Part shown: positions 1-55,906 of the stretch, piece by piece
Layout of the letters: the number at the start of each line of letters is the position of its first letter
How positions within the stretch are numbered: position 1 is the stretch's first letter
Assembly (NCBI GenBank): GCA_947475715.1
Contig: CANJNY010000018.1
Location: forward strand, 1-55,906
Source of the DNA: Prolixibacteraceae bacterium
Lineage (GTDB): Bacteria > Bacteroidota > Bacteroidia > Bacteroidales > Prolixibacteraceae
Reading direction: 5' to 3'
Length of the DNA: 55,906 bases
The notes under the pieces: model-generated
Told to the model about the DNA's origin: nothing
What the model saw: the letters and a program-made list of their open reading frames with translations, nothing else
Database searches by the model: none
Program-made: the position numbers and the translations under genes

Positions 1-101
1 AGGGCCTCACTTGTTCGGACTTGAACAAGTCAGGCCCTCACTGACAAATACTCCCCGCGATCGAAAGTTTGCAGAGGTGCTGCACCCCAATCGGACGGAA
101 C
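1..101. repeat. 101-bp direct repeat, copy 1, with long hairpin
   Basis: Matches 402-502 over its whole length with one visible difference (a at 90, t at 491). The first 38 nt fold on themselves: arms at 1-16 and 23-38 are complementary at 15 of 16 positions around a 6-nt loop. The copy touches the window edge and may extend further left. No transposase or terminal target duplication is visible. An open frame at 11-283 crosses the repeat but resembles no protein and is not called. Confidence 0.85.
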
Positions 102-401
102 GGTGCAAAAGCGTGATGGAGAGATGGAGAGAATTAGATGGTCAGAGCCGGAAAGTCAATAAATTCATCGGTTATAAACCCGGAACGGGTGACATGATTG
201 TAGCAAAACCGAGTTATTCATCCTCACCCCAACCCGGAACGGGTAACATAATTATCCCCAATAACACCCCAAATTGCAAATAAAATGCGGCACAAGTATG
301 CAATTTCCCGATCCCAACCACTCCCGAAGGGATTGAATTTGAATCGAAGATCAGCGAAGCTAATAACCCGGGCTAAGCAATACCCGAGCTAATCTATAGT
401 G
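102..401. repeat. Degenerate dispersed-repeat region between the two 101-bp copies
   Basis: There is no convincing gene here. Two copies of the interrupted palindrome AACCCGGAACGGGT lie at 177-190 and 231-244, each followed by a near-identical pentamer (gacat or aacat). Around 320-400 there are cccgaaggg and cccgggct/acccgagct segments, which look like the short CCCCGAAGGGG-type intergenic repeats common in Bacteroidota genomes (from memory, not searched). The stretch reads as eroded intergenic repeat DNA. Confidence 0.5.
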
Positions 402-502
402 AGGGCCTCACTTGTTCGGACTTGAACAAGTCAGGCCCTCACTGACAAATACTCCCCGCGATCGAAAGTTTGCAGAGGTGCTGCACCCCATTCGGACGGA
501 AC
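402..502. repeat. 101-bp direct repeat, copy 2, with long hairpin
   Basis: Second copy of the element at 1-101, in the same orientation, with its hairpin at 402-439. From 503 to 774 the DNA becomes very AT-rich and holds only the upstream region of the beta-galactosidase gene. I see no clean promoter box or other gene in that part. Confidence 0.85.
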
Positions 503-774
503 AGCGCCGAACATCAACAAAGCACAAAAACAAAATTCAATACCCAGAAAATAAATCAAATTAGCTAATATGAAAAAAAGTGCAATGCTAAGCAGTTGAA
601 AATATAAAATATCAAATCCTGATATTCGATGACTGATATAAATTATTGGGGCATACCAATAATTGAGATCCAAGTCCAACACTTTTATTTAACTTTACAC
701 AATAACAAAATCAAACCAGAGTCAGTCTATTTGTTAATTCAGATCCTCAAAAAAATGATTGCAATTTTAAATCC

Positions 775-2589
775 ATGAACAAACTATTCGCGCTTTTGTG
801 TTTCATCACTATGGTTGGGACAAATTCATTTGGGCAGACCAGCTCGCATTCTTTTACACTATCGAAGACCGAATTCTTGCTGGACAACAAACCATTTCAA
901 ATTATTTCCGGAGAGATGCATCCCGCCCGAATCCCTGCAGAATATTGGCGTCACCGAATTAAAATGGCCAAGGCCATGGGATGCAATACAATAGCTGCCT
1001 ATATTTTCTGGAATTATCACGAATCTAAACCTGGATTATTCGATTTTCAAACCGAAAACCATAATATTGCCCAATTCATCCGTATTGTTCAGGAAGAAGG
1101 GATGTGGTTGATTTTGCGTCCGGGACCCTATGTTTGTGCAGAATGGGAATTCGGAGGACTCCCCTCCTACCTGCTTAAGATTCCGGACATCAAAGTGCGG
1201 TGCATGGATCCCCGTTATATCGAAGCCGTTGACCGGTATATTGAGGCGCTTGCCATCCAGGTAAAAGATTTGCAGATTACCAAAGGGGGTCCCATTGTGA
1301 TGGTTCAGGTTGAGAATGAATACGGAAGTTTTGGAAATGACCGGCGCTATATGAAATGGATTCAGGAGATGTGGAAAAATAATGGAATTGAAATTCCGTT
1401 TTATACCGCCGATGGTGCAACCCCTTTTATGCTTGAAGCCGGTTCACTTCCCGATGCAGCAATCGGACTGGATCCTGCTGCAAGCTCTGCAGATTTTGAC
1501 CAGGCCACCAAAGCCAATCCAAATGTCCCCTCGTTTTGCAGCGAATTATACCCGGGATGGCTAACCCACTGGGGAGAAAATTGGCAACGACCGGACACCT
1601 CCGCTCTCTATAAGGATGTTAAATGGCTCATGGACAATAAAAAGTCATTCAATTTCTATGTGATTCACGGGGGCACAAACTTTGGTTACTGGGCCGGCGC
1701 AAATGCCTTTTCCCCAACGCAGTACCAACCCGACGTAACCAGTTATGACTATGATGCCCCGATCAATGAAATGGGACAACCGACCCCAAAATATTACGCA
1801 TTACGAAAACTCCTGACAAAATATCTCCCTGCCGGACAAAAAATGGGGGTAGTTCCAGACCCAAATCCGGTGATTACTATACCTGAAATTAAAATGAATG
1901 CATCCTCCTCAGTTTGGGCCAATCTTCCTGTTGCGATTTCATCCCCTCAGCCTAAGCCTATGGAGATGTTCGGCCAGAAATCAGGATTTATCCTCTATCG
2001 TACAAACCTGATCGGTCATAAAAAGGGAAAGCTTCGGATTACAGAACTTCACGACTATGCTACAATCTTTATTGACGGAAAATATATCGGCAAACTGGAC
2101 CGATGCAAAGCAGAAAATACCATCGAATTACCGGAGTCAACCTCTGCAAATCCTCAACTCGATATTCTGGTCGAAGGGATGGGTCGTATTAATTTTGCAG
2201 AATATATGATCGACAGAAAAGGGATTACCGAACGTGTTTCGCTTAATGGGATGACACTGATGAACTGGCAGGTTTTTAGCTTACCTTTCGGGGAGAATAA
2301 CATTAAGCAACTCAAATATTCGACAGAAACCCCAACTCAACCGGGAAATTTCTTCAAAGGTGAATTTGGACTCTCTGCAACCGGAGATACCTATTTCGAT
2401 GTTTCGGCATGGGAAAAAGGAATTGTCTGGATAAACGGACACAACCTGGGAAGATACTGGAATATTGGTCCCCAAAAACAATTGTATTGCCCGGCGTCAT
2501 GGTTGATAAAAGGGAAAAATGAACTCGTAATCTTTGACATTCACCAACTAATTTCAAAACCTGTGACAGGAGTAAGGAAAATGGAATAA
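775..2589 (+). CDS. Secreted beta-galactosidase, glycoside hydrolase family 35
   Basis: Retaining exo-beta-galactosidase predicted to remove terminal beta-linked galactose from glycans in the periplasm or at the surface. The 604-residue product begins with a Sec signal peptide (about residues 1-21). The GH35 barrel follows, with ISGEMHPAR near 44-52, LRPGPYVCAEWEFGGLP near 114-130, the family signature GGPIVMVQVENEYG (acid/base Glu about 182) and SELYPGW (nucleophile Glu about 257). The C-terminal third is beta-rich and contains WINGHNLGRYWNIGPQ, typical of GH35 jelly-roll domains. It stands alone on the plus strand, far from the other glycosidases, so co-regulation with them is not shown. 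The ATG at 775 gives a good signal peptide. The family is secure; the exact substrate (galactan, arabinogalactan or host glycan) is not readable. Confidence 0.93.
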   Translation: MNKLFALLCFITMVGTNSFGQTSSHSFTLSKTEFLLDNKPFQIISGEMHPARIPAEYWRHRIKMAKAMGCNTIAAYIFWNYHESKPGLFDFQTENHNIAQFIRIVQEEGMWLILRPGPYVCAEWEFGGLPSYLLKIPDIKVRCMDPRYIEAVDRYIEALAIQVKDLQITKGGPIVMVQVENEYGSFGNDRRYMKWIQEMWKNNGIEIPFYTADGATPFMLEAGSLPDAAIGLDPAASSADFDQATKANPNVPSFCSELYPGWLTHWGENWQRPDTSALYKDVKWLMDNKKSFNFYVIHGGTNFGYWAGANAFSPTQYQPDVTSYDYDAPINEMGQPTPKYYALRKLLTKYLPAGQKMGVVPDPNPVITIPEIKMNASSSVWANLPVAISSPQPKPMEMFGQKSGFILYRTNLIGHKKGKLRITELHDYATIFIDGKYIGKLDRCKAENTIELPESTSANPQLDILVEGMGRINFAEYMIDRKGITERVSLNGMTLMNWQVFSLPFGENNIKQLKYSTETPTQPGNFFKGEFGLSATGDTYFDVSAWEKGIVWINGHNLGRYWNIGPQKQLYCPASWLIKGKNELVIFDIHQLISKPVTGVRKME

Positions 2590-2678
2590 AACTCATGTTT
2601 TTTGATTTCAATTCTTTCTATTATTGTCGTCAGATTACCCGGCGCATTGACTCAAAAGCAGCATAATGCCAGTTGATA

Positions 2679-4142
2679 ATGGAGGAATATTTTAAGAAAT
2701 TCAGGAATGAAATTATTGGTTTAAATCAGACTTTTAAATCACCTTACGGAGAAAAAAGGATCATATATGCCGACTGGATCGCCAGTGGGAGGCTTTATGG
2801 TCCAATAGAAGATAAAATAACCAATCTTTTTGGCCCCTTCGTGGGGAATACCCATACTGAAACTTCAGAAACGGGAACATTGACGACCAAAGCTTACCAT
2901 CTGGCTCAGAAAAAGATCAAGGAACATGTCAATGCGGGGCCGGATGATGTGATCATCAATGCGGGATCGGGAATGACCACTGTAATTAACAAGTTTCAGC
3001 GGATACTTGGCTTCAGGGCAATGCACAAAGTTGATAAGCTGGAAAGGCTGCCAACGGAAGAGCGTCCTGTAGTTTTCATAACCCATATGGAACATCATTC
3101 GAATCACACCTCATGGCTCGAAACCATTGCCGATGTGGTACAACTACAACCGGATAAAGAGTTGCTCGTCGATCCCGAACAACTAAGAACCGAATTGGCT
3201 AAATACCGGAACCGTAAGATGAAAATCGGCTCCTTTACTGCCTGTTCAAATGTAACCGGAATCACAACCCCCTATCATCAGATGGCCCGAATCATGCATG
3301 AAAACGGAGGATTATGCTTCGTCGATTTTGCGGCTTCTGCACCTTATGTGAAAATTGATATGCACCCCGCTAATCAGCTCGAGGCCCTGGATGCAATCTT
3401 CTTCTCCCCGCATAAATTCCTGGGAGGTCCCGGAAGCTCAGGAGTATTGATTTTTAATTCCGCGATATATAACTGCTCTGTTCCGGATAATCCGGGTGGA
3501 GGAACAGTCGACTGGACCAATCCCTGGGGCGAATTCAAATATGTTGATGATATTGAAACACGTGAAGATGGGGGGACTCCCCCTTTTCTCCAAACAATCA
3601 GAACTGCTCTTTGCATTGAGCTGAAAAACCAGATGGGAATTGCCAACATTGAAAAAAGGGAGAAAGAGCTTGTAAATATCGCATTTGCCGGATTGGAAAA
3701 GATCGAAGAGCTTCATATCCTCGCCAACAATATCCACAATCGACTTGGAATCATCTCTTTTTATATCGAAAACCTCCACTTTAATCTGGCGGTTAAATTA
3801 CTCAATGATAAATTTGGGATACAACTGCGCGGAGGTTGCGCCTGTGCCGGAACCTATGGTCATTTTCTGCTCGATGTAAGCCACGATCAGTCAAACCGGA
3901 TAACAGAACGGATAAATTTCGGTGATTTATCACAAAAACCAGGGTGGATAAGATTATCACTCCACCCTACAATGACCAATGATGAACTTAATTTCATTCT
4001 GGATGGGATTAAACAGGTTCAGAAAAACCACCTTTCATGGAGTAAGAATTACATTTACAACAGTAAAACCAATGAATTCAGACATAACATGGAACCACAG
4101 GATAAAACAGAAATAGTTAAACAATGGTTTGAATTGCATTAG
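2679..4142 (+). CDS. Class V aminotransferase-fold PLP enzyme, cysteine-desulfurase-like
   Basis: PLP-dependent fold-type I enzyme of 487 residues. An upstream in-frame TTG at 2673 would add two residues, but the ATG at 2679 is the better start. Visible landmarks are the NTHTETSETG segment near the N-terminus, a THMEHHSNHTSW block, the VDFAAS motif (Asp contacting the PLP pyridine) and SPHKFLGGPGSSG holding the Schiff-base lysine. Late in the chain, RGGCACAGTYGH carries two cysteines where sulfurtransferring relatives have a mobile cysteine. It is roughly 80 residues longer than SufS/CsdA. It is likely cytoplasmic, with no signal peptide and no suf or isc genes nearby. Cysteine desulfurase or selenocysteine lyase activity is plausible, but another PLP lyase cannot be excluded. 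It is convergent with the B12-binding regulator 68 bp away. Confidence 0.85.
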   Translation: MEEYFKKFRNEIIGLNQTFKSPYGEKRIIYADWIASGRLYGPIEDKITNLFGPFVGNTHTETSETGTLTTKAYHLAQKKIKEHVNAGPDDVIINAGSGMTTVINKFQRILGFRAMHKVDKLERLPTEERPVVFITHMEHHSNHTSWLETIADVVQLQPDKELLVDPEQLRTELAKYRNRKMKIGSFTACSNVTGITTPYHQMARIMHENGGLCFVDFAASAPYVKIDMHPANQLEALDAIFFSPHKFLGGPGSSGVLIFNSAIYNCSVPDNPGGGTVDWTNPWGEFKYVDDIETREDGGTPPFLQTIRTALCIELKNQMGIANIEKREKELVNIAFAGLEKIEELHILANNIHNRLGIISFYIENLHFNLAVKLLNDKFGIQLRGGCACAGTYGHFLLDVSHDQSNRITERINFGDLSQKPGWIRLSLHPTMTNDELNFILDGIKQVQKNHLSWSKNYIYNSKTNEFRHNMEPQDKTEIVKQWFELH

Positions 4143-4210
4143 CGATTAACTATTAATCAAAAAACATATCCAGTCAGACAATAATTAAAAGTATTAACCT
4201 CATTTTGCAA

Positions 4211-5110
4211 TTAATTCTTATTCTCCTTGAGATAATAATCCAGCGCCTTCTTAAAATCCCCGGAAGAAGAAACCTGGAAAAAGTTTTTGGGCAGATGAGG
4301 TTGCTCTTGTTTAAGCTGCCATCCGCTAACTAAAAATGTTTTATTGGGAAATGCCTTTCGTTTTTTCTCGATACGCTTGGCAAGGGTACCCTCGCCATGA
4401 GAAGTAACAAATGAAGTAAAAATAATCTGAAAAGTTCGGATATCATCCATTTTAATAATATCGCGAAATGGGATTGAGGTTCCCAGATAGATCACTTCAA
4501 AATTTAACTTTTTAGCTAAGTAGTTATAATATAACATGCCGATTTCATGAAATTCCCCTTCAGGCAGATAAAATAAAATCCGGGGGGATGCCAATGCTGT
4601 TTTTATCCTTTCATTATCAATGGCAACAATGAGCTTCTGCCTGACGAGATTGGTAAAAAAATGCTCCTGCGCAGGAATTATAGAACCGGAGAGCCATAAA
4701 TTACCAACTATTTCAAAAAACGGAAACAACAACTGCTCCACTGTAGCTTCAAATCCAATATTCTTAGTCGACTTTTCAATGACTTCATTAAACAATAATT
4801 CATTAACCTCAACAAGTGCTTTTTTGAGATTGGAAGTTAGCGTGGAAAGTGTGGGAAGATCATTATTTATCTTTAAAAGGAGCTCATTGATCTGGTCATT
4901 GTCCAAATCAGCAATCTTTGAAATTTTATATCCGTTTTGGTTTAACAACGATACATTAATCAATTTTACAAGATCATCATCTGAATATAGCCGAATATTC
5001 GTATTGGTTCGCCCTGGATTAATCAGACGATATCGTTGCTCCCAAATCCGGATTGTATGAGCCTTAATTCCCGATAATTTTTCAAGATCTTTAATTGAAT
5101 ACGTTGACAT
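4211..5110 (-). CDS. MerR-family regulator with B12-binding domain (CarH/LitR-like light sensor candidate)
   Basis: The 299-residue product has a MerR winged helix at residues 1-75 (YSIKDLEKLSGIKAHTIRIW). A helical cap domain follows with the W-x9-EH signature (W139, E149, H150), then a Rossmann-like cobalamin domain with EGEFHEIG (H188, expected lower cobalt ligand) and a late FLVSGWQL glycine turn. In characterised CarH proteins AdoCbl drives DNA-bound tetramers in the dark, and light breaks them to derepress carotenoid or photoprotection genes. One difference is visible: the residue after the signature Trp is Leu140, whereas Thermus CarH has there the His (H132) that ligates cobalt after photolysis (recalled, not searched). 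No carotenoid or photolyase gene is in the window. Neighbours are the fasciclin gene upstream on the same strand and a convergent PLP enzyme. Confidence 0.9.
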   Translation of the reverse strand: MSTYSIKDLEKLSGIKAHTIRIWEQRYRLINPGRTNTNIRLYSDDDLVKLINVSLLNQNGYKISKIADLDNDQINELLLKINNDLPTLSTLTSNLKKALVEVNELLFNEVIEKSTKNIGFEATVEQLLFPFFEIVGNLWLSGSIIPAQEHFFTNLVRQKLIVAIDNERIKTALASPRILFYLPEGEFHEIGMLYYNYLAKKLNFEVIYLGTSIPFRDIIKMDDIRTFQIIFTSFVTSHGEGTLAKRIEKKRKAFPNKTFLVSGWQLKQEQPHLPKNFFQVSSSGDFKKALDYYLKENKN

Positions 5111-5229
5111 AAGAATAGAAAACTAGTTTAATTATTGATAGGCTATAATTTCTGCTATCACAAATATTTCTGACTAAAATAGTTATTTATCTAACAATAA
5201 CAATAAATAAAATTGCAAATATTGAATAT

Positions 5230-5237
5230 CAAAAATA
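5230..5237 (-). promoter_or_regulatory. -7 box for the MerR-B12 regulator
   Basis: The minus strand reads TATTTTTG, an exact TAnnTTTG match, about 120 nt before the regulator's ATG. No clear TTTG -33 element is seen. It lies directly beside the hairpin that ends the upstream gene, so autoregulation at this spot is possible but unproven. Confidence 0.45.
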
Positions 5238-5246
5238 AAACATAAA

Positions 5247-5324
5247 ATTCCCCGGAACAGCCTCTAAGTCACTTATCAGATATCAACAATTCTAATCTGA
5301 CTACTTAAATCCGGTCCGGGGAAT
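5247..5324 (-). terminator. Probable terminator of the fasciclin gene (long-loop hairpin)
   Basis: A perfect 10-bp inverted repeat (5247-5256 with 5315-5324, GC-rich CCCCGG core) encloses a 58-nt loop. On the minus strand the second arm runs straight into TTTTATGTTTTATTTTTG, a good U-rich tail, 30 nt after the fasciclin stop codon. The long loop is unusual for an intrinsic terminator. An operator or 3' UTR structure is the alternative. Confidence 0.5.
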
Positions 5325-5353
5325 GGATCAGTTGATATTATAACTGACCTATA

Positions 5354-7918
5354 TTAAGGAATAATAACTTTATCGACTACATGAACAACGCCGTTGGATC
5401 CCTGAACATCAGCCTTAACAACATGGACACTGCCATCTATTGTAACAGAACCGCCACTTACTATTACATCGAGCGATTTTGCGCCATTCAATGTCGGAAC
5501 CAAACTGGAAGAGAGACTTCCTGATTGAACATTACCACTTACAACATGAGCGAGGAGAATCGGGGTAAGCTGCTCCTTGGTAAGAGCGTCAACTCCGCTA
5601 ATTTTCAACGCTGTAAACAGTGATGCAAAAGCATCGTTTGTAGGAGCAAACACAGTTAAAGGATCACCACCTTGTAAAGCAGTAACAAGCTCAGCTTTAA
5701 CAAGGGCAGAAACCAGCGTGCTGAACATAGGATTCTGCAGGGCAAGATCCACAACGCTTGGCGGCAGCAAAACTTTATCAATTACATGTATAATACCGTT
5801 GGTGGCCACTACATCTGTCGCAATAACATTGGAACTATTATTTAAAAGAACTCCACCAGTTGTTGCAATCTGAAGTGATACATTCTTACCAAATGCAGTG
5901 TTTAATGTTGGGAAATATCCCGCGGTGACACTTGCTGCAGGAATAAAACCTGAAAGAACATGATAAAGTAGAATAGGCGACAATGCATCTCCAGAAAGAT
6001 CATTTAGGGTTACCTTCAACTCAGTTAATAAAGCAGAGAAAGCATCGTCGGTCGGCGCAAATAAAGTATACGTCTTGCTATTATCTGAAAGCGGGGCTAC
6101 AAGGTTAGCCTTTACTACAGCGGCAACTAACGAACTAAACATTGGATTTGCTATAGCATTATCAACAACTGTCATTGGCAATAAAACTTTATCTATCACA
6201 TGTATAACTCCATTATCTGCAAGAATATCGGTATTTGTAATCTTGGAACGACCATTTATCGTTGTATTGTTCATGTCAACGAACATGGAAAGATAAGATT
6301 TATCGACAGGACCTGCAGCCAAGCTTGAGTAATAACCAGTCATAATTTCTGATGCGAGTGCTTTTCCCGATTTAACATGATATAATAAAACCTTGGTTAA
6401 GGTTTCTGTCGGAATATCATCAAGGGAAGCCACCTTCAATTCACTTAACAATGATGCGAAAGCAGCATTGGTAGGTGCAAAAACTGTAAATTCACTCATT
6501 TTGTCAGCAAGGGCAACATCAAGACCGGTCTTTTTGAGAGCAAGAACCAGGGATGAAAAATCTGGATTAGATGCAGCAACATCAGTAATATAATTAGTCT
6601 TCACAATTGGGGCTGAAATAACTTTGTCAATAACATGTACAACACCGTTAGATCCCTGAACGTCGGCTTTAACAACATGAACACTGCCATCAATTGTTAC
6701 AGCACCACCACTTACCATCACGTCCAGCAATTTTGCTCCATTCAAAGTCTGAACTTTACCTGAAGAGAGACTTCCTGATTGAACATTTCCACTTACAACA
6801 TGCGAGAGGAGAATCGGGGTAAGCTGCTCCTTGGTAAGAGCGTCAACGCCGCTAACTTTCAACGCAGTAAAGAGTGCCGCAAAAGCATCGTTTGTAGGAG
6901 CAAAAACGGTAAATGGACCAGCACCAGTTAGTGCAGTAACAAGGTCGGCTTTAACAAGGGCAGAAACCAGCGTACTGAACATAGGATTCTGCAGGGCAAG
7001 ATCAACAACGCTTGGTGGCAACAAAACTTTATCAATTACATGGATAATACCGTTGGTGGCCACTACATCTGTCGCAATAACTTTGGAACTATTATTTAAA
7101 AGAACTCCACCAGTTGTTGCAATCTGAAGTGATATATTCTTACCAAATGCAGTGTTTAATGTTGGGAAATATCCCGCGGTGACACTTGCTGCAGGAATAA
7201 AACCTGAAATAACATGGTAAAGTAGTATAGGAGACAATGCATCACCCGAAAGATCATTTAAGGTGACCTTCAACGCAGTTAATAAAGCAGAGAAAGCTTC
7301 GTCGGTCGGTGCAAATAAAGTGTAAGTCTTGGTATTATCTGAAAGCGGGGTGACAAGTTTAGCCTTTGTTACAGCGGCAACTAACGAACTAAACATTGGA
7401 TTCGCAATCGCATTGTCGACAACAGACATAGGTAATAAAACTTTATCTATCACATGTATAACTCCATTATCTGCAATAATATCGGTTTTTGTAATCTTGG
7501 AACGACCATTTATCTTCGTATTGGTCATGTCAATGAACATGGAAAGAAAAGATTGTGCGACCGGACCGGCAGCCAAGCTTGAGTAATAACCAGACTTAAT
7601 TTGTGATGAGCTTGCTTTGCCCGATTTAACATGATATAACAAAACTTTGGTTAAAGTTTCTGTTGGAATATCATTCAATGAAGCAACTTTTAATTCGGCT
7701 AACAACGAAGTAAAAGCGGCATTGGTAGGGGCAAAAACTGTAAATGAACTCTTGTTGTCAGCCAGGGCGACATCTAAGCCTGTCTTTTTAAGTGCAAGTA
7801 CCAGAGTCGAAAAATCAGGATTAGAAACAGCAACGTCCGTAATAGAATGAGTCTTCATGACTGGGACTACAGAATCTTTTTTGCATCCTGCAAAAGAAAC
7901 GGTTAGAATTGCGAACAA
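5354..7918 (-). CDS. Six-domain fasciclin (FAS1) lipoprotein with internal duplication
   Basis: Surface or periplasmic adhesion-type protein of at least 854 residues, made of six FAS1 domains starting near residues 25, 165, 303, 443, 583 and 721. Each shows the FAS1 H1 pattern (TVFAPTNAAF or TLFAPTDEAF) and the H2-like GVIHVIDKVLLP ending. Domains 1-3 and 4-6 are near-copies of each other with a period of 418 residues and no net indel. The open frame starts at TTG 7918 with an N-terminus that lacks basic residues but reaches a lipobox cysteine (SFAGC). One base fewer in the run at 7939-7943 would join the frame to ATG 7946 and give a perfect lipoprotein signal, so a frameshift is suspected (separate entry). 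FAS1 proteins mediate cell-cell or matrix contact; the ligand here is unknown. Confidence 0.9.
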   Translation of the reverse strand: MFAILTVSFAGCKKDSVVPVMKTHSITDVAVSNPDFSTLVLALKKTGLDVALADNKSSFTVFAPTNAAFTSLLAELKVASLNDIPTETLTKVLLYHVKSGKASSSQIKSGYYSSLAAGPVAQSFLSMFIDMTNTKINGRSKITKTDIIADNGVIHVIDKVLLPMSVVDNAIANPMFSSLVAAVTKAKLVTPLSDNTKTYTLFAPTDEAFSALLTALKVTLNDLSGDALSPILLYHVISGFIPAASVTAGYFPTLNTAFGKNISLQIATTGGVLLNNSSKVIATDVVATNGIIHVIDKVLLPPSVVDLALQNPMFSTLVSALVKADLVTALTGAGPFTVFAPTNDAFAALFTALKVSGVDALTKEQLTPILLSHVVSGNVQSGSLSSGKVQTLNGAKLLDVMVSGGAVTIDGSVHVVKADVQGSNGVVHVIDKVISAPIVKTNYITDVAASNPDFSSLVLALKKTGLDVALADKMSEFTVFAPTNAAFASLLSELKVASLDDIPTETLTKVLLYHVKSGKALASEIMTGYYSSLAAGPVDKSYLSMFVDMNNTTINGRSKITNTDILADNGVIHVIDKVLLPMTVVDNAIANPMFSSLVAAVVKANLVAPLSDNSKTYTLFAPTDDAFSALLTELKVTLNDLSGDALSPILLYHVLSGFIPAASVTAGYFPTLNTAFGKNVSLQIATTGGVLLNNSSNVIATDVVATNGIIHVIDKVLLPPSVVDLALQNPMFSTLVSALVKAELVTALQGGDPLTVFAPTNDAFASLFTALKISGVDALTKEQLTPILLAHVVSGNVQSGSLSSSLVPTLNGAKSLDVIVSGGSVTIDGSVHVVKADVQGSNGVVHVVDKVIIP
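5364..6599 (-). repeat. Internal tandem repeat of the fasciclin gene, 3' unit
   Basis: This unit aligns to 6618-7853 at a constant offset of 1254 bp, for example the shared minus-strand segments around 5577-5873 and 6831-7127. Each unit encodes three FAS1 domains. The high nucleotide similarity and lack of indels point to a fairly recent duplication. Confidence 0.88.
6618..7853 (-). repeat. Internal tandem repeat of the fasciclin gene, 5' unit
   Basis: Partner of the unit at 5364-6599, encoding FAS1 domains 1-3. A repeat pair of this size is a natural substrate for homologous loss or gain of three domains at a time. Confidence 0.88.
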
Positions 7919-7946
7919 GACTAACGAATAAAATTTAATTTTTCAT
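7919..7946 (-). other. Suspected frameshifted 5' end of the fasciclin signal peptide
   Basis: On the minus strand an ATG at 7946-7944 is followed by five A's (plus-strand T run 7939-7943) and runs into a stop after three codons. If the run had four A's, the frame would read MKIKFYSLVLFAILTVSFAGC and continue into the long open frame, a textbook lipoprotein signal with basic n-region and lipobox. The downstream frame is otherwise intact over 854 codons. This is either a sequencing error in a homopolymer, a phase-variable switch or a fresh mutation. Confidence 0.7.
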
Positions 7947-8227
7947 TGTATGGAATTTTTTGTTTATTTTTTATTTAAAAACATTCCACAAATTAAATGA
8001 TAAAAAGAATAGCTTGTTTAATCTTTTTGCATATTATTTAAACATTAATTCCATTAAATAGTCTAAACTCCTTATTGTCTGTATTTTACAAAACATAAAT
8101 TTAACTTTTTTTAACATTTAAAATGTTAATCTTAAACTAAATCAGATTTTAGAAACTGTCGAGAATCATTTATAAAATTCATTTACTGCTCGTTAATAAA
8201 GGATTAGCATCCCTGGAAACGATATTA

Positions 8228-8452
8228 TGCTTGATTAAATTCTCGGGCAATATTTGAATAGCAGAGGAGATATGGCAGAATGAAGATACTTTTCCGGTCC
8301 ATTAAAATCAACAATAAAATTATTCCAAAACGGGTTTGCTGAATAAACAGATCATCATTAGCGATAGAAAGTTCATCATCAATTAAAACCGATTCCTCAC
8401 CTGCGATTGCCGCATAACTCGCATTAACTCCAATTGACCAGTAGTAATAGTA
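8228..8452 (-). pseudogene. Possible decayed coding relic
   Basis: The 680-bp stretch between the fasciclin gene and the next gene has no intact gene. A 75-codon stop-to-stop minus-strand frame starts with protein-like sequence (SIGVNASYAAIAGEES, then LIDDELSIANDDLFIQQ). Near 8341 the protein-like signal appears to move to another frame (NPFWNNFIVDFNGPEKYL and onward to a stop), as if one A had been lost from an A run. There is no family match by eye. The rest of the gap (7947-8227) is very AT-rich and holds nothing I can name. Confidence 0.25.
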
Positions 8453-8547
8453 TTAACAACGATTTGATAAATGAATTCCTAAGGAATGAACAAAATCGGA
8501 AATGAAACAGACAATCGTTGTGACAAAGTTTAGATTAGGAGAACAAC

Positions 8548-8576
8548 AAATGCCCGAACTTTTGATCCGGGCATTT
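8548..8576 (-). terminator. Hairpin terminator after the oxidoreductase/DUF6807 cluster
   Basis: AAATGCCCG (8548-8556) and CGGGCATTT (8568-8576) form a perfect 9-bp stem with an 11-nt loop, 22 nt beyond the stop of the last gene. The minus-strand tail (TTTGTTGTT) is only moderately U-rich. Confidence 0.65.
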
Positions 8577-8598
8577 TAAATAAGAACATAAAGAGTAA

Positions 8599-10011
8599 CT
8601 ATTGTACCTCTTTAGCCAGTTGAAGAGCAGATGTGGTGGTATAATATTTTGTAATCATATTGGGAACCTCCCAATCCGGAAGTTTCCCCGCTTTCAAATA
8701 TTCCAGGTATTTAGCTGTTACCTGTTCAAAATGAGCTTCGTGACCAACTTTTAAAACCGCAGGGATGATAACCTTCCAATTTGAGTCGCCAACCTTTTCA
8801 ATTGTGAGTCCTGACTGCGGAAGAGTTTTCACAATCCGTTCAAGATTATCTGCAAATCGATTCAGATCGCTCCCCTTAGCGGCTTGAATGTATAATGTCG
8901 GATCGTATTTCTCCTCAACTCCCTGACGGATTTCAAGAGTGGCGAGTGACCCGCACATGATTGAATAATGGGTATCGCCGGCTCCTTCACCAGCCTTGAA
9001 ATTCCAGATAGCGGTCACTTTTGCTACCGAACCCTTGATCTTATAGGTAATTTCACCATTGGCATAAACATTGAGTTTATCCGCTTTAACATTATCTTTA
9101 AGATACCCGGGAAACTGATCCAAGTGGGTCACCTCTTTAAATTCCTCCTGAGAAAAAAGAGTAGGCCACCTTTTAGCTTTAAGAATTTGAATCTCATTTT
9201 TATGAATTATCTGTTCAGGAAACGACTCCCATTGCACAAGGTCCACCAGGTGGGTGGTCACATCCACGATCCCCTCACCTTGCTGGTTTACATCGAAAAA
9301 CCAGGCTGGCCGAACCAAAACATTTCCCGATACATTTTTATAGAAATAGTGAACACTAACCATTTCAATTGCAGGTTTATCCTCCGTCCCTTCTTCAAGT
9401 TTTCCAAATATTTCGGGAATCATCGATAGTTCGCGCTGAATCATTGTGGTAACAGAAAAACGCTCTGTCATAATATCATAAAGAAGTACACCTTTGGACT
9501 GTGCAATTTGAAACGCCTCTTCCAGCAGAGGAAACTGCGCTGCGGTAATCACCATCGGCTTATCTGACAACACGTTATACCCTGCCTCGACAGACCTCTT
9601 GATATAATCGGCCTTGATCCTGTTGTTTCCCGAAACTACAACCACATTTCCCCTTTTTTCGGCCAGCATCTTTTCAAGATAATCCTTCCCCTTATAAACT
9701 TTCTCGAACCATACAGTAGGGTTTTCAGCTCGTGAATTATACCCTAAAATCCTTTTCACATGTTCCTCAACATCATTACCCCCGGGCGAATAGACAAAGA
9801 CTTCAGAATTAATCTGGTCGTACATATTTTTTTGAACCAACGCTGCATGAAAATGGCCGGGGTCAAGGGTAATCAGTTTAACTTCACCCTTTGCGCCGGT
9901 AAATTTATCTGGTTTTAAACCCTTATTTTTATTTAGCGTTCCATTGTCGCCGCAGGAACTTAAAAGAACAATAAATACAAATGACATAATTGGTAAGAAT
10001 GATCGTTTCAT
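8599..10011 (-). CDS. Exported Gfo/Idh/MocA-type oxidoreductase, lipoprotein
   Basis: The 470-residue product has an SPII signal (lipobox LLSSC, lipidated Cys20), so it should be anchored facing the periplasm or the cell surface. The N-terminal Rossmann half is atypical: where Gfo/Idh/MocA proteins have GxGxxG it shows LDPGHFHAAL (about 49-58). The SDKPM motif (Lys151) matches the family's conserved EKP-type lysine. The C-terminal half resembles the putative oxidoreductase C-terminal domain found with such lipoproteins. It is last in a minus-strand cluster, and its ATG overlaps the preceding stop by 4 nt (ATGA), indicating translational coupling. Substrate and cofactor are unknown. With an altered nucleotide-binding loop and an extracytoplasmic location, it may carry a tightly bound cofactor or be non-redox. 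Confidence 0.85.
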   Translation of the reverse strand: MKRSFLPIMSFVFIVLLSSCGDNGTLNKNKGLKPDKFTGAKGEVKLITLDPGHFHAALVQKNMYDQINSEVFVYSPGGNDVEEHVKRILGYNSRAENPTVWFEKVYKGKDYLEKMLAEKRGNVVVVSGNNRIKADYIKRSVEAGYNVLSDKPMVITAAQFPLLEEAFQIAQSKGVLLYDIMTERFSVTTMIQRELSMIPEIFGKLEEGTEDKPAIEMVSVHYFYKNVSGNVLVRPAWFFDVNQQGEGIVDVTTHLVDLVQWESFPEQIIHKNEIQILKAKRWPTLFSQEEFKEVTHLDQFPGYLKDNVKADKLNVYANGEITYKIKGSVAKVTAIWNFKAGEGAGDTHYSIMCGSLATLEIRQGVEEKYDPTLYIQAAKGSDLNRFADNLERIVKTLPQSGLTIEKVGDSNWKVIIPAVLKVGHEAHFEQVTAKYLEYLKAGKLPDWEVPNMITKYYTTTSALQLAKEVQ

Positions 10012-10916
10012 TTCGCTATTACATGTTTATAAATTTCATATAACTCCTTAATTTTAGCCTCTTTGACACTTCCGCTATGGACCAGCACACGATATTGAAG
10101 CCTGAGGATCTCCCCCTTTTTAAAAAAGGTCTCCACACCGTTTTCAGGCCAGAACATGGGCGTAGGAGAGATAAATCCATAATCGCGGGTAAACCATGGA
10201 GCGGGATAACCGGGGTTAGAGGGATGTTGAAAAATCGCAAGACCTTCAATAAAATCTCCCCGTTTACCATAGTAATCAATCCATGGAGACCGCTTTCCAA
10301 AGGTATTCTTTTCTCCCTTATCACCCTCAGCATTTACCATCGTCCCCCCATTTTTAACCGACAGATCGGCTGCCATCCTGGCGCTAAAAAGGGAGTGATT
10401 CGTTTTAAAAATCGAGACATCCATCAACATCTCCATCGAGATCTCCTCATCAATCTGAGAGATCGTGGAAGATGGAGCTGTGATGGTAATTAAACGATAA
10501 TCTTTTATGGGTGAAAGGGCACCCGGCCGGATCCAGATACATTCATCTTTAATCACAACGGTATCCCCTCCCTCCTTAAGAATCTCCGCATTTACCGAAA
10601 CAATCCTTCCCCGGTCGGGCCCCTCCTGCCAGTAATTCCCTCCGTTAAGCAGGTCGCAGCCAAAAAAGAGAGAGCTGTGATGAGGATATTCACCATTGCG
10701 CATAGAGGTAACCGATCCACCCGATAGCGGACCATTCACCGGATAGAAAAAAGGATATTTCTCGTCGGACGAAAAAATATAACTCGTGAAAAAATTCCCG
10801 TTTATGGTGACATTTATTTTCGACCCCACCTTTACGGCAGTGATCATTGAACCCTTCACTGAATTAAAACAAATCATTAAAATAATAATGATTTTGAAAA
10901 GCCTAATATTAATCAT
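10008..10916 (-). CDS. DUF6807 ('PmoA-like') exported protein, short form
   Basis: The 302-residue product has a Sec signal peptide (about 1-24). The frame can be extended to a TTG at 10922, but ATG 10916 is preferred. Family landmarks are GEYPHHSSLFFGCDLLNG near the N-terminal third, WIDYYGKRGDFIEGLAIF, and HPSNPGYPAPWFTRDYGF in the C-terminal half. Databases often label this family methane oxygenase PmoA; it has no resemblance to a membrane methane monooxygenase subunit, and the name should not be taken as function. The conserved His-rich turn suggests a sugar- or metal-binding beta-sandwich (inference). It is 10 nt downstream of the Tat oxidoreductase and coupled to the lipoprotein oxidoreductase, so a shared substrate is likely. 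Confidence 0.8.
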   Translation of the reverse strand: MINIRLFKIIIILMICFNSVKGSMITAVKVGSKINVTINGNFFTSYIFSSDEKYPFFYPVNGPLSGGSVTSMRNGEYPHHSSLFFGCDLLNGGNYWQEGPDRGRIVSVNAEILKEGGDTVVIKDECIWIRPGALSPIKDYRLITITAPSSTISQIDEEISMEMLMDVSIFKTNHSLFSARMAADLSVKNGGTMVNAEGDKGEKNTFGKRSPWIDYYGKRGDFIEGLAIFQHPSNPGYPAPWFTRDYGFISPTPMFWPENGVETFFKKGEILRLQYRVLVHSGSVKEAKIKELYEIYKHVIAK

Positions 10917-10926
10917 AATCAATATT

Positions 10927-12306
10927 TTAAACCTTTATATAGCTGGTGCCGTATGGGAATCGTTGAGAACGCGAAAGCATTTTATTTGCCTCGTCATCAT
11001 TTATAAATAACTCGGATTCAGGATTCCATTGGAGTTTACGTCCCAACTTCATCGAAATGTGGGTAATCAGGCAAACAGAACAGGCGCGATGGCCAATCTC
11101 TGCAGGTGAAATGGGGGTTTTGCGTGTTTTAATGCAATCGAGCCAGTTCCCATGTTGGTTATCGATCTGGTATAAATGGAGTTCATGTTCTTTAATTACT
11201 GAATTGAGGATTTTGGGATCACTGGCATCGAGCGCTTTACTGCTTTTGCTTTTTGAAACCGGATCACTGGCAGTTGCAGAGTAGTCACCCCGTGAAACAA
11301 AAATCCAACCTTCGCTCCCTTCATATCGGATTCCATTTGGAAATCCGCCACTGGTAATCATTGTCACACCATTCATATACTCAGCAACTGCAATAAATTC
11401 ACCATGAACATTCCAAAGTCCCGATTTTGGAAATTGAGCCATTGCATTAATTGACACGGGCCCCGTGTATTCGGTGTCCATACCCCATGCTGCAGAATCG
11501 AAATGGTGCTGTCCCCATCCGGTGATCATACCGGCTCCAAACTGCTCACACCGGAGCCATCCCGGACGGTCAGTCAAACTATTTTGGGGGTGCACGCGCA
11601 TCTCGGTATAATAAACTTCGGGAGTCGATCCAAGCCACATATCGTAATTCAGGTTTTTGGGCACCTCCATGGCAGAGGCCTCAGGGCCTGACGGATCACC
11701 AGGCAGTCCTATTTTTACAGTATGAAGTTTTCCAATTCTGCCATTCCGAACAAGCTCAGCGGCAATACGAAACTGAGGCATAGCCCGTTGCTGGGTTCCC
11801 ATCTGCAGTATAGTCCCTTTGCGCTTAACCACATCGGCCAAAAGGCGCCCTTCGGCGATCGTTAACGAGGTTGGTTTCTGAAGGTAAACATCTTTACCGG
11901 CAAGAGAGGCCTCGATTGCAGGTTGTGCATGCCAGTGGTCAGGCGTTGAAATCATCACCGCATCGATCTCTTTTCGAAGAAGCATCTCCCGATAATCTGT
12001 GTAAGTTTTAACCTCTACGGAATTCTTACTTCCATTCTGCCTGTTATAATAATCTTCAATAAACTGCTTTCCCTTAATAACCCTGTTTGAATCAAGATCA
12101 GCCACTGCGATGATACGTGCCTGATCGAAAGTTAAGGTCTCTGCAAGATCATGAGTCATTGCAATGCGACCAAAACCAATCTGAGCCACATTAATTTTAT
12201 TACTCGGGGCATTTTTACCAAAGACCGAAGATGGGACAATTGAAGGGAGCAGAATTGTACCGGCCAAGACAGTGGATGATCTGTTTAAAAAATCACGTCG
12301 TTCCAT
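10927..12306 (-). CDS. Tat-exported Gfo/Idh/MocA oxidoreductase
   Basis: The 459-residue product has a twin-arginine signal (ERRDFLNRSS, R3 R4, then a hydrophobic stretch to about residue 28), so it is exported folded with its dinucleotide already bound. The Rossmann loop is near-canonical (VAQIGFGRIA, G44 and G46), and Lys144 in YLQKPTSLTI is the family catalytic lysine. Other conserved stretches are STPDHWHAQPAIEAS and WGQHHFDSAAWGMD. Relatives oxidise or isomerise sugars, including 3-keto-glycoside formation in Bacteroides (family knowledge). It is sandwiched between two DUF6807 genes. Tat export contrasts with the Sec-lipoprotein paralogue downstream, suggesting the two bind cofactor differently. 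Confidence 0.9.
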   Translation of the reverse strand: MERRDFLNRSSTVLAGTILLPSIVPSSVFGKNAPSNKINVAQIGFGRIAMTHDLAETLTFDQARIIAVADLDSNRVIKGKQFIEDYYNRQNGSKNSVEVKTYTDYREMLLRKEIDAVMISTPDHWHAQPAIEASLAGKDVYLQKPTSLTIAEGRLLADVVKRKGTILQMGTQQRAMPQFRIAAELVRNGRIGKLHTVKIGLPGDPSGPEASAMEVPKNLNYDMWLGSTPEVYYTEMRVHPQNSLTDRPGWLRCEQFGAGMITGWGQHHFDSAAWGMDTEYTGPVSINAMAQFPKSGLWNVHGEFIAVAEYMNGVTMITSGGFPNGIRYEGSEGWIFVSRGDYSATASDPVSKSKSSKALDASDPKILNSVIKEHELHLYQIDNQHGNWLDCIKTRKTPISPAEIGHRACSVCLITHISMKLGRKLQWNPESELFINDDEANKMLSRSQRFPYGTSYIKV

Positions 12307-12530
12307 ATTTCGAAATATTTTGATCGTTTATTTTCAACTGCCGTTTTAATTACGATATCCAAATTAAATACGTATAAATCTAAGATCCCTCTTGACGCTC
12401 ATCTTTCACGGAGAATAACTACGGAATCGATTCTTTGGACTGCAAAGATTGAAAATCTATATGACAGTAAGATGATTTTCCAAAAATTAAAAATAACCCA
12501 CCATATAATACCGCAATTCCTGATGAAAAT

Positions 12531-13796
12531 TTACTTCTCCACCGTTACAAACGGCGGATTCGCAAAATCATTCCATACCCTTTGGGCTAATTCTGAATCT
12601 ATCTTCCCATCATAGACTAACATCCTATATTTCAATACATATTCATTTCCAGGAATCAACTCCCAACTTCTGTTTCGGATGGGGCAGAATTCGAAAAAAA
12701 GATCTCCGCGACCACCATTGGAATTTTCAGGCCAAACCCTCATTGGTTCGGGGAACTCACGGTTTGACGGATTGGACATAAAAAGGATTCCTGAAGTTCC
12801 GTTTTCGGGAAATGCACCACCTACATTGCACCATCGGGCACGCGATCCATCGGCATCTGCACGTCCTTTCCCCTCAGAGGTAACCACCCAACTGTTTTTA
12901 TTCGTCCAGGCTTCATTGGCGCGAAACCCGATTCCCCCGCCATATCGATAGGCTTCAAGGGTGATTGGAGAGGCGGAGGCACAGCTCAGCGTGGTCGTCA
13001 GATCACAAACTGAAACACGAACGCCATCATAAATTCCGACATTCCAGATCCTCACATCCCATACTTCATTCATCGCCACCTTATCGCCACCTTTGCTTTG
13101 AAAATCAACATGCTCCTGACGAACCTTGAAACCCCCAAACACCGGACCACTAATCACTGCATTAAATCCAGCAAACCTAACAGTCCCCTGCCCTTCTCCA
13201 AGATTCCAAAAATCAGTGCTATGCCCTTCAAAGTGTGTTTTAGTCCAGGGATTCCAAATACCCATATGATGCCGGTGATCCGGAGGATTAATCCGTGTCA
13301 GGATATTTCCTGATGGCGACCATAAGGGGTGAATAAAGGCACTGCGTTTGAACAGGGAACTTACCGTATCGGGTGGAAAAACTTCCGCAACATTATATTG
13401 TAGAACCTTTTCATTATTTTTACTAATAATCAGCACCTTATCACTCAATTCTGCGGTAACATGATTCTTTACAACATAGGTTGAGTCGTTAACTAAAATA
13501 AATCTTCGGATATTTATCCCATTATTTTTGGCCTCTGGAATCCACCATAATTTTGGAGCGTTGCCGGCTTCAAGCTGACACGAAACTTCGGTTCTGATTT
13601 TCCCGTTGATTTCAAACAGCCGTAATTTACCCCGATCGGTGTTATAATTTATACCGTCCAACGATACACTGACAGGTGTTTGGCCCTGATTTAATCGGCT
13701 GCCATCCATAGCAAATTTGGCCACGACAATTTCCTGTGCTGAAACACGCACCGAAAGGAGTAGAAAAGTACATAGCATTATCTTATTTATGATCAT
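12531..13796 (-). CDS. DUF6807 ('PmoA-like') exported protein, long form
   Basis: The 421-residue product has a Sec signal ending at VSAQ (about residue 20). The frame starts at TTG 13799, but ATG 13796 is the natural start. The N-terminal 120 residues form an extra beta-rich segment absent from the short paralogue. The DUF6807 core follows: FIHPLWSPSGNILTRINPP, then DHRHHMGIWNPWTKTHFEG with a cluster of histidines, and late FMSNPSNREFPEPMRVWPEN. It heads the minus-strand cluster, with a 224-nt gap before the Tat oxidoreductase. That gap contains only a weak AATCTTTG box, so one transcript is likely but not certain. Function is unknown; co-occurrence with Gfo/Idh/MocA proteins points to glycoside metabolism. 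Confidence 0.8.
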   Translation of the reverse strand: MIINKIMLCTFLLLSVRVSAQEIVVAKFAMDGSRLNQGQTPVSVSLDGINYNTDRGKLRLFEINGKIRTEVSCQLEAGNAPKLWWIPEAKNNGINIRRFILVNDSTYVVKNHVTAELSDKVLIISKNNEKVLQYNVAEVFPPDTVSSLFKRSAFIHPLWSPSGNILTRINPPDHRHHMGIWNPWTKTHFEGHSTDFWNLGEGQGTVRFAGFNAVISGPVFGGFKVRQEHVDFQSKGGDKVAMNEVWDVRIWNVGIYDGVRVSVCDLTTTLSCASASPITLEAYRYGGGIGFRANEAWTNKNSWVVTSEGKGRADADGSRARWCNVGGAFPENGTSGILFMSNPSNREFPEPMRVWPENSNGGRGDLFFEFCPIRNRSWELIPGNEYVLKYRMLVYDGKIDSELAQRVWNDFANPPFVTVEK

Positions 13797-14158
13797 CAAA
13801 TTAATATTTTAAATAAAATTTATGACTTGTAATTTTTTATTATCCCGGAGAAAATTGTTGACCGATGATAAGAAAACACTTAACTTTTCATTCGAATCAT
13901 TCTGAAGGTCCTCTCCATAATGCGACCAGATAGTCCGGCTGCAATCTGCCACCCCCCACCAGACTTTAAAAGTTTAAGAATAAAGAAGCTGAGTAGAAAA
14001 AGCCACCATGATATCAAGAGGTGAAATATTTTCCAAAAACATCAATGTCAGGTCTGGTTTACTCCCTTATTTGACTGAATGGATTATCTAACACAAAATT
14101 AAAATTAAAACTCTACATTTGTTAAAACTGAATATGCTCAATCCTCCAAATTAACTTT
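13797..14158. other. Divergent intergenic region between DUF6807 and GH106 genes
   Basis: This 362-nt AT-rich region has no coding signal. It holds an exact TAnnTTTG box for the plus-strand GH106 gene (14114-14121, annotated separately). I could not find a matching exact box for the minus-strand gene. No hairpin or operator-like repeat stands out. Confidence 0.5.
14114..14121 (+). promoter_or_regulatory. -7 box for the GH106 gene
   Basis: TACATTTG matches TAnnTTTG exactly, 37 nt before the ATG at 14159. No TTTG -33 element is seen. Confidence 0.6.
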
Positions 14159-17100
14159 ATGAAGAATTTTAGAAAATTTCTCGTTATAATCATTGTCATT
14201 ACATCGTTAAATTCAAATGCACAAACCACACTTCCACCGGGTTACCCCGATCGTAGTCCTGGCTTTGATGCCCTCCCGGGATTTATCAATCCACCCAAAG
14301 GGTATGGTGAAGTTCCCTTTTTCTGGTGGCAGGGTGACACACTAACACATGAGCGGCTCCTTTGGCAGCTGGATCAATTAAAAAACAAAGAGATCTCCAG
14401 TCTTCAAATTAATTACAGTCATCAGGATTCGGGTGGTCTGATTTATGGATTTTCAAATCCAAGCAAACCAGCTCTATTTACCGACGCATGGTGGAAACTC
14501 TTTAAATGGTTTGCTTCTGAGGCGCAAAAACAGGGAATAACAGTTAGTCTTAGTGACTACACCCTGGGTATCGGCCAGGGTTTTGCAATCGATGAAGCGA
14601 TCCATGCAAATCCCGATTTAAATGGTTCGGAATTGCGATGTGGCCAGAAAATACTAACCGGGAGTGGAATTCTGGAAATGCCTCAGAATATGCTAACCCT
14701 AACCGCTTACAGGATAAACGAAGATAGCTCGATAATCATTGATACCCGGAAGGAACTCTTGTCTGAATTAAAAGAGAATAAACTAAACTATAATTTTGCA
14801 ACTGAAAGATGGAAAGTAGTGAGCGTATTCTCAGAACGACTGGTTCCATCCTATGATCCGATGAATCCCCAAAGCGGAAAAAGTTATAATCATTTCTTCT
14901 TTGATAAGTTCGAAAAAGCGTTGAAGGAAAATGGTGCAGGAGCCCTTAATTTCTTCTTTTCAGACGAACTGAACTTCAGAGTCGGCGGAAACCTTTGGAA
15001 TAATTATTTTGCAGCAGAATTCAAAAAGAGAAAAGGGTACGACCTTGTACCAAACCTTGATGCCGTATTTATGAATACTGGCTCAATCACCTCAAAAATA
15101 AGACTTGACTACAACGATGTTATGGTTAGTCTCAGTGAGGAGAATTTCTTTAAACCTGTTTATGACTGGCATCAGGATCGGGGATTGATATTTGGCTGCG
15201 ACCATGGTGGACGGGGCAGGGAAGTTGCTGAGTTTGGAGACTATTTCCGCACCCAGCGCTGGAATCAGGGACCCGGATCTGATCAGCCCAAAGTGTCCAA
15301 AGATATTATTAAGGCCAAAGTTGCTGCCTCAATCTCCCATTTATATGAACGGCCACGGGTGTGGCTTGAAGGGTTTCACAGCAGTGGCTGGAGTACTTCA
15401 TCGTCAGATGTTACAGATGCTATATTTGGAAATTTTGTGGCTGGCTATAATCTTCTCTCCTTTCATGGTTTGTATTATTCCACCATGGGAGGGTGGTGGG
15501 AATGGGCGCCACCCTGCAATCACTTCCGGATGCCATACTGGAAACAGATGGACCCGCTGATGAATTGTGTGAACCGGCTATCTTTCCTTCTCTCACAGGG
15601 AGTTCACAATTGCGATGTTGCAATTCTCTACCCGACAGAACCTGTGATTGCAAATTTGAATGGTCAGAAATCAGTTGACCTGGCTTTTGAAACCGGAGAA
15701 AAGCTTTACGACCATGGAATCGATTTTGATTTTATTGACTATGAATCACTTGCACGTGGTGTGGTAGAAAATACAGCGCTTAATGTCTCAGGCGAAAAAT
15801 ACAAGGTGTTGATTGTCCCTTCTATGACGGCCATACGGCATGCTTCGTTACAGAAATTAGAAGCTTTCAAAAAAGGGGGAGGAATTATCGTAAACCTGGG
15901 TGAAATACCGCAAGCAACCGAAAAGAACGGGACAAACAATTCAGAAACGAATCAACTGGTTAACGGTATTTTTACGGAGAGTCAAAATATGATTCAGTGC
16001 AATGATCCCAAAGCAATTGCATCAGTAATCACCGGAAAATATAATCCAAACTTTAAAATATTATCAGAAGTAAAAGAGCGTCCCTACATTATGCACCGTG
16101 TAATTGGGAAAAGGGATATTTACGCCATTTATAAAGTTGCGGAAGGGACTAAATGCTTCTTCAAAGCAAAGGGTGGTGTCCAGCTTTGGAATCCATGGAA
16201 TGGAGAGACCACTTCAATTGCCCGATTTGCGGTTCAAACCGCCGAAGGGACCGAGGTAACCCTTCCCCTTTCGGGCAATGATATACAAATCATTGTTTTT
16301 GATCCGGATAATACCGTATGCAAAAATGAGCTGAAACCTGAAAAGGTAATCCGGGAAACCGATCTGGGCAATACCTGGAAATTCGAATTAAAACCTTCTC
16401 TCGATAACCAGTGGGGAGACTTTCAATTACCTGCAAAACATGAAATGCTTGGTGCGCAGGTTCGCCAATTGAAGTTTACCGAAAGCCAGAGTTATTCAGG
16501 TGGAAAACTTATCCCTGATAATTCATGGAAACGCGTTACATGTGCCTTTGGTGAACAATTCGTGAAACTGGAAGTACTACCGGATGCCCCTTCGGAGGAG
16601 GATCTGATGAAACTGGCACCCCCGAATGAAAACAGAGAAGTTATTATTTCCGGAAAGCGGCGCAAGTGGGAACCTTATGGATTTTCGTGGAAACAGGGGG
16701 TGGAGGGTGAACCCGGCCACCAGGGTTACCATGGACTTAAGGGGAACATGTATGATAATTTTATCCGCCTGGGGGGTTTAATGGATGAACGGATGTCGAA
16801 AAAAAGAGTTGCAGAATCATCCGGTCACTATTATGTCATGTATTCAAATATTATTGCTCCAGCTGATGGGGAATATGATCTTTTAATGGGAGATACAAAG
16901 CCCAATCTCCTTATTGTTAACCAATCAAAAATAGCGGTTAAAAATAATACTATTCAATTAAAGAAGGGGGCCAATCCCATGGTTTTACTTTATGACAAAG
17001 CCTGTGAAACCTATCTGATCGTACGCAAGACCGGAGTTCCAAGACCTGAGAAACAACAGGTCGCCATGAGCTGGTATGAAGACTATGGAGTACTGCCTTT

Positions 17101-17743
17101 TGACTGCCCGATCACCAATAATACCTCCGGTTTATACACCTTTGAATCGGCTCCAGGATTACAGACCTTAACATTTGCCGCTTACGGAAAAATTAGTGCA
17201 TGGCTCGACGGATTACAAACAGAAACCATTCAGGGAGAAGCACAACCTGACGGGCTAACCAATTATACGATAAAAGTAAAAAAACCAATTCCTGCAGGTT
17301 CTCAGGTGACAATGAAAATTGAATACCAGCCAGGTTACCGTGGGGGAGCCGCTATCCCACAGTTTATGGAGCAACAATGCGGAGAGGGCTCTGTTACCCT
17401 GGGTGACTGGTCAACGATTGATGGATTAAGAGCCTATTCGGGTGGAGCATGGTATCGAAAAACAATCACAATAAACCAACCGGATTTAAAGAATAAGTTG
17501 GTTATCGACCTGGGAGAGGTAGTCTCTTCTGCAGAACTTCTGATCAATGGGAAGAGTGCCGGAGTAAGAGTATCTCCACCCTGGACATTCGACGTTACAC
17601 CCTTTGCCAGATCAGGAGAAAATAAAGTTGAAGTGCTAATATACAATACAATAGCCAATAATTACACAACTGTTCCAACCATGTATTTGGGAAGTATTAA
17701 ATCAGGATTGATTGGACCGGTTAACTTAAAGATGATTAAATAA
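14159..17743 (+). CDS. Secreted alpha-L-rhamnosidase, glycoside hydrolase family 106
   Basis: The 1194-residue product has a Sec signal (about 1-22). The GH106 N-terminal barrel opens with EVPFFWWQGDTLTHERLLWQ and carries FFSDELNF, HDRGL-like and WLEGFHSSGW segments. A long series of beta-domains follows, including a C-terminal galactose-binding-like module (GGAWYRKTITI and VSPPWTFDVTPF). Characterised GH106 enzymes invert alpha-L-rhamnosides in rhamnogalacturonans, which makes pectin a likely target, although rhamnosylated exopolysaccharides are possible. It has its own promoter box and is transcribed away from the DUF6807/oxidoreductase cluster, so the two may be co-induced. It ends exactly where the convergent WecA-like gene ends, with no spacer. 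Confidence 0.88.
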   Translation: MKNFRKFLVIIIVITSLNSNAQTTLPPGYPDRSPGFDALPGFINPPKGYGEVPFFWWQGDTLTHERLLWQLDQLKNKEISSLQINYSHQDSGGLIYGFSNPSKPALFTDAWWKLFKWFASEAQKQGITVSLSDYTLGIGQGFAIDEAIHANPDLNGSELRCGQKILTGSGILEMPQNMLTLTAYRINEDSSIIIDTRKELLSELKENKLNYNFATERWKVVSVFSERLVPSYDPMNPQSGKSYNHFFFDKFEKALKENGAGALNFFFSDELNFRVGGNLWNNYFAAEFKKRKGYDLVPNLDAVFMNTGSITSKIRLDYNDVMVSLSEENFFKPVYDWHQDRGLIFGCDHGGRGREVAEFGDYFRTQRWNQGPGSDQPKVSKDIIKAKVAASISHLYERPRVWLEGFHSSGWSTSSSDVTDAIFGNFVAGYNLLSFHGLYYSTMGGWWEWAPPCNHFRMPYWKQMDPLMNCVNRLSFLLSQGVHNCDVAILYPTEPVIANLNGQKSVDLAFETGEKLYDHGIDFDFIDYESLARGVVENTALNVSGEKYKVLIVPSMTAIRHASLQKLEAFKKGGGIIVNLGEIPQATEKNGTNNSETNQLVNGIFTESQNMIQCNDPKAIASVITGKYNPNFKILSEVKERPYIMHRVIGKRDIYAIYKVAEGTKCFFKAKGGVQLWNPWNGETTSIARFAVQTAEGTEVTLPLSGNDIQIIVFDPDNTVCKNELKPEKVIRETDLGNTWKFELKPSLDNQWGDFQLPAKHEMLGAQVRQLKFTESQSYSGGKLIPDNSWKRVTCAFGEQFVKLEVLPDAPSEEDLMKLAPPNENREVIISGKRRKWEPYGFSWKQGVEGEPGHQGYHGLKGNMYDNFIRLGGLMDERMSKKRVAESSGHYYVMYSNIIAPADGEYDLLMGDTKPNLLIVNQSKIAVKNNTIQLKKGANPMVLLYDKACETYLIVRKTGVPRPEKQQVAMSWYEDYGVLPFDCPITNNTSGLYTFESAPGLQTLTFAAYGKISAWLDGLQTETIQGEAQPDGLTNYTIKVKKPIPAGSQVTMKIEYQPGYRGGAAIPQFMEQQCGEGSVTLGDWSTIDGLRAYSGGAWYRKTITINQPDLKNKLVIDLGEVVSSAELLINGKSAGVRVSPPWTFDVTPFARSGENKVEVLIYNTIANNYTTVPTMYLGSIKSGLIGPVNLKMIK

Positions 17744-18952
17744 TTAACAGATATTGAATTTTTGGGAGAATGTCTTTCTCTTTATAAAATCTGTTTCACT
17801 CTTTTTCCTTAATCCTCTTTTATTGTGTAAACGGTTTCTAAATATTTCGTCTGATGATCCGGGAAGCAGAAGTTGTTGTACCGGATCATTTTTTCTGATC
17901 AGCTTTCGCTTTCGGATAAAATAGGCTGGAATCATAAACAGGAAACTACCGGATAAAATGATATAAACCATTAGTCGAAGCACTCCAATGTGATGAAGGG
18001 CAAAAAGAATCGCAATAAAGAGAATATTCAATACAATAATCGTGTAAGTTGCTTTTACATGTGAATACCCGAGCACAAGAAGACGATGATGAAGGTGGTT
18101 CTTATCAGCACTAAACGGTGATTTATATTGCAGAATCCGAATTGCCATAACCCGCATGGTGTCGATTAGCGGATATGCCAGAATACCTAACGAGATAGCA
18201 GGTACAGACTCAATAGCAAATGGATGACTTACATTCAGATTAAACTCATTAAAACGAATCATTAATACAGAAATAATAGTTCCGAGAAACAGTGAACCGG
18301 TATCTCCCATAAAAATTTTATTCTCCTTCCCATAAACATTAAAATAAAAGAACCCACCAAGTGCTCCGATCAGTGAAAACGAGAGAACGGCATAACCAAT
18401 ATGACCACTTAAGTAAAACCAACTTCCAAAAATAAATGCAATCAGCATGCTCAATCCGGAAGCAAGTCCATCGATACCATCGGTCAGATTTATCGAATTG
18501 ATTAGCAATACAATAAAAAGCAGGGTGATTAAAGACCCGGGGAGTAGCCCAATTTCACCAATGCCGAATAGACCATGAAGATTGGTAAATCGGATTTTAG
18601 CAAGGAAAATCAGAATAAATGCTGCGATTATCTGACCCAACACCTTTTTACCGGGAGACAATGTTACTAAATCGTCCTTTAAGCCAATAAAAAGCATCAA
18701 TGTCGAGGCAGCGATAATGTATATCAATTCTGGCAATTCATAACCAAAGGATCCAACAGCAGTTCCAAATAAAAAAGCTATATAAACAGCAATTCCACCA
18801 AGAGTAGGAATAGGGTGTACATTTGAGGATCGGATATTCGGATGGTCCAGAATTTTCAGTTTCCTGACTACTCTGACAATTACAGGCACTGCAAAAACAG
18901 AGGTTCCAAGCCCTATTAATATACTGAGGATTATATGTCCTAAAATATCCAT
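17744..18952 (-). CDS. WecA/TagO-like polyprenyl-phosphate sugar-1-phosphate transferase (paralogue 1)
   Basis: Polytopic membrane enzyme of 402 residues that should transfer a HexNAc-1-phosphate from UDP-sugar to undecaprenyl phosphate, the first step of surface glycan assembly. Conserved loops are PTLGGIA, FIGLKDDL, INLTDGIDGLASG, FMGDTGSL (Mg-binding aspartates) and ADKNHLHHRLL (the His motif of the WecA branch). An upstream ATG at 18964 exists, but aligning with the paralogue at 25148 favours MDILGH at 18952. The two proteins align end to end with most residues shared. It stands alone on the minus strand between a GH106 gene and an SRAP gene, outside the polysaccharide locus. The two stop codons with the GH106 gene abut. 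Confidence 0.9.
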   Translation of the reverse strand: MDILGHIILSILIGLGTSVFAVPVIVRVVRKLKILDHPNIRSSNVHPIPTLGGIAVYIAFLFGTAVGSFGYELPELIYIIAASTLMLFIGLKDDLVTLSPGKKVLGQIIAAFILIFLAKIRFTNLHGLFGIGEIGLLPGSLITLLFIVLLINSINLTDGIDGLASGLSMLIAFIFGSWFYLSGHIGYAVLSFSLIGALGGFFYFNVYGKENKIFMGDTGSLFLGTIISVLMIRFNEFNLNVSHPFAIESVPAISLGILAYPLIDTMRVMAIRILQYKSPFSADKNHLHHRLLVLGYSHVKATYTIIVLNILFIAILFALHHIGVLRLMVYIILSGSFLFMIPAYFIRKRKLIRKNDPVQQLLLPGSSDEIFRNRLHNKRGLRKKSETDFIKRKTFSQKFNIC

Positions 18953-19118
18953 TATGATTAGCATAAATTGGATAACTTGTAAAATATCCTTTGCAAATAT
19001 AAAAATGATATTTCGCTTTTTTTAAGAAAAGAGAAATAAAAAATCATCTCAGGATTAATGTTTAAAATTAACACCTATTTCACTATTTTTTCTAACTTTA
19101 TAAAATAAATTGACCCCG

Positions 19119-19937
19119 ATGTGTGGACGATATATCATGATACAGAAGGCAGAGGTACTCGAAAGACGTTTTGGAGTAACCATTCCTGATACCATAAAGT
19201 TAATACCATCCTATAACATTGGACCGGGCAAATTTGCACCCGTAATTACCAATGACCGTCCTCATGAAATACAACTTTTCCGGTTTGGACTGACCCCTTC
19301 GTGGATGACTAAAACGGGGCTTTTTATCAATGCTCGGGCTGAAGGTGACCATAATCCAGACAATGATCCAACCTACACAGGAGCCAAAGGGATTATCACA
19401 AAACCTGCATTCCGGAAACCGATCAGAAGTCAGCGATGTCTCATTCCCGCCGATGCTTTTATTGAGGGTCCGGAAAAAGAGAAACTGAACAGACCCTTTG
19501 TGGTATATTTGCGTGACAAGGTGCGCCCTTTTGCATTTGCCGGAATATGGGACTCCTGGAATAATCCACTGACCAATGAGCTCATCTATTCATTTGCCAT
19601 TATCACCACAGTGGCTAATTCGGTAACACAAAAAATTCAACACCACCGCTCTCCCGTGATCTTGCACCGCGAAGATGAAAAAAAATGGCTGTCCGATAGC
19701 CTGCCGTTATCCGAAGTAACCCGATTACTGGTTCCTTATCCGGGAGAGTTAATGAATGCCTATCCAATCGCTCCAACGATTAAAAATCCTGCGGCTGACG
19801 ATCCTGGTCTGATCCATCCGGCAGGAGAACGGTTGATGACTGAAACAATTTTGCGGGCAACAAAAGAAATAAGAATAACCGGAATGGGCAGCAACAAGGA
19901 TTTTGGTTTTGATCCACAGCAACCCCTTGGTAATTAA
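19119..19937 (+). CDS. SRAP / HMCES-YedK family abasic-site processing protein
   Basis: Cytoplasmic protein of 272 residues that crosslinks to abasic sites in single-stranded DNA through its N-terminal cysteine (family knowledge). A TTG at 19110 would extend the frame, but ATG 19119 puts Cys at position 2 (MCGRY), which is essential for the thiazolidine adduct after Met removal and therefore decides the start. Other hallmarks are FGLTPSW, FINARAE, RCLIPADAFIE (active-site Glu) and HHRSPVIL (active-site His). A near-match promoter box TAACTTTA (19093-19100) lies 19 nt upstream. The gene is solitary; no lexA or imuB neighbour is present. Confidence 0.93.
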   Translation: MCGRYIMIQKAEVLERRFGVTIPDTIKLIPSYNIGPGKFAPVITNDRPHEIQLFRFGLTPSWMTKTGLFINARAEGDHNPDNDPTYTGAKGIITKPAFRKPIRSQRCLIPADAFIEGPEKEKLNRPFVVYLRDKVRPFAFAGIWDSWNNPLTNELIYSFAIITTVANSVTQKIQHHRSPVILHREDEKKWLSDSLPLSEVTRLLVPYPGELMNAYPIAPTIKNPAADDPGLIHPAGERLMTETILRATKEIRITGMGSNKDFGFDPQQPLGN

Positions 19938-20146
19938 TTAATTTTATTTTATAATTTGAAAATTCGGCAATTAGACAATTAGAAATCTAAAAATAATTAG
20001 GGTTTAAAATAACCTTAAAATACCAATCGGAGAATCCATTGTCAGATAATAGGTTGCCATTTCTAAAAGAACTAAACGGATGTCGCGTTATATTTTACAG
20101 CAATAACAAAAATTTAAGGAAATGGCCCGAGAACTCACCTGGCAGC

Positions 20147-21514
20147 TTAAAGTTCCCTGATTTTAATATTCCGGAAAGAGACCTCATTCCCATGATCCTG
20201 TAAAAGAATATAACCATCTTCAAACTCACCGAATCCGGGGAACTTGCTGAATTTACTTTTTGCTATGGCCTCTTTAAATGAAGGTGATCCTTTGGTGATC
20301 TCTACAACTTTAACACCGTTTAAATACTGGGCAACCCGATTCCCGTCAACCTCTATTCTGGCACGGTTCCACTGACCAATGGCATTTATCCTTTTAACAG
20401 GTTGAGCCGGATCAAAATTTTTCGAGTTTGCAGGTATCAGATCATAAAGTGATCCTACAGTACGGTTTCCATTGATTCCCTCTTTGGCGTCAGGATGCCT
20501 TTCATCATCCAAAACCTGGTATTCAAAACCTACCGTATTTTTATTGCCGGGTTCACTCTGAATAAAATATTTAATTCCACTGTTTGCCCCTTCGGTTACC
20601 TTAAAATCGGCCTCGAGAATAAAGTTTTTGTATTTCCTTATGGTAACAATATCGCCACCACCTAAGTTTCCACTTTTATTTGGACTTAATGATCCATCAG
20701 CAATGGTCCATCCCTTTTCGGGGAACGTAGCCAAACCGGCAGCTCGCCACCCCTGAGTCGTTTTCCCATCCCATAAAAGCTTCCATCCACTTTGTTTCTC
20801 CCTCTTAGTTAATGAATTATTTAAATAGCTTACTTCAGCCACGCTACTATTCATCGCATTCCTGTTGCCATCAAGCTTCCTGGTCATGATTCGAATATTG
20901 CGCCAGGAGATAGTTTTACCTGCATTGGCCTCCTCCTTGCCTATCCCATGAACCTGAAGCGCAATAAACCCGGCAGGGGTCAAATCGTCGACCAAATTAG
21001 CACAAGGAACACCATTCAGCCAGGTACGAATCGAGTTACCGATAGCCTCAACGCGAAACATATTCCAGGCTCCTCGTTTATAACTCTTTTTTGCAGGCTG
21101 GTTATATTCCATTGGATAAAGCCAACCCCGGCGCGATTCATCATAGATTCCGGCACTCCAGCCTCTTGGAGAATCATCACACTCGACCTGATAACCATGA
21201 ACACGCCCATCCTGATAGTCCTGTATACTTTCAGATCTGATCTGGACTCCTGAATTTAAACCTTCATCCATTTTCATCTCATATTCAAGGATGAAATCAC
21301 CATAACTGATGGTCGTGGCCAGAAAAGAATTTGGAGTATTTATTCGTGAGGTTCCAACGATTTCACCATTTACAACGGCATAATCAGCAGTCCCGTTTAT
21401 CCTTTTCCAACCGGTGAGGTCTTTCCCGTTAAACAGATTCACCCACGATTCACGAGCCGCATAACTACTCAATGAAATTAATGACAGTAAAAGAAAGAGT
21501 TTAAATGTGTTCAT
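20147..21514 (-). CDS. Secreted protein with two DUF1080 (3-keto-disaccharide hydrolase) domains
   Basis: The 455-residue product has a Sec signal (about 1-19). Two concanavalin-like DUF1080 domains occur in tandem: the first from about 24 (VNLFNGKDLTGWKRINGTA, with NSGVQIRSES), the second from about 245 (KLLWDGKTTQGWRAAG, with NSGIKYFIQSE). Both end with a WNRARI or WNMFRV/NGV pattern. Members of this family hydrolyse glycosides after their sugar has been oxidised to the 3-keto form. Having two domains could mean one catalytic and one binding domain. It follows the GH95 gene by 9 nt, so the two form an operon, and it may act with the oxidoreductases at 8599-12306. Confidence 0.88.
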   Translation of the reverse strand: MNTFKLFLLLSLISLSSYAARESWVNLFNGKDLTGWKRINGTADYAVVNGEIVGTSRINTPNSFLATTISYGDFILEYEMKMDEGLNSGVQIRSESIQDYQDGRVHGYQVECDDSPRGWSAGIYDESRRGWLYPMEYNQPAKKSYKRGAWNMFRVEAIGNSIRTWLNGVPCANLVDDLTPAGFIALQVHGIGKEEANAGKTISWRNIRIMTRKLDGNRNAMNSSVAEVSYLNNSLTKREKQSGWKLLWDGKTTQGWRAAGLATFPEKGWTIADGSLSPNKSGNLGGGDIVTIRKYKNFILEADFKVTEGANSGIKYFIQSEPGNKNTVGFEYQVLDDERHPDAKEGINGNRTVGSLYDLIPANSKNFDPAQPVKRINAIGQWNRARIEVDGNRVAQYLNGVKVVEITKGSPSFKEAIAKSKFSKFPGFGEFEDGYILLQDHGNEVSFRNIKIREL

Positions 21515-21523
21515 TTTTTTAGA

Positions 21524-23851
21524 TTATTTGTTGATTGTTTTTAGATCCTGATCAAACAGCAACACTGCTCCCTTTTTTGTTGCTGACCTGTATTTTTTGT
21601 CGTGATATCGTAATTGCAAGGTATTGCCTGCCCTTGAAACAACCTTTAACCTGACAAGTTCTCCACTTTTCCATTCAAAATCGAGGTCAAATCCTCCACG
21701 CGCCCTTACCCCCCGGATGTGACCATCCCGAATTGAGGTTGGCAGAGCAGGCAAAATATCAATCGCATCAAGATGACTCTGCATTAGCATCTCTATAATA
21801 CCTGAGGCTCCCCCAAAATTACCGTCAATTTGAAAGGGGGGATGAGCGTCGAAAAGATTAGGATACGATCCGCCACCAGACATCTTCATTCCGGTTTGTC
21901 CTGCCGGACGGAGTAACATCTGCACCATATTCCAGGCATGATCTCCATCACGGAATCGTGCCCAGAAATTAATTTTCCATGCCAGACTCCAGCCTGTTCC
22001 TTCATCACCGCGTGCAATGAGCGATTTTCTGGCTGCCTCCATGAGTTCCGGAGCATCCTGCCAGTTGATCTCCTTACCGGGATAAACACCCCACAAATGG
22101 GAAACATGCCGGTGTTTATAAAGTGGATCATCAATATCCTCTACCCACTCCTGCAACTGTCCGAAATGGCCTGTTTTATAAGGTGAAATCCGAGGTAGCA
22201 GAACCTTGAGTGAATCAGCAAATGATTGATCTATATTAAGAATAGCGGATGTTTCAATGCAGATTTTGAAAAGACTTTTAATAATCTCATGATCCATTGT
22301 AGGGCCTGAAACCAAGCCACCTGTCTCCGGTGAATTGGACGGACACGAAACCAGCAAGCCACTCACGGGATCGGGAACCAAAAAATCCATATAAAACTGA
22401 GCAGCCCCTTTTAATACCGGCCATGCACGGTTTGCCAGAAAAGCAGTATCCCTGTTATACAGGAAATGTTCCCAAAAATGGTGTGCAAGCCAACCACTTC
22501 CCGAAACCCAAAGCCCATGATTGGAATGATTAATAGGTGCAGCTCCTCTCCATAAATCAGTATTGTGATGCAATACCCATCCTTTGGCATTATAATGAAC
22601 CTTGGCTACCTGTGCTCCGGAAGGGACAACCTCCCCGATCATCCGAAATAATGCATCATGGCACTCGCTAATATTCAAAGGTTCAACAGCCCAGTAATTC
22701 ATCTCCGTATTTATATTAACCGTATACTTACTGTCCCATGGCGGATTTAACTTATCGTTCCAAATCCCCTGAAGCGTTGCAGGATAAGTCCCGGGCCGGC
22801 TGCTCGCGAGCATCAAATAGCGTGCATATTGAACATAGAGTGCAGCCAGTGAAAGATCCATCTCCAAAGGTATCTTTTGAATACGCTCATCGGTAGAGAG
22901 ATTTTGCCCTGCAGAGGCCCCAAAATCTAATTCAAACCGGTTGAAATAAAACTGATAGTCTTTAATATGATTTTGCTTTACTACCTCAAATTTCTTAGCC
23001 TTAACAGATGTCATATAGTCATCGCAGCGCTTCACCGGATTAGCTGAAACATCTTTGGGATTCACAAAGTTTGTTGCCGCCACCAGGTAAATCGATGCTT
23101 CATCTGCTTTTTCAACATGCAAATGATCGCCTGAAACAGTACTTCGCCCCCCTTTTGTAACCAACTTTAGAATCGCAGTTCCTGTAAGTACACCCTCCTT
23201 AACTTTTACACTTAGCTCTATGGTGCCATCTTCCTTCGCATTGGAAGTAAAACCCTCGTGCAGCGATGTCAGTGACAAATCAAATGTAATGGCTTGTTTT
23301 ATATTGGTTTTAAGCCGGATAGCAATTGTCTGGTCTGGTACTGAGGCCAAATATTCCCTTGAATAGGTAGTGGTTCCGCATTTGAACGAAGTTTGTACCA
23401 CCGCATTGGACAGGTCAAGTTCACGCCGGTATTGAGTAACCTCTCCAAGGTCTGAAAATTTAATCCAAACATCCCCAAAGGGCTGATATTTACATTGAGT
23501 TAAAGGAACGCTCATGAATTTTTCCATTGCAAGTGATTCGGCCTCCTCTTGTTTACCTTTCCAGATAAGTTCCCGAATTTTGCCCAAATAAAGGGATGCA
23601 CCCTCGTGCGAATAATCATGAGGCGCTCCGGTCCAAAGCGTCTCTTCATTAAACTGAATATGATCCTCAATTATTCCGCCATAAATCATAGCTCCAAGGC
23701 GCCCATTACCGATCGGTAGTGCCTCCTCCCAGATTGAGGCCGGTTTAGTGTACCAAAGCTTCAATGCCTGAGCCGAATTCTCACCCATACCGTTTAATGA
23801 AAAAATAAGGGTTAGCAAAATAGCTGCGATTCCGGAAACATGATTATTCAT
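21524..23851 (-). CDS. Secreted alpha-L-fucosidase/alpha-L-galactosidase, glycoside hydrolase family 95
   Basis: The 775-residue product has a Sec signal (about 1-28). GH95 hallmarks appear in order: LWYTKPASIWEEALPIGNGR, NEETLWTGAP, SSRPGTYPATLQGIWND, NINTEMNYW (catalytic asparagines of the family), CPSNSPETGG (general-acid Glu region) and PPFQIDGNFGG (activating Asp). The enzyme is an inverting (alpha/alpha)6-barrel hydrolase that removes alpha-1,2-linked L-fucose or L-galactose, as found in xyloglucan, RG-II or host glycans. Length is normal. It is first in a two-gene operon with the DUF1080 protein. An exact -7 box lies 36-43 nt before its ATG. Confidence 0.93.
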   Translation of the reverse strand: MNNHVSGIAAILLTLIFSLNGMGENSAQALKLWYTKPASIWEEALPIGNGRLGAMIYGGIIEDHIQFNEETLWTGAPHDYSHEGASLYLGKIRELIWKGKQEEAESLAMEKFMSVPLTQCKYQPFGDVWIKFSDLGEVTQYRRELDLSNAVVQTSFKCGTTTYSREYLASVPDQTIAIRLKTNIKQAITFDLSLTSLHEGFTSNAKEDGTIELSVKVKEGVLTGTAILKLVTKGGRSTVSGDHLHVEKADEASIYLVAATNFVNPKDVSANPVKRCDDYMTSVKAKKFEVVKQNHIKDYQFYFNRFELDFGASAGQNLSTDERIQKIPLEMDLSLAALYVQYARYLMLASSRPGTYPATLQGIWNDKLNPPWDSKYTVNINTEMNYWAVEPLNISECHDALFRMIGEVVPSGAQVAKVHYNAKGWVLHHNTDLWRGAAPINHSNHGLWVSGSGWLAHHFWEHFLYNRDTAFLANRAWPVLKGAAQFYMDFLVPDPVSGLLVSCPSNSPETGGLVSGPTMDHEIIKSLFKICIETSAILNIDQSFADSLKVLLPRISPYKTGHFGQLQEWVEDIDDPLYKHRHVSHLWGVYPGKEINWQDAPELMEAARKSLIARGDEGTGWSLAWKINFWARFRDGDHAWNMVQMLLRPAGQTGMKMSGGGSYPNLFDAHPPFQIDGNFGGASGIIEMLMQSHLDAIDILPALPTSIRDGHIRGVRARGGFDLDFEWKSGELVRLKVVSRAGNTLQLRYHDKKYRSATKKGAVLLFDQDLKTINK

Positions 23852-23886
23852 ACGTTTAATTGTTTTTAAATGTCTGGCACGAAATA

Positions 23887-23894
23887 CAAAAATA
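23887..23894 (-). promoter_or_regulatory. -7 box for the GH95-DUF1080 operon
   Basis: The minus strand reads TATTTTTG, an exact TAnnTTTG match, at a distance that gives a roughly 30-nt leader. No TTTG -33 box is evident. Confidence 0.55.
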
Positions 23895-24135
23895 ATTAAT
23901 CTCTTTGTTTTGTGGGCCTGCTGTCAAAGATTTGGAAAAATAGTTTACTCCCTGCCTGACAGAAACGAAAACCGAATTGGCCTAATTATTAAATAGTTCA
24001 ATTGATACCTGTTAAAAATTAATTCTTAATTAGCCTATCTGGCTATTAACCACATAATAAACACAATATTTAAAAACTAAAGGCTTTAATTTCTCTTATT
24101 CCTGAGATTTTTTAGGTTTTAAGAGAGCGAGTGAA
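23895..24135. other. Divergent AT-rich spacer before the polysaccharide locus
   Basis: Together with its flanks this forms a 404-nt gene-free region between the GH95 gene and upxY. I see no coding signal, no invertible-promoter inverted repeats of the kind flanking Bacteroides capsule promoters, and no strong hairpin. Confidence 0.45.
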
Positions 24136-24143
24136 TACTTTTG
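24136..24143 (+). promoter_or_regulatory. -7 box for upxY
   Basis: TACTTTTG is an exact TAnnTTTG match 112 nt before the ATG, giving a leader of about 105 nt. UpxY proteins act on the 5' leaders of their own operons, so this leader is a candidate recruitment region. Confidence 0.6.
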
Positions 24144-24255
24144 CACATGTAATATTTAAATAAAAACTGAAGGTTTAGTTTAAAACGGTGAAATATCTGG
24201 TTGTAAATTTACGATCCCGGGGATAGAACAAATTCAACAAACCATACAAAGCAAA

Positions 24256-24774
24256 ATGGAAATCAATAAGGTTAACTATAATTGGTATGCCATCAGGGTA
24301 AAGTCCAGATCCGAAAAGAAGGTTTATGCTGATTTGGAAGAACAAAATATCGAGGCCTACCTGCCGTTACAGCGGAAATTAAGACAATGGAGCGACCGCA
24401 AAAAATGGGTAGAGACACCTCTGATCTCAGGGTATGTATTCGTATTCATTAGCAGAAAGGAGTACGAATTGGTCCTGCGGATTTATAATGTGGTCAGCTA
24501 TATTTACTTTGAAGGTAAAGCCGCAATAATTCGGGAAGGGGATATCAACCTGCTAAAAAGGATGCTTGGCCAGACAGAATCAGAAGTTGAAATTACACTT
24601 GAGCCACTCAAGCCCGGACAAATGGTGAAGATTATTTCAGGGCCCTTGATGGGGGTTGTTGGAGAACTTATTGATTTCAAAGGGAAGAATAAAGTTGCAC
24701 TCCGGATACCACCTTTGGGATATTCTGTACTTATTGAGGCTTCCGGTAAAAATCTGGAGGTTATCAAAGAGTGA
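24256..24774 (+). CDS. UpxY-type transcription antiterminator (NusG paralogue)
   Basis: The 172-residue product has a NusG N-terminal domain at about 8-108 (NWYAIRVKSRSEKKVYADL, then LISGYVFVFI) and a C-terminal KOW domain (LKPGQMVKIISGPLMGVVGE). UpxY-like factors sit first in Bacteroidota capsule and exopolysaccharide operons and allow RNA polymerase to read through the untranslated leader. Here it opens the block that continues with a WecA-like enzyme, VanZ-like protein, RfbA and RfbC. The housekeeping NusG would be near rplK, which is not in the window. A 373-nt gap with its own promoter box follows, so the next gene may be the regulated one. Confidence 0.88.
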   Translation: MEINKVNYNWYAIRVKSRSEKKVYADLEEQNIEAYLPLQRKLRQWSDRKKWVETPLISGYVFVFISRKEYELVLRIYNVVSYIYFEGKAAIIREGDINLLKRMLGQTESEVEITLEPLKPGQMVKIISGPLMGVVGELIDFKGKNKVALRIPPLGYSVLIEASGKNLEVIKE

Positions 24775-25147
24775 ATCTTTCCGATTGGTAAATTTATTCT
24801 GACACTTATTTGAATATACCTTACAGTTATATTTAAATTGCATACAGTTAACTATTTAGAATAACTCTAAACCCATTTTTTCCAAAGTAGCAACCGGAAT
24901 TGCTATCTTTGTAAAGTGTTACTCTCTAAAATTAATGAACTAAATTGTTCCTTGGCTAAAAGTTCGGATAGCACTATACATAACTTCTTAATATCTTGAA
25001 TTTCATAGCGAATCATCATTTCAATAACTTATTTCAGTAATTCTTAATTATTTTAACGTAACAATTATCTTTTGAAAGCAATTAAATGTTCAATTAGAAT
25101 AAGAATAAGAAGAAATAAAAGCATTAATTAACAGAACCATTAGCGTT
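24775..25147 (+). other. 373-nt untranslated region between upxY and the WecA-like gene, with promoter box
   Basis: No coding signal. An exact -7 box TATCTTTG lies at 24904-24911, which would give a 5' leader of about 230 nt before the ATG at 25148. That is long for this compact locus and fits a leader acted on by the UpxY-type factor. The RNA would be AU-rich; I found no strong hairpin by eye. Confidence 0.5.
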
Positions 25148-26287
25148 ATGCCTGATTTGATTCAAATAATAATCAGTTTTCTGGTTGCACTCTCCATGTC
25201 ACTTTATAGTGTTCCTATTGTTGTGAGGGTAGACAAAAAATTAAATCTTTTTGACAGACCCAATGAAAGATCGTCTTCAGTAAAAGCGATTCCGACCTTA
25301 GGGGGCATTGCAATTTTCTTCAGTTTTGTATTTGCAACAACAATCGGAATGTTTGGATATGAGATGCCCGAACTGATCTTTATTTTAGCTGCCACAATGC
25401 TAATATTCTTTGTAGGATTAAAAGATGATCTCGTGAATCTTTCGCCTCTAAAAAAACTCCTCACTGAGGTTATTGCCGCATTGATTATCGTTCTCCCGGG
25501 CCAAATACGGTTCACCGATCTTCACGGATTATTCGGAATCTCTCAGATCGGTTTGATTCCGGGTATTTTAATCACGACTTTTTTTATCGTATTAATTATA
25601 AATGCTTTTAATCTCACCGACGGCATAGATGGATTAGCGTCCAGCCTAACAATAATGATAGGTAGTATATTTGGAACATGGTTTTTTATAAGCGGCCATA
25701 TCACATTTTCAATCCTGTCATTTAGTCTGGTGGGGGCCTCACTGGGATTTTTCTATTTTAATGTTTACGGCAAGCAGAATAAGATTTTTATGGGAGACAC
25801 CGGATCGCTTGTCATAGGAACTGTGATCGCTATCCTGACCATCCGTTTTAATGAGTTCAACATTGACCAGACTCAGCCGTTTGCCATACAATCGGTTCCT
25901 GCCATTTCATTTGCAATTCTGGTATATCCCCTTATTGACGTTGTTCGGGTAATATTGATCAGAGTCTTGCAGCAACAATCACCGTTTACTGCTGATAAAA
26001 ACCATCTTCACCATCGGCTGCTTACACTGGGACTTTCGCACAATAAATCCACATTTACAATTATTGGAATCAATATTCTTTTTATTTCCATTGTTTTTAC
26101 GCTTCATCAGATTGGATTACTTCGATTAATGTCTTATATCCTGTTTGTTAGCAGCTTCCTTTTTATGATTCCCGCTTATATCATCCGAAGAAGGAAATTG
26201 GTTAAAAGAAATGATCCGACTCAACCTTTATTAATCCCCGGATTGTCTGCTGAAAAAGTTATTATAAGGGACAACTTACCAGGATAA
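25148..26287 (+). CDS. WecA/TagO-like polyprenyl-phosphate sugar-1-phosphate transferase (paralogue 2)
   Basis: 379-residue polytopic enzyme predicted to load the first sugar phosphate on undecaprenyl phosphate for the polysaccharide built by this locus. Catalytic loops are PTLGGIAIFF, FFVGLKDDLV, FNLTDGIDGLASS, FMGDTGSLV and ADKNHLHHRLL. It aligns without large gaps to the product of 17744-18952, which lies about 6 kb away on the opposite strand, so the two are paralogues. Unlike that copy it sits inside a glycan operon right after upxY, making it the pathway-specific initiating transferase. Confidence 0.9.
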   Translation: MPDLIQIIISFLVALSMSLYSVPIVVRVDKKLNLFDRPNERSSSVKAIPTLGGIAIFFSFVFATTIGMFGYEMPELIFILAATMLIFFVGLKDDLVNLSPLKKLLTEVIAALIIVLPGQIRFTDLHGLFGISQIGLIPGILITTFFIVLIINAFNLTDGIDGLASSLTIMIGSIFGTWFFISGHITFSILSFSLVGASLGFFYFNVYGKQNKIFMGDTGSLVIGTVIAILTIRFNEFNIDQTQPFAIQSVPAISFAILVYPLIDVVRVILIRVLQQQSPFTADKNHLHHRLLTLGLSHNKSTFTIIGINILFISIVFTLHQIGLLRLMSYILFVSSFLFMIPAYIIRRRKLVKRNDPTQPLLIPGLSAEKVIIRDNLPG

Positions 26288-26432
26288 TTAACGAATATCC
26301 GTCTAATTTCGGGTTCCGGATTTCAGAAATGAGGGTGTTTTCTACGATGAGGCTTTCTTGCCTGATTCGATCCCAATTAAGGCAAAGATCAAAAATAAAT
26401 GATCACTATTTTTGAGAGAACCAAATAAACCC

Positions 26433-26440
26433 TATTTTTG
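26433..26440 (+). promoter_or_regulatory. Complete Bacteroidota-type promoter for the VanZ-like gene
   Basis: TATTTTTG (exact TAnnTTTG) is preceded at 26411-26414 by TTTG with an 18-nt spacer, close to the published -33/-7 arrangement. It lies 22 nt before the ATG at 26462. This is the only promoter in the window where both boxes are clear. Confidence 0.7.
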
Positions 26441-26461
26441 GTAAATTATAATGAAATATCA

Positions 26462-26863
26462 ATGATCTCAATCTTTTTCGCTACCCCTCAATGGTTAAGA
26501 ATAATTTTAAGTCTGATCTACCTGGGAGGTATTGTGTTTCTCTCTCTTCTTCCTGCAAAGGAGTTTCCTCAGGTTTCTTTATTCGAGGGTGCGGACAAAA
26601 TCATCCATATCTTTTTATATCTGGGACTTAGTGTATTATCTTGTTGGTCCTTACATGCTGAGATTAAGCACAAATGGTACTTTCGGGTTATTTTATTTGC
26701 AATTAGCTGGGGAATAATGATGGAGATCTTTCAAGGATCAATGCACATGGATCGTTCCTTTGAATACTTCGATATCTTGTCAAATTCAGTTGGGGCCTTA
26801 ACCGGAGTTTCCATCTTCATGGTAGTGGCACAATTGAAGAAAAAGATCGACTTAAAAAACTGA
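26462..26863 (+). CDS. VanZ-like integral membrane protein
   Basis: 133-residue protein with four predicted membrane segments. An in-frame TTG at 26438 falls inside the promoter box, so ATG 26462 (MISIFFATPQ) is the start. VanZ-family features are the first-helix ending FLSLLPAKEF, the acidic-DKIIH motif (EGADKIIHIFLYLGL) and the EIFQ segment with FEYFDILSNSVG near the third and fourth helices. VanZ proteins are linked to envelope glycans and lipophilic glycopeptide tolerance, but the biochemical role is unclear. In Bacteroidota they are often found in polysaccharide or housekeeping envelope loci. It has its own promoter within the locus. Confidence 0.85.
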   Translation: MISIFFATPQWLRIILSLIYLGGIVFLSLLPAKEFPQVSLFEGADKIIHIFLYLGLSVLSCWSLHAEIKHKWYFRVILFAISWGIMMEIFQGSMHMDRSFEYFDILSNSVGALTGVSIFMVVAQLKKKIDLKN

Positions 26864-26964
26864 CAAAATGAGGTATTAGCAATTTAATGTTTTTATAACA
26901 AAAAAATACCGGATATTAAATATCAATTCAAAATCAATTTTCACTAACATACTAATTAACAGCC

Positions 26965-27840
26965 ATGAAAGGAATAATACTTGCAGGGGGATCGGGAACC
27001 CGTTTGTATCCGATTACTAAAGGGGTATCCAAACAGCTTTTGCCTGTCTATGACAAACCAATGGTCTATTATCCCCTGTCAACCCTGATGCTTTCCGGAA
27101 TAAGAGATATTCTTCTGATCTCTACTCCTGAAGATATCGGCATGTATGAGCGGTTACTTGGAACCGGAAAGGATTGGGGAATTGAGATCAGCTATAAAGT
27201 TCAGCCTTCACCGGACGGTCTTGCACAAGCCTTTCTTTTGGGTGAGGAATTTATAGGTTCGGATGACGTGTGTCTGGTTCTGGGAGATAATATTTTCTAT
27301 GGTTATGGATTTTCAGGGATGCTTCATGAATCGGTCGAATTGGTAAGAACCGAGCAAAAAGCGGTAATCTTTGGATATGTAGTTTCGGATCCCGAACGTT
27401 ATGGTGTTGCAGAGATAGACCAGGGGGGAAACGTCCTTTCAATTGAGGAAAAACCCATGGAGCCCAAATCGAATTATGCAGTTGTGGGACTCTATTTTTA
27501 TCCTAACTCTGTAATCGAAGTTGCTAAAAAAATAAAACCTTCACCCCGTGGCGAACTGGAGATAACGACTGTAAATCAGGAATATATGAATAATAAGCAG
27601 TTAAAGCTTTCTACAATGGGACGTGGCTTTGCATGGCTGGATACCGGAACTCATACCTCATTGATGCAGGCTTCAAATTTTATCGAAACCATCGAAACAC
27701 GTCAGGGATTAAAAGTCGCCTGCCCAGAAGAGATTGCATACAACAATGGATGGATCTCGAAAGATCAGTTGATTGTACTTGCCCAGCCGATGATTAAAAA
27801 CCAATACGGACAATACCTGATGCGACTTGCAGCGGATTAA
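26965..27840 (+). CDS. rfbA: Glucose-1-phosphate thymidylyltransferase (RmlA/RfbA)
   Basis: Makes dTDP-glucose from dTTP and glucose-1-phosphate, the first step of dTDP-L-rhamnose synthesis. The 291-residue protein has the expected length. The nucleotide-binding loop [13 protein letters not shown] with following Lys ([12 protein letters not shown]), the [11 protein letters not shown] sugar-binding stretch, LGDNIFYG (metal Asp) and EEKP are all present. It is followed 24 nt later by rfbC. rfbB and rfbD, needed to finish rhamnose, are not in the window. No exact promoter box is seen between it and the VanZ-like gene, so it may share that promoter. Confidence 0.95.
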
Positions 27841-27864
27841 CAGATCAGGAATAAAATAATTTTA

Positions 27865-28428
27865 ATGAAAGTAATAGAAACTAAAATACCAGAAGTATTA
27901 ATCTTTGAACCTGATGTGTTTGGAGACCATCGCGGCTACTTTTTTGAATCATTCCGCAGAGATATTTTCGAAAAACATACCAGTGAAGTTCATTTTGTTC
28001 AGGATAATCAGTCCAAATCGGGATTTGGGGTTCTGCGGGGACTTCATTTTCAAAAACCCCCTTTTACTCAGGCAAAACTGGTTCAGTGCCTTCAGGGCGA
28101 AGTCCTTGACATCGCAGTCGATCTGAGAATTGGTTCCCCAACCTATGGGGAGCATGTTGCTGTCCGCCTTTCGGAATCAAACCATAATCAGCTTTACGTA
28201 CCGCGAGGATTTGCACATGGATTTGCAGTACTCAGTGATACTGCCGTATTTTCATATAAATGTGATAATTATTATAATCCTCGGGCCGATGGAGGGCTGA
28301 TCTATAATGATCCTGCCATAAATATTGACTGGATACTCACACCTGATGAGATTAAACTTTCGGAAAAAGATACGCACCTTCCATCATTTGACCAAATTAA
28401 CTGTTTTGAATATAAATATTTCAGATAA
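27865..28428 (+). CDS. rfbC: dTDP-4-dehydrorhamnose 3,5-epimerase (RmlC/RfbC)
   Basis: 187-residue cupin-fold epimerase acting on dTDP-4-keto-6-deoxyglucose. Motifs are FFESF near the N-terminus, VLRGLHFQ with the catalytic His, AKLVQC, VPRGFAHGF and FSYKCDNYY with the conserved Tyr region. It is the last clear gene of this polysaccharide block, as the next gene encodes an unrelated lipoprotein after 130 nt. The minimal rfbA-rfbC pair without rfbB/rfbD means the pathway is completed elsewhere or that the locus only boosts two steps. Confidence 0.95.
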   Translation: MKVIETKIPEVLIFEPDVFGDHRGYFFESFRRDIFEKHTSEVHFVQDNQSKSGFGVLRGLHFQKPPFTQAKLVQCLQGEVLDIAVDLRIGSPTYGEHVAVRLSESNHNQLYVPRGFAHGFAVLSDTAVFSYKCDNYYNPRADGGLIYNDPAINIDWILTPDEIKLSEKDTHLPSFDQINCFEYKYFR

Positions 28429-28558
28429 TGGTTAGGGTGAAAACGGAATTGTTAAATTTACCAATTAGTTTTTCAAAAATTCATTGTAATTTAATCATTT
28501 TCATATAAATCCTGCTATAGATAACTCCAGGAAAACCACACTATAAAAACAGAAACAC

Positions 28559-29026
28559 ATGAAGTTTATATTTAAATATCTGATCGTTTTATCTGTACTG
28601 ATAAATCTTGTTACTGGTTGTTCAAAGGGGGGAAGTAATCCCCCTGTTGTGGTCCCGGACATTACAAAACCGACAATTTCGATAACAAAACCTGCTGCAG
28701 GACAGAATTTCGTTGCAGGGAACACCATCCCGTTTGAGGTCACTTTTACAGACAACGAAGCTCTTAAGAATTACGATGTTACCATTAGCAAAAATACATT
28801 AGGTAGTCTGGCACTTAAAAATGTTCCAACATCCGTACCGTTTACCTATACCCGTACAACATCAGGAATAAGCGGTAAATCACAAACAATTACAATTACA
28901 GATATTATCTTGCCTGCAAATACCGCAACCCAAATTATAACTGTCGGATCGTATAATATCAAAGTGAACTGTAGTGACGCATCAAGCAATGCCACCTCTC
29001 AAACTCTGGTTATAAATATTAACTAA
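28559..29026 (+). CDS. Small lipoprotein with Ig-like domain (DUF4625-like)
   Basis: 155-residue protein with a lipoprotein signal (KYLIVLSVLINLVTGC, lipid Cys about 21) and a Ser/Gly/Pro linker. One beta-sandwich follows, beginning PTISITKPAAGQNFVAGNTI and running to a final SDASSNATSQTLVINI strand. The layout matches DUF4625-type Ig-like lipoproteins of Bacteroidota, which have no known activity. A strong terminator directly follows, so it is a monocistronic or end-of-operon gene. No exact promoter box was found in the 130 nt upstream. Confidence 0.75.
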   Translation: MKFIFKYLIVLSVLINLVTGCSKGGSNPPVVVPDITKPTISITKPAAGQNFVAGNTIPFEVTFTDNEALKNYDVTISKNTLGSLALKNVPTSVPFTYTRTTSGISGKSQTITITDIILPANTATQIITVGSYNIKVNCSDASSNATSQTLVININ

Positions 29027-29084
29027 TCGAATTCTTTGCTGAAAAATCCCAAGTTTATTTTTTAGAAACACAGATCGCAATATA

Positions 29085-29115
29085 AAATAACTGGTTCAAT
29101 GCCAGTTATTTTTTT
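29085..29115 (+). terminator. Intrinsic terminator after the lipoprotein gene
   Basis: Perfect 10-bp stem (AAATAACTGG with CCAGTTATTT) and a 7-nt loop, followed immediately by a T tract. It lies 58 nt beyond the stop at 29026 and just before the next promoter box. Confidence 0.88.
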
Positions 29116-29128
29116 AAGATTTTTCATG

Positions 29129-29136
29129 TAAGTTTG
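29129..29136 (+). promoter_or_regulatory. -7 box for the class A penicillin-binding protein gene
   Basis: TAAGTTTG, an exact TAnnTTTG match, 23 nt before the ATG at 29159 and 13 nt after the preceding terminator, so it separates the two transcription units. Confidence 0.65.
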
Positions 29137-29158
29137 CAGGACTCAAATAAATCTGTTT

Positions 29159-31507
29159 ATGACTGAAAAAGATCATCTGTTTCAAAAGTATATTAAAATA
29201 TTCTGGAGTCTGTTTGGAATAGGTATTCTAATGATTATCACACTATTTAGCCTTGTCGCCAATGGCAAGCTCGGTTTTATGCCTTCACTCTCGGAACTTG
29301 AAAATATTGAAACATCATTGGCCTCAGAGGTATATTCCTGCGACAGTATCGTAATTCGTAAATTCTTTTATAAAGAGAACCGTACTTTTGTCCCTTATGA
29401 ACAGATCAGTCCAAATGTAATCAACGCCCTTATTGCTACCGAAGATGAGCGCTTTTACAACCACTCCGGGATTGACCTCCGTGGTTTATTCAGGGTTGCC
29501 AAAGGGGTACTTACAGGTAACGAGAGCTCTGGAGGAGGAAGTACAATCAGTCAGCAATTAGCAAAAATGTTGTTTCCCCGTGAGGAGATGGATCATAAAA
29601 TAAATCTGGCATTCCGTAAATTCAGGGAATGGGTTATCGCAGTCAAACTGGAACGCAACTTTACCAAAGAGGAGATTCTGACCATGTACCTCAATAAGTT
29701 TGATTTTCTAAATCTTGCCGTTGGAATAAAATCTGCTGCTCAGATCTATTTTGGAACGACTCCTGATCTCCTTACCATGGATCAGGCGGCAATGCTTATC
29801 GGAATGGCAAAAAATCCTTCGTTATTTAATCCGATTCGTCGTCCTGAGATTGTAAAACAACGGAGAAATATTGTACTTGATCAGGTTCGCAAATTCGGCA
29901 CTATTTCGGCGGCTGAGTTTAATACACTAAAAGCGAATCCACTAACTTTGAATTACCACAAAGAGGATTTCAAATCCAGTCCCGGCATCTATTTTACAGA
30001 ATATCTTCGGACCACCCTGATGGCACAGAAACCCGACCGTAATAAATATGGTGCATGGCAAAACCAGCAATTCCATGAAGATTCGATTGAATGGGCTACA
30101 AATCCCTTATATGGCTGGTGTCACAAGAATCCAAAAACTGACGGAACACCTTATAATATCCATTCTGATGGATTGAAGATCTATTCAACCATTGACATGC
30201 GGATGCAGAAATATGCCGAATATGCTATCCGTCAGCATCTGAGCAAAGAAATTCAGCCCGTCTTCAATCAACGCCTAAGAGGATTGCGTAATCGACCTTT
30301 CCCAAATGCAATGTCTGATGAAGAGTCCCGAAACCTGCTCAATATGGTGGTTAAACAAAGTGAGCATTATCGCCTGCTTAAGAGCCAGGGTTTGAATCAG
30401 GAGGAGATTCTTAAGGAGTTCAAAAAGCCTGCAGAAATGACCGTATTCAGCTGGCGCGGAGAGATTGACACCACAATGACTCCACTTGATTCGGTAAAAT
30501 ACACCCTTGGATTTCTAAGGTCTGCAATGATGACGATGGAGACGAAGAGCGGTCATGTAAAGGCATGGGTGGGTGGTCCAAATTACAAGTATTTTATGTA
30601 TGATATGGTAAAGCTTGGGAAAAGACAGGTAGGATCAACGGTAAAACCATTTCTCTACACCCTGGCGATGCAAAATGGTTACTCACCTTGTACTATGGTT
30701 CCCAACGCCGAACAGACTTTTTATCTGGCCGACGGAACTACCTGGACTGCAAAGAATTCAGGCAGTACAGATTACGACGGACAGATGGTTACTCTTAAAT
30801 GGGGACTTGCCAACTCTGTGAACCAGGTTTCCGGATGGGTTATGAAGCAGTTTAATCCTGAATCGATGGCCAATATGATGCGTAAAATGGGAATTACAAG
30901 TCCTATTGATGCGGTCCCCTCGATGTTCTTAGGAACATCGGATGTAACGATCTATGAAATGGTGGGTGCTTATGGTACTTTTGCGAATCATGGAGTTTAT
31001 ACCAAACCAATTTTTGTAACCCGTATCGAAGATAAGAATGGAAATATCCTTGCACGTTTCTCTCCTGATCACCACGACGCGATTGATGCCAAAACAGCTT
31101 ATTTAATGCTCAATCTCATGGAAGGTGTTGTGAATGAAGGAACAAGCCAGCGACTACGACGTGAAGGACTGATTTATGGAAATCTGACAGCCGACATTGC
31201 TGGTAAAACGGGAACAACACAAAATCAATCCGACGGATGGTTTATGGGAATTACCCCTGAATTGGTTACCGGGGTATGGACAGGCGGTGATTTACGAGCC
31301 ATACATTTTGAAGGGTTAACCATGGGACAGGGTGCCAATATGGCCTTACCTGTATATGGTTATTTTATGAATAAACTTTATCGCGATCATACGCTGGGTT
31401 ATTCACAGGATACCCATTTTGAAGTTCCGGAGGGAGTCCGCATGAATCTTGATTGTTCGAAGATGATGAAACAAGATAAGCATGAGAGTGAAACTGAATT
31501 CTTTTAA
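29159..31507 (+). CDS. Class A penicillin-binding protein (PBP1A type), peptidoglycan polymerase/transpeptidase
   Basis: 782-residue bifunctional peptidoglycan synthase. An N-terminal membrane anchor (about 15-36) is followed by a GT51 glycosyltransferase domain, with ATEDERFYNHSGID holding the catalytic Glu and GGGSTISQQLAKML. The transpeptidase domain has the SxxK box GSTVKPF, the SxN-type box ANSVNQ and the KTG box AGKTGTTQNQSDGWF. It builds and crosslinks glycan strands on the outer face of the inner membrane. Length and motif order are normal. It has its own promoter and is convergent with ispG. No divisome genes are adjacent. Confidence 0.95.
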   Translation: MTEKDHLFQKYIKIFWSLFGIGILMIITLFSLVANGKLGFMPSLSELENIETSLASEVYSCDSIVIRKFFYKENRTFVPYEQISPNVINALIATEDERFYNHSGIDLRGLFRVAKGVLTGNESSGGGSTISQQLAKMLFPREEMDHKINLAFRKFREWVIAVKLERNFTKEEILTMYLNKFDFLNLAVGIKSAAQIYFGTTPDLLTMDQAAMLIGMAKNPSLFNPIRRPEIVKQRRNIVLDQVRKFGTISAAEFNTLKANPLTLNYHKEDFKSSPGIYFTEYLRTTLMAQKPDRNKYGAWQNQQFHEDSIEWATNPLYGWCHKNPKTDGTPYNIHSDGLKIYSTIDMRMQKYAEYAIRQHLSKEIQPVFNQRLRGLRNRPFPNAMSDEESRNLLNMVVKQSEHYRLLKSQGLNQEEILKEFKKPAEMTVFSWRGEIDTTMTPLDSVKYTLGFLRSAMMTMETKSGHVKAWVGGPNYKYFMYDMVKLGKRQVGSTVKPFLYTLAMQNGYSPCTMVPNAEQTFYLADGTTWTAKNSGSTDYDGQMVTLKWGLANSVNQVSGWVMKQFNPESMANMMRKMGITSPIDAVPSMFLGTSDVTIYEMVGAYGTFANHGVYTKPIFVTRIEDKNGNILARFSPDHHDAIDAKTAYLMLNLMEGVVNEGTSQRLRREGLIYGNLTADIAGKTGTTQNQSDGWFMGITPELVTGVWTGGDLRAIHFEGLTMGQGANMALPVYGYFMNKLYRDHTLGYSQDTHFEVPEGVRMNLDCSKMMKQDKHESETEFF

Positions 31508-31530
31508 GCCGATCAGAGGCTAATTAAACT

Positions 31531-31557
31531 AAAAACCTTTTGTCAGGCCGGGTTTTT
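31531..31557 (+). terminator. Weak terminator between convergent PBP and ispG genes
   Basis: AAAAACC and GGTTTTT form a 7-bp AT-rich stem around a 13-nt loop. The loop contains the ispG stop codon (31543-31545), so the element overlaps the 3' end of ispG. Stem stability is low. Confidence 0.4.
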
Positions 31558-33396
31558 CCATTCCCCATATTCCATTATAAGCTTTTTAAGCTCCTCAACT
31601 GCGTTTTCGGCATCTACGTGCCGTTTAATGAGTTTCTGCCCTTTATAAAGATTGATTTTCCCTTTTCCGGAACCCACAAAACCGTAATCGACATCCCCCA
31701 TTTCACCGGGACCGTTGACGACACAACCCATAATTCCAATCTTCAGATTCTTTAAATGATCAAAGTTCCGTTTGATCTCTGCCAAAGTATCCCTTAAATC
31801 AAAAAGAGTCCGCCCGCAACCGGGGCAGGAGATAAACTCAGTATTGGTAACACGCATACGGCTGGCCTGAAGAATTCCGAAGGCCAGATTCTTCAACTCA
31901 TTGTACCCTGTATTCCCTTCATTGGTAAGGAGAATTCCATCCCCATATCCATCAATAAAAAGCCCTCCAAGATCAGTTGAAGCCCGAATAAGCAAATCCT
32001 CGTAATTATTTAAGCTGTAAGTGCGGTGGAGAATTACCGGGCACTTACAAATATGAGCATCCAGTTCCATGAAAAAAGCCCTCATCTCGGCGGAACAATT
32101 CAGATTATCACTCTCCATAATCAGGATAACCTTCCGCTCTCTTTTGAGTTTCTCAATAATTTCGGGATTCTCCGTTTTAAAAATGTCATACTCCCTTTTA
32201 TTAACCCTTACAAAACGCATTTGCCCGGTGTAATTGTCATTAAAAAGATAATCTTCACACGAAAGAATCGGATACGATTTATTGCCCCGATCAAGAATTC
32301 GTTTGCCATCGTAGAAATACTCCGGTTCGATACCGGAATTCAATGTCCGTACCTCTTCTCTTGTATAATTATTCAGACTGCCGATTACAACTGCCGGCTT
32401 TTTACCCCCAACATCATTCACCGGCCGGCTCGAGCGCCGTTCATATTCAAATGGATTCGTCTGAGCAACAAGAGGTGCTTTGATGGGAGCATGATTCTCT
32501 CTGCCTTGAAACACATTAACTAACTTACGGGCAAAGGGGATCTCTGATGCCGGATCTTCGGTAAGGGAGATCCGGATCGTATCTCCGATCCCATCCGCAA
32601 GAAGTGCCCCCGACCCAACAGCCGATTTAATTCTCCCGTCTTCACCCGCTCCGGCCTCTGTTACACCGATGTGGAACGGATAATTCATATCCTCAAGCCG
32701 CATTCTGTAATTCATCAACCTAACGGTATAGACCATTGTACGGGTATTGCTCGACTTAATGGAAATTACAATATTATGATATTCTTCCCTTTTGCATATT
32801 CTTAAAAACTCCATAACAGACTCTACGATTCCGGCAGGAGTATCTCCATACCGACTCATAATCCGGTCTGAGAGTGAACCCTGATTGGCCCCAATGCGAA
32901 GGGCAGTGCCACGTGCTTTACATTCGGTAATAAACGGAATAAAACGTTCTTCTATTTTTGCAAGTTCCTCAAGATATTGCTCATTGGTATAGAGCAGATG
33001 TTCAAATTTGGCCCGCTTATCGTAAAAATTCCCCGGGTTGATCCTAACTTTACGCACATACTTAATTGCGATATTGGCAGCAGCAGGATTAAAATGAACA
33101 TCGGCTACCAGTGGATTGAGGTAACCCCGATGATCTAATTCGGCCCTTATATTCTTGAGATTCTCAGCTTCTCTGACTCCCTGAACGGTTACTCTTACAA
33201 AATCAGCACCGGCCTCCAGAATTCGAATAACCTGGCTCACTGTATTCTCAGTATCTTTTGTGTCAGTATCGGTCATCGATTGCAACCGGATGGGATACAT
33301 ACCACCCATGGTCACCATACCAATTTTAACGATTGCGGTATCCTGCCTCTTAAATCTTAAAAGGGAATCAATATAATTAAAATTCTGATTCTTCAT
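31543..33396 (-). CDS. ispG: 4-hydroxy-3-methylbut-2-en-1-yl diphosphate synthase (IspG/GcpE), long three-domain form
   Basis: Iron-sulfur enzyme of the MEP isoprenoid pathway converting MEcPP to HMBPP. The 617-residue protein is far longer than the 370-residue E. coli enzyme. It has the TIM-barrel domain (about 1-290, with SMTDTDTKDTENT), an extra inserted domain (about 300-500) as in plants, Chlamydia and Bacteroidota, and the C-terminal [4Fe-4S] domain with CPGCGRTLFDL and GCVVNGPGEMG providing the cluster cysteines. The ATG at 33396 is preceded by an exact promoter box. The gene is solitary and divergent from gldA. Confidence 0.96.
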   Translation of the reverse strand: MKNQNFNYIDSLLRFKRQDTAIVKIGMVTMGGMYPIRLQSMTDTDTKDTENTVSQVIRILEAGADFVRVTVQGVREAENLKNIRAELDHRGYLNPLVADVHFNPAAANIAIKYVRKVRINPGNFYDKRAKFEHLLYTNEQYLEELAKIEERFIPFITECKARGTALRIGANQGSLSDRIMSRYGDTPAGIVESVMEFLRICKREEYHNIVISIKSSNTRTMVYTVRLMNYRMRLEDMNYPFHIGVTEAGAGEDGRIKSAVGSGALLADGIGDTIRISLTEDPASEIPFARKLVNVFQGRENHAPIKAPLVAQTNPFEYERRSSRPVNDVGGKKPAVVIGSLNNYTREEVRTLNSGIEPEYFYDGKRILDRGNKSYPILSCEDYLFNDNYTGQMRFVRVNKREYDIFKTENPEIIEKLKRERKVILIMESDNLNCSAEMRAFFMELDAHICKCPVILHRTYSLNNYEDLLIRASTDLGGLFIDGYGDGILLTNEGNTGYNELKNLAFGILQASRMRVTNTEFISCPGCGRTLFDLRDTLAEIKRNFDHLKNLKIGIMGCVVNGPGEMGDVDYGFVGSGKGKINLYKGQKLIKRHVDAENAVEELKKLIMEYGEWKNPA

Positions 33397-33427
33397 GTCG
33401 CTTATCTGTTATGTACGCTAGCCACCG

Positions 33428-33435
33428 CAAAATTA
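33428..33435 (-). promoter_or_regulatory. -7 box for ispG
   Basis: The minus strand reads TAATTTTG, an exact TAnnTTTG match, 31 nt before the ispG ATG. Confidence 0.6.
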
Positions 33436-33501
33436 TTCTTTATTTCGGATATTCGAGCCGCGGATAATTAACAAAAGGGGATCTAAGTCATGATTTTGAA
33501 T

Positions 33502-33509
33502 TAGATTTG
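33502..33509 (+). promoter_or_regulatory. -7 box for gldA
   Basis: TAGATTTG, an exact TAnnTTTG match, 16 nt before the ATG at 33526, which would give a very short leader of about 10 nt. Confidence 0.55.
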
Positions 33510-33525
33510 TTGAAAAATAACACCA

Positions 33526-34431
33526 ATGTCAGTACAATTAGAATTAGTTACAAAAGCATACGGAAATCAGCGAGCACTTGACAACGTTTCAGTTACTGTT
33601 AATTCAGGTGAGATCGTTGGAATCCTGGGTCCCAACGGGGCTGGAAAGTCCACAATGATGAAAATAATAACCGGTTTTATCTCTCCTGACAGGGGTATTG
33701 TTCGGGTAAATGGAGTGCTGGTTGGAGAACACAGCCTCGGGATCAGAAGACAGATTGGATATCTGCCTGAAAATAATCCGCTCTATACGGACCTCTATAT
33801 TGAAGAATATCTCAAATATGTTGCCGGGCTTTACAAGCTTAAAACGATCAATAAACGGGTAAAAGAGATCATTGAATTAACCGGACTGGAAGTGGAAAAA
33901 CATAAAAAAATCGGAGAACTGTCCAAAGGATACAGACAGCGTGTAGGAATTGCCCAGGCCTTAATTCACGATCCATCGGTACTCATTCTGGACGAACCAA
34001 CCTCCGGCCTCGATCCGTTCCAATTGGTTGAAATCCGGCAATTAATACGAAATATCAGTAAAAATAAAACAGTAATTCTCTCCACCCATATTATGCAGGA
34101 AGTGGAAGCATTGTGTGACCGAATTATTATTATTAACCGGGGCAGGATTGTAGCTACAGATTCTCCCGAAAATATTAAAAAACGCTCAACAGCTGTTTCA
34201 CAAACAATTCTGGTTGAATTCCAGGAGATTTTCCCACCTGAAAGCTTATTAAACATTGAAGGTGTTACAGATATCAAACCCGGCACGGATAACACGTTCC
34301 TGGTCTATGGAAATGATAAGGATCTCCGGTCCTCTATTTTCCATTTTGCAGTGGCTAATGGCTTAACTATTCTAACACTCAAAAGAGAGGAGTCCACTCT
34401 TGAAAATGTATTTCTGGAAATAATTAAATAG
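33526..34431 (+). CDS. gldA: GldA-like ABC transporter ATP-binding protein
   Basis: 301-residue ATPase with Walker A GPNGAGKST (35-43), Q-loop region IGYLPENNPLY, signature LSKGYRQRVGIAQALI, Walker B VLILDEPTSGLDP and switch STHIMQEVEALCD. About 70 C-terminal residues follow the ATPase core, as in GldA. In gliding Bacteroidota GldA works with the permease pair GldF/GldG. No such permease follows here (the next gene is metK after 385 nt), so motility cannot be inferred; non-gliding relatives keep the gene. Closest alternative: a generic ABC-2 export ATPase. Confidence 0.82.
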   Translation: MSVQLELVTKAYGNQRALDNVSVTVNSGEIVGILGPNGAGKSTMMKIITGFISPDRGIVRVNGVLVGEHSLGIRRQIGYLPENNPLYTDLYIEEYLKYVAGLYKLKTINKRVKEIIELTGLEVEKHKKIGELSKGYRQRVGIAQALIHDPSVLILDEPTSGLDPFQLVEIRQLIRNISKNKTVILSTHIMQEVEALCDRIIIINRGRIVATDSPENIKKRSTAVSQTILVEFQEIFPPESLLNIEGVTDIKPGTDNTFLVYGNDKDLRSSIFHFAVANGLTILTLKREESTLENVFLEIIK

Positions 34432-34660
34432 GATTGAACACCGGAATCAAAATCTGGCTCATTTAAAATTTATCCAAATCAGTCATCTGAGACAGATTAA
34501 ATTGCTTAACAATCAGGGTAAAGCCTTCCGCCAAGTATTTTTTTAAGAAGATGCCCTGTTATAGATTACATAATTATAGCCATGTGAACAGATCTAAATC
34601 TTTAGAACGGGAGATTTTTAATTTGATGCTAACAACATGCCATTTTCAAAAAAAAAGATC
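34432..34660. other. Intergenic AT-rich stretch between gldA and the metK promoter
   Basis: This is the first 229 nt of the 385-nt gap. I see no coding signal, no convincing terminator hairpin for gldA (only a T7 run near 34540) and no repeat. Confidence 0.4.
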
Positions 34661-34668
34661 TATCTTTG
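34661..34668 (+). promoter_or_regulatory. -7 box for metK
   Basis: TATCTTTG, an exact TAnnTTTG match, 149 nt before the metK ATG. Transcription would begin about 34675, which places the whole structured region at the 5' end of the mRNA. Confidence 0.65.
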
Positions 34669-34669
34669 C

Positions 34670-34771
34670 AACTAATTAGTGGATAAATTTGATTGATTGC
34701 AACCACGGAAAAAAATGCTAAACCAAATGCTTTGGATTCTTTCCTTTCAATCAAATATCCCCAAATTAGTT
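34670..34771 (+). ncRNA. Structured metK 5' leader, candidate SAM-responsive riboswitch
   Basis: Two mutually exclusive folds are visible. Fold 1, a long hairpin: 34670-34677 pairs with 34764-34771 (8 bp), and 34681-34684 plus 34687-34696 pair with 34747-34756 plus 34757-34760 (14 bp, two-base bulge). Fold 2, compact: GTGG (34679-34682) pairs with CCAC (34703-34706) closing a U-rich loop that ends TTGCAA, followed by an A-run and TGCTAAA (34716-34722). The order GTGG, TTGCA, CCACG, A-run, GCTAAA resembles the SAM-II aptamer as I remember it. However, the P1 helix is only 4 bp, the pseudoknot pairing is weak and the ATG is 95 nt away. A small hairpin CCAAA-TGC-TTTGG lies between. The gene served makes SAM, which supports a SAM switch; the class is uncertain. 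Confidence 0.45.
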
Positions 34772-34816
34772 TTAATTATTAATTGACCTGAGCAATCAGA
34801 TCATAAAATCTTATTT

Positions 34817-36106
34817 ATGGGATATCTTTTTACCTCGGAATCGGTGTCAGAAGGGCACCCGGATAAAGTAGCCGATCAAATCTCGGATGCGGTACTTGAT
34901 GAATTTTTAGCTTACGATCCCAACTCGAAAGTAGCTTGCGAAACACTTGTAACAACAGGGCAGGTTATTTTAGCTGGAGAGATAAAATCACAAACTTACG
35001 TAGATGTGCGGGAGGTTGCCCGCAGGGTAATTAACAGAATCGGGTACACTAAGGCTGAATATCAGTTTGATGGTGATTCATGCGGGGTACTTACAGCCTT
35101 ACACGAACAATCTCCCGATATTAATCGTGGGGTAGACAAGATTGACCGCGAAAATCAGGGTGCAGGAGACCAGGGGATGATGTTTGGTTATGCATCGTCT
35201 GAAACTGCAAACTACATGCCCCTTTCTCTTGATTTATCTCATTTATTATTGCAGGAATTGGCAGTGATTCGTCGTGCCGGAATCGTGATGACCTACCTTC
35301 GTCCCGATTCAAAATCTCAGGTTACGATCGAATACGACAATGACAACAAACCGGTTAAGGTGCACACCATTGTTGTTTCAACACAGCATGACGAATTTCT
35401 TAATCCGGAAAATAATTCCCCTGAGGCACAGGCAAAAACGGATCAGGCCATGTGCGACAAGATCAAAGCGGATGTCGAGAAATATCTGATTCCTGCAATC
35501 CTGGTAAAACTACCGGCACAAATTCAGCACTTATTTAAGGCAGGGTACATTCTGTATGTCAACCCTACCGGAAAATTTGTAATCGGTGGTCCGCATGGGG
35601 ATACCGGGCTCACAGGGCGGAAAATCATTGTTGATACTTATGGTGGCAAAGGGGCCCACGGTGGTGGTGCATTCTCAGGCAAAGACCCATCAAAGGTAGA
35701 CCGTTCTGCCGCATACGCAGCACGACACATTGCAAAAAATATGGTTGCCGCAGGAATTGCAGAGGAAATATTAGTCCAGCTCGCCTATGCTATTGGTGTT
35801 GCAAAACCGGTAAATATCTATGTAAATACTTACGGTACTGCAAAAATAGCTTTATCAGATGGCGAGATTGCAGAGAAAATCAACTCCTTGTTTGATCTTC
35901 GTCCATATGCTATCGAAGAGCGGCTAAAACTGCGTAATCCGATTTATGAGGAGACTGCAGCTTACGGTCACATGGGGCGCACTCCGCAAATCGTTACGAA
36001 GAAATACTCGTCTCCATATTTTGGAAACATGACTAAAGAGGTTGAACTCTTTACCTGGGAAAAACTCGATTATGTCGACAAAATACAGTCGGCATTTGGT
36101 GTATAA
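34817..36106 (+). CDS. metK: S-adenosylmethionine synthetase
   Basis: Makes SAM from methionine and ATP in the cytoplasm. The 429-residue protein shows all family signatures: [18 protein letters not shown] (N-terminal ATP/Mg residues), [12 protein letters not shown] (signature 1), [20 protein letters not shown], and [19 protein letters not shown] (signature 2). Length is typical for Bacteroidota. It is preceded by a long structured leader with an exact promoter box and followed by a bidirectional terminator, so it is a single-gene transcription unit, probably feedback-controlled. Confidence 0.97.
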
Positions 36107-36107
36107 C

Positions 36108-36163
36108 TTTTAAACCCCGAAGGTTTCGAAAACCTTCGGGGTTTAAAAAACCTTCGGGGTTTA
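36108..36163. terminator. Bidirectional terminator between metK and the metal-efflux operon
   Basis: Arms at 36108-36126 and 36130-36148 form a perfect 19-bp stem around a 3-nt loop with a CCCCGAAGG core. A third partial arm (ACCTTCGGGGTTT, 36150-36162) repeats the right arm and is followed by ATTTC. It lies 2 nt after the metK stop and 3 nt before the end of the convergent outer-membrane gene. The extra arm can pair with the left arm as an alternative. Confidence 0.85.
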
Positions 36164-36165
36164 TT

Positions 36166-37443
36166 TCAAAAACTAATATCCCAAATCCCCGCAGCTTTTT
36201 CAAGTTCAACCAGGGCAACTGCCCGGTTAAAGAGGGTTTCATAATAACTTTGCTGAATATCGTTATAAGTGCGCTGTGCAATCAGAACTTCAAGCAGTGA
36301 AGTTTCGCCCCGGCTATAACTGTATAACTTTCCTTTCCTCACATTCTGGGCACTTTCAATCATTCCATGGTCATAGCTCTCAACTTGTTTACAAAAGGCA
36401 AGGTACTTTTGCATCGCCTGGGCAATCTCACTTCGTATTTGCAATCCGGCTTTTTCATAAAGAACTTCCGATTGTGCTACCTGAAATTGTGCTAATTTCA
36501 GATCCCCTTTGTAATAATTCGAAAATTTAAGCGGTATAGCTATCCCCCCTGAAATAGTAGTTGCAGTTGGGCCTGTTGCTGCAGAAGGGTAACTGTTTCC
36601 AATGCCCAGGGAGAGGTCCAGATCGATATGGCGTTCTTTATGTGCAACTTTTAATGCTTTGTCCGCAACATCTTTCGTGTAAAGTGCAGCTACAAGATCT
36701 GCCCTTTTTTCAAGGGCTGTTTTATACAAATCTCCAATTAAAAAAGAGCGCTGTTTAAATTTTAGGTTTCCATCAGGAGTCCAGAGTGTGTCTGTTTTCA
36801 AAGTTCCGGTTACCTGCGAAAGCACGATCATTGCATTCCGAAGGTCGGCCTCTGACTGTAAAAGCTCATTAAATAAAGATGCTGCCTCAAGTTTGCTTTG
36901 AATTGCATCAATTTCCATAATGCTACCTAATTTTAAGCGGATACTATCTGCCTGGGCAAGGCGTTTCATTGTCTGATAGCTATTCAGTTTAACTTCGAAA
37001 AGCTGTTTCTGTTTTAATGCTTCCAGGAAATACTCTGAAGCCTCAGCTTCAAGATTCCGGAAAAAATCAGCTAACAACGCTTTTGAAAGTTCATGCTGAC
37101 TTCGGGCAAGATCAATCCGGGCATGTCGCTTACCGAAAACATCAATGGTTTCGCTTACTCCACCATCGACTCCATGTCCGGTTGCCAAATTCCCTTCGTG
37201 ATCCTGAGAGAACCCAAATGAAAGAACCGGATCGGCAAATACTTTGGCGATCTCTATAGCGGCTTCTGCCTTACTAACCTCATATCGTGCTGCCACCAGA
37301 TCAAGATTATGTTTCCCTACCAGATCCATATATTCGGAGTACCTAAGCTCATTCCTATGGTAGGAAGTATCAATCTGGGAATATGATGTTCGAACCTGGA
37401 ATAATAGGCCAACCAGGAGCATTGTAAATATTCTTATTTGCAT
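36166..37443 (-). CDS. TolC/CzcC-family outer-membrane efflux protein
   Basis: 425-residue outer-membrane channel component of a tripartite metal pump. It has a Sec signal (about 1-22), then two repeats of the TolC alpha-helical hairpin with strands. Typical segments are NLDLVAARYEVSKAEAAI near the N-terminus, ADPVLSFGFSQD, the internal repeat ALEKRADLVAALYTKDVA, and RGETSLLEVLIAQRTYND near the C-terminus. It is 11 nt after the RND pump gene on the same strand and last in the operon. Metal specificity must come from the pump. Confidence 0.88.
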   Translation of the reverse strand: MQIRIFTMLLVGLLFQVRTSYSQIDTSYHRNELRYSEYMDLVGKHNLDLVAARYEVSKAEAAIEIAKVFADPVLSFGFSQDHEGNLATGHGVDGGVSETIDVFGKRHARIDLARSQHELSKALLADFFRNLEAEASEYFLEALKQKQLFEVKLNSYQTMKRLAQADSIRLKLGSIMEIDAIQSKLEAASLFNELLQSEADLRNAMIVLSQVTGTLKTDTLWTPDGNLKFKQRSFLIGDLYKTALEKRADLVAALYTKDVADKALKVAHKERHIDLDLSLGIGNSYPSAATGPTATTISGGIAIPLKFSNYYKGDLKLAQFQVAQSEVLYEKAGLQIRSEIAQAMQKYLAFCKQVESYDHGMIESAQNVRKGKLYSYSRGETSLLEVLIAQRTYNDIQQSYYETLFNRAVALVELEKAAGIWDISF

Positions 37444-37454
37444 ATTCTAAATAA

Positions 37455-40400
37455 TTAACCTTTCAATACTGTATAGTCTTCGTCTTTCGACCACCTTTTC
37501 TCTGCAAGGTAATATAATGCCGGCAACACATAAAGGGTAATCAGCGTAGCAAACAACAGTCCATAAACAATTACTGTTGCCAGTGGACGTTGCACATCAG
37601 AGCCGATTCCAGAGGATAACGATGCGGGAAGTAAACCCAGAACAGCCACCGTTGCAGTCATCAAAACAGGTCTCAACCGGTGACCTGCACCCAAATAAAC
37701 AGCCTCTTTTAACTTCATCCCATGCCGTCGAAGACCATTGAAATGGGAGATCATGATTACCCCATTTTGAATTGCGACCCCAAATAAAGCAATAAAACCA
37801 ACTGCTGATGATACATTCAGGGTCATTCCACGCACATTCAGGGCAAGCATCCCTCCAAATAATGCCAAAGGGACAATACCCATCAATAATCCGGCCTGAC
37901 GAAGGCTGCCGAAAGCCCCAAAGAGCAATAAAAACATGATAGCCAAAGCAAGCGGAACAATAAGACCAAGGCGCGCATAGGCCCTGTTTTGATTCTCAAA
38001 TTGCCCGCTCCAAACAATATTGCACCTTTCATGATTGTATTTGACAAGTTGATCTATTTTTTTCTGTGCCGTATTCAGGAAAGCAGTAAGATCGATACCT
38101 CTTAAATTTATGCGCAAGGCCACATAACGCTTATTCATCTCGCGGGTAATTGTACTGGCACCGGTACTAAGTTTAATATCAGTAACCTGTGAAAGTGGTA
38201 TTTTAACTCCGGATCCGGATGTAAGCATCAGATTACCGATTTTCTCAGGAGTATTTCTGGTATTTTCGTTGTATCTGCAAATTACATCGTAAACTTTATT
38301 CCCTATAAATATTTGTGAAACAGATTGTCCTCCAATTGCAACTTCTACAAGTTCGGAAACATCTGAGACATTAAGCCCATATTGTGCTATTTTTTCCCTG
38401 TTTGCATGAATCTGAAGCTGAGGTAAAGCAGGTTCCTGATCAATAGCCAGATCGGCAGCTCCGGGTATGGTTTTCAAAACCGATAATATCTGTTCTGCCA
38501 CCTGTCGGCTCTCTTTTATATCATCTCCATATATTTTAATCGCTAAATCGCTGTGAGACCCTTGTATCTGATCCATAACCATGTCAAAAATAGGTTGAGA
38601 AAAACCTACCGTATATCCTGGCATTGTTTCAATCTCCTTCGACATCTCCTCCACTAACTCGCTTTTTCGCTTACCATTTTTCCATTCCCCATAGGGTTTT
38701 AGTCCAATGGAGCATTCAATATGAGATAACGAGAACGGATCAACCCCCTGATCATCACGTCCCGTCTGAAACATTACATGCGAGACCTCATCATATTTTA
38801 TCAGCCGATGACGTAATGTGTCACTCATTTCCTTTGATTTATCGATTGAGATACCCGGAGGGAGCTGTACCTGTAACCACAGAGATCCTTCGTCAAGTTG
38901 TGGCAGAAAATCTTTTCCAACAGTAATTGTAAGGATAATTGCACCAATCAGAACTAAAGCCAGCGGTGAAAAGACCGATTTAGGGCGTGCCATAATTTGC
39001 GCTGTTTGCCTTTTATAGCTAATGGTTATTTTCTCAAGCCACTTATTATGAAAAGTCTTCTGCGGCCTTTTATAGAGCACATAGGCCAGTCCGGGGATTA
39101 GGAAAAGGGCGACCATTAGTGCACCTAACAAGGCATACCCAACGGTAAAAGCCATTGGCGTGAAGAGTTTTTTCTCAACCCGTTCAAAAGCAAAAAGTGG
39201 CAAATAAGCTGTGATTATGATCACTGAGGAGAAGAAAACAGGCTTTGCGACCTCGAGCACCCGATCAACGATTGATTTTTCTTCAAAGACTAAATCGGGG
39301 TGGTCTTCCCTTTTCTTGAGTATCGTCTCCATCATCACGATTGCTCCGTCCACAATAATCCCAAAATCGATAGCTCCCAGTGAAAGAAGATTTGCCGGAA
39401 TATCGGTAACCAACATCAATCCAAAGGCGATCAACAACGCCACGGGTATGGTTATAGCTACAAGCAATGCACCACGCCAGCTTCCAAGAAAAATAATCAA
39501 TACAAACACAACAAGAAGGATTCCTTCGAGGAGGGTATGCGACACCGTATCTAATGTTGTCTTTACAAGATCGCTGCGATCTAAAAATGGGTGAATTGTA
39601 ACCCCCTCAGGCAAGATATTGCGGTTTAGATCTGCAACTGCGATATGAATCTGTTCAATGACCTTTGATGGATTCTCATACCTAAGCATTTGCACATTAC
39701 CTTCGATACTTTCAGAATAATCCCTCTTTTTGTCAGAAAATCCCAGAGTCCCTTTCCGCTCGATACTACCATATTTTAAGTCACCGAGATCCTTAATATA
39801 AACGGGGACACCATTTTCGGTTTTTACAACGATCTCCCCAAGATCATGCAGATTCTGAACGAGCCCAATACCCCGAATAACGTATCCCAGATCACCCCGG
39901 TATAACATACTTCCTCCGGCATTGATATTATTCTGACCAATTTTATTGGATACATCAGACAAGGTAAGCCCATATTGCTCTAATTTCACCGGATCTATCT
40001 CAATTTGAAACTGGGTCGTTATCCCACCAAAGTTATTTACATCTGCAACTCCGGTCACCTGCTTCAGGCGGGGAATAATAACCCATTTGTGAAGATCTGT
40101 TAACTCCCTGATATCATGATTCTTACTCTCAATAATATACCTGAAGATTTCACCTGTTGGAGAAGTTAATACATTTAATCCGGGAACTGCACCATAAGGA
40201 AGAGTTATCGTTGCTAACCGCTCCTGAACCCTTTGGCGCGCCCAATAATCTTCAACTTTATCATCAAAAACCATAATAATTGTTGACAATGCAAATGTAT
40301 TTTTGCTTCGCATCACATGCACGCCAGGTAATCCATTCAGTTGACGTTCAATAGGTATAGTAACCTGTTGTTCCACCTCTTCCGCGGCAAGGCCCGGGAC

Positions 40401-40553
40401 CTGGGTAATAACCTGAACGGTAACATCTGCTATATCGGGATAGGCTTCTACCGACAGTTGTTTCCAGGAATAAAACCCTAACATGCAGATCAGAAAGAAC
40501 AGTGCCACCATCATCCATCGCTTGCGGATGGCCATTAATATTATTCCATGCAT
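37455..40553 (-). CDS. czcA: Heavy-metal RND efflux pump, CzcA type
   Basis: 1032-residue inner-membrane proton antiporter with 12 predicted membrane segments and two large periplasmic loops. Helix 4 carries AIDFGIIVDGAIVMMET with Asp396, Asp402 and Glu409. The spacing is the same as the proton-relay D-D-E of Cupriavidus CzcA, which favours Zn/Co/Cd/Ni rather than Cu/Ag (CusA lacks this pattern). Other conserved blocks are SWRGALLVAITIP, KDFLPQLDEGSLW and the late NVSSAVGFIALFGVAIQNG. It pairs with the adaptor gene upstream (6-nt gap) and the outer-membrane gene downstream (11-nt gap). Confidence 0.92.
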   Translation of the reverse strand: MHGIILMAIRKRWMMVALFFLICMLGFYSWKQLSVEAYPDIADVTVQVITQVPGLAAEEVEQQVTIPIERQLNGLPGVHVMRSKNTFALSTIIMVFDDKVEDYWARQRVQERLATITLPYGAVPGLNVLTSPTGEIFRYIIESKNHDIRELTDLHKWVIIPRLKQVTGVADVNNFGGITTQFQIEIDPVKLEQYGLTLSDVSNKIGQNNINAGGSMLYRGDLGYVIRGIGLVQNLHDLGEIVVKTENGVPVYIKDLGDLKYGSIERKGTLGFSDKKRDYSESIEGNVQMLRYENPSKVIEQIHIAVADLNRNILPEGVTIHPFLDRSDLVKTTLDTVSHTLLEGILLVVFVLIIFLGSWRGALLVAITIPVALLIAFGLMLVTDIPANLLSLGAIDFGIIVDGAIVMMETILKKREDHPDLVFEEKSIVDRVLEVAKPVFFSSVIIITAYLPLFAFERVEKKLFTPMAFTVGYALLGALMVALFLIPGLAYVLYKRPQKTFHNKWLEKITISYKRQTAQIMARPKSVFSPLALVLIGAIILTITVGKDFLPQLDEGSLWLQVQLPPGISIDKSKEMSDTLRHRLIKYDEVSHVMFQTGRDDQGVDPFSLSHIECSIGLKPYGEWKNGKRKSELVEEMSKEIETMPGYTVGFSQPIFDMVMDQIQGSHSDLAIKIYGDDIKESRQVAEQILSVLKTIPGAADLAIDQEPALPQLQIHANREKIAQYGLNVSDVSELVEVAIGGQSVSQIFIGNKVYDVICRYNENTRNTPEKIGNLMLTSGSGVKIPLSQVTDIKLSTGASTITREMNKRYVALRINLRGIDLTAFLNTAQKKIDQLVKYNHERCNIVWSGQFENQNRAYARLGLIVPLALAIMFLLLFGAFGSLRQAGLLMGIVPLALFGGMLALNVRGMTLNVSSAVGFIALFGVAIQNGVIMISHFNGLRRHGMKLKEAVYLGAGHRLRPVLMTATVAVLGLLPASLSSGIGSDVQRPLATVIVYGLLFATLITLYVLPALYYLAEKRWSKDEDYTVLKG

Positions 40554-40559
40554 AACCGA

Positions 40560-41663
40560 CTATTTAGCTTCAATTAAATAAAAAGCTCCCTCCGTAACAA
40601 TCTCTTCATCAATATTTAGTCCCAATTTAACGATTACCTTATCGTTATCGGTCCCCGAGGTGCTGATTAATTTTTTTAAATAGCCGGAGTTCCTGGTCTT
40701 TACAAATACAAAGCTGCTCTCCTCCAATTGCAGTACTGCACTTGTCGGTATCAGGATCGAATTATCTGCCTTTTCGGTAAATTGTACCGTTGCATACATT
40801 CCTGGTTTGAGATTATGCCCTTTATTTTCACATTCAACAAATACTTCCACTGAACGGGTCGATTCATCAAGCATTTCACTGATATGATAAACCACACCGG
40901 GAATAATCAGCCCCGGCATTCCGGCTGCTTCAATCTCCACTTCATCCGACTCATGAATGGCACTGATATCTTTCTCTTTCAACTGCCCAACCACCCACAA
41001 TTTACTCAGTTCTGCAACAAGTGCGATTGGTCCTGCATCATCCCGTACATACTGGCCAATAACAATATTGTCCGCAATTACCTCCCCTGCAATTGGAGAA
41101 CGGACAACGAGGGGCTGGCCCAGAATCATATCGGCAGGATTGACATGGTAGACATTAAGACTGGCAATTGAATTTTCGTAATCGCGTTTACTCAGCTCAT
41201 AGCTTACCTCCGCCTCTTCCATATCTTTCTGAATACCAACGCCATTCTTCAGTAGATCCTGCTGTCTTCGCCGATTCTTATCTGCAAGTTCCATCTCCTG
41301 TTTCGACTGCGAATAAGCTTTTCCTGCATCAAAAAAGGAAGGTGCACTAATCTCAAAAATGGGCGCATTTACCGAAACACGTTGCCCAAGACGAATAAAG
41401 GATCTGATAATCCGCCCCGAAAATGGGCTGGCAATCTGTGCATAGTTGTTGGGGATCGCTTTTACAATACCAGAAGCCGATTTTTTATGACGGTACGGCA
41501 CAGAACTAACTACTTTTGTTTTTATTTTTCCGTTTAAATTGGAATTGGCAGGAATAAAAATAGTATCTCCTTTGATAACATAATTTACTGAACTGCCCGA
41601 TTCGGTTTTGCTATGACATGAAATGGCAATAAATGCGATTCCAATATAAAATAATCTCTTCAT
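40560..41663 (-). CDS. Periplasmic adaptor (membrane fusion) lipoprotein, CzcB type
   Basis: 367-residue RND adaptor. The frame extends to 41699, but ATG 41663 gives a clean lipoprotein signal (MKRLFYIGIAFIAISC) and is preferred. Domains in order are a barrel-sandwich half (SGIVKAIPNNYAQIASPFSG), an alpha-helical hairpin (about 110-165, SQSKQEMELADKNRRRQQDL), the second lipoyl half (VVRSPIAGEVIADNI), a beta-barrel and a C-terminal membrane-proximal domain. It links the CzcA pump to the CzcC-like channel. No His-rich metal-binding tail is present. Operon order is His-rich protein, adaptor, pump, channel. Confidence 0.9.
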   Translation of the reverse strand: MKRLFYIGIAFIAISCHSKTESGSSVNYVIKGDTIFIPANSNLNGKIKTKVVSSVPYRHKKSASGIVKAIPNNYAQIASPFSGRIIRSFIRLGQRVSVNAPIFEISAPSFFDAGKAYSQSKQEMELADKNRRRQQDLLKNGVGIQKDMEEAEVSYELSKRDYENSIASLNVYHVNPADMILGQPLVVRSPIAGEVIADNIVIGQYVRDDAGPIALVAELSKLWVVGQLKEKDISAIHESDEVEIEAAGMPGLIIPGVVYHISEMLDESTRSVEVFVECENKGHNLKPGMYATVQFTEKADNSILIPTSAVLQLEESSFVFVKTRNSGYLKKLISTSGTDNDKVIVKLGLNIDEEIVTEGAFYLIEAK

Positions 41664-41740
41664 TATAAATTGTTTTTGAACTATACTACAATCCCTCAAA
41701 GGGTGAAAAAAGGGATGAACGATAACTTACTCCAATAATA

Positions 41741-42142
41741 TTACTTACTGCTATATTTTACGGGAATCATGTCAATGGGAGGGGCACGAAGAGCATAGTT
41801 AATATAACCGCCGGGTTCAGCATAACCATCAAAAGATAACGGTATAATGCTCTTTTGTAAAACCGATTTAAGAATTAAAACCAAAAACCAGATCACAAAG
41901 GATCCGGTAATAAACAATGACAATGCCTGAATAAGCATTATCTCTTTATCGGTATGAGGGAGTCTCAAAGGATCACTCCCCTTCTCACTCTTATAGGGAT
42001 GCGAGTGAACGATTGTTACCCCATTAACGTTATGGGAATGGGGAAAAAAGGTAATACTTCCGTAATACCCAATAAAGAGTACCAGCAGTATTAGTTGCAA
42101 TAATTTACTTGCCCAATATTTTACTCCCCGAATTGAATACAT
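41741..42142 (-). CDS. Small His-rich membrane protein heading the metal-efflux operon
   Basis: 133-residue protein with two membrane segments (about 12-33 and 66-92) separated by a periplasmic loop rich in histidine: FFPHSHNVNGVTIVHSHPYK, then LPHTDKE. I do not know a named family, but similar short proteins with an FFxHxH...HSHP loop commonly precede RND metal pumps in Bacteroidota (from memory). The loop looks suited to bind Zn or a similar ion, so a sensing or metal-delivery role is possible (inference). An exact promoter box lies just upstream, making this the first gene of the operon. No dedicated regulator is adjacent. Confidence 0.75.
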   Translation of the reverse strand: MYSIRGVKYWASKLLQLILLVLFIGYYGSITFFPHSHNVNGVTIVHSHPYKSEKGSDPLRLPHTDKEIMLIQALSLFITGSFVIWFLVLILKSVLQKSIIPLSFDGYAEPGGYINYALRAPPIDMIPVKYSSK

Positions 42143-42160
42143 TTATTAAAAATTTCTCTG

Positions 42161-42168
42161 CAAAGATA
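42161..42168 (-). promoter_or_regulatory. -7 box for the metal-efflux operon
   Basis: The minus strand reads TATCTTTG, an exact TAnnTTTG match, 18 nt before the ATG of the His-rich protein; the leader would be about 12 nt. No obvious dyad operator overlaps it. Confidence 0.65.
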
Positions 42169-42304
42169 ATTTTATCCAGCACAGTTCAGAATAGTTTTAA
42201 ATAATACAATTAGGAGGCACCTTTTGTTCTTTCAATCAAACAATGAGGCTGAATAGGGAAAGAATCTATTTAAGAAAAAAATTGTATTGCATTGAAGCGA
42301 ATTA

Positions 42305-43990
42305 CTATCCTTTTAATTTTATCCGAACAAGATTCTGAATTCTGGTATTCCTTTTGCTTGCCAATGATTCCAACTGCTCTGCCTCATTGAGCAATCGGGC
42401 AATAGATTCTTTATCTGTAATTCCTATTGCATTTACCAGAATATTAAGGTATGCACCCGAAACAGCCGACCAGGCGCAAAGTGCTCCAACTCCGGCATCA
42501 GTTATCGAATTTGGATTTCCGGCTTCAGCCATTGCTTCGATTACATCCATTGATTCATAAGCGGTTTGCATCACCCGCAAAGGAATATCCATCGCGCTTA
42601 AAGTAGCCGATTGTATCGCATCTCTCCTTGCACTGACCTCTTCTGTTGTCACTTTGGGAAGCTGGAATGCCTCCATGACCCGGTTAAAGGCCCCGGTATC
42701 CTGATCAACGAGCGTTAGTAAATCTTCATAATTTTTCTTCCCTTTTAACGCCCAATCTGAAAACTCTTCCCACCGGCAGTCCCAACCACGCTTTTGGGCA
42801 GAGAGGTTGGCGACCATAGTCCCTAAGGATGCTCCCAATGCCCCGACATAAGCTGCGACCGAACCACCACCGGGAGCTGCAGACTCGGAAGCAGTCTGGT
42901 GTAAAAATTCAGATAAAGACAAATTAATCAAGGGATTTATCCTGTTTTCAAGAAGGTATTCAATCACTCTCTTTTCAGGATCAAAAGGGGCTAATTCATC
43001 AAGTCCCAATGACTTTACTGCTATTCTAATGATCTCACGATCAGGAATTCCAACTGAGCGATGCTGTTTTCGAAGAAAATAGGTTCCCGCATCAAGCAAT
43101 GCCTGCAGAGGAATCATTCCGATCAATTCGGATCCGGTAACCCTGATTCCGCGGTCGCGGGCACGTTCGCAAACCTCATCAAACGCAACGTGAACAGGGG
43201 TTGTAGTGATGTCGATCAGATTCATCGAAATCTGGGCGATGCCATACTCTTTTATAAACCAGCCTATAGCCCGTACTTTTTTCAAAGTTCCGGGAATTCG
43301 AACCGGTTCACCGAATGCATCGTTAATAATTTTTCCGTTTACCCGATCCCCTTCCCTTTGAATTCGACCCGTCTCCCGAACATCAAAGGCAATTGAATTG
43401 GCAAGGCGGACAGAGCTGGTATTCAAATTAATATTATAGGCGATCAGAAAATTTCGGGCTCCGATAGCAACCGCTCCTGAACGTTCATTAAACATCGAGG
43501 GGCCAAAATCGGGTTTCCAATCTGCCGATTTTAACTTCTCAGGTAACCCTTCATATTCACCGGCTCTGCAATTAGCCAGACTCTCCCTCTTTTGCTCATA
43601 TGCCGCAGATTCGTAGCAATAGACTGGAATTGAAAGTTCATCTCCGACCCGCTTAGCCAGAAGCCGGGCAAAGCTGACCGTCTCTGCCATTGTGATCTCC
43701 GACACCGGAACAAAAGGACAAACATCGGTGGCTCCAAACCGCGGGTGTTCCCCTTTATGATGACGCATATCGATGAGTTCAGATGCCCGTTGTATGGCCA
43801 TGAAAGCAGCTTTAACAACCTGCGCCGGTTCCCCTACAAAGGTGACAACTGTTCTGTTTGTCGCATACCCCGGATCAACATTAAGAAGTCGAATACCAGA
43901 AACAGCCTCAATAACATCGGTTATTTGCTTTATGACGGAAAGATCGCGCCCTTCCGAAAAATTAGGTACACATTCTATAAGTTGTTTCAT
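42305..43990 (-). CDS. ftcD: Bifunctional formiminotransferase-cyclodeaminase
   Basis: Last step of histidine degradation. It transfers the formimino group of formiminoglutamate to tetrahydrofolate, releasing glutamate, then deaminates it to 5,10-methenyl-THF. The 561-residue fusion has a formiminotransferase part (about 1-300: ECVPNFSEGRD, HHKGEHPRFGATDVCPFVP with the catalytic His, and GVRV-type folate residues) and a cyclodeaminase part (about 345-561: ESAAPGGGSVAAYVGALGAS, then AGNPNSITDAGVGALCAW). Bacterial systems often split these or use HutF/HutG instead; fusion is the animal-like and Bacteroidota form. It lies 124 nt after hutI, the largest gap in the operon. Confidence 0.94.
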   Translation of the reverse strand: MKQLIECVPNFSEGRDLSVIKQITDVIEAVSGIRLLNVDPGYATNRTVVTFVGEPAQVVKAAFMAIQRASELIDMRHHKGEHPRFGATDVCPFVPVSEITMAETVSFARLLAKRVGDELSIPVYCYESAAYEQKRESLANCRAGEYEGLPEKLKSADWKPDFGPSMFNERSGAVAIGARNFLIAYNINLNTSSVRLANSIAFDVRETGRIQREGDRVNGKIINDAFGEPVRIPGTLKKVRAIGWFIKEYGIAQISMNLIDITTTPVHVAFDEVCERARDRGIRVTGSELIGMIPLQALLDAGTYFLRKQHRSVGIPDREIIRIAVKSLGLDELAPFDPEKRVIEYLLENRINPLINLSLSEFLHQTASESAAPGGGSVAAYVGALGASLGTMVANLSAQKRGWDCRWEEFSDWALKGKKNYEDLLTLVDQDTGAFNRVMEAFQLPKVTTEEVSARRDAIQSATLSAMDIPLRVMQTAYESMDVIEAMAEAGNPNSITDAGVGALCAWSAVSGAYLNILVNAIGITDKESIARLLNEAEQLESLASKRNTRIQNLVRIKLKG

Positions 43991-44114
43991 CCTTCGTTAA
44001 TTTGTTTTTAGTTTATTTCTTCAAACAATTTCATGACCTCACAAGTGGTCGTACCACCGTGTTGTCGTGCAGTTGTATGATCGTCCTTTCTTCCGCTTAC
44101 ACAAAGTCTCTCCC

Positions 44115-45359
44115 TCAGAAAGAGACCCGTTCTCCCCTTTTCCAGACTACCGAAGGATTTAAACTTCCCTGGTGATAAATAATCTCGCGAAAATCTGCAA
44201 CAGGAAATCCAGCCATATCACCCAGATTTCCTCCCTTTAATGCACCCCGATCGGTTAAGCCAAGTGCACGGGCAGCTCTGAAGGTAATTCCTGCCAACGA
44301 TTCAGCCATTGTCATTTTTTCAAAGATACCCAGAAGGGCAGTTTGGAGCAATAAATCTCCCATTGGTGCCGAGCCCGGATTCCAGTCTGAACCAATAGCG
44401 AGCGAACATCCCGCATCCAGAAGTTTCCGGGCCGGAGCAAAGCGCCCACCCAAACCGAGCGATGAGCCTGGCAGGACAATAGGAATAACATTGGATTGAG
44501 CTAATAGTTTAATTTCATGATCATTGATCATCTCGAGGTGATCAACCGATAGCGCTCCAAGCTCACAAGCCACCGCTACCCCTCCTTCCGTGAATTGATC
44601 TCCGTGGATCACGAGATCAAAACCCATATTTTTTGCATGCTTTAAATAGAGCTGCGCTTCAGAAGTGGTAAATGCACCTTTATCAATATAGATATCAATT
44701 CGGTTTGACAAATTCCGTTTTCTAATTTCAGGAAGTAATTCGAATAGAATATTTTGCAGGTATTCAGATTGAGTTCCCGGATAATCTGCAGGTTTAATAT
44801 GTGCAGCAAGACAGGTTGAAATGAGATCAACGGAGAGTTTTTTGTTTACTTTACCGATAACCTCAAGCAGTTTAAGCTCTCCTTCAGTATTCAGGCAATA
44901 CCCGCTTTTAACCTCAATGGTCGTAACACCATTTCGTAAATAGGTGATTGCCCGTTCAGTCAGGGAGGCCTCAAGCTCCACAGCTGTTGCCACTCTGGTT
45001 TTTTGAACGGTATCTCCGATACCCCCACCACCAAGTGCTATCTCAAGATAACTTTTACCTGCCAACCGGAGAGCGTAATCATTTGCCCGACTTCCGGCCC
45101 AGCAAATATGAGTATGGGGATCAATCATTCCAGGTATTACAACCATATCATGTTCGATATAATCTATAACGGTATTCCGATCTCCAAACTCATCGCCAAG
45201 AAGATCGTAATTTCCAACTTTCACAATCTTCCCTTCACAAACAACTAAACCACCATCAGGAATTATTTCAAGTTGATTATCCTTTAAACTTCCCCCTAAT
45301 GGAATATGGTCCATTGTAAGCAGCTGCGTAAAAGGACCGATTAATCTGTTCTTTATCAT
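44115..45359 (-). CDS. hutI: Imidazolonepropionase
   Basis: Zn/Fe-dependent amidohydrolase that opens 4-imidazolone-5-propanoate to N-formimino-L-glutamate. The 414-residue TIM-barrel protein has the metal motif DPHTHICWAGSR, EVKSGYCL (conserved Lys/Ser), the HGDQF metal His and a late Asp in AIGSDWNPGSAP. It is third in the operon, 26 nt after hutU. Confidence 0.95.
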   Translation of the reverse strand: MIKNRLIGPFTQLLTMDHIPLGGSLKDNQLEIIPDGGLVVCEGKIVKVGNYDLLGDEFGDRNTVIDYIEHDMVVIPGMIDPHTHICWAGSRANDYALRLAGKSYLEIALGGGGIGDTVQKTRVATAVELEASLTERAITYLRNGVTTIEVKSGYCLNTEGELKLLEVIGKVNKKLSVDLISTCLAAHIKPADYPGTQSEYLQNILFELLPEIRKRNLSNRIDIYIDKGAFTTSEAQLYLKHAKNMGFDLVIHGDQFTEGGVAVACELGALSVDHLEMINDHEIKLLAQSNVIPIVLPGSSLGLGGRFAPARKLLDAGCSLAIGSDWNPGSAPMGDLLLQTALLGIFEKMTMAESLAGITFRAARALGLTDRGALKGGNLGDMAGFPVADFREIIYHQGSLNPSVVWKRGERVSF

Positions 45360-45385
45360 GATTAGTTATATTATGCACTAAACGG

Positions 45386-47065
45386 TTAAAAATCAAGGTT
45401 AAATACTTTCATATTCTGCTGAGCTTTCACATACCCTGCATCATTATGCCGGAAAATACCAAGCGCAGGATCGTTGTAAAGAACTCTTCGGATACATTGT
45501 TCGGCTCGCTGTGTTCCATCTGCAACGACAACCATACCGGCATGCTGTGAATACCCCATCCCTACCCCACCACCGTGGTGGAATGAAACCCATGTTGCAC
45601 CTCCGCCAGTATTGGCCATCAGGTTCAGCAGCGGCCAGTCTGATACTGCATCACTTCCGTCAAGCATACTTTCGGTTTCCCGGTTTGGCGATGCTACTGA
45701 TCCACAATCAAGATGATCGCGTCCAATCACAATTGGAGCCTTTACTCTCCCTTCCTTTACCAGATTATTTAGCAATATCCCTGCCTTTTCCCGTTCTCCC
45801 ATTCCCAGCCAACAGATCCTTGCAGGAAGTCCCTGAAATTCGACCCGCTCTTCGGCCTTCTGCAACCACCTAATCAGCTGTATATTATCCGGAAAAGCCT
45901 GTATCATAGCCTGATCGGTAATCCGGATATCTTCCGGGTTGCCCGACAAGGCAACCCATCGAAAGGGGCCTTTGCCGTCACAGAAAAGCGGACGGATAAA
46001 CTCGGGAATAAATCCGTTATAATTATACGCATTTTTTTCACCACCCTCAAGAGCCATTTCACGCAGATTATTCCCATAATCGAAAACCACAGCCCCCAAC
46101 TGTTGCATCTCAAGCATAAATCCTACATGGCGGGCCATACTTTTGAGTGACAAATTCTTATATTCTACTGAGGCAACCTTGCGCAGGATCCTCGCAGCTT
46201 CAAGTGTCAAACCATTTGGAACATATCCGTACAAAGGGTCATGTGCTGAAGTCTGATCGGTAACTACATCCGGAATAATTCCGTCATTAAGCAATAGCTC
46301 GAGGGTATCACCGATATCACCAACCAATCCTACCGAGATGGCCATTCCATCCCTTTTAGCTTTCAATACCAGCTCTTTCGCTTCAGTATAAGTGTATGAA
46401 ATAAAGTCGATATATCCCGATTCAACCCGTTTCTTAATCCTTTCCGGATCGATATCGACTCCCAGAAAAGTGGCCCCTGTCATCGTTGCAGCAAGTGGCT
46501 GAGCTCCGCCCATGCCACCTAACCCTCCGGAAACGATAAGTTTATGTTTCATAACTCCGTTGAAATACTTGGTGCCACATGCAGCAAAAGTTTCGAAAGT
46601 CCCCTGAAGGATCCCCTGAGAACCAATATAAATCCAGCTTCCGGCAGTCATCTGACCGTACATCATCAGCCCTTCACTCCTAAGCTTCTCAAAATGATCC
46701 CAGGTAGCCCATTTGGGTACGAGATTACTATTGGCAATAAAAACCCGTGGCGCTTCAGGGTGAGTTCTTACAATCCCAACCGCTTTGCCCGACTGAACCA
46801 ATAAACTGTGATTCTCATCCAATTCAAGTAAACATTTAATAATCTGCAATAATGCTTCAGGATTTCTGGCAGCCTGGCCTGTTCCTCCATATACAACCAA
46901 CTCTTCGGGATTTTCTGCCACATGCCGATCCAGATTATTCAGCAACATACGCAATGCCGCCTCAGTCTGCCACGATTTTGCGTGTAATCCGGTGCCCGTT
47001 GGAGCGCAATAATTGGGATGAGTTGCGAATTTTTCAATAAATTCCGAAAAGTTCATGATGTTCAT
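45386..47065 (-). CDS. hutU: Urocanate hydratase
   Basis: NAD-dependent enzyme converting urocanate to imidazolonepropionate. The 559-residue length is normal. Conserved stretches are VYGGTGQAARN, the glycine-rich SGGLGGMGGAQPLAAT that binds NAD, DQTSAHDPL, the substrate-contacting ARICWLGMGER with the conserved Cys, and HHGGGVGMGYSQHAG near the C-terminus. The start at 47065 or the in-frame ATG at 47056 both overlap the end of hutH (stop at 47034) by 32 or 23 nt, which implies coupled translation. Confidence 0.96.
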   Translation of the reverse strand: MNIMNFSEFIEKFATHPNYCAPTGTGLHAKSWQTEAALRMLLNNLDRHVAENPEELVVYGGTGQAARNPEALLQIIKCLLELDENHSLLVQSGKAVGIVRTHPEAPRVFIANSNLVPKWATWDHFEKLRSEGLMMYGQMTAGSWIYIGSQGILQGTFETFAACGTKYFNGVMKHKLIVSGGLGGMGGAQPLAATMTGATFLGVDIDPERIKKRVESGYIDFISYTYTEAKELVLKAKRDGMAISVGLVGDIGDTLELLLNDGIIPDVVTDQTSAHDPLYGYVPNGLTLEAARILRKVASVEYKNLSLKSMARHVGFMLEMQQLGAVVFDYGNNLREMALEGGEKNAYNYNGFIPEFIRPLFCDGKGPFRWVALSGNPEDIRITDQAMIQAFPDNIQLIRWLQKAEERVEFQGLPARICWLGMGEREKAGILLNNLVKEGRVKAPIVIGRDHLDCGSVASPNRETESMLDGSDAVSDWPLLNLMANTGGGATWVSFHHGGGVGMGYSQHAGMVVVADGTQRAEQCIRRVLYNDPALGIFRHNDAGYVKAQQNMKVFNLDF

Positions 47066-48626
47066 TTTTTAGATTGATTTTCAACCGCTTTGCCACCTTA
47101 TTGGAGATATCAATCAAGGTGCCCTTCCTGACCATTTGAATAGCTTTATTCATTTCCTCAGACATGATATGATCCGATTCAGCAAAAGGAATCATTTTGC
47201 GAACTGCTGAATGACAACCATCGATGATTCCGCCTGACCTTAGCGGTTTTCGGAAATCAAATCCCTGTGCAGCGCAAAAAAGCTCAATTCCAAGGATCTT
47301 CTCGAGATTATCAATGACCATAAGGGCCTTTCGTCCACTGATCGATCCCATACTAACGTGGTCTTCCTGCCCCAGTGAGGTGGGAATACTATCTGCACTG
47401 GCCGGAAAACAGAAACTTTTATTTTCACTTACCAGAGCTGCGGTGGTATATTGGGGAATCATGAACCCCGAGTTCAATCCTGTTTCACGCATCAAAAGTT
47501 TTGGTAAACCTTCAATTGAATCATTCAGGGAGAGGTAAATGCGGCGATCGGCGATATTGCCCAATTCAGCAGCGGCAACAGTCACATAGTCCAGAGCCAT
47601 TGCCAGCGGTTGACCGTGAAAACTACCCCCACTGATTGAGCGACCATCTTCCAGCAGAATGGGGTTATCAGTCACCGAATTTAATTCAATATGAAGGAGT
47701 TCTTTCAGATGAAGCCATGCATTGCGGGACGCACCATGAACCTGGGGAATACAACGTAATGAGTAAGGATCCTGAAGACGTGAGCAGTTCTTATGGGACT
47801 GAACAATTTGAGAATCTCCAATAATCATTAACATCCGCTCTGCCACATAGATGGTACCCTGGTACGGCCTCAAAGCATGGAGTTCCGGAGAAAATGTTTT
47901 TACAGAGCCAAGCATAGCCTCAAGATTCATCGCCGCGATCAAATCGGCATTGTCGAGACAATTCTGCAACCGCTGAACTACTTTAACGGCATGAGATGCT
48001 ATAAACTGCGTTCCGTTTATTAAGGCAAGCCCCTCTTTCGCTCCGAGCTCCAACGGGGCCATTGCGAATTTATGGTGAAGAGAAGCCATTTCAACAATCT
48101 TCCCTTTATAATGAACTTTTCCGTGACCTGTCAATGGGAGGAAAAGATGGGCAAGCGGAGCCAGATCGCCTGAAGCTCCAACCGAACCCTGTGATGGAAC
48201 CACAGGGATAATATTCTCGTTGATATGCCATATAATCCGTTCAAGGGTTTCAATAGCAATTCCTGAATAACCTTTTGCCAAAGCATGAACTTTGAGGATC
48301 ATCATCAGCCTGGCCAATTCAGGATCAATGGGATCACCAACCCCTACACTATGACTTTTCAGCAGGTTCAGCTGCAATTTCCGGGTGTCGTTCTCTGAGA
48401 TAATCTTCGTACAAAGGGGGCCAAAGCCGGTGTTAATGCCGTAAACAATTTCATGATTCGAAACAATTGCATTAACAATCCTGCGGCTTGCTGCAATCCG
48501 CTCACATGCTGCTCTGCTTAACGAACCAACAACCTGACCTGATGCCATTTGAAGTGCCAATCCTACAGTAAGAATATCTTCTCCAAAACAAAAATTAGCC
48601 GGGGAATTTTTTACTCCTATATTCAT
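47034..48626 (-). CDS. hutH: Histidine ammonia-lyase
   Basis: First enzyme of histidine catabolism, making urocanate and ammonia. The 530-residue protein has the Ala151-Ser152-Gly153 triad in GSVGASGDLAPLAHL that cyclises to the MIO electrophile, YGINTGFGP with the conserved Tyr, NGTQ, and QDPYSLRC followed by the substrate-binding Q/R segment. It heads the operon hutH-hutU-hutI-ftcD. No hutC or other regulator is adjacent, and I found no exact TAnnTTTG box in the 156 nt upstream, so control of the operon is not readable here. Confidence 0.96.
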   Translation of the reverse strand: MNIGVKNSPANFCFGEDILTVGLALQMASGQVVGSLSRAACERIAASRRIVNAIVSNHEIVYGINTGFGPLCTKIISENDTRKLQLNLLKSHSVGVGDPIDPELARLMMILKVHALAKGYSGIAIETLERIIWHINENIIPVVPSQGSVGASGDLAPLAHLFLPLTGHGKVHYKGKIVEMASLHHKFAMAPLELGAKEGLALINGTQFIASHAVKVVQRLQNCLDNADLIAAMNLEAMLGSVKTFSPELHALRPYQGTIYVAERMLMIIGDSQIVQSHKNCSRLQDPYSLRCIPQVHGASRNAWLHLKELLHIELNSVTDNPILLEDGRSISGGSFHGQPLAMALDYVTVAAAELGNIADRRIYLSLNDSIEGLPKLLMRETGLNSGFMIPQYTTAALVSENKSFCFPASADSIPTSLGQEDHVSMGSISGRKALMVIDNLEKILGIELFCAAQGFDFRKPLRSGGIIDGCHSAVRKMIPFAESDHIMSEEMNKAIQMVRKGTLIDISNKVAKRLKINLKNEHHELFGIY

Positions 48627-48782
48627 AATAATCTACCTGATTAATGACCTGCGCCATTGCATGCGGTGCCGTATATGGGCAGCCTGCAATTCGGGTATAA
48701 TCGTACGAATTATTTTGAAAACAAAAAATGATAAAAGCCGGTGTTTGAAGCTAACAAAGAAGTCATTAAAGCAATTAAACCA

Positions 48783-49418
48783 TTAAAAAAGTCCGTGTAA
48801 ACGTGCATCTATCCGATCAATAACTTTGCTGAGATCTTCCTTATTCTCCGCAAAATTAAGCTCATCAACATTAATAATCAGAATTTTGCTTGATTGGTAG
48901 CGTGTGGCCCATGCTTCATAACGCTGATTCAGCTGTTTCAGATAATCGAGCCGGATAGTATCCTCATAATCTCTCCCTCTTTTTTGAATCTGTTGAACCA
49001 GTGTAGGAATTGAGGCGCGCAGATAGATAATCAGATCCGGAGTTTGAATAAGCTTTCCCATCAGATCAAAAATATTGTGATATGTTTCAAAATCACGGGT
49101 ACTCATTAACCCCATATTGTGCAGGTTAGGAGCAAATATTTCGGCATCTTCATAGATTGTCCGATCCTGTATAACTGTTTTTCCCGAATTGCGGAAATCG
49201 AGAATCTGGCTAAACCGTCTGTTTAGGAAATAAACCTGCAAATTAAACGACCACCGTTGCATATCGTGGTAAAAATCGTTCAGGTAAGGATTTCCCTCTA
49301 CATCTTCATAATGAGCTTCCCATCCATAATGTTTGGAGAGGATCGCGGTTAATGTTGTTTTTCCGGCTCCGATATTCCCGGCTATAGCAATATGCATTGG
49401 TGTGGCATTCTTTTTCAT
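48783..49418 (-). CDS. Deoxynucleoside kinase
   Basis: 211-residue P-loop kinase that phosphorylates deoxynucleosides for salvage. It has Walker A GNIGAGKTT (14-22), VIQDRTIYEDAEIF matching the ERS/DRS substrate-binding motif of the dGK/dAK/dCK family, and a C-terminal LID with arginines (QKRGRDYEDTIR). An ATG at 49424 exists, but ATG 49418 overlaps the stop of the upstream gene in an ATGA and is favoured. Nucleoside preference (dA, dG or dC) cannot be read. Coupling to a GH3-family gene is notable. Confidence 0.88.
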   Translation of the reverse strand: MKKNATPMHIAIAGNIGAGKTTLTAILSKHYGWEAHYEDVEGNPYLNDFYHDMQRWSFNLQVYFLNRRFSQILDFRNSGKTVIQDRTIYEDAEIFAPNLHNMGLMSTRDFETYHNIFDLMGKLIQTPDLIIYLRASIPTLVQQIQKRGRDYEDTIRLDYLKQLNQRYEAWATRYQSSKILIINVDELNFAENKEDLSKVIDRIDARLHGLF

Positions 49419-50956
49419 CCGCACTTAGATTTTAGTTCAATATTTTCATTAATCCGAAGTAAACCATCGATAAATTCCCGTGTATTTGAAAGTCGTGGAA
49501 CTTTATTCTGCCCTCCAACTTTACCCCTTTCACGCATCCATTCCAAAAAGGTGCCATCTGCTACAGCAACCACATGAGGCTTTTCAAGCGTGGCATTTTT
49601 ATACCTTTTAGCTTCATAGTCTGAATTCAGACTTTGTAATTCCTGATCCAGAATGGCGGTGAATTTATCCATATCATCCGGCGGAGTATTAAATTCAATC
49701 AGCCATTGATGAGCCCCTTTTGCCTGATTTTCAGCCATAAAAATCGGACCGGCTGAATAATCGCTTATTATAGCCCCTGTTCCTGCACAGGCCTGTTTGA
49801 TTGCTCTTTCTGCATTATCAATAATGATCTCCTCCCCAAAGGCATTGATAAAATGTTTAGTCCGTCCGGTAATCCTTATTTTATACGGATCGCGAGAGGT
49901 AAACATAACAGTATCTCCTATCATGTAACGCCAGAGACCTCCATTGGTAGAGATTACCATTGCATAATTGACCCCGATTGCGACTTCCCACAGCGGAATT
50001 GCCACCGGATACTTTTCCTCAGATTGACCCGCAAGTATAAACTCGTAAAAAACACCATAATCCAACATAAGGAGCATATCTGAACTTGCGGGATCGTCCT
50101 GTATGGCAAAGAACCCCTCCGACGCATTATATGTTTCCATATAATTCATCTTTCCGGAAGAGATAATCCGATTATATTGTGATCTATACGGCTCAAAAGA
50201 AACACCACCGTGAATAAACAATTCGAGATTCGGCCAGATTTCGGATATATTCGATTTACCGGTATATTCAAGGATATAACGCAATAAAACTAAAAACCAC
50301 GAAGGAACTCCTGCCAAAGAGGTGACATTTTCGTGAATTGATGTCCTGGTGATTTGGGCAATCTTCTCCTCAAACTCCGGAATCAGCGCTATCTCAGTTG
50401 GGGGAGTCCTATGAAAATCTGTCCAAAACGGGAGATTCTCAATCATAATCGCACTTAGATCACCATAACAGGTTTTATTGCTCAGGTTTGTTAACTGATG
50501 ACTGCCGCCAAGTGTAAGGCTTTTACCTGAAAGCAGTGATGCTTCCGGATAATTGCGATAATAAATTGCCAGCACATCCTTTCCTCCTCTGAAATGACAA
50601 TCGTCAAGCGACTCTTTTGAAACAGGGATAAATTTACTCTTAGCGTTAGTTGTCCCTGATGACTTGGCAAACCATTTCATAACTCCAGGCCAGAGGACAC
50701 TCTTCTCCCCCTGAATCATGCGGTTTATCAACGGCTCAAGAATTTCATACCGCGTTACCGGTACCCTCTCTTTGTAACTCTCCCACGATCTGATAGTGCC
50801 ATAATCATACTGCTCACCCCATTCAGTACCCTTTGCAGTATTGAGTAAGTTAAAGAGCACCTCTTGCTGTATCTCTCTGGCATGTTCCCGATAAAGATCG
50901 ATTTCGTAAATTCGTTTATAATTGATCCAGTTGAAAATTGAATTAACAATAGTCAT
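49415..50956 (-). CDS. GH3-family acyl-adenylate amido synthetase-like protein
   Basis: 513-residue protein related to plant GH3 auxin-amido synthetases of the ANL adenylating superfamily. The ATG at 50956 is preferred over TTG 50962. Visible landmarks are the P-loop-like AKSSGTTNAKSKFIPVS (ATP phosphates), FIHGGVSFEPY, YNASEGFFAIQ with the conserved Glu, and GLWRYMIGDTVMFTS followed by ITGRTKHFINAFGEE. The family joins a carboxylic acid to an amine via an acyl-AMP. The bacterial substrate is unknown, and auxin should not be assumed. Its last codons overlap the deoxynucleoside kinase start. Confidence 0.88.
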   Translation of the reverse strand: MTIVNSIFNWINYKRIYEIDLYREHAREIQQEVLFNLLNTAKGTEWGEQYDYGTIRSWESYKERVPVTRYEILEPLINRMIQGEKSVLWPGVMKWFAKSSGTTNAKSKFIPVSKESLDDCHFRGGKDVLAIYYRNYPEASLLSGKSLTLGGSHQLTNLSNKTCYGDLSAIMIENLPFWTDFHRTPPTEIALIPEFEEKIAQITRTSIHENVTSLAGVPSWFLVLLRYILEYTGKSNISEIWPNLELFIHGGVSFEPYRSQYNRIISSGKMNYMETYNASEGFFAIQDDPASSDMLLMLDYGVFYEFILAGQSEEKYPVAIPLWEVAIGVNYAMVISTNGGLWRYMIGDTVMFTSRDPYKIRITGRTKHFINAFGEEIIIDNAERAIKQACAGTGAIISDYSAGPIFMAENQAKGAHQWLIEFNTPPDDMDKFTAILDQELQSLNSDYEAKRYKNATLEKPHVVAVADGTFLEWMRERGKVGGQNKVPRLSNTREFIDGLLRINENIELKSKCG

Positions 50957-51049
50957 GCCCAATACTGATTAGTTTTATTCCGATGAAATTTCGTACCTTT
51001 CCGCAAAATAGGTGCGGTTGATATGATAAATATAAGAAATTTATTGCGA

Positions 51050-51057
51050 CAAATTTA
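51050..51057 (-). promoter_or_regulatory. -7 box for the GH3-kinase operon
   Basis: The minus strand reads TAAATTTG, an exact TAnnTTTG match, 94 nt before the GH3-family ATG. Confidence 0.45.
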
Positions 51058-51188
51058 GAATTTTATTCTCATGAAAACCATATTCAATACCCAGCACCAT
51101 AAAAAGAAGAGACCTTCGCTACCTAACAGCCTGACAAAAAGATAGTTGACTAAATAATATTGAATTAATTAAACCTATTTATTTTCGT

Positions 51189-51716
51189 ATGAATGTGATT
51201 GATATCGTTCTTGCTGTAATTCTGGTTGCTGCTGCAATCAACGGATTTATAAAAGGTTTTTTTGTCGAATTAGCCTCTGTTGCATCGCTTATCCTTGGAA
51301 TATGGGCTGCTGTCGAATTCTCGGGATTTGTCCAGCAAACATTATCCAAATATTTAGACTGGAGTACTGACATGATGCGTGTTGTAGCCTTTATTCTTAT
51401 CTTTATTTTTGTAGTATTAGTAATTCATCTGGTTGCAACCCTTACTGAAAAATTTGTACGAGCTATTGCCTTAAGTATATTTAGTCGGTTAGCGGGAGCT
51501 GTATTCGGGATCATAAAAGCCGCCTTTATCCTTAGTATACTGATGCTGATAATCGTTAAGATTGAAAATTTCACCAGGCCAATAATTCCTGGAAAAGCAA
51601 AAGCTGAATCTAAATTTTATGGCCCAATTGAAAATATCGCCCCCGGAGTACTTCCATTCCTTAAAGTGGAAAAAGCAAAACTTCCCGAAACTCAAACAAA
51701 GAATGCACTGATTTAG
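51189..51716 (+). CDS. cvpA: CvpA-family membrane protein
   Basis: 175-residue protein with four predicted membrane helices (about 4-22, 28-45, 62-86 and 100-122) and a hydrophilic C-terminal tail. It has the family's N-terminal ATG-proximal stretch NVIDIVLAVILVAAAINGFIKG-like pattern with Asp in helix 1, LILGIWAA in helix 2 and RLAGAVFGIIKAAFILS in helix 4. Family members are needed for colicin V export in E. coli and, more widely, for envelope robustness; the mechanism is unknown. A weak TATTTTCG box sits just before the ATG. It is solitary on the plus strand and convergent with the amidotransferase gene. Confidence 0.88.
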   Translation: MNVIDIVLAVILVAAAINGFIKGFFVELASVASLILGIWAAVEFSGFVQQTLSKYLDWSTDMMRVVAFILIFIFVVLVIHLVATLTEKFVRAIALSIFSRLAGAVFGIIKAAFILSILMLIIVKIENFTRPIIPGKAKAESKFYGPIENIAPGVLPFLKVEKAKLPETQTKNALI

Positions 51717-51734
51717 TAAATTGCCTGCACCATA

Positions 51735-52832
51735 TTATGGTAATCGTCGACTTTTTTCAATCTTTGCGGAAAAATCACTCCAAAAAAGCTTATGAAAGGC
51801 TAAACTATTCGATTGGTTTAACAGCTCGTAAGGAGAAAATGATTTCCCCGGAACAGTGGCAAATTGAGTTTGAGGCTGATAAATCGAAGCTGGCTCCGGA
51901 TGAAACTGAACAGCCACAACATTTCGATAAATGGCATGTTGCAACCCCTCAACAATCTTGCCATCCATGGATATCGCAATTACATCCAGAGCTGCCCCCT
52001 TTCTGCCTACAGCCTGATGATGGGCACTTAACACCAGTGGGAAAACAGCTTCTGGATTTGTAAAAAGCTCATGAAAATAACCTCTCCGGGTAAACCTGAT
52101 CTGATGAAAAATCCCGCCAAACAAATCTTCCAGCGGATATTGTGGTGCCAAAGAACTGCGGTGCTGATTATTAACAGGCAATTCAGCAGTCCCTTCCAAC
52201 GTGTTTTTATGATAACATTCAGTTGGAATATCCTGTAGTAAGGTTCCTCCGGCTGCAACATTCATAGTTTGCATCCCGAGGCAAAAACCGCGAATAATAA
52301 AATCCGGACGATCTGATAAGAACGGTTTAAACATTGGATTTCGGCTACCTCCGATCAGATGGAAGAAAAATGAAGTTTCAAAATAATGGCGATTCGGATC
52401 TGTTACCACGGTTAGCAAATTTTGCTTTTCTCCATAAATGGCTGCCGGGATATCGGGACCTCCAAAGAAAAGTATCGCATCAGACTCTTCAAATAATTTG
52501 CGAAAAGCAGCAGTACAACTGTTTTCACGAAAAATCTCATCGGGTTTTATTGCCCCTTCCATTTTTTGAAGCTGGTAATTACCCGAATGATGTCCCTTGA
52601 TATAATTCTCTGAGGCAGAATAATCATATTCCTCCCGGGCAGAATACACTCCTAGTAACTCTACCCCTGGAATATCAATAATCTTATTTTCAACCATCCA
52701 CAAGATACTCTCAATATTACTCACTGTCGGATGAAGAAGGACTAGCCGATGTTGTGATTCTCCGTTAAGTGAAATAAATACGCCAAGTATAATAAGGAGT
52801 AATTCTTTGATTTTAAGTCGTGATTTCTTCAT
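51735..52832 (-). CDS. Exported class I glutamine amidotransferase-like hydrolase (peptidase C26 / PuuD-like)
   Basis: 365-residue protein with a Sec-type N-terminus (about 1-26, SLNGESQ cleavage region) followed by a class I glutaminase fold. It has the nucleophile elbow RGFCLGMQ (Cys184), SAHHQAV, and VAVQFHPEP with His311 and Glu313, so the Cys-His-Glu triad is complete. Cytoplasmic relatives hydrolyse gamma-glutamyl bonds (gamma-glutamyl-GABA). An exported version may act on gamma-glutamyl peptides or peptidoglycan-derived material (inference). An insertion of about 60 residues (about 60-110) is rich in charged and aromatic residues. It is divergent from tyrS. Confidence 0.8.
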   Translation of the reverse strand: MKKSRLKIKELLLIILGVFISLNGESQHRLVLLHPTVSNIESILWMVENKIIDIPGVELLGVYSAREEYDYSASENYIKGHHSGNYQLQKMEGAIKPDEIFRENSCTAAFRKLFEESDAILFFGGPDIPAAIYGEKQNLLTVVTDPNRHYFETSFFFHLIGGSRNPMFKPFLSDRPDFIIRGFCLGMQTMNVAAGGTLLQDIPTECYHKNTLEGTAELPVNNQHRSSLAPQYPLEDLFGGIFHQIRFTRRGYFHELFTNPEAVFPLVLSAHHQAVGRKGAALDVIAISMDGKIVEGLQHAIYRNVVAVQFHPEPASIYQPQTQFATVPGKSFSPYELLNQSNSLAFHKLFWSDFSAKIEKSRRLP

Positions 52833-52931
52833 ATTTTCGGTATTGAAGTTACGAAGTTACGCTATTTATCCGATAAATTATTACCTGGTGATTCAGACCT
52901 TACTTCCGGATACCGACGTGCTAAAAAGTTG

Positions 52932-52939
52932 TATCTTTG
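52932..52939 (+). promoter_or_regulatory. -7 box for tyrS
   Basis: TATCTTTG, an exact TAnnTTTG match, 113 nt before the ATG. The leader of about 106 nt contains a modest hairpin (TATCGG 52964-52969 with CCGATA 52983-52988). No T-box features (specifier loop, UGGN antiterminator) are seen. Confidence 0.6.
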
Positions 52940-53051
52940 CCGATCTTCAGACTCTGTACCCGGTATCGGATTGGTTGGATGCCCGATAACCCCTTTAAAA
53001 TTGAAACATTGCTGAGATTACTTTTTGATAATTACTAAATTACAATAGCAC

Positions 53052-54347
53052 ATGAATTTTGTTGAAGAATTAACCTGGCGGGGAATGATTCATGATATGA
53101 TGCCCGGACTCGAAGAACAGTTGAAGAAAGAGGTTACATCAGCCTATGTTGGGATTGATCCAACAGCTGACTCACTCCATATCGGACACCTGGTAGGGGT
53201 GATGATGCTTAAACATTTCCAGCTTGCGGGACATAAACCTATCGTTCTGGTGGGTGGTGCAACAGGGATGATTGGTGACCCCTCGGGCAAGTCACAAGAG
53301 CGTAATCTTCTGGATGAGAGCACCTTGCGGCATAACCAGGAGTGTTTAAAAATTCAGATCTCAAAATTCCTTGATTTTGATTCAGAGGCTGTAAATGCAG
53401 CAGAGATGGTCAACAATTATGACTGGATGAAGGAGTTCACCTTTCTAAACTTTATCAGGGACATTGGCAAGCACATCACCGTTAATTATATGATGGCAAA
53501 GGACTCGGTAAAGAAACGGCTTGATCCTGAAAGTGGTGCTACCGGAATGTCATTTACTGAGTTTACCTATCAACTTGTTCAGGGAACCGATTTTCTCCAC
53601 TTGTATGAAACAAAAAATTGCAAGCTGCAAATGGGAGGATCGGACCAATGGGGAAATATCACTACCGGAACAGAGCTTATCCGCCGAAAGGGAGGCGGTG
53701 AAGCGTGGGCACTCACCTGCCCGCTGATTAAAAAGGCAGATGGCACTAAATTCGGAAAGACGGAATCGGGCAATGTCTGGCTTGACCCGGCAAGAACCTC
53801 TCCATACCAGTTTTACCAGTTCTGGCTAAACACATCGGATGCAGATGCAGAAAAATATATTAAGATCTTCACTATTTTGCCTCAGGATACGATCAATCAG
53901 CTGATCGGGGAACACCAGCCGGCTCCACATTTACGCCAGCTTCAAAAGGTGCTTGCAAAAGAGGTCACATGTATGGTGCACTCTGAAGCCGACTATAATC
54001 TGGCCGTTGAAGCTTCCGAAATACTTTTTGGGAAAGGTACTGAAGAAACCTTACGCAAATTGGATGAAGCAACCTTTTTATCGGTCTTTGAAGGAGTTCC
54101 GCAATTCATAATATCCAAATCAGATCTCCAGTCAGGTATAAATATTATTGATCTGGTAGCTGAAAAAACGGCTATATTTCCATCAAAAGGGGAAGCACGC
54201 CGCACGATTGCCGGTGGCGGAGTAGCTGTGAATAAAGTTAAGGTAGAAACTCCTGAAGAGGAGATTAATACTTCAAAGCTGATAGGAGATAAATACCTGT
54301 TGGTGCAAAAAGGGAAGAAAAACTATTTTCTGTTGATTGCAGGTTAG
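53052..54347 (+). CDS. tyrS: Tyrosyl-tRNA synthetase
   Basis: 431-residue class I synthetase. The HIGH motif is at 43-46 ([11 protein letters not shown]), and the Tyr pocket includes [14 protein letters not shown] and YQLVQGTDF. The KMSKS loop is the variant KFGKT ([14 protein letters not shown]), normal for bacterial TyrRS. A C-terminal S4-like RNA-binding domain ([15 protein letters not shown]) follows. Length is normal. It is monocistronic, with its own promoter and a strong terminator shared with the convergent kinase gene. Confidence 0.97.
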
Positions 54348-54380
54348 CAGGATTAAGAACAATAAATTTGATTACGCGTT

Positions 54381-54420
54381 AAAACAGGTAAAATTGCCTA
54401 AAGCAATTCTACCTGTTTTT
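54381..54420. terminator. Bidirectional terminator between tyrS and the PfkB kinase gene
   Basis: Arms at 54381-54397 and 54403-54420 pair over 16 of 17 positions around a 5-nt loop, with T runs on both sides. The loop contains the kinase stop codon (54398-54400), and one arm encodes the kinase's last six residues KQVELL, so the coding sequence and the terminator are superimposed. Confidence 0.88.
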
Positions 54421-55381
54421 TTATTGCCACCCATCGGCTTTCGTCCAATTCAGCACCTACGACCTGAATTACTTCTCCTGCCAATAATGCACCGATCATT
54501 CCGCATTTTTCGAGGTGATGGCCGGCAGCTAATCCGGAAAGGAATCCAGCCGCAAAGAAGTCCCCTGCCCCGGTGGTATCCACCACGATTGCCCCCTTGA
54601 TTGTAGGGATATGCCATTTCTGAGAACCTTGCTGAACAAAAGCGCCCTCCTTCCCAACCTTAACTACTGCAATATCGCAACGACCTGCCAGATTTTCAAG
54701 CGCCGCTTCAGGCACTAAGCCGGTAAACGATTTTGCCTCCTCCTCATTTGCAAAAACAATATCGATATAATTATCCACAAGTTCATTGAGTATATCCATA
54801 TTTGCCTCTACAACATTGAAGCTTGCCAGATCAAGGGCGATTGCCAAACCGGCAGCCTTTGCGGCTGAAGCTGCAGCCATAATCAAAGCATGGTTAAATA
54901 CGAGATATCCTTCGATAAAGAACAAGTCATAGCCTGAAAAAAGATCTTCCGTTATGTCATCCGGGCCCATCTCGACAGCTGCCCCCAGATAAGTAGCAAA
55001 AGTCCGTTCACCGTCAGGACTCACAAATCCGACTGCACGGCCAGTTGGAAGTTCAATTTCCTTTAGGACGACGCCAATACCCCGTTTAACCATCTCGTTC
55101 TTAAATAAGCCACCAAGGTCATCAGAACCAATTGAACCCACATATCCGCATTCAGCACCCATTGCAGCGATTCCATTAATGGCATTTGCCACCGACCCCC
55201 CGGTAGCAATCTTAATATTAAGATGTGAAATCTCCTTTTGAATTCTGGCCGAGAGATCCCCATCGACGAGGGTCATCCCCCCTTTTGGAAGATCTAGACC
55301 ATTGATTATCTGATCATCTTCAGGCAGCACCAGGATGTCCATCAGTGCATTTCCGATTCCCAATATCTTCAAATTTCCCAT
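54398..55381 (-). CDS. PfkB-family carbohydrate/adenosine kinase
   Basis: 327-residue ribokinase-fold kinase. It has the N-terminal NALMDILV, the PfkB signature region GGSVANAINGIAAMGAECGYVG, and DTTGAGDFFAAGFL with the catalytic Asp and anion hole. The closest known group by layout is the adenosine kinase/ribokinase branch common in Bacteroidota; substrate preference (adenosine or a sugar) cannot be fixed by eye. Its last six codons form half of the terminator shared with tyrS. An exact promoter box lies 28-35 nt upstream. Confidence 0.88.
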   Translation of the reverse strand: MGNLKILGIGNALMDILVLPEDDQIINGLDLPKGGMTLVDGDLSARIQKEISHLNIKIATGGSVANAINGIAAMGAECGYVGSIGSDDLGGLFKNEMVKRGIGVVLKEIELPTGRAVGFVSPDGERTFATYLGAAVEMGPDDITEDLFSGYDLFFIEGYLVFNHALIMAAASAAKAAGLAIALDLASFNVVEANMDILNELVDNYIDIVFANEEEAKSFTGLVPEAALENLAGRCDIAVVKVGKEGAFVQQGSQKWHIPTIKGAIVVDTTGAGDFFAAGFLSGLAAGHHLEKCGMIGALLAGEVIQVVGAELDESRWVAIKKQVELL

Positions 55382-55408
55382 TTTGTCAATTTTTTTCGAA
55401 TAATTTTA

Positions 55409-55416
55409 CAAATATA
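55409..55416 (-). promoter_or_regulatory. -7 box for the PfkB kinase gene
   Basis: The minus strand reads TATATTTG, an exact TAnnTTTG match, 28 nt before the ATG. Confidence 0.55.
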
Positions 55417-55439
55417 TTTTAGATTTCTGAAAAACTTAC

Positions 55440-55447
55440 TACTTTTG
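55440..55447 (+). promoter_or_regulatory. -7 box for the tRNA-Asn region
   Basis: TACTTTTG, an exact TAnnTTTG match, is 45 nt before the tRNA-like relic at 55492 and 151 nt before tRNA-Asn. If it is the tRNA promoter, the relic lies inside the primary transcript. Confidence 0.5.
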
Positions 55448-55491
55448 CAACGCTTTGAAAGAAATACATGACAAAGCAAAAGAATAAAAAT

Positions 55492-55556
55492 TCCTTAGTA
55501 GCTTCCCGAAAATTCGGGATTAGAGCGGTCCCGAAAGTTCGGGATTAATCTGTAGG
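55492..55556 (+). pseudogene. tRNA-Asn relic with two palindrome-replaced arms
   Basis: Aligned to the intact tRNA-Asn at 55598, this copy keeps the 5' acceptor/linker CCTTAGTAGCT, the TTAGAGCGG D-stem side and TTAATCTGTAGG. The D-loop segment CAGTTGG is replaced by the palindrome TCCCGAAAATTCGGGA (55504-55519), and the anticodon segment CGGACTG by TCCCGAAAGTTCGGGA (55529-55544). The T-arm and 3' acceptor are missing. It cannot make a tRNA. In each case 7 nt ending just before a TTA are replaced by 16 nt. Confidence 0.8.
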
Positions 55557-55597
55557 AATTTTCAAATAAAAGTTCTTATTAGATTTAAAAATATTAT

Positions 55598-55671
55598 TCC
55601 TTAGTAGCTCAGTTGGTTAGAGCGGCGGACTGTTAATCCGTAGGTCGTAGGTTCAAGTCCTACCTGAGGAG
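55598..55671 (+). tRNA. tRNA-Asn (anticodon GTT)
   Basis: A complete 74-nt cloverleaf. The acceptor stem TCCTTAG/CTGAGGA has one G-U pair, followed by discriminator G at 55671. The D-arm is GCTC/GAGC, the anticodon stem GCGGA/TCCGT with loop CTGTTAA (anticodon GTT at 55632-55634), and the T-arm GTAGG-TTCAAGT-CCTAC. CCA is not encoded. It is flanked on both sides by altered copies of itself and followed by a terminator. Confidence 0.96.
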
Positions 55672-55675
55672 CTTT

Positions 55676-55710
55676 AAAGGCTGAAATCGAAAGATTTTGG
55701 CCTTTTCTGT
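55676..55710 (+). terminator. Intrinsic terminator of tRNA-Asn
   Basis: A 13-bp stem (55676-55688 with 55693-55705, including two G-U pairs) with a GAAA tetraloop, followed by TCTGTTTTT. An identical hairpin occurs 118 bp later (55794-55823) inside the second tandem unit. Confidence 0.88.
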
Positions 55711-55712
55711 TT

Positions 55713-55788
55713 TTAGGCAGTTGGTTAGAGTGGTCCCGAAACTTCGGGATTAATCCGTAGGTCGTATCCCGAACTCTCGGGATGGGGA
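55713..55788 (+). pseudogene. Chimeric tRNA-Asn relic, palindromes in anticodon and T arms (copy 1)
   Basis: It keeps CAGTTGGTTAGAG of the D-arm, TTAATCCGTAGGTCGTA of the anticodon 3' side and variable region, and a near-copy of the acceptor 3' strand. The anticodon 5' strand is replaced by TCCCGAAACTTCGGGA (55734-55749), and the whole T-arm (15 nt) by TCCCGAACTCTCGGGA (55767-55782). The 5' acceptor strand is also lost. It lacks anticodon GTT pairing and a TTC loop, so it is not a working tRNA. Confidence 0.8.
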
Positions 55789-55906
55789 GCTTTAAAGGCT
55801 GAAATCGAAAGATTTTGGCCTTTTCTGTTTTTAGGCAGTTGGTTAGAGTGGTCCCGAAACTTCGGGATTAATCCGTAGGTCGTATCCCGAACTCTCGGGA
55901 TGAGGA
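55789..55906 (+). repeat. 118-bp tandem unit, copy 2 (runs to window end)
   Basis: Second head-to-tail copy of the unit at 55671-55788, ending exactly at the last base of the window, so the array may continue beyond it. Confidence 0.9.
55831..55906 (+). pseudogene. Chimeric tRNA-Asn relic (copy 2)
   Basis: Same structure as the relic at 55713-55788, with palindromes at 55852-55867 (anticodon site) and 55885-55900 (T-arm site). It ends TGAGGA, identical to the true tRNA 3' acceptor strand, whereas copy 1 ends TGGGGA. Confidence 0.8.

Follow-up and report, generated by a model that had tools for sequence, protein, structure and literature searches.

The end of a Prolixibacteraceae contig raises the question of why an intact tRNA-Asn gene should be accompanied by altered copies of itself in which arms of the tRNA are exchanged for a short palindrome, and what could have generated such an arrangement. 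The window, that is the whole stretch of 55,906 nucleotides analysed here, is the entire contig C18 of an assembly of 5.77 Mb in 315 contigs, and because it is the whole contig, the array is truncated at 55906. The only tRNA that ARAGORN predicts for the window is tRNA-Asn(GTT) at 55598-55672, and a search of 55300-55906 with the Rfam tRNA model (E<=1) left the altered copies unmatched, the sole match being the intact gene. The array and its neighbour comprise the following features.

54398..55381, minus strand: PfkB-family kinase gene, divergent neighbour of the tRNA-Asn cluster (open reading frame list; Pfam PF00294, E 2.4e-41)
55492..55556, plus strand: 5' partial tRNA-Asn copy (from the sequence; the same relic occurs in congeners)
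55504..55519, no strand assigned: palindrome TCCCGAAAATTCGGGA replacing the D-loop CAGTTGG (from the sequence)
55529..55544, no strand assigned: palindrome TCCCGAAAGTTCGGGA replacing the anticodon-arm CGGACTG (from the sequence; borders identical in genomes G597 and G551)
55598..55672, plus strand: intact tRNA-Asn (GTT) (ARAGORN; Rfam RF00005, 72.8 bits)
55673..55717, plus strand: terminator-like hairpin and T-rich stretch 3' of the tRNA, repeated at 55791-55835
55718..55790, plus strand: 3' partial tRNA-Asn copy no. 1, with palindromes at 55734-55749 (anticodon arm) and 55767-55782 (T-arm)
55836..55906, plus strand: 3' partial tRNA-Asn copy no. 2, with palindromes at 55852-55867 and 55885-55900, ending at the contig end

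The upstream copy (55492-55556) retains the 5' acceptor strand, the D-stem and the 3' half of the anticodon arm and lacks the T-arm and the 3' acceptor strand; by eye, both of its replaced segments are 7 nt long, with TTA after each. The downstream copies begin in the D-loop and, again by eye, share with the upstream copy the replaced 7-nt segment of the anticodon arm and have, in addition, 15 nt of the T-arm replaced. The sequence-only reading of this DNA had described one intact tRNA-Asn with one upstream and two downstream arm-replaced copies, with 7-nt replacements before a TTA and one of 15 nt, and this anatomy is confirmed by ARAGORN and by inspection. Its contention that the palindromes are not the outcome of random decay is borne out as well: palindromes with no more than one mismatch occur at six positions (55504, 55529, 55734, 55767, 55852 and 55885), and window-wide matches with up to three mismatches number 12 against 2.89 expected, a count reached in 0 of 100 shuffles. 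The two downstream units, with a period of 118 bp, are identical at 115 of 116 positions, and the first is identical at 114 of 119 positions to a unit in the separate assembly of a congener (L021); because of this near-identical unit, an assembly artefact is disfavoured. The PfkB-like N-terminus is, by eye, also legible at L015, L020, L023, L040 and L046.

Within the same genome, four of the five exact palindromes sit in this array, and the pattern TCCCGAN{0,16}TCGGGA occurs at 21 places (two for the reversed pattern), six of them in the array and two in tRNA-Met copies on contig C70. Inspection of 32 distinct tRNAs of this genome revealed broken copies only for Asn and one Met, both with these hairpins, and the tRNAs for Asp, Gly and Gln are instead accompanied by complete tandem neighbours. 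Among 61 relatives, the exact palindrome is found at 51 places in 14 genomes. A taste of the palindrome for tRNA arms, as had been proposed from the window, holds in part across this genome and the 61 relatives searched, since partial copies of tRNA-Asn or tRNA-Ala contain 16 of the 36 places inspected among those 51, while the other 20 are outside tRNA copies. The flanks of such non-tRNA palindromes pair better than permuted flanks at 26 hand-picked sites (-9.1 vs -7.1, sd 0.53, 0 of 500 permutations), and palindromes situated in the loops of further inverted repeats suggest that they derive from another source.

A search for the D-loop replacement pattern AGCT-TCCCGA-N{1,14}-TCGGGA-NTAGAG in a collection of 84,980 species returned 48 stretches, from isolates as well as MAGs, which by title comprise 41 from Bacteroidota, six from Neomarinimicrobiota or Marinimicrobia and one from Ignavibacteria. 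In 42 of the 48 (including L040, which has N bases), the 400 bp downstream include an intact tRNA; none was found within this distance at L052, L055, L073, L077, L079 and L081. By isotype, the 47 distinct 5' copies from this search and the tRNA-Gly and tRNA-Met searches below correspond to Gly (22), Ala (10), Met (7), Asn (3), Phe (2) and one each of Lys, Val and Trp. Because this main search fixed the palindrome, three further searches were done in which the insert was left free. With any insert of 12-36 nt in the D-loop of tRNA-Gly, 395 Bacteroidia genomes gave 12 matches in 10 genomes (five for the reversed control); nine of them, from seven genomes, carry a TCCCG-like hairpin (imperfect in one case) and precede an intact tRNA-Gly, and the remaining three have no tRNA nearby. 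The corresponding search with the D-loop of tRNA-Met gave two matches, both in the window's own genome and both hairpins. Replacement of the 5' arm of the tRNA-Asn anticodon by any 8-38 nt, searched in 324 genomes of the order, gave four matches in three genomes (reversed control 1), all four being TCCCGA palindromes with identical borders. Pooled, hairpins make up 15 of 15 tRNA-linked matches, which upholds the claim that palindromes recur at tRNA arms, here across many genomes. The Gly pattern was found in 0 of 46 genomes of the family of G200, and a search of phage DNA gave ordinary phage tRNAs only among the matches listed (20 of 1106 records). Outside the searched AGCT context, tRNA-Leu-like 5' fragments with a TCCCGA hairpin for the D-loop are seen in L136 (1699), L054 (1424) and L083 (2876).

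The bases preceding AGCT, which were free in the main search, match the neighbouring tRNA fully in 44 of 47 5' copies (5 mismatches in 376 nt), as compared with a mean of 1.09 mismatches per 8 nt and 37% identical for same-isotype tRNAs at other loci; this near-identity to the adjoining tRNA implies either a recent origin of the copies or some process that keeps them in line with it. With three copies of a different stem excluded, a Watson-Crick pair occupies the seventh stem position in 36 of 44 copies and a wobble pair in three, and other palindromes occupy the same positions, such as TCCGTCAGCTGACGGA in L040 and TCCGCCAGCGGGCGGA in L044. As the anticodon arm is replaced and the D-loop is not in G013 and in one copy of G008, replacements seem to arrive one at a time. 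An intact 17-nt anticodon arm is found in none of the 47 5' copies and none of 33 3' copies, counts to be read with the caveat that many 3' copies start after the arm, that some copies end before it and that the 47 5' copies were found via their replaced D-loop. The 9-nt core around the anticodon survives in 3 of 80 copies, and 11 of the 33 3' copies retain a complete T-arm; the copies at L185 and L190 keep both the D- and the T-arm and have lost the anticodon arm alone. Among more elaborate forms, L138 (G115) contains two tandem 5' copies of tRNA-Gly(TCC) whose D-loop carries a hairpin nested in a hairpin, and L069 and L070 (Marinimicrobia) contain near full-length tRNA-Gly copies with all three arms converted to different TCCCGA hairpins.

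In relatives a small GIY-YIG gene stands between such copies; it lies outside the window, where a profile search found no GIY-YIG ORF, and hence was missed by the sequence-only reading. At L167 this small ORF follows an intact tRNA-Asn and precedes a hairpin-armed 3' copy, and at L169 it lies just 5' of such a copy. The usual order in relatives is intact tRNA, terminator, GIY-YIG ORF, 3' tRNA copy and terminator copy, the latter often present after the 3' copy, with 5' copies upstream at many loci. Direct repeats of at least 40 bp span the ORF at L015, L021, L055, L167, L175, L178, L188, L190 and L191, and at L021 (G005) the window's downstream unit stands on both sides of it. By profile, whose E-values are approximate because it was built from regular-expression matches, GIY-YIG ORFs were detected in 11 of the 48 D-loop-pattern stretches (L046, L047, L050, L051, L055, L061, L065, L066, L069, L076 and L080) and not found in the other 37. 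The catalytic domain expected of a homing endonuclease is evident, with Pfam GIY-YIG PF01541 above cut-off in six of six proteins tried; in NCBIfam, three of three proteins matched group I intron endonucleases only, all below cut-off.

A sample independent of the palindrome was drawn by a PF01541 search of 45 Bacteroidia genomes, giving 80 stretches from 29 genomes among the matches listed; it leaves out the window's own genome and holds 79 distinct small GIY-YIG domains. Among the matches listed, 23 of these 79 are preceded within 450 bp by an intact tRNA on the same strand, these tRNAs representing 11 isotype-anticodon classes, where the rough chance is 0.3% per ORF (assuming 45 tRNAs and 3.6 Mb per genome), and in 13 of the 23 linked ORFs a 3' copy of the linked tRNA follows the stop codon. 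The absence of an upstream tRNA for 56 of the 79, among the matches listed, counts against treating gene and copies as one module, and so do the plain, hairpin-free 3' copies at L246, L248 and L268 (3 of 13 sampled). A hairpin that is absent from the intact tRNA is found inside the copy in 8 of the 13 sampled cases (among the matches listed) and in 14 of 20 copies from other loci; randomly drawn 75-nt stretches contain one in 6.5% of cases, which gives P 3e-7 for the sampled 8 of 13. In 13 genomes partly chosen for relics, a tRNA lies within the stretch at 14 of 24 small and 0 of 6 large GIY-YIG loci. Across the 33 3' copies, the tRNA supplies the stop codon plus 4 nt in just 7, which also counts against the module. 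At L199 (G000:C150, ~1438-1740), a small GIY-YIG ORF is situated inside an IS91-like transposase gene (named by eye) and is flanked by GCCCCGTTACAAAT / ATTTGTAACGGGGC plus CCTG on each side, like an insertion of ~300 bp. The idea taken from this locus, that the palindromes are solo ends of GIY-YIG elements, was rejected, as the longest exact inverted repeats around most ORFs are shorter than 13 bp and unlike TCCCGA.

At the tRNA-Asn next to the pfkB-like gene, the ORF is found downstream in L015 (G013) and L046, and for L021 the Asn ORF lies on another contig of G005. No ORF is present in the 620 nt downstream of tRNA-Asn at L010/L023 (G008) and L040, loci that retain a single scarred 3' copy, nor within 620 nt downstream at L067 (Marinilabilia), whose locus is a putative ortholog. 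The ORF is thus present (L015, L021, L046) or absent (L010/L023, L040, L067) at the same locus in relatives, as is expected of a homing endonuclease gene. In the assembled contigs of the window's own genome, no Asn-type enzyme was found, only three remote GIY-YIG proteins (29-35% identity), and the contig breaks at the array; the enzyme would therefore have been lost from the window or be unassembled or beyond the contig end. On contigs C41, C92, C96, C142 and C182 of the window's own genome (G000), several tRNAs lie within ~160 bp of a contig end, as if repeats around tRNAs had broken the assembly.

A tree of GIY-YIG domains (114 rows, 74 columns) is poorly resolved (14 starred branches among 111 inner ones). 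One side of it holds most of the linked enzymes (46 of 60 rows are tRNA-linked), and 52 of 54 rows on the other side are unlinked (support for the split 79); other subfamilies may explain this nearly all-unlinked side. Over the 46 linked rows, tRNA isotype requires 18 changes as compared with a shuffled mean of 31.1, with 0 of 300 shuffles as low, and host family requires 37 as compared with 38.4. Since the tree tracks isotype and not host family, the enzymes keep to their isotype while moving between hosts. A gene beside its presumed target and specific for it, as in homing systems, is thus indicated by the linkage of 23 of 79 domains (among the matches listed) together with the isotype clustering. 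Solved relatives of the L021 protein among the matches listed are the UPF0213 chains 1zg2 and 1ywl (E 0.017-0.02) and SLX1 (E 0.74); the likeness of UPF0213/YhbQ-like small GIY-YIG proteins and of SLX1 to it is weak, and the unlinked clade of small GIY-YIG proteins in the tree may be the true UPF0213/YhbQ counterpart.

With a probability of about 0.6, the altered copies are the scars of an isotype-specific, homing-type module around a small free-standing GIY-YIG endonuclease gene, similar to SegB. They resemble the traces of a selfish tRNA-homing gene because a small nuclease gene, each with one kind of tRNA, often adjoins them. In the accessible part of the source, the GIY-YIG enzyme SegB of phage T6 is reported to cut tRNA-containing DNA and to drive the tandem amplification of tRNA-Tyr together with segB by homologous recombination, and segB is located near tRNAs in many phages (PMC13096335). 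In a similar manner, the enzyme would cut its own tRNA gene at or near the anticodon arm, and recombination repair would yield tandem duplicates of the 5' or the 3' flank that include the leader or the terminator (and the ORF), as for SegB. Short perfect hairpins in place of arms would protect the additional copies from cutting, abolish their function and interrupt them too much for recombination with the working gene; arm breakage may bring gains through loss of the target, of tRNA folding and of the homology needed to loop out the ORF, and copies with broken arms would be the ones that survive. Against this reading, 37 of the 48 D-loop-pattern stretches gave no GIY-YIG ORF by profile, the own genome yielded no Asn-type enzyme and the intact tRNA retains the supposed target, and neither the TCC...GGA character of the palindromes nor the presence of some of them outside tRNAs is explained by it. 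A wider proposal, which is tentative and somewhat doubtful, envisages a widespread natural drive family of the Bacteroidota-Marinimicrobia group, with one lineage per isotype, that targets an essential gene at its anticodon arm by cut-and-copy and leaves hairpin-armed immune copies; in its boldest form, the enzyme would attack the tRNA too and the copies would act as decoy or antidote RNA. Homing of this kind would account for a recurrent oddity beside tRNA genes in a large bacterial group and provide a chromosomal bacterial counterpart of the phage SegB system, and the scars by isotype, arm and lineage would form a readable record of a nuclease living on essential, highly conserved genes. It is directly testable because of the isotype specificity, as each enzyme predicts its own tRNA target.

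That the palindromes are instead tiny mobile elements jumping into hairpin loops, with tRNA copies as tolerant sites and the GIY-YIG gene as a separate guest of tRNAs, is unlikely, even though it fits the 20 of 36 inspected places outside tRNAs, the different families at the same borders (TCCGTCAGCTGACGGA in L040) and the single replacements in G013 and G008, which suggest gain one at a time. It also draws on the better pairing of non-tRNA flanks than of permuted ones, but the 26 sites of that comparison were hand-picked, and it leaves unexplained the isotype-tracking enzyme tree, the loss of the anticodon arm in every copy and the hairpins inside the copy 3' of the ORF. A RAYT-type motor for such mobility, suggested from the window, fails: Y1 transposase genes exist (seven matches in the own genome), but among 20 with flanks read the TCCCGA...TCGGGA hairpin adjoins just one (L158), and several others are each accompanied by a different palindrome family, so that RAYT was rejected as a general cause.

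An alternative for which we see little likelihood holds that selection maintains the copies as working RNAs, leaders or decoys, composed of tRNA halves and hairpins. The RNA product entertained earlier survives in weakened form, in that most units fold better than versions with shuffled spacers, but pairing of the acceptor strand with the unit's own spacer is stronger than with foreign 5' ends in only 28 of 42. Full agreement of the first bases with the own neighbour (44 of 47 5' copies) favours such RNAs but is explicable by recency or gene conversion; the Watson-Crick seventh pair (36 of 44) also favours them, but wobble pairs occur in just 3 of 44, as though the hairpins had arisen perfect and had not been selected as RNA for long, and the copies come and go among congeners. 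Ordinary tandem tRNA duplication followed by decay, with chance hairpins or assembly error, is highly improbable: intact tandem tRNAs do occur in the own genome (Asp, Gly) and the array is cut by the contig end, but this explanation is contradicted by the hairpins at 15 of 15 tRNA-linked matches of the searches with an unconstrained insert, by the same unit in the assembly of a congener and by the isolates, not MAGs alone, among the 48 stretches.

Like the modules described here, SegB of T-even phages is, in the part of the literature accessible, a free-standing GIY-YIG enzyme adjoining tRNA genes of many isotypes; unlike SegB, the present genes reside on bacterial chromosomes, encode ~70-110 aa, form one lineage per isotype and are accompanied by direct repeats of the tRNA 3' part around the ORF and by hairpin-replaced arms. 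A tblastn search of one such protein against 50,697 phage records (E 0.01) gave no match. The term "hairpin" does not occur in the available text of the SegB paper (PMC13096335), nor do "Bacteroid", "stand-alone" and "palindrom" in that of the 2006 GIY-YIG survey (PMC1564403), by term search. A literature search covering few subscription journals gave, among the matches listed, no account of such copies or of a chromosomal tRNA-linked GIY-YIG module.

Integrative elements at tRNA genes also restore the tRNA and leave an incomplete copy of it behind; they use a tyrosine integrase, and their copies are without hairpins. Type III toxin-antitoxin systems consist of a repeat RNA, a terminator and an RNase, a resemblance to the module limited to layout. 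Mitochondrial hairpin elements (DHE, RHE) are likewise small mobile hairpins of compact genomes, but are organellar, and no tie to a tRNA isotype-specific nuclease was found in the accessible part of their literature. REP elements with RAYT are alike in their short palindromes, which here are 16-20 bp and stand in place of tRNA arms. Y1 (RAYT-like) transposase genes of the genus with nearby short palindromes of their own, for example GGTGCAGCGCACC or AGCCACGAAGTGGTTG, were observed at L147, L150, L154, L155, L156, L163 and other loci, and at L024 (G008:C334) two dispersed repeats of one family carry TCCCGAAG hairpins at corresponding sites.
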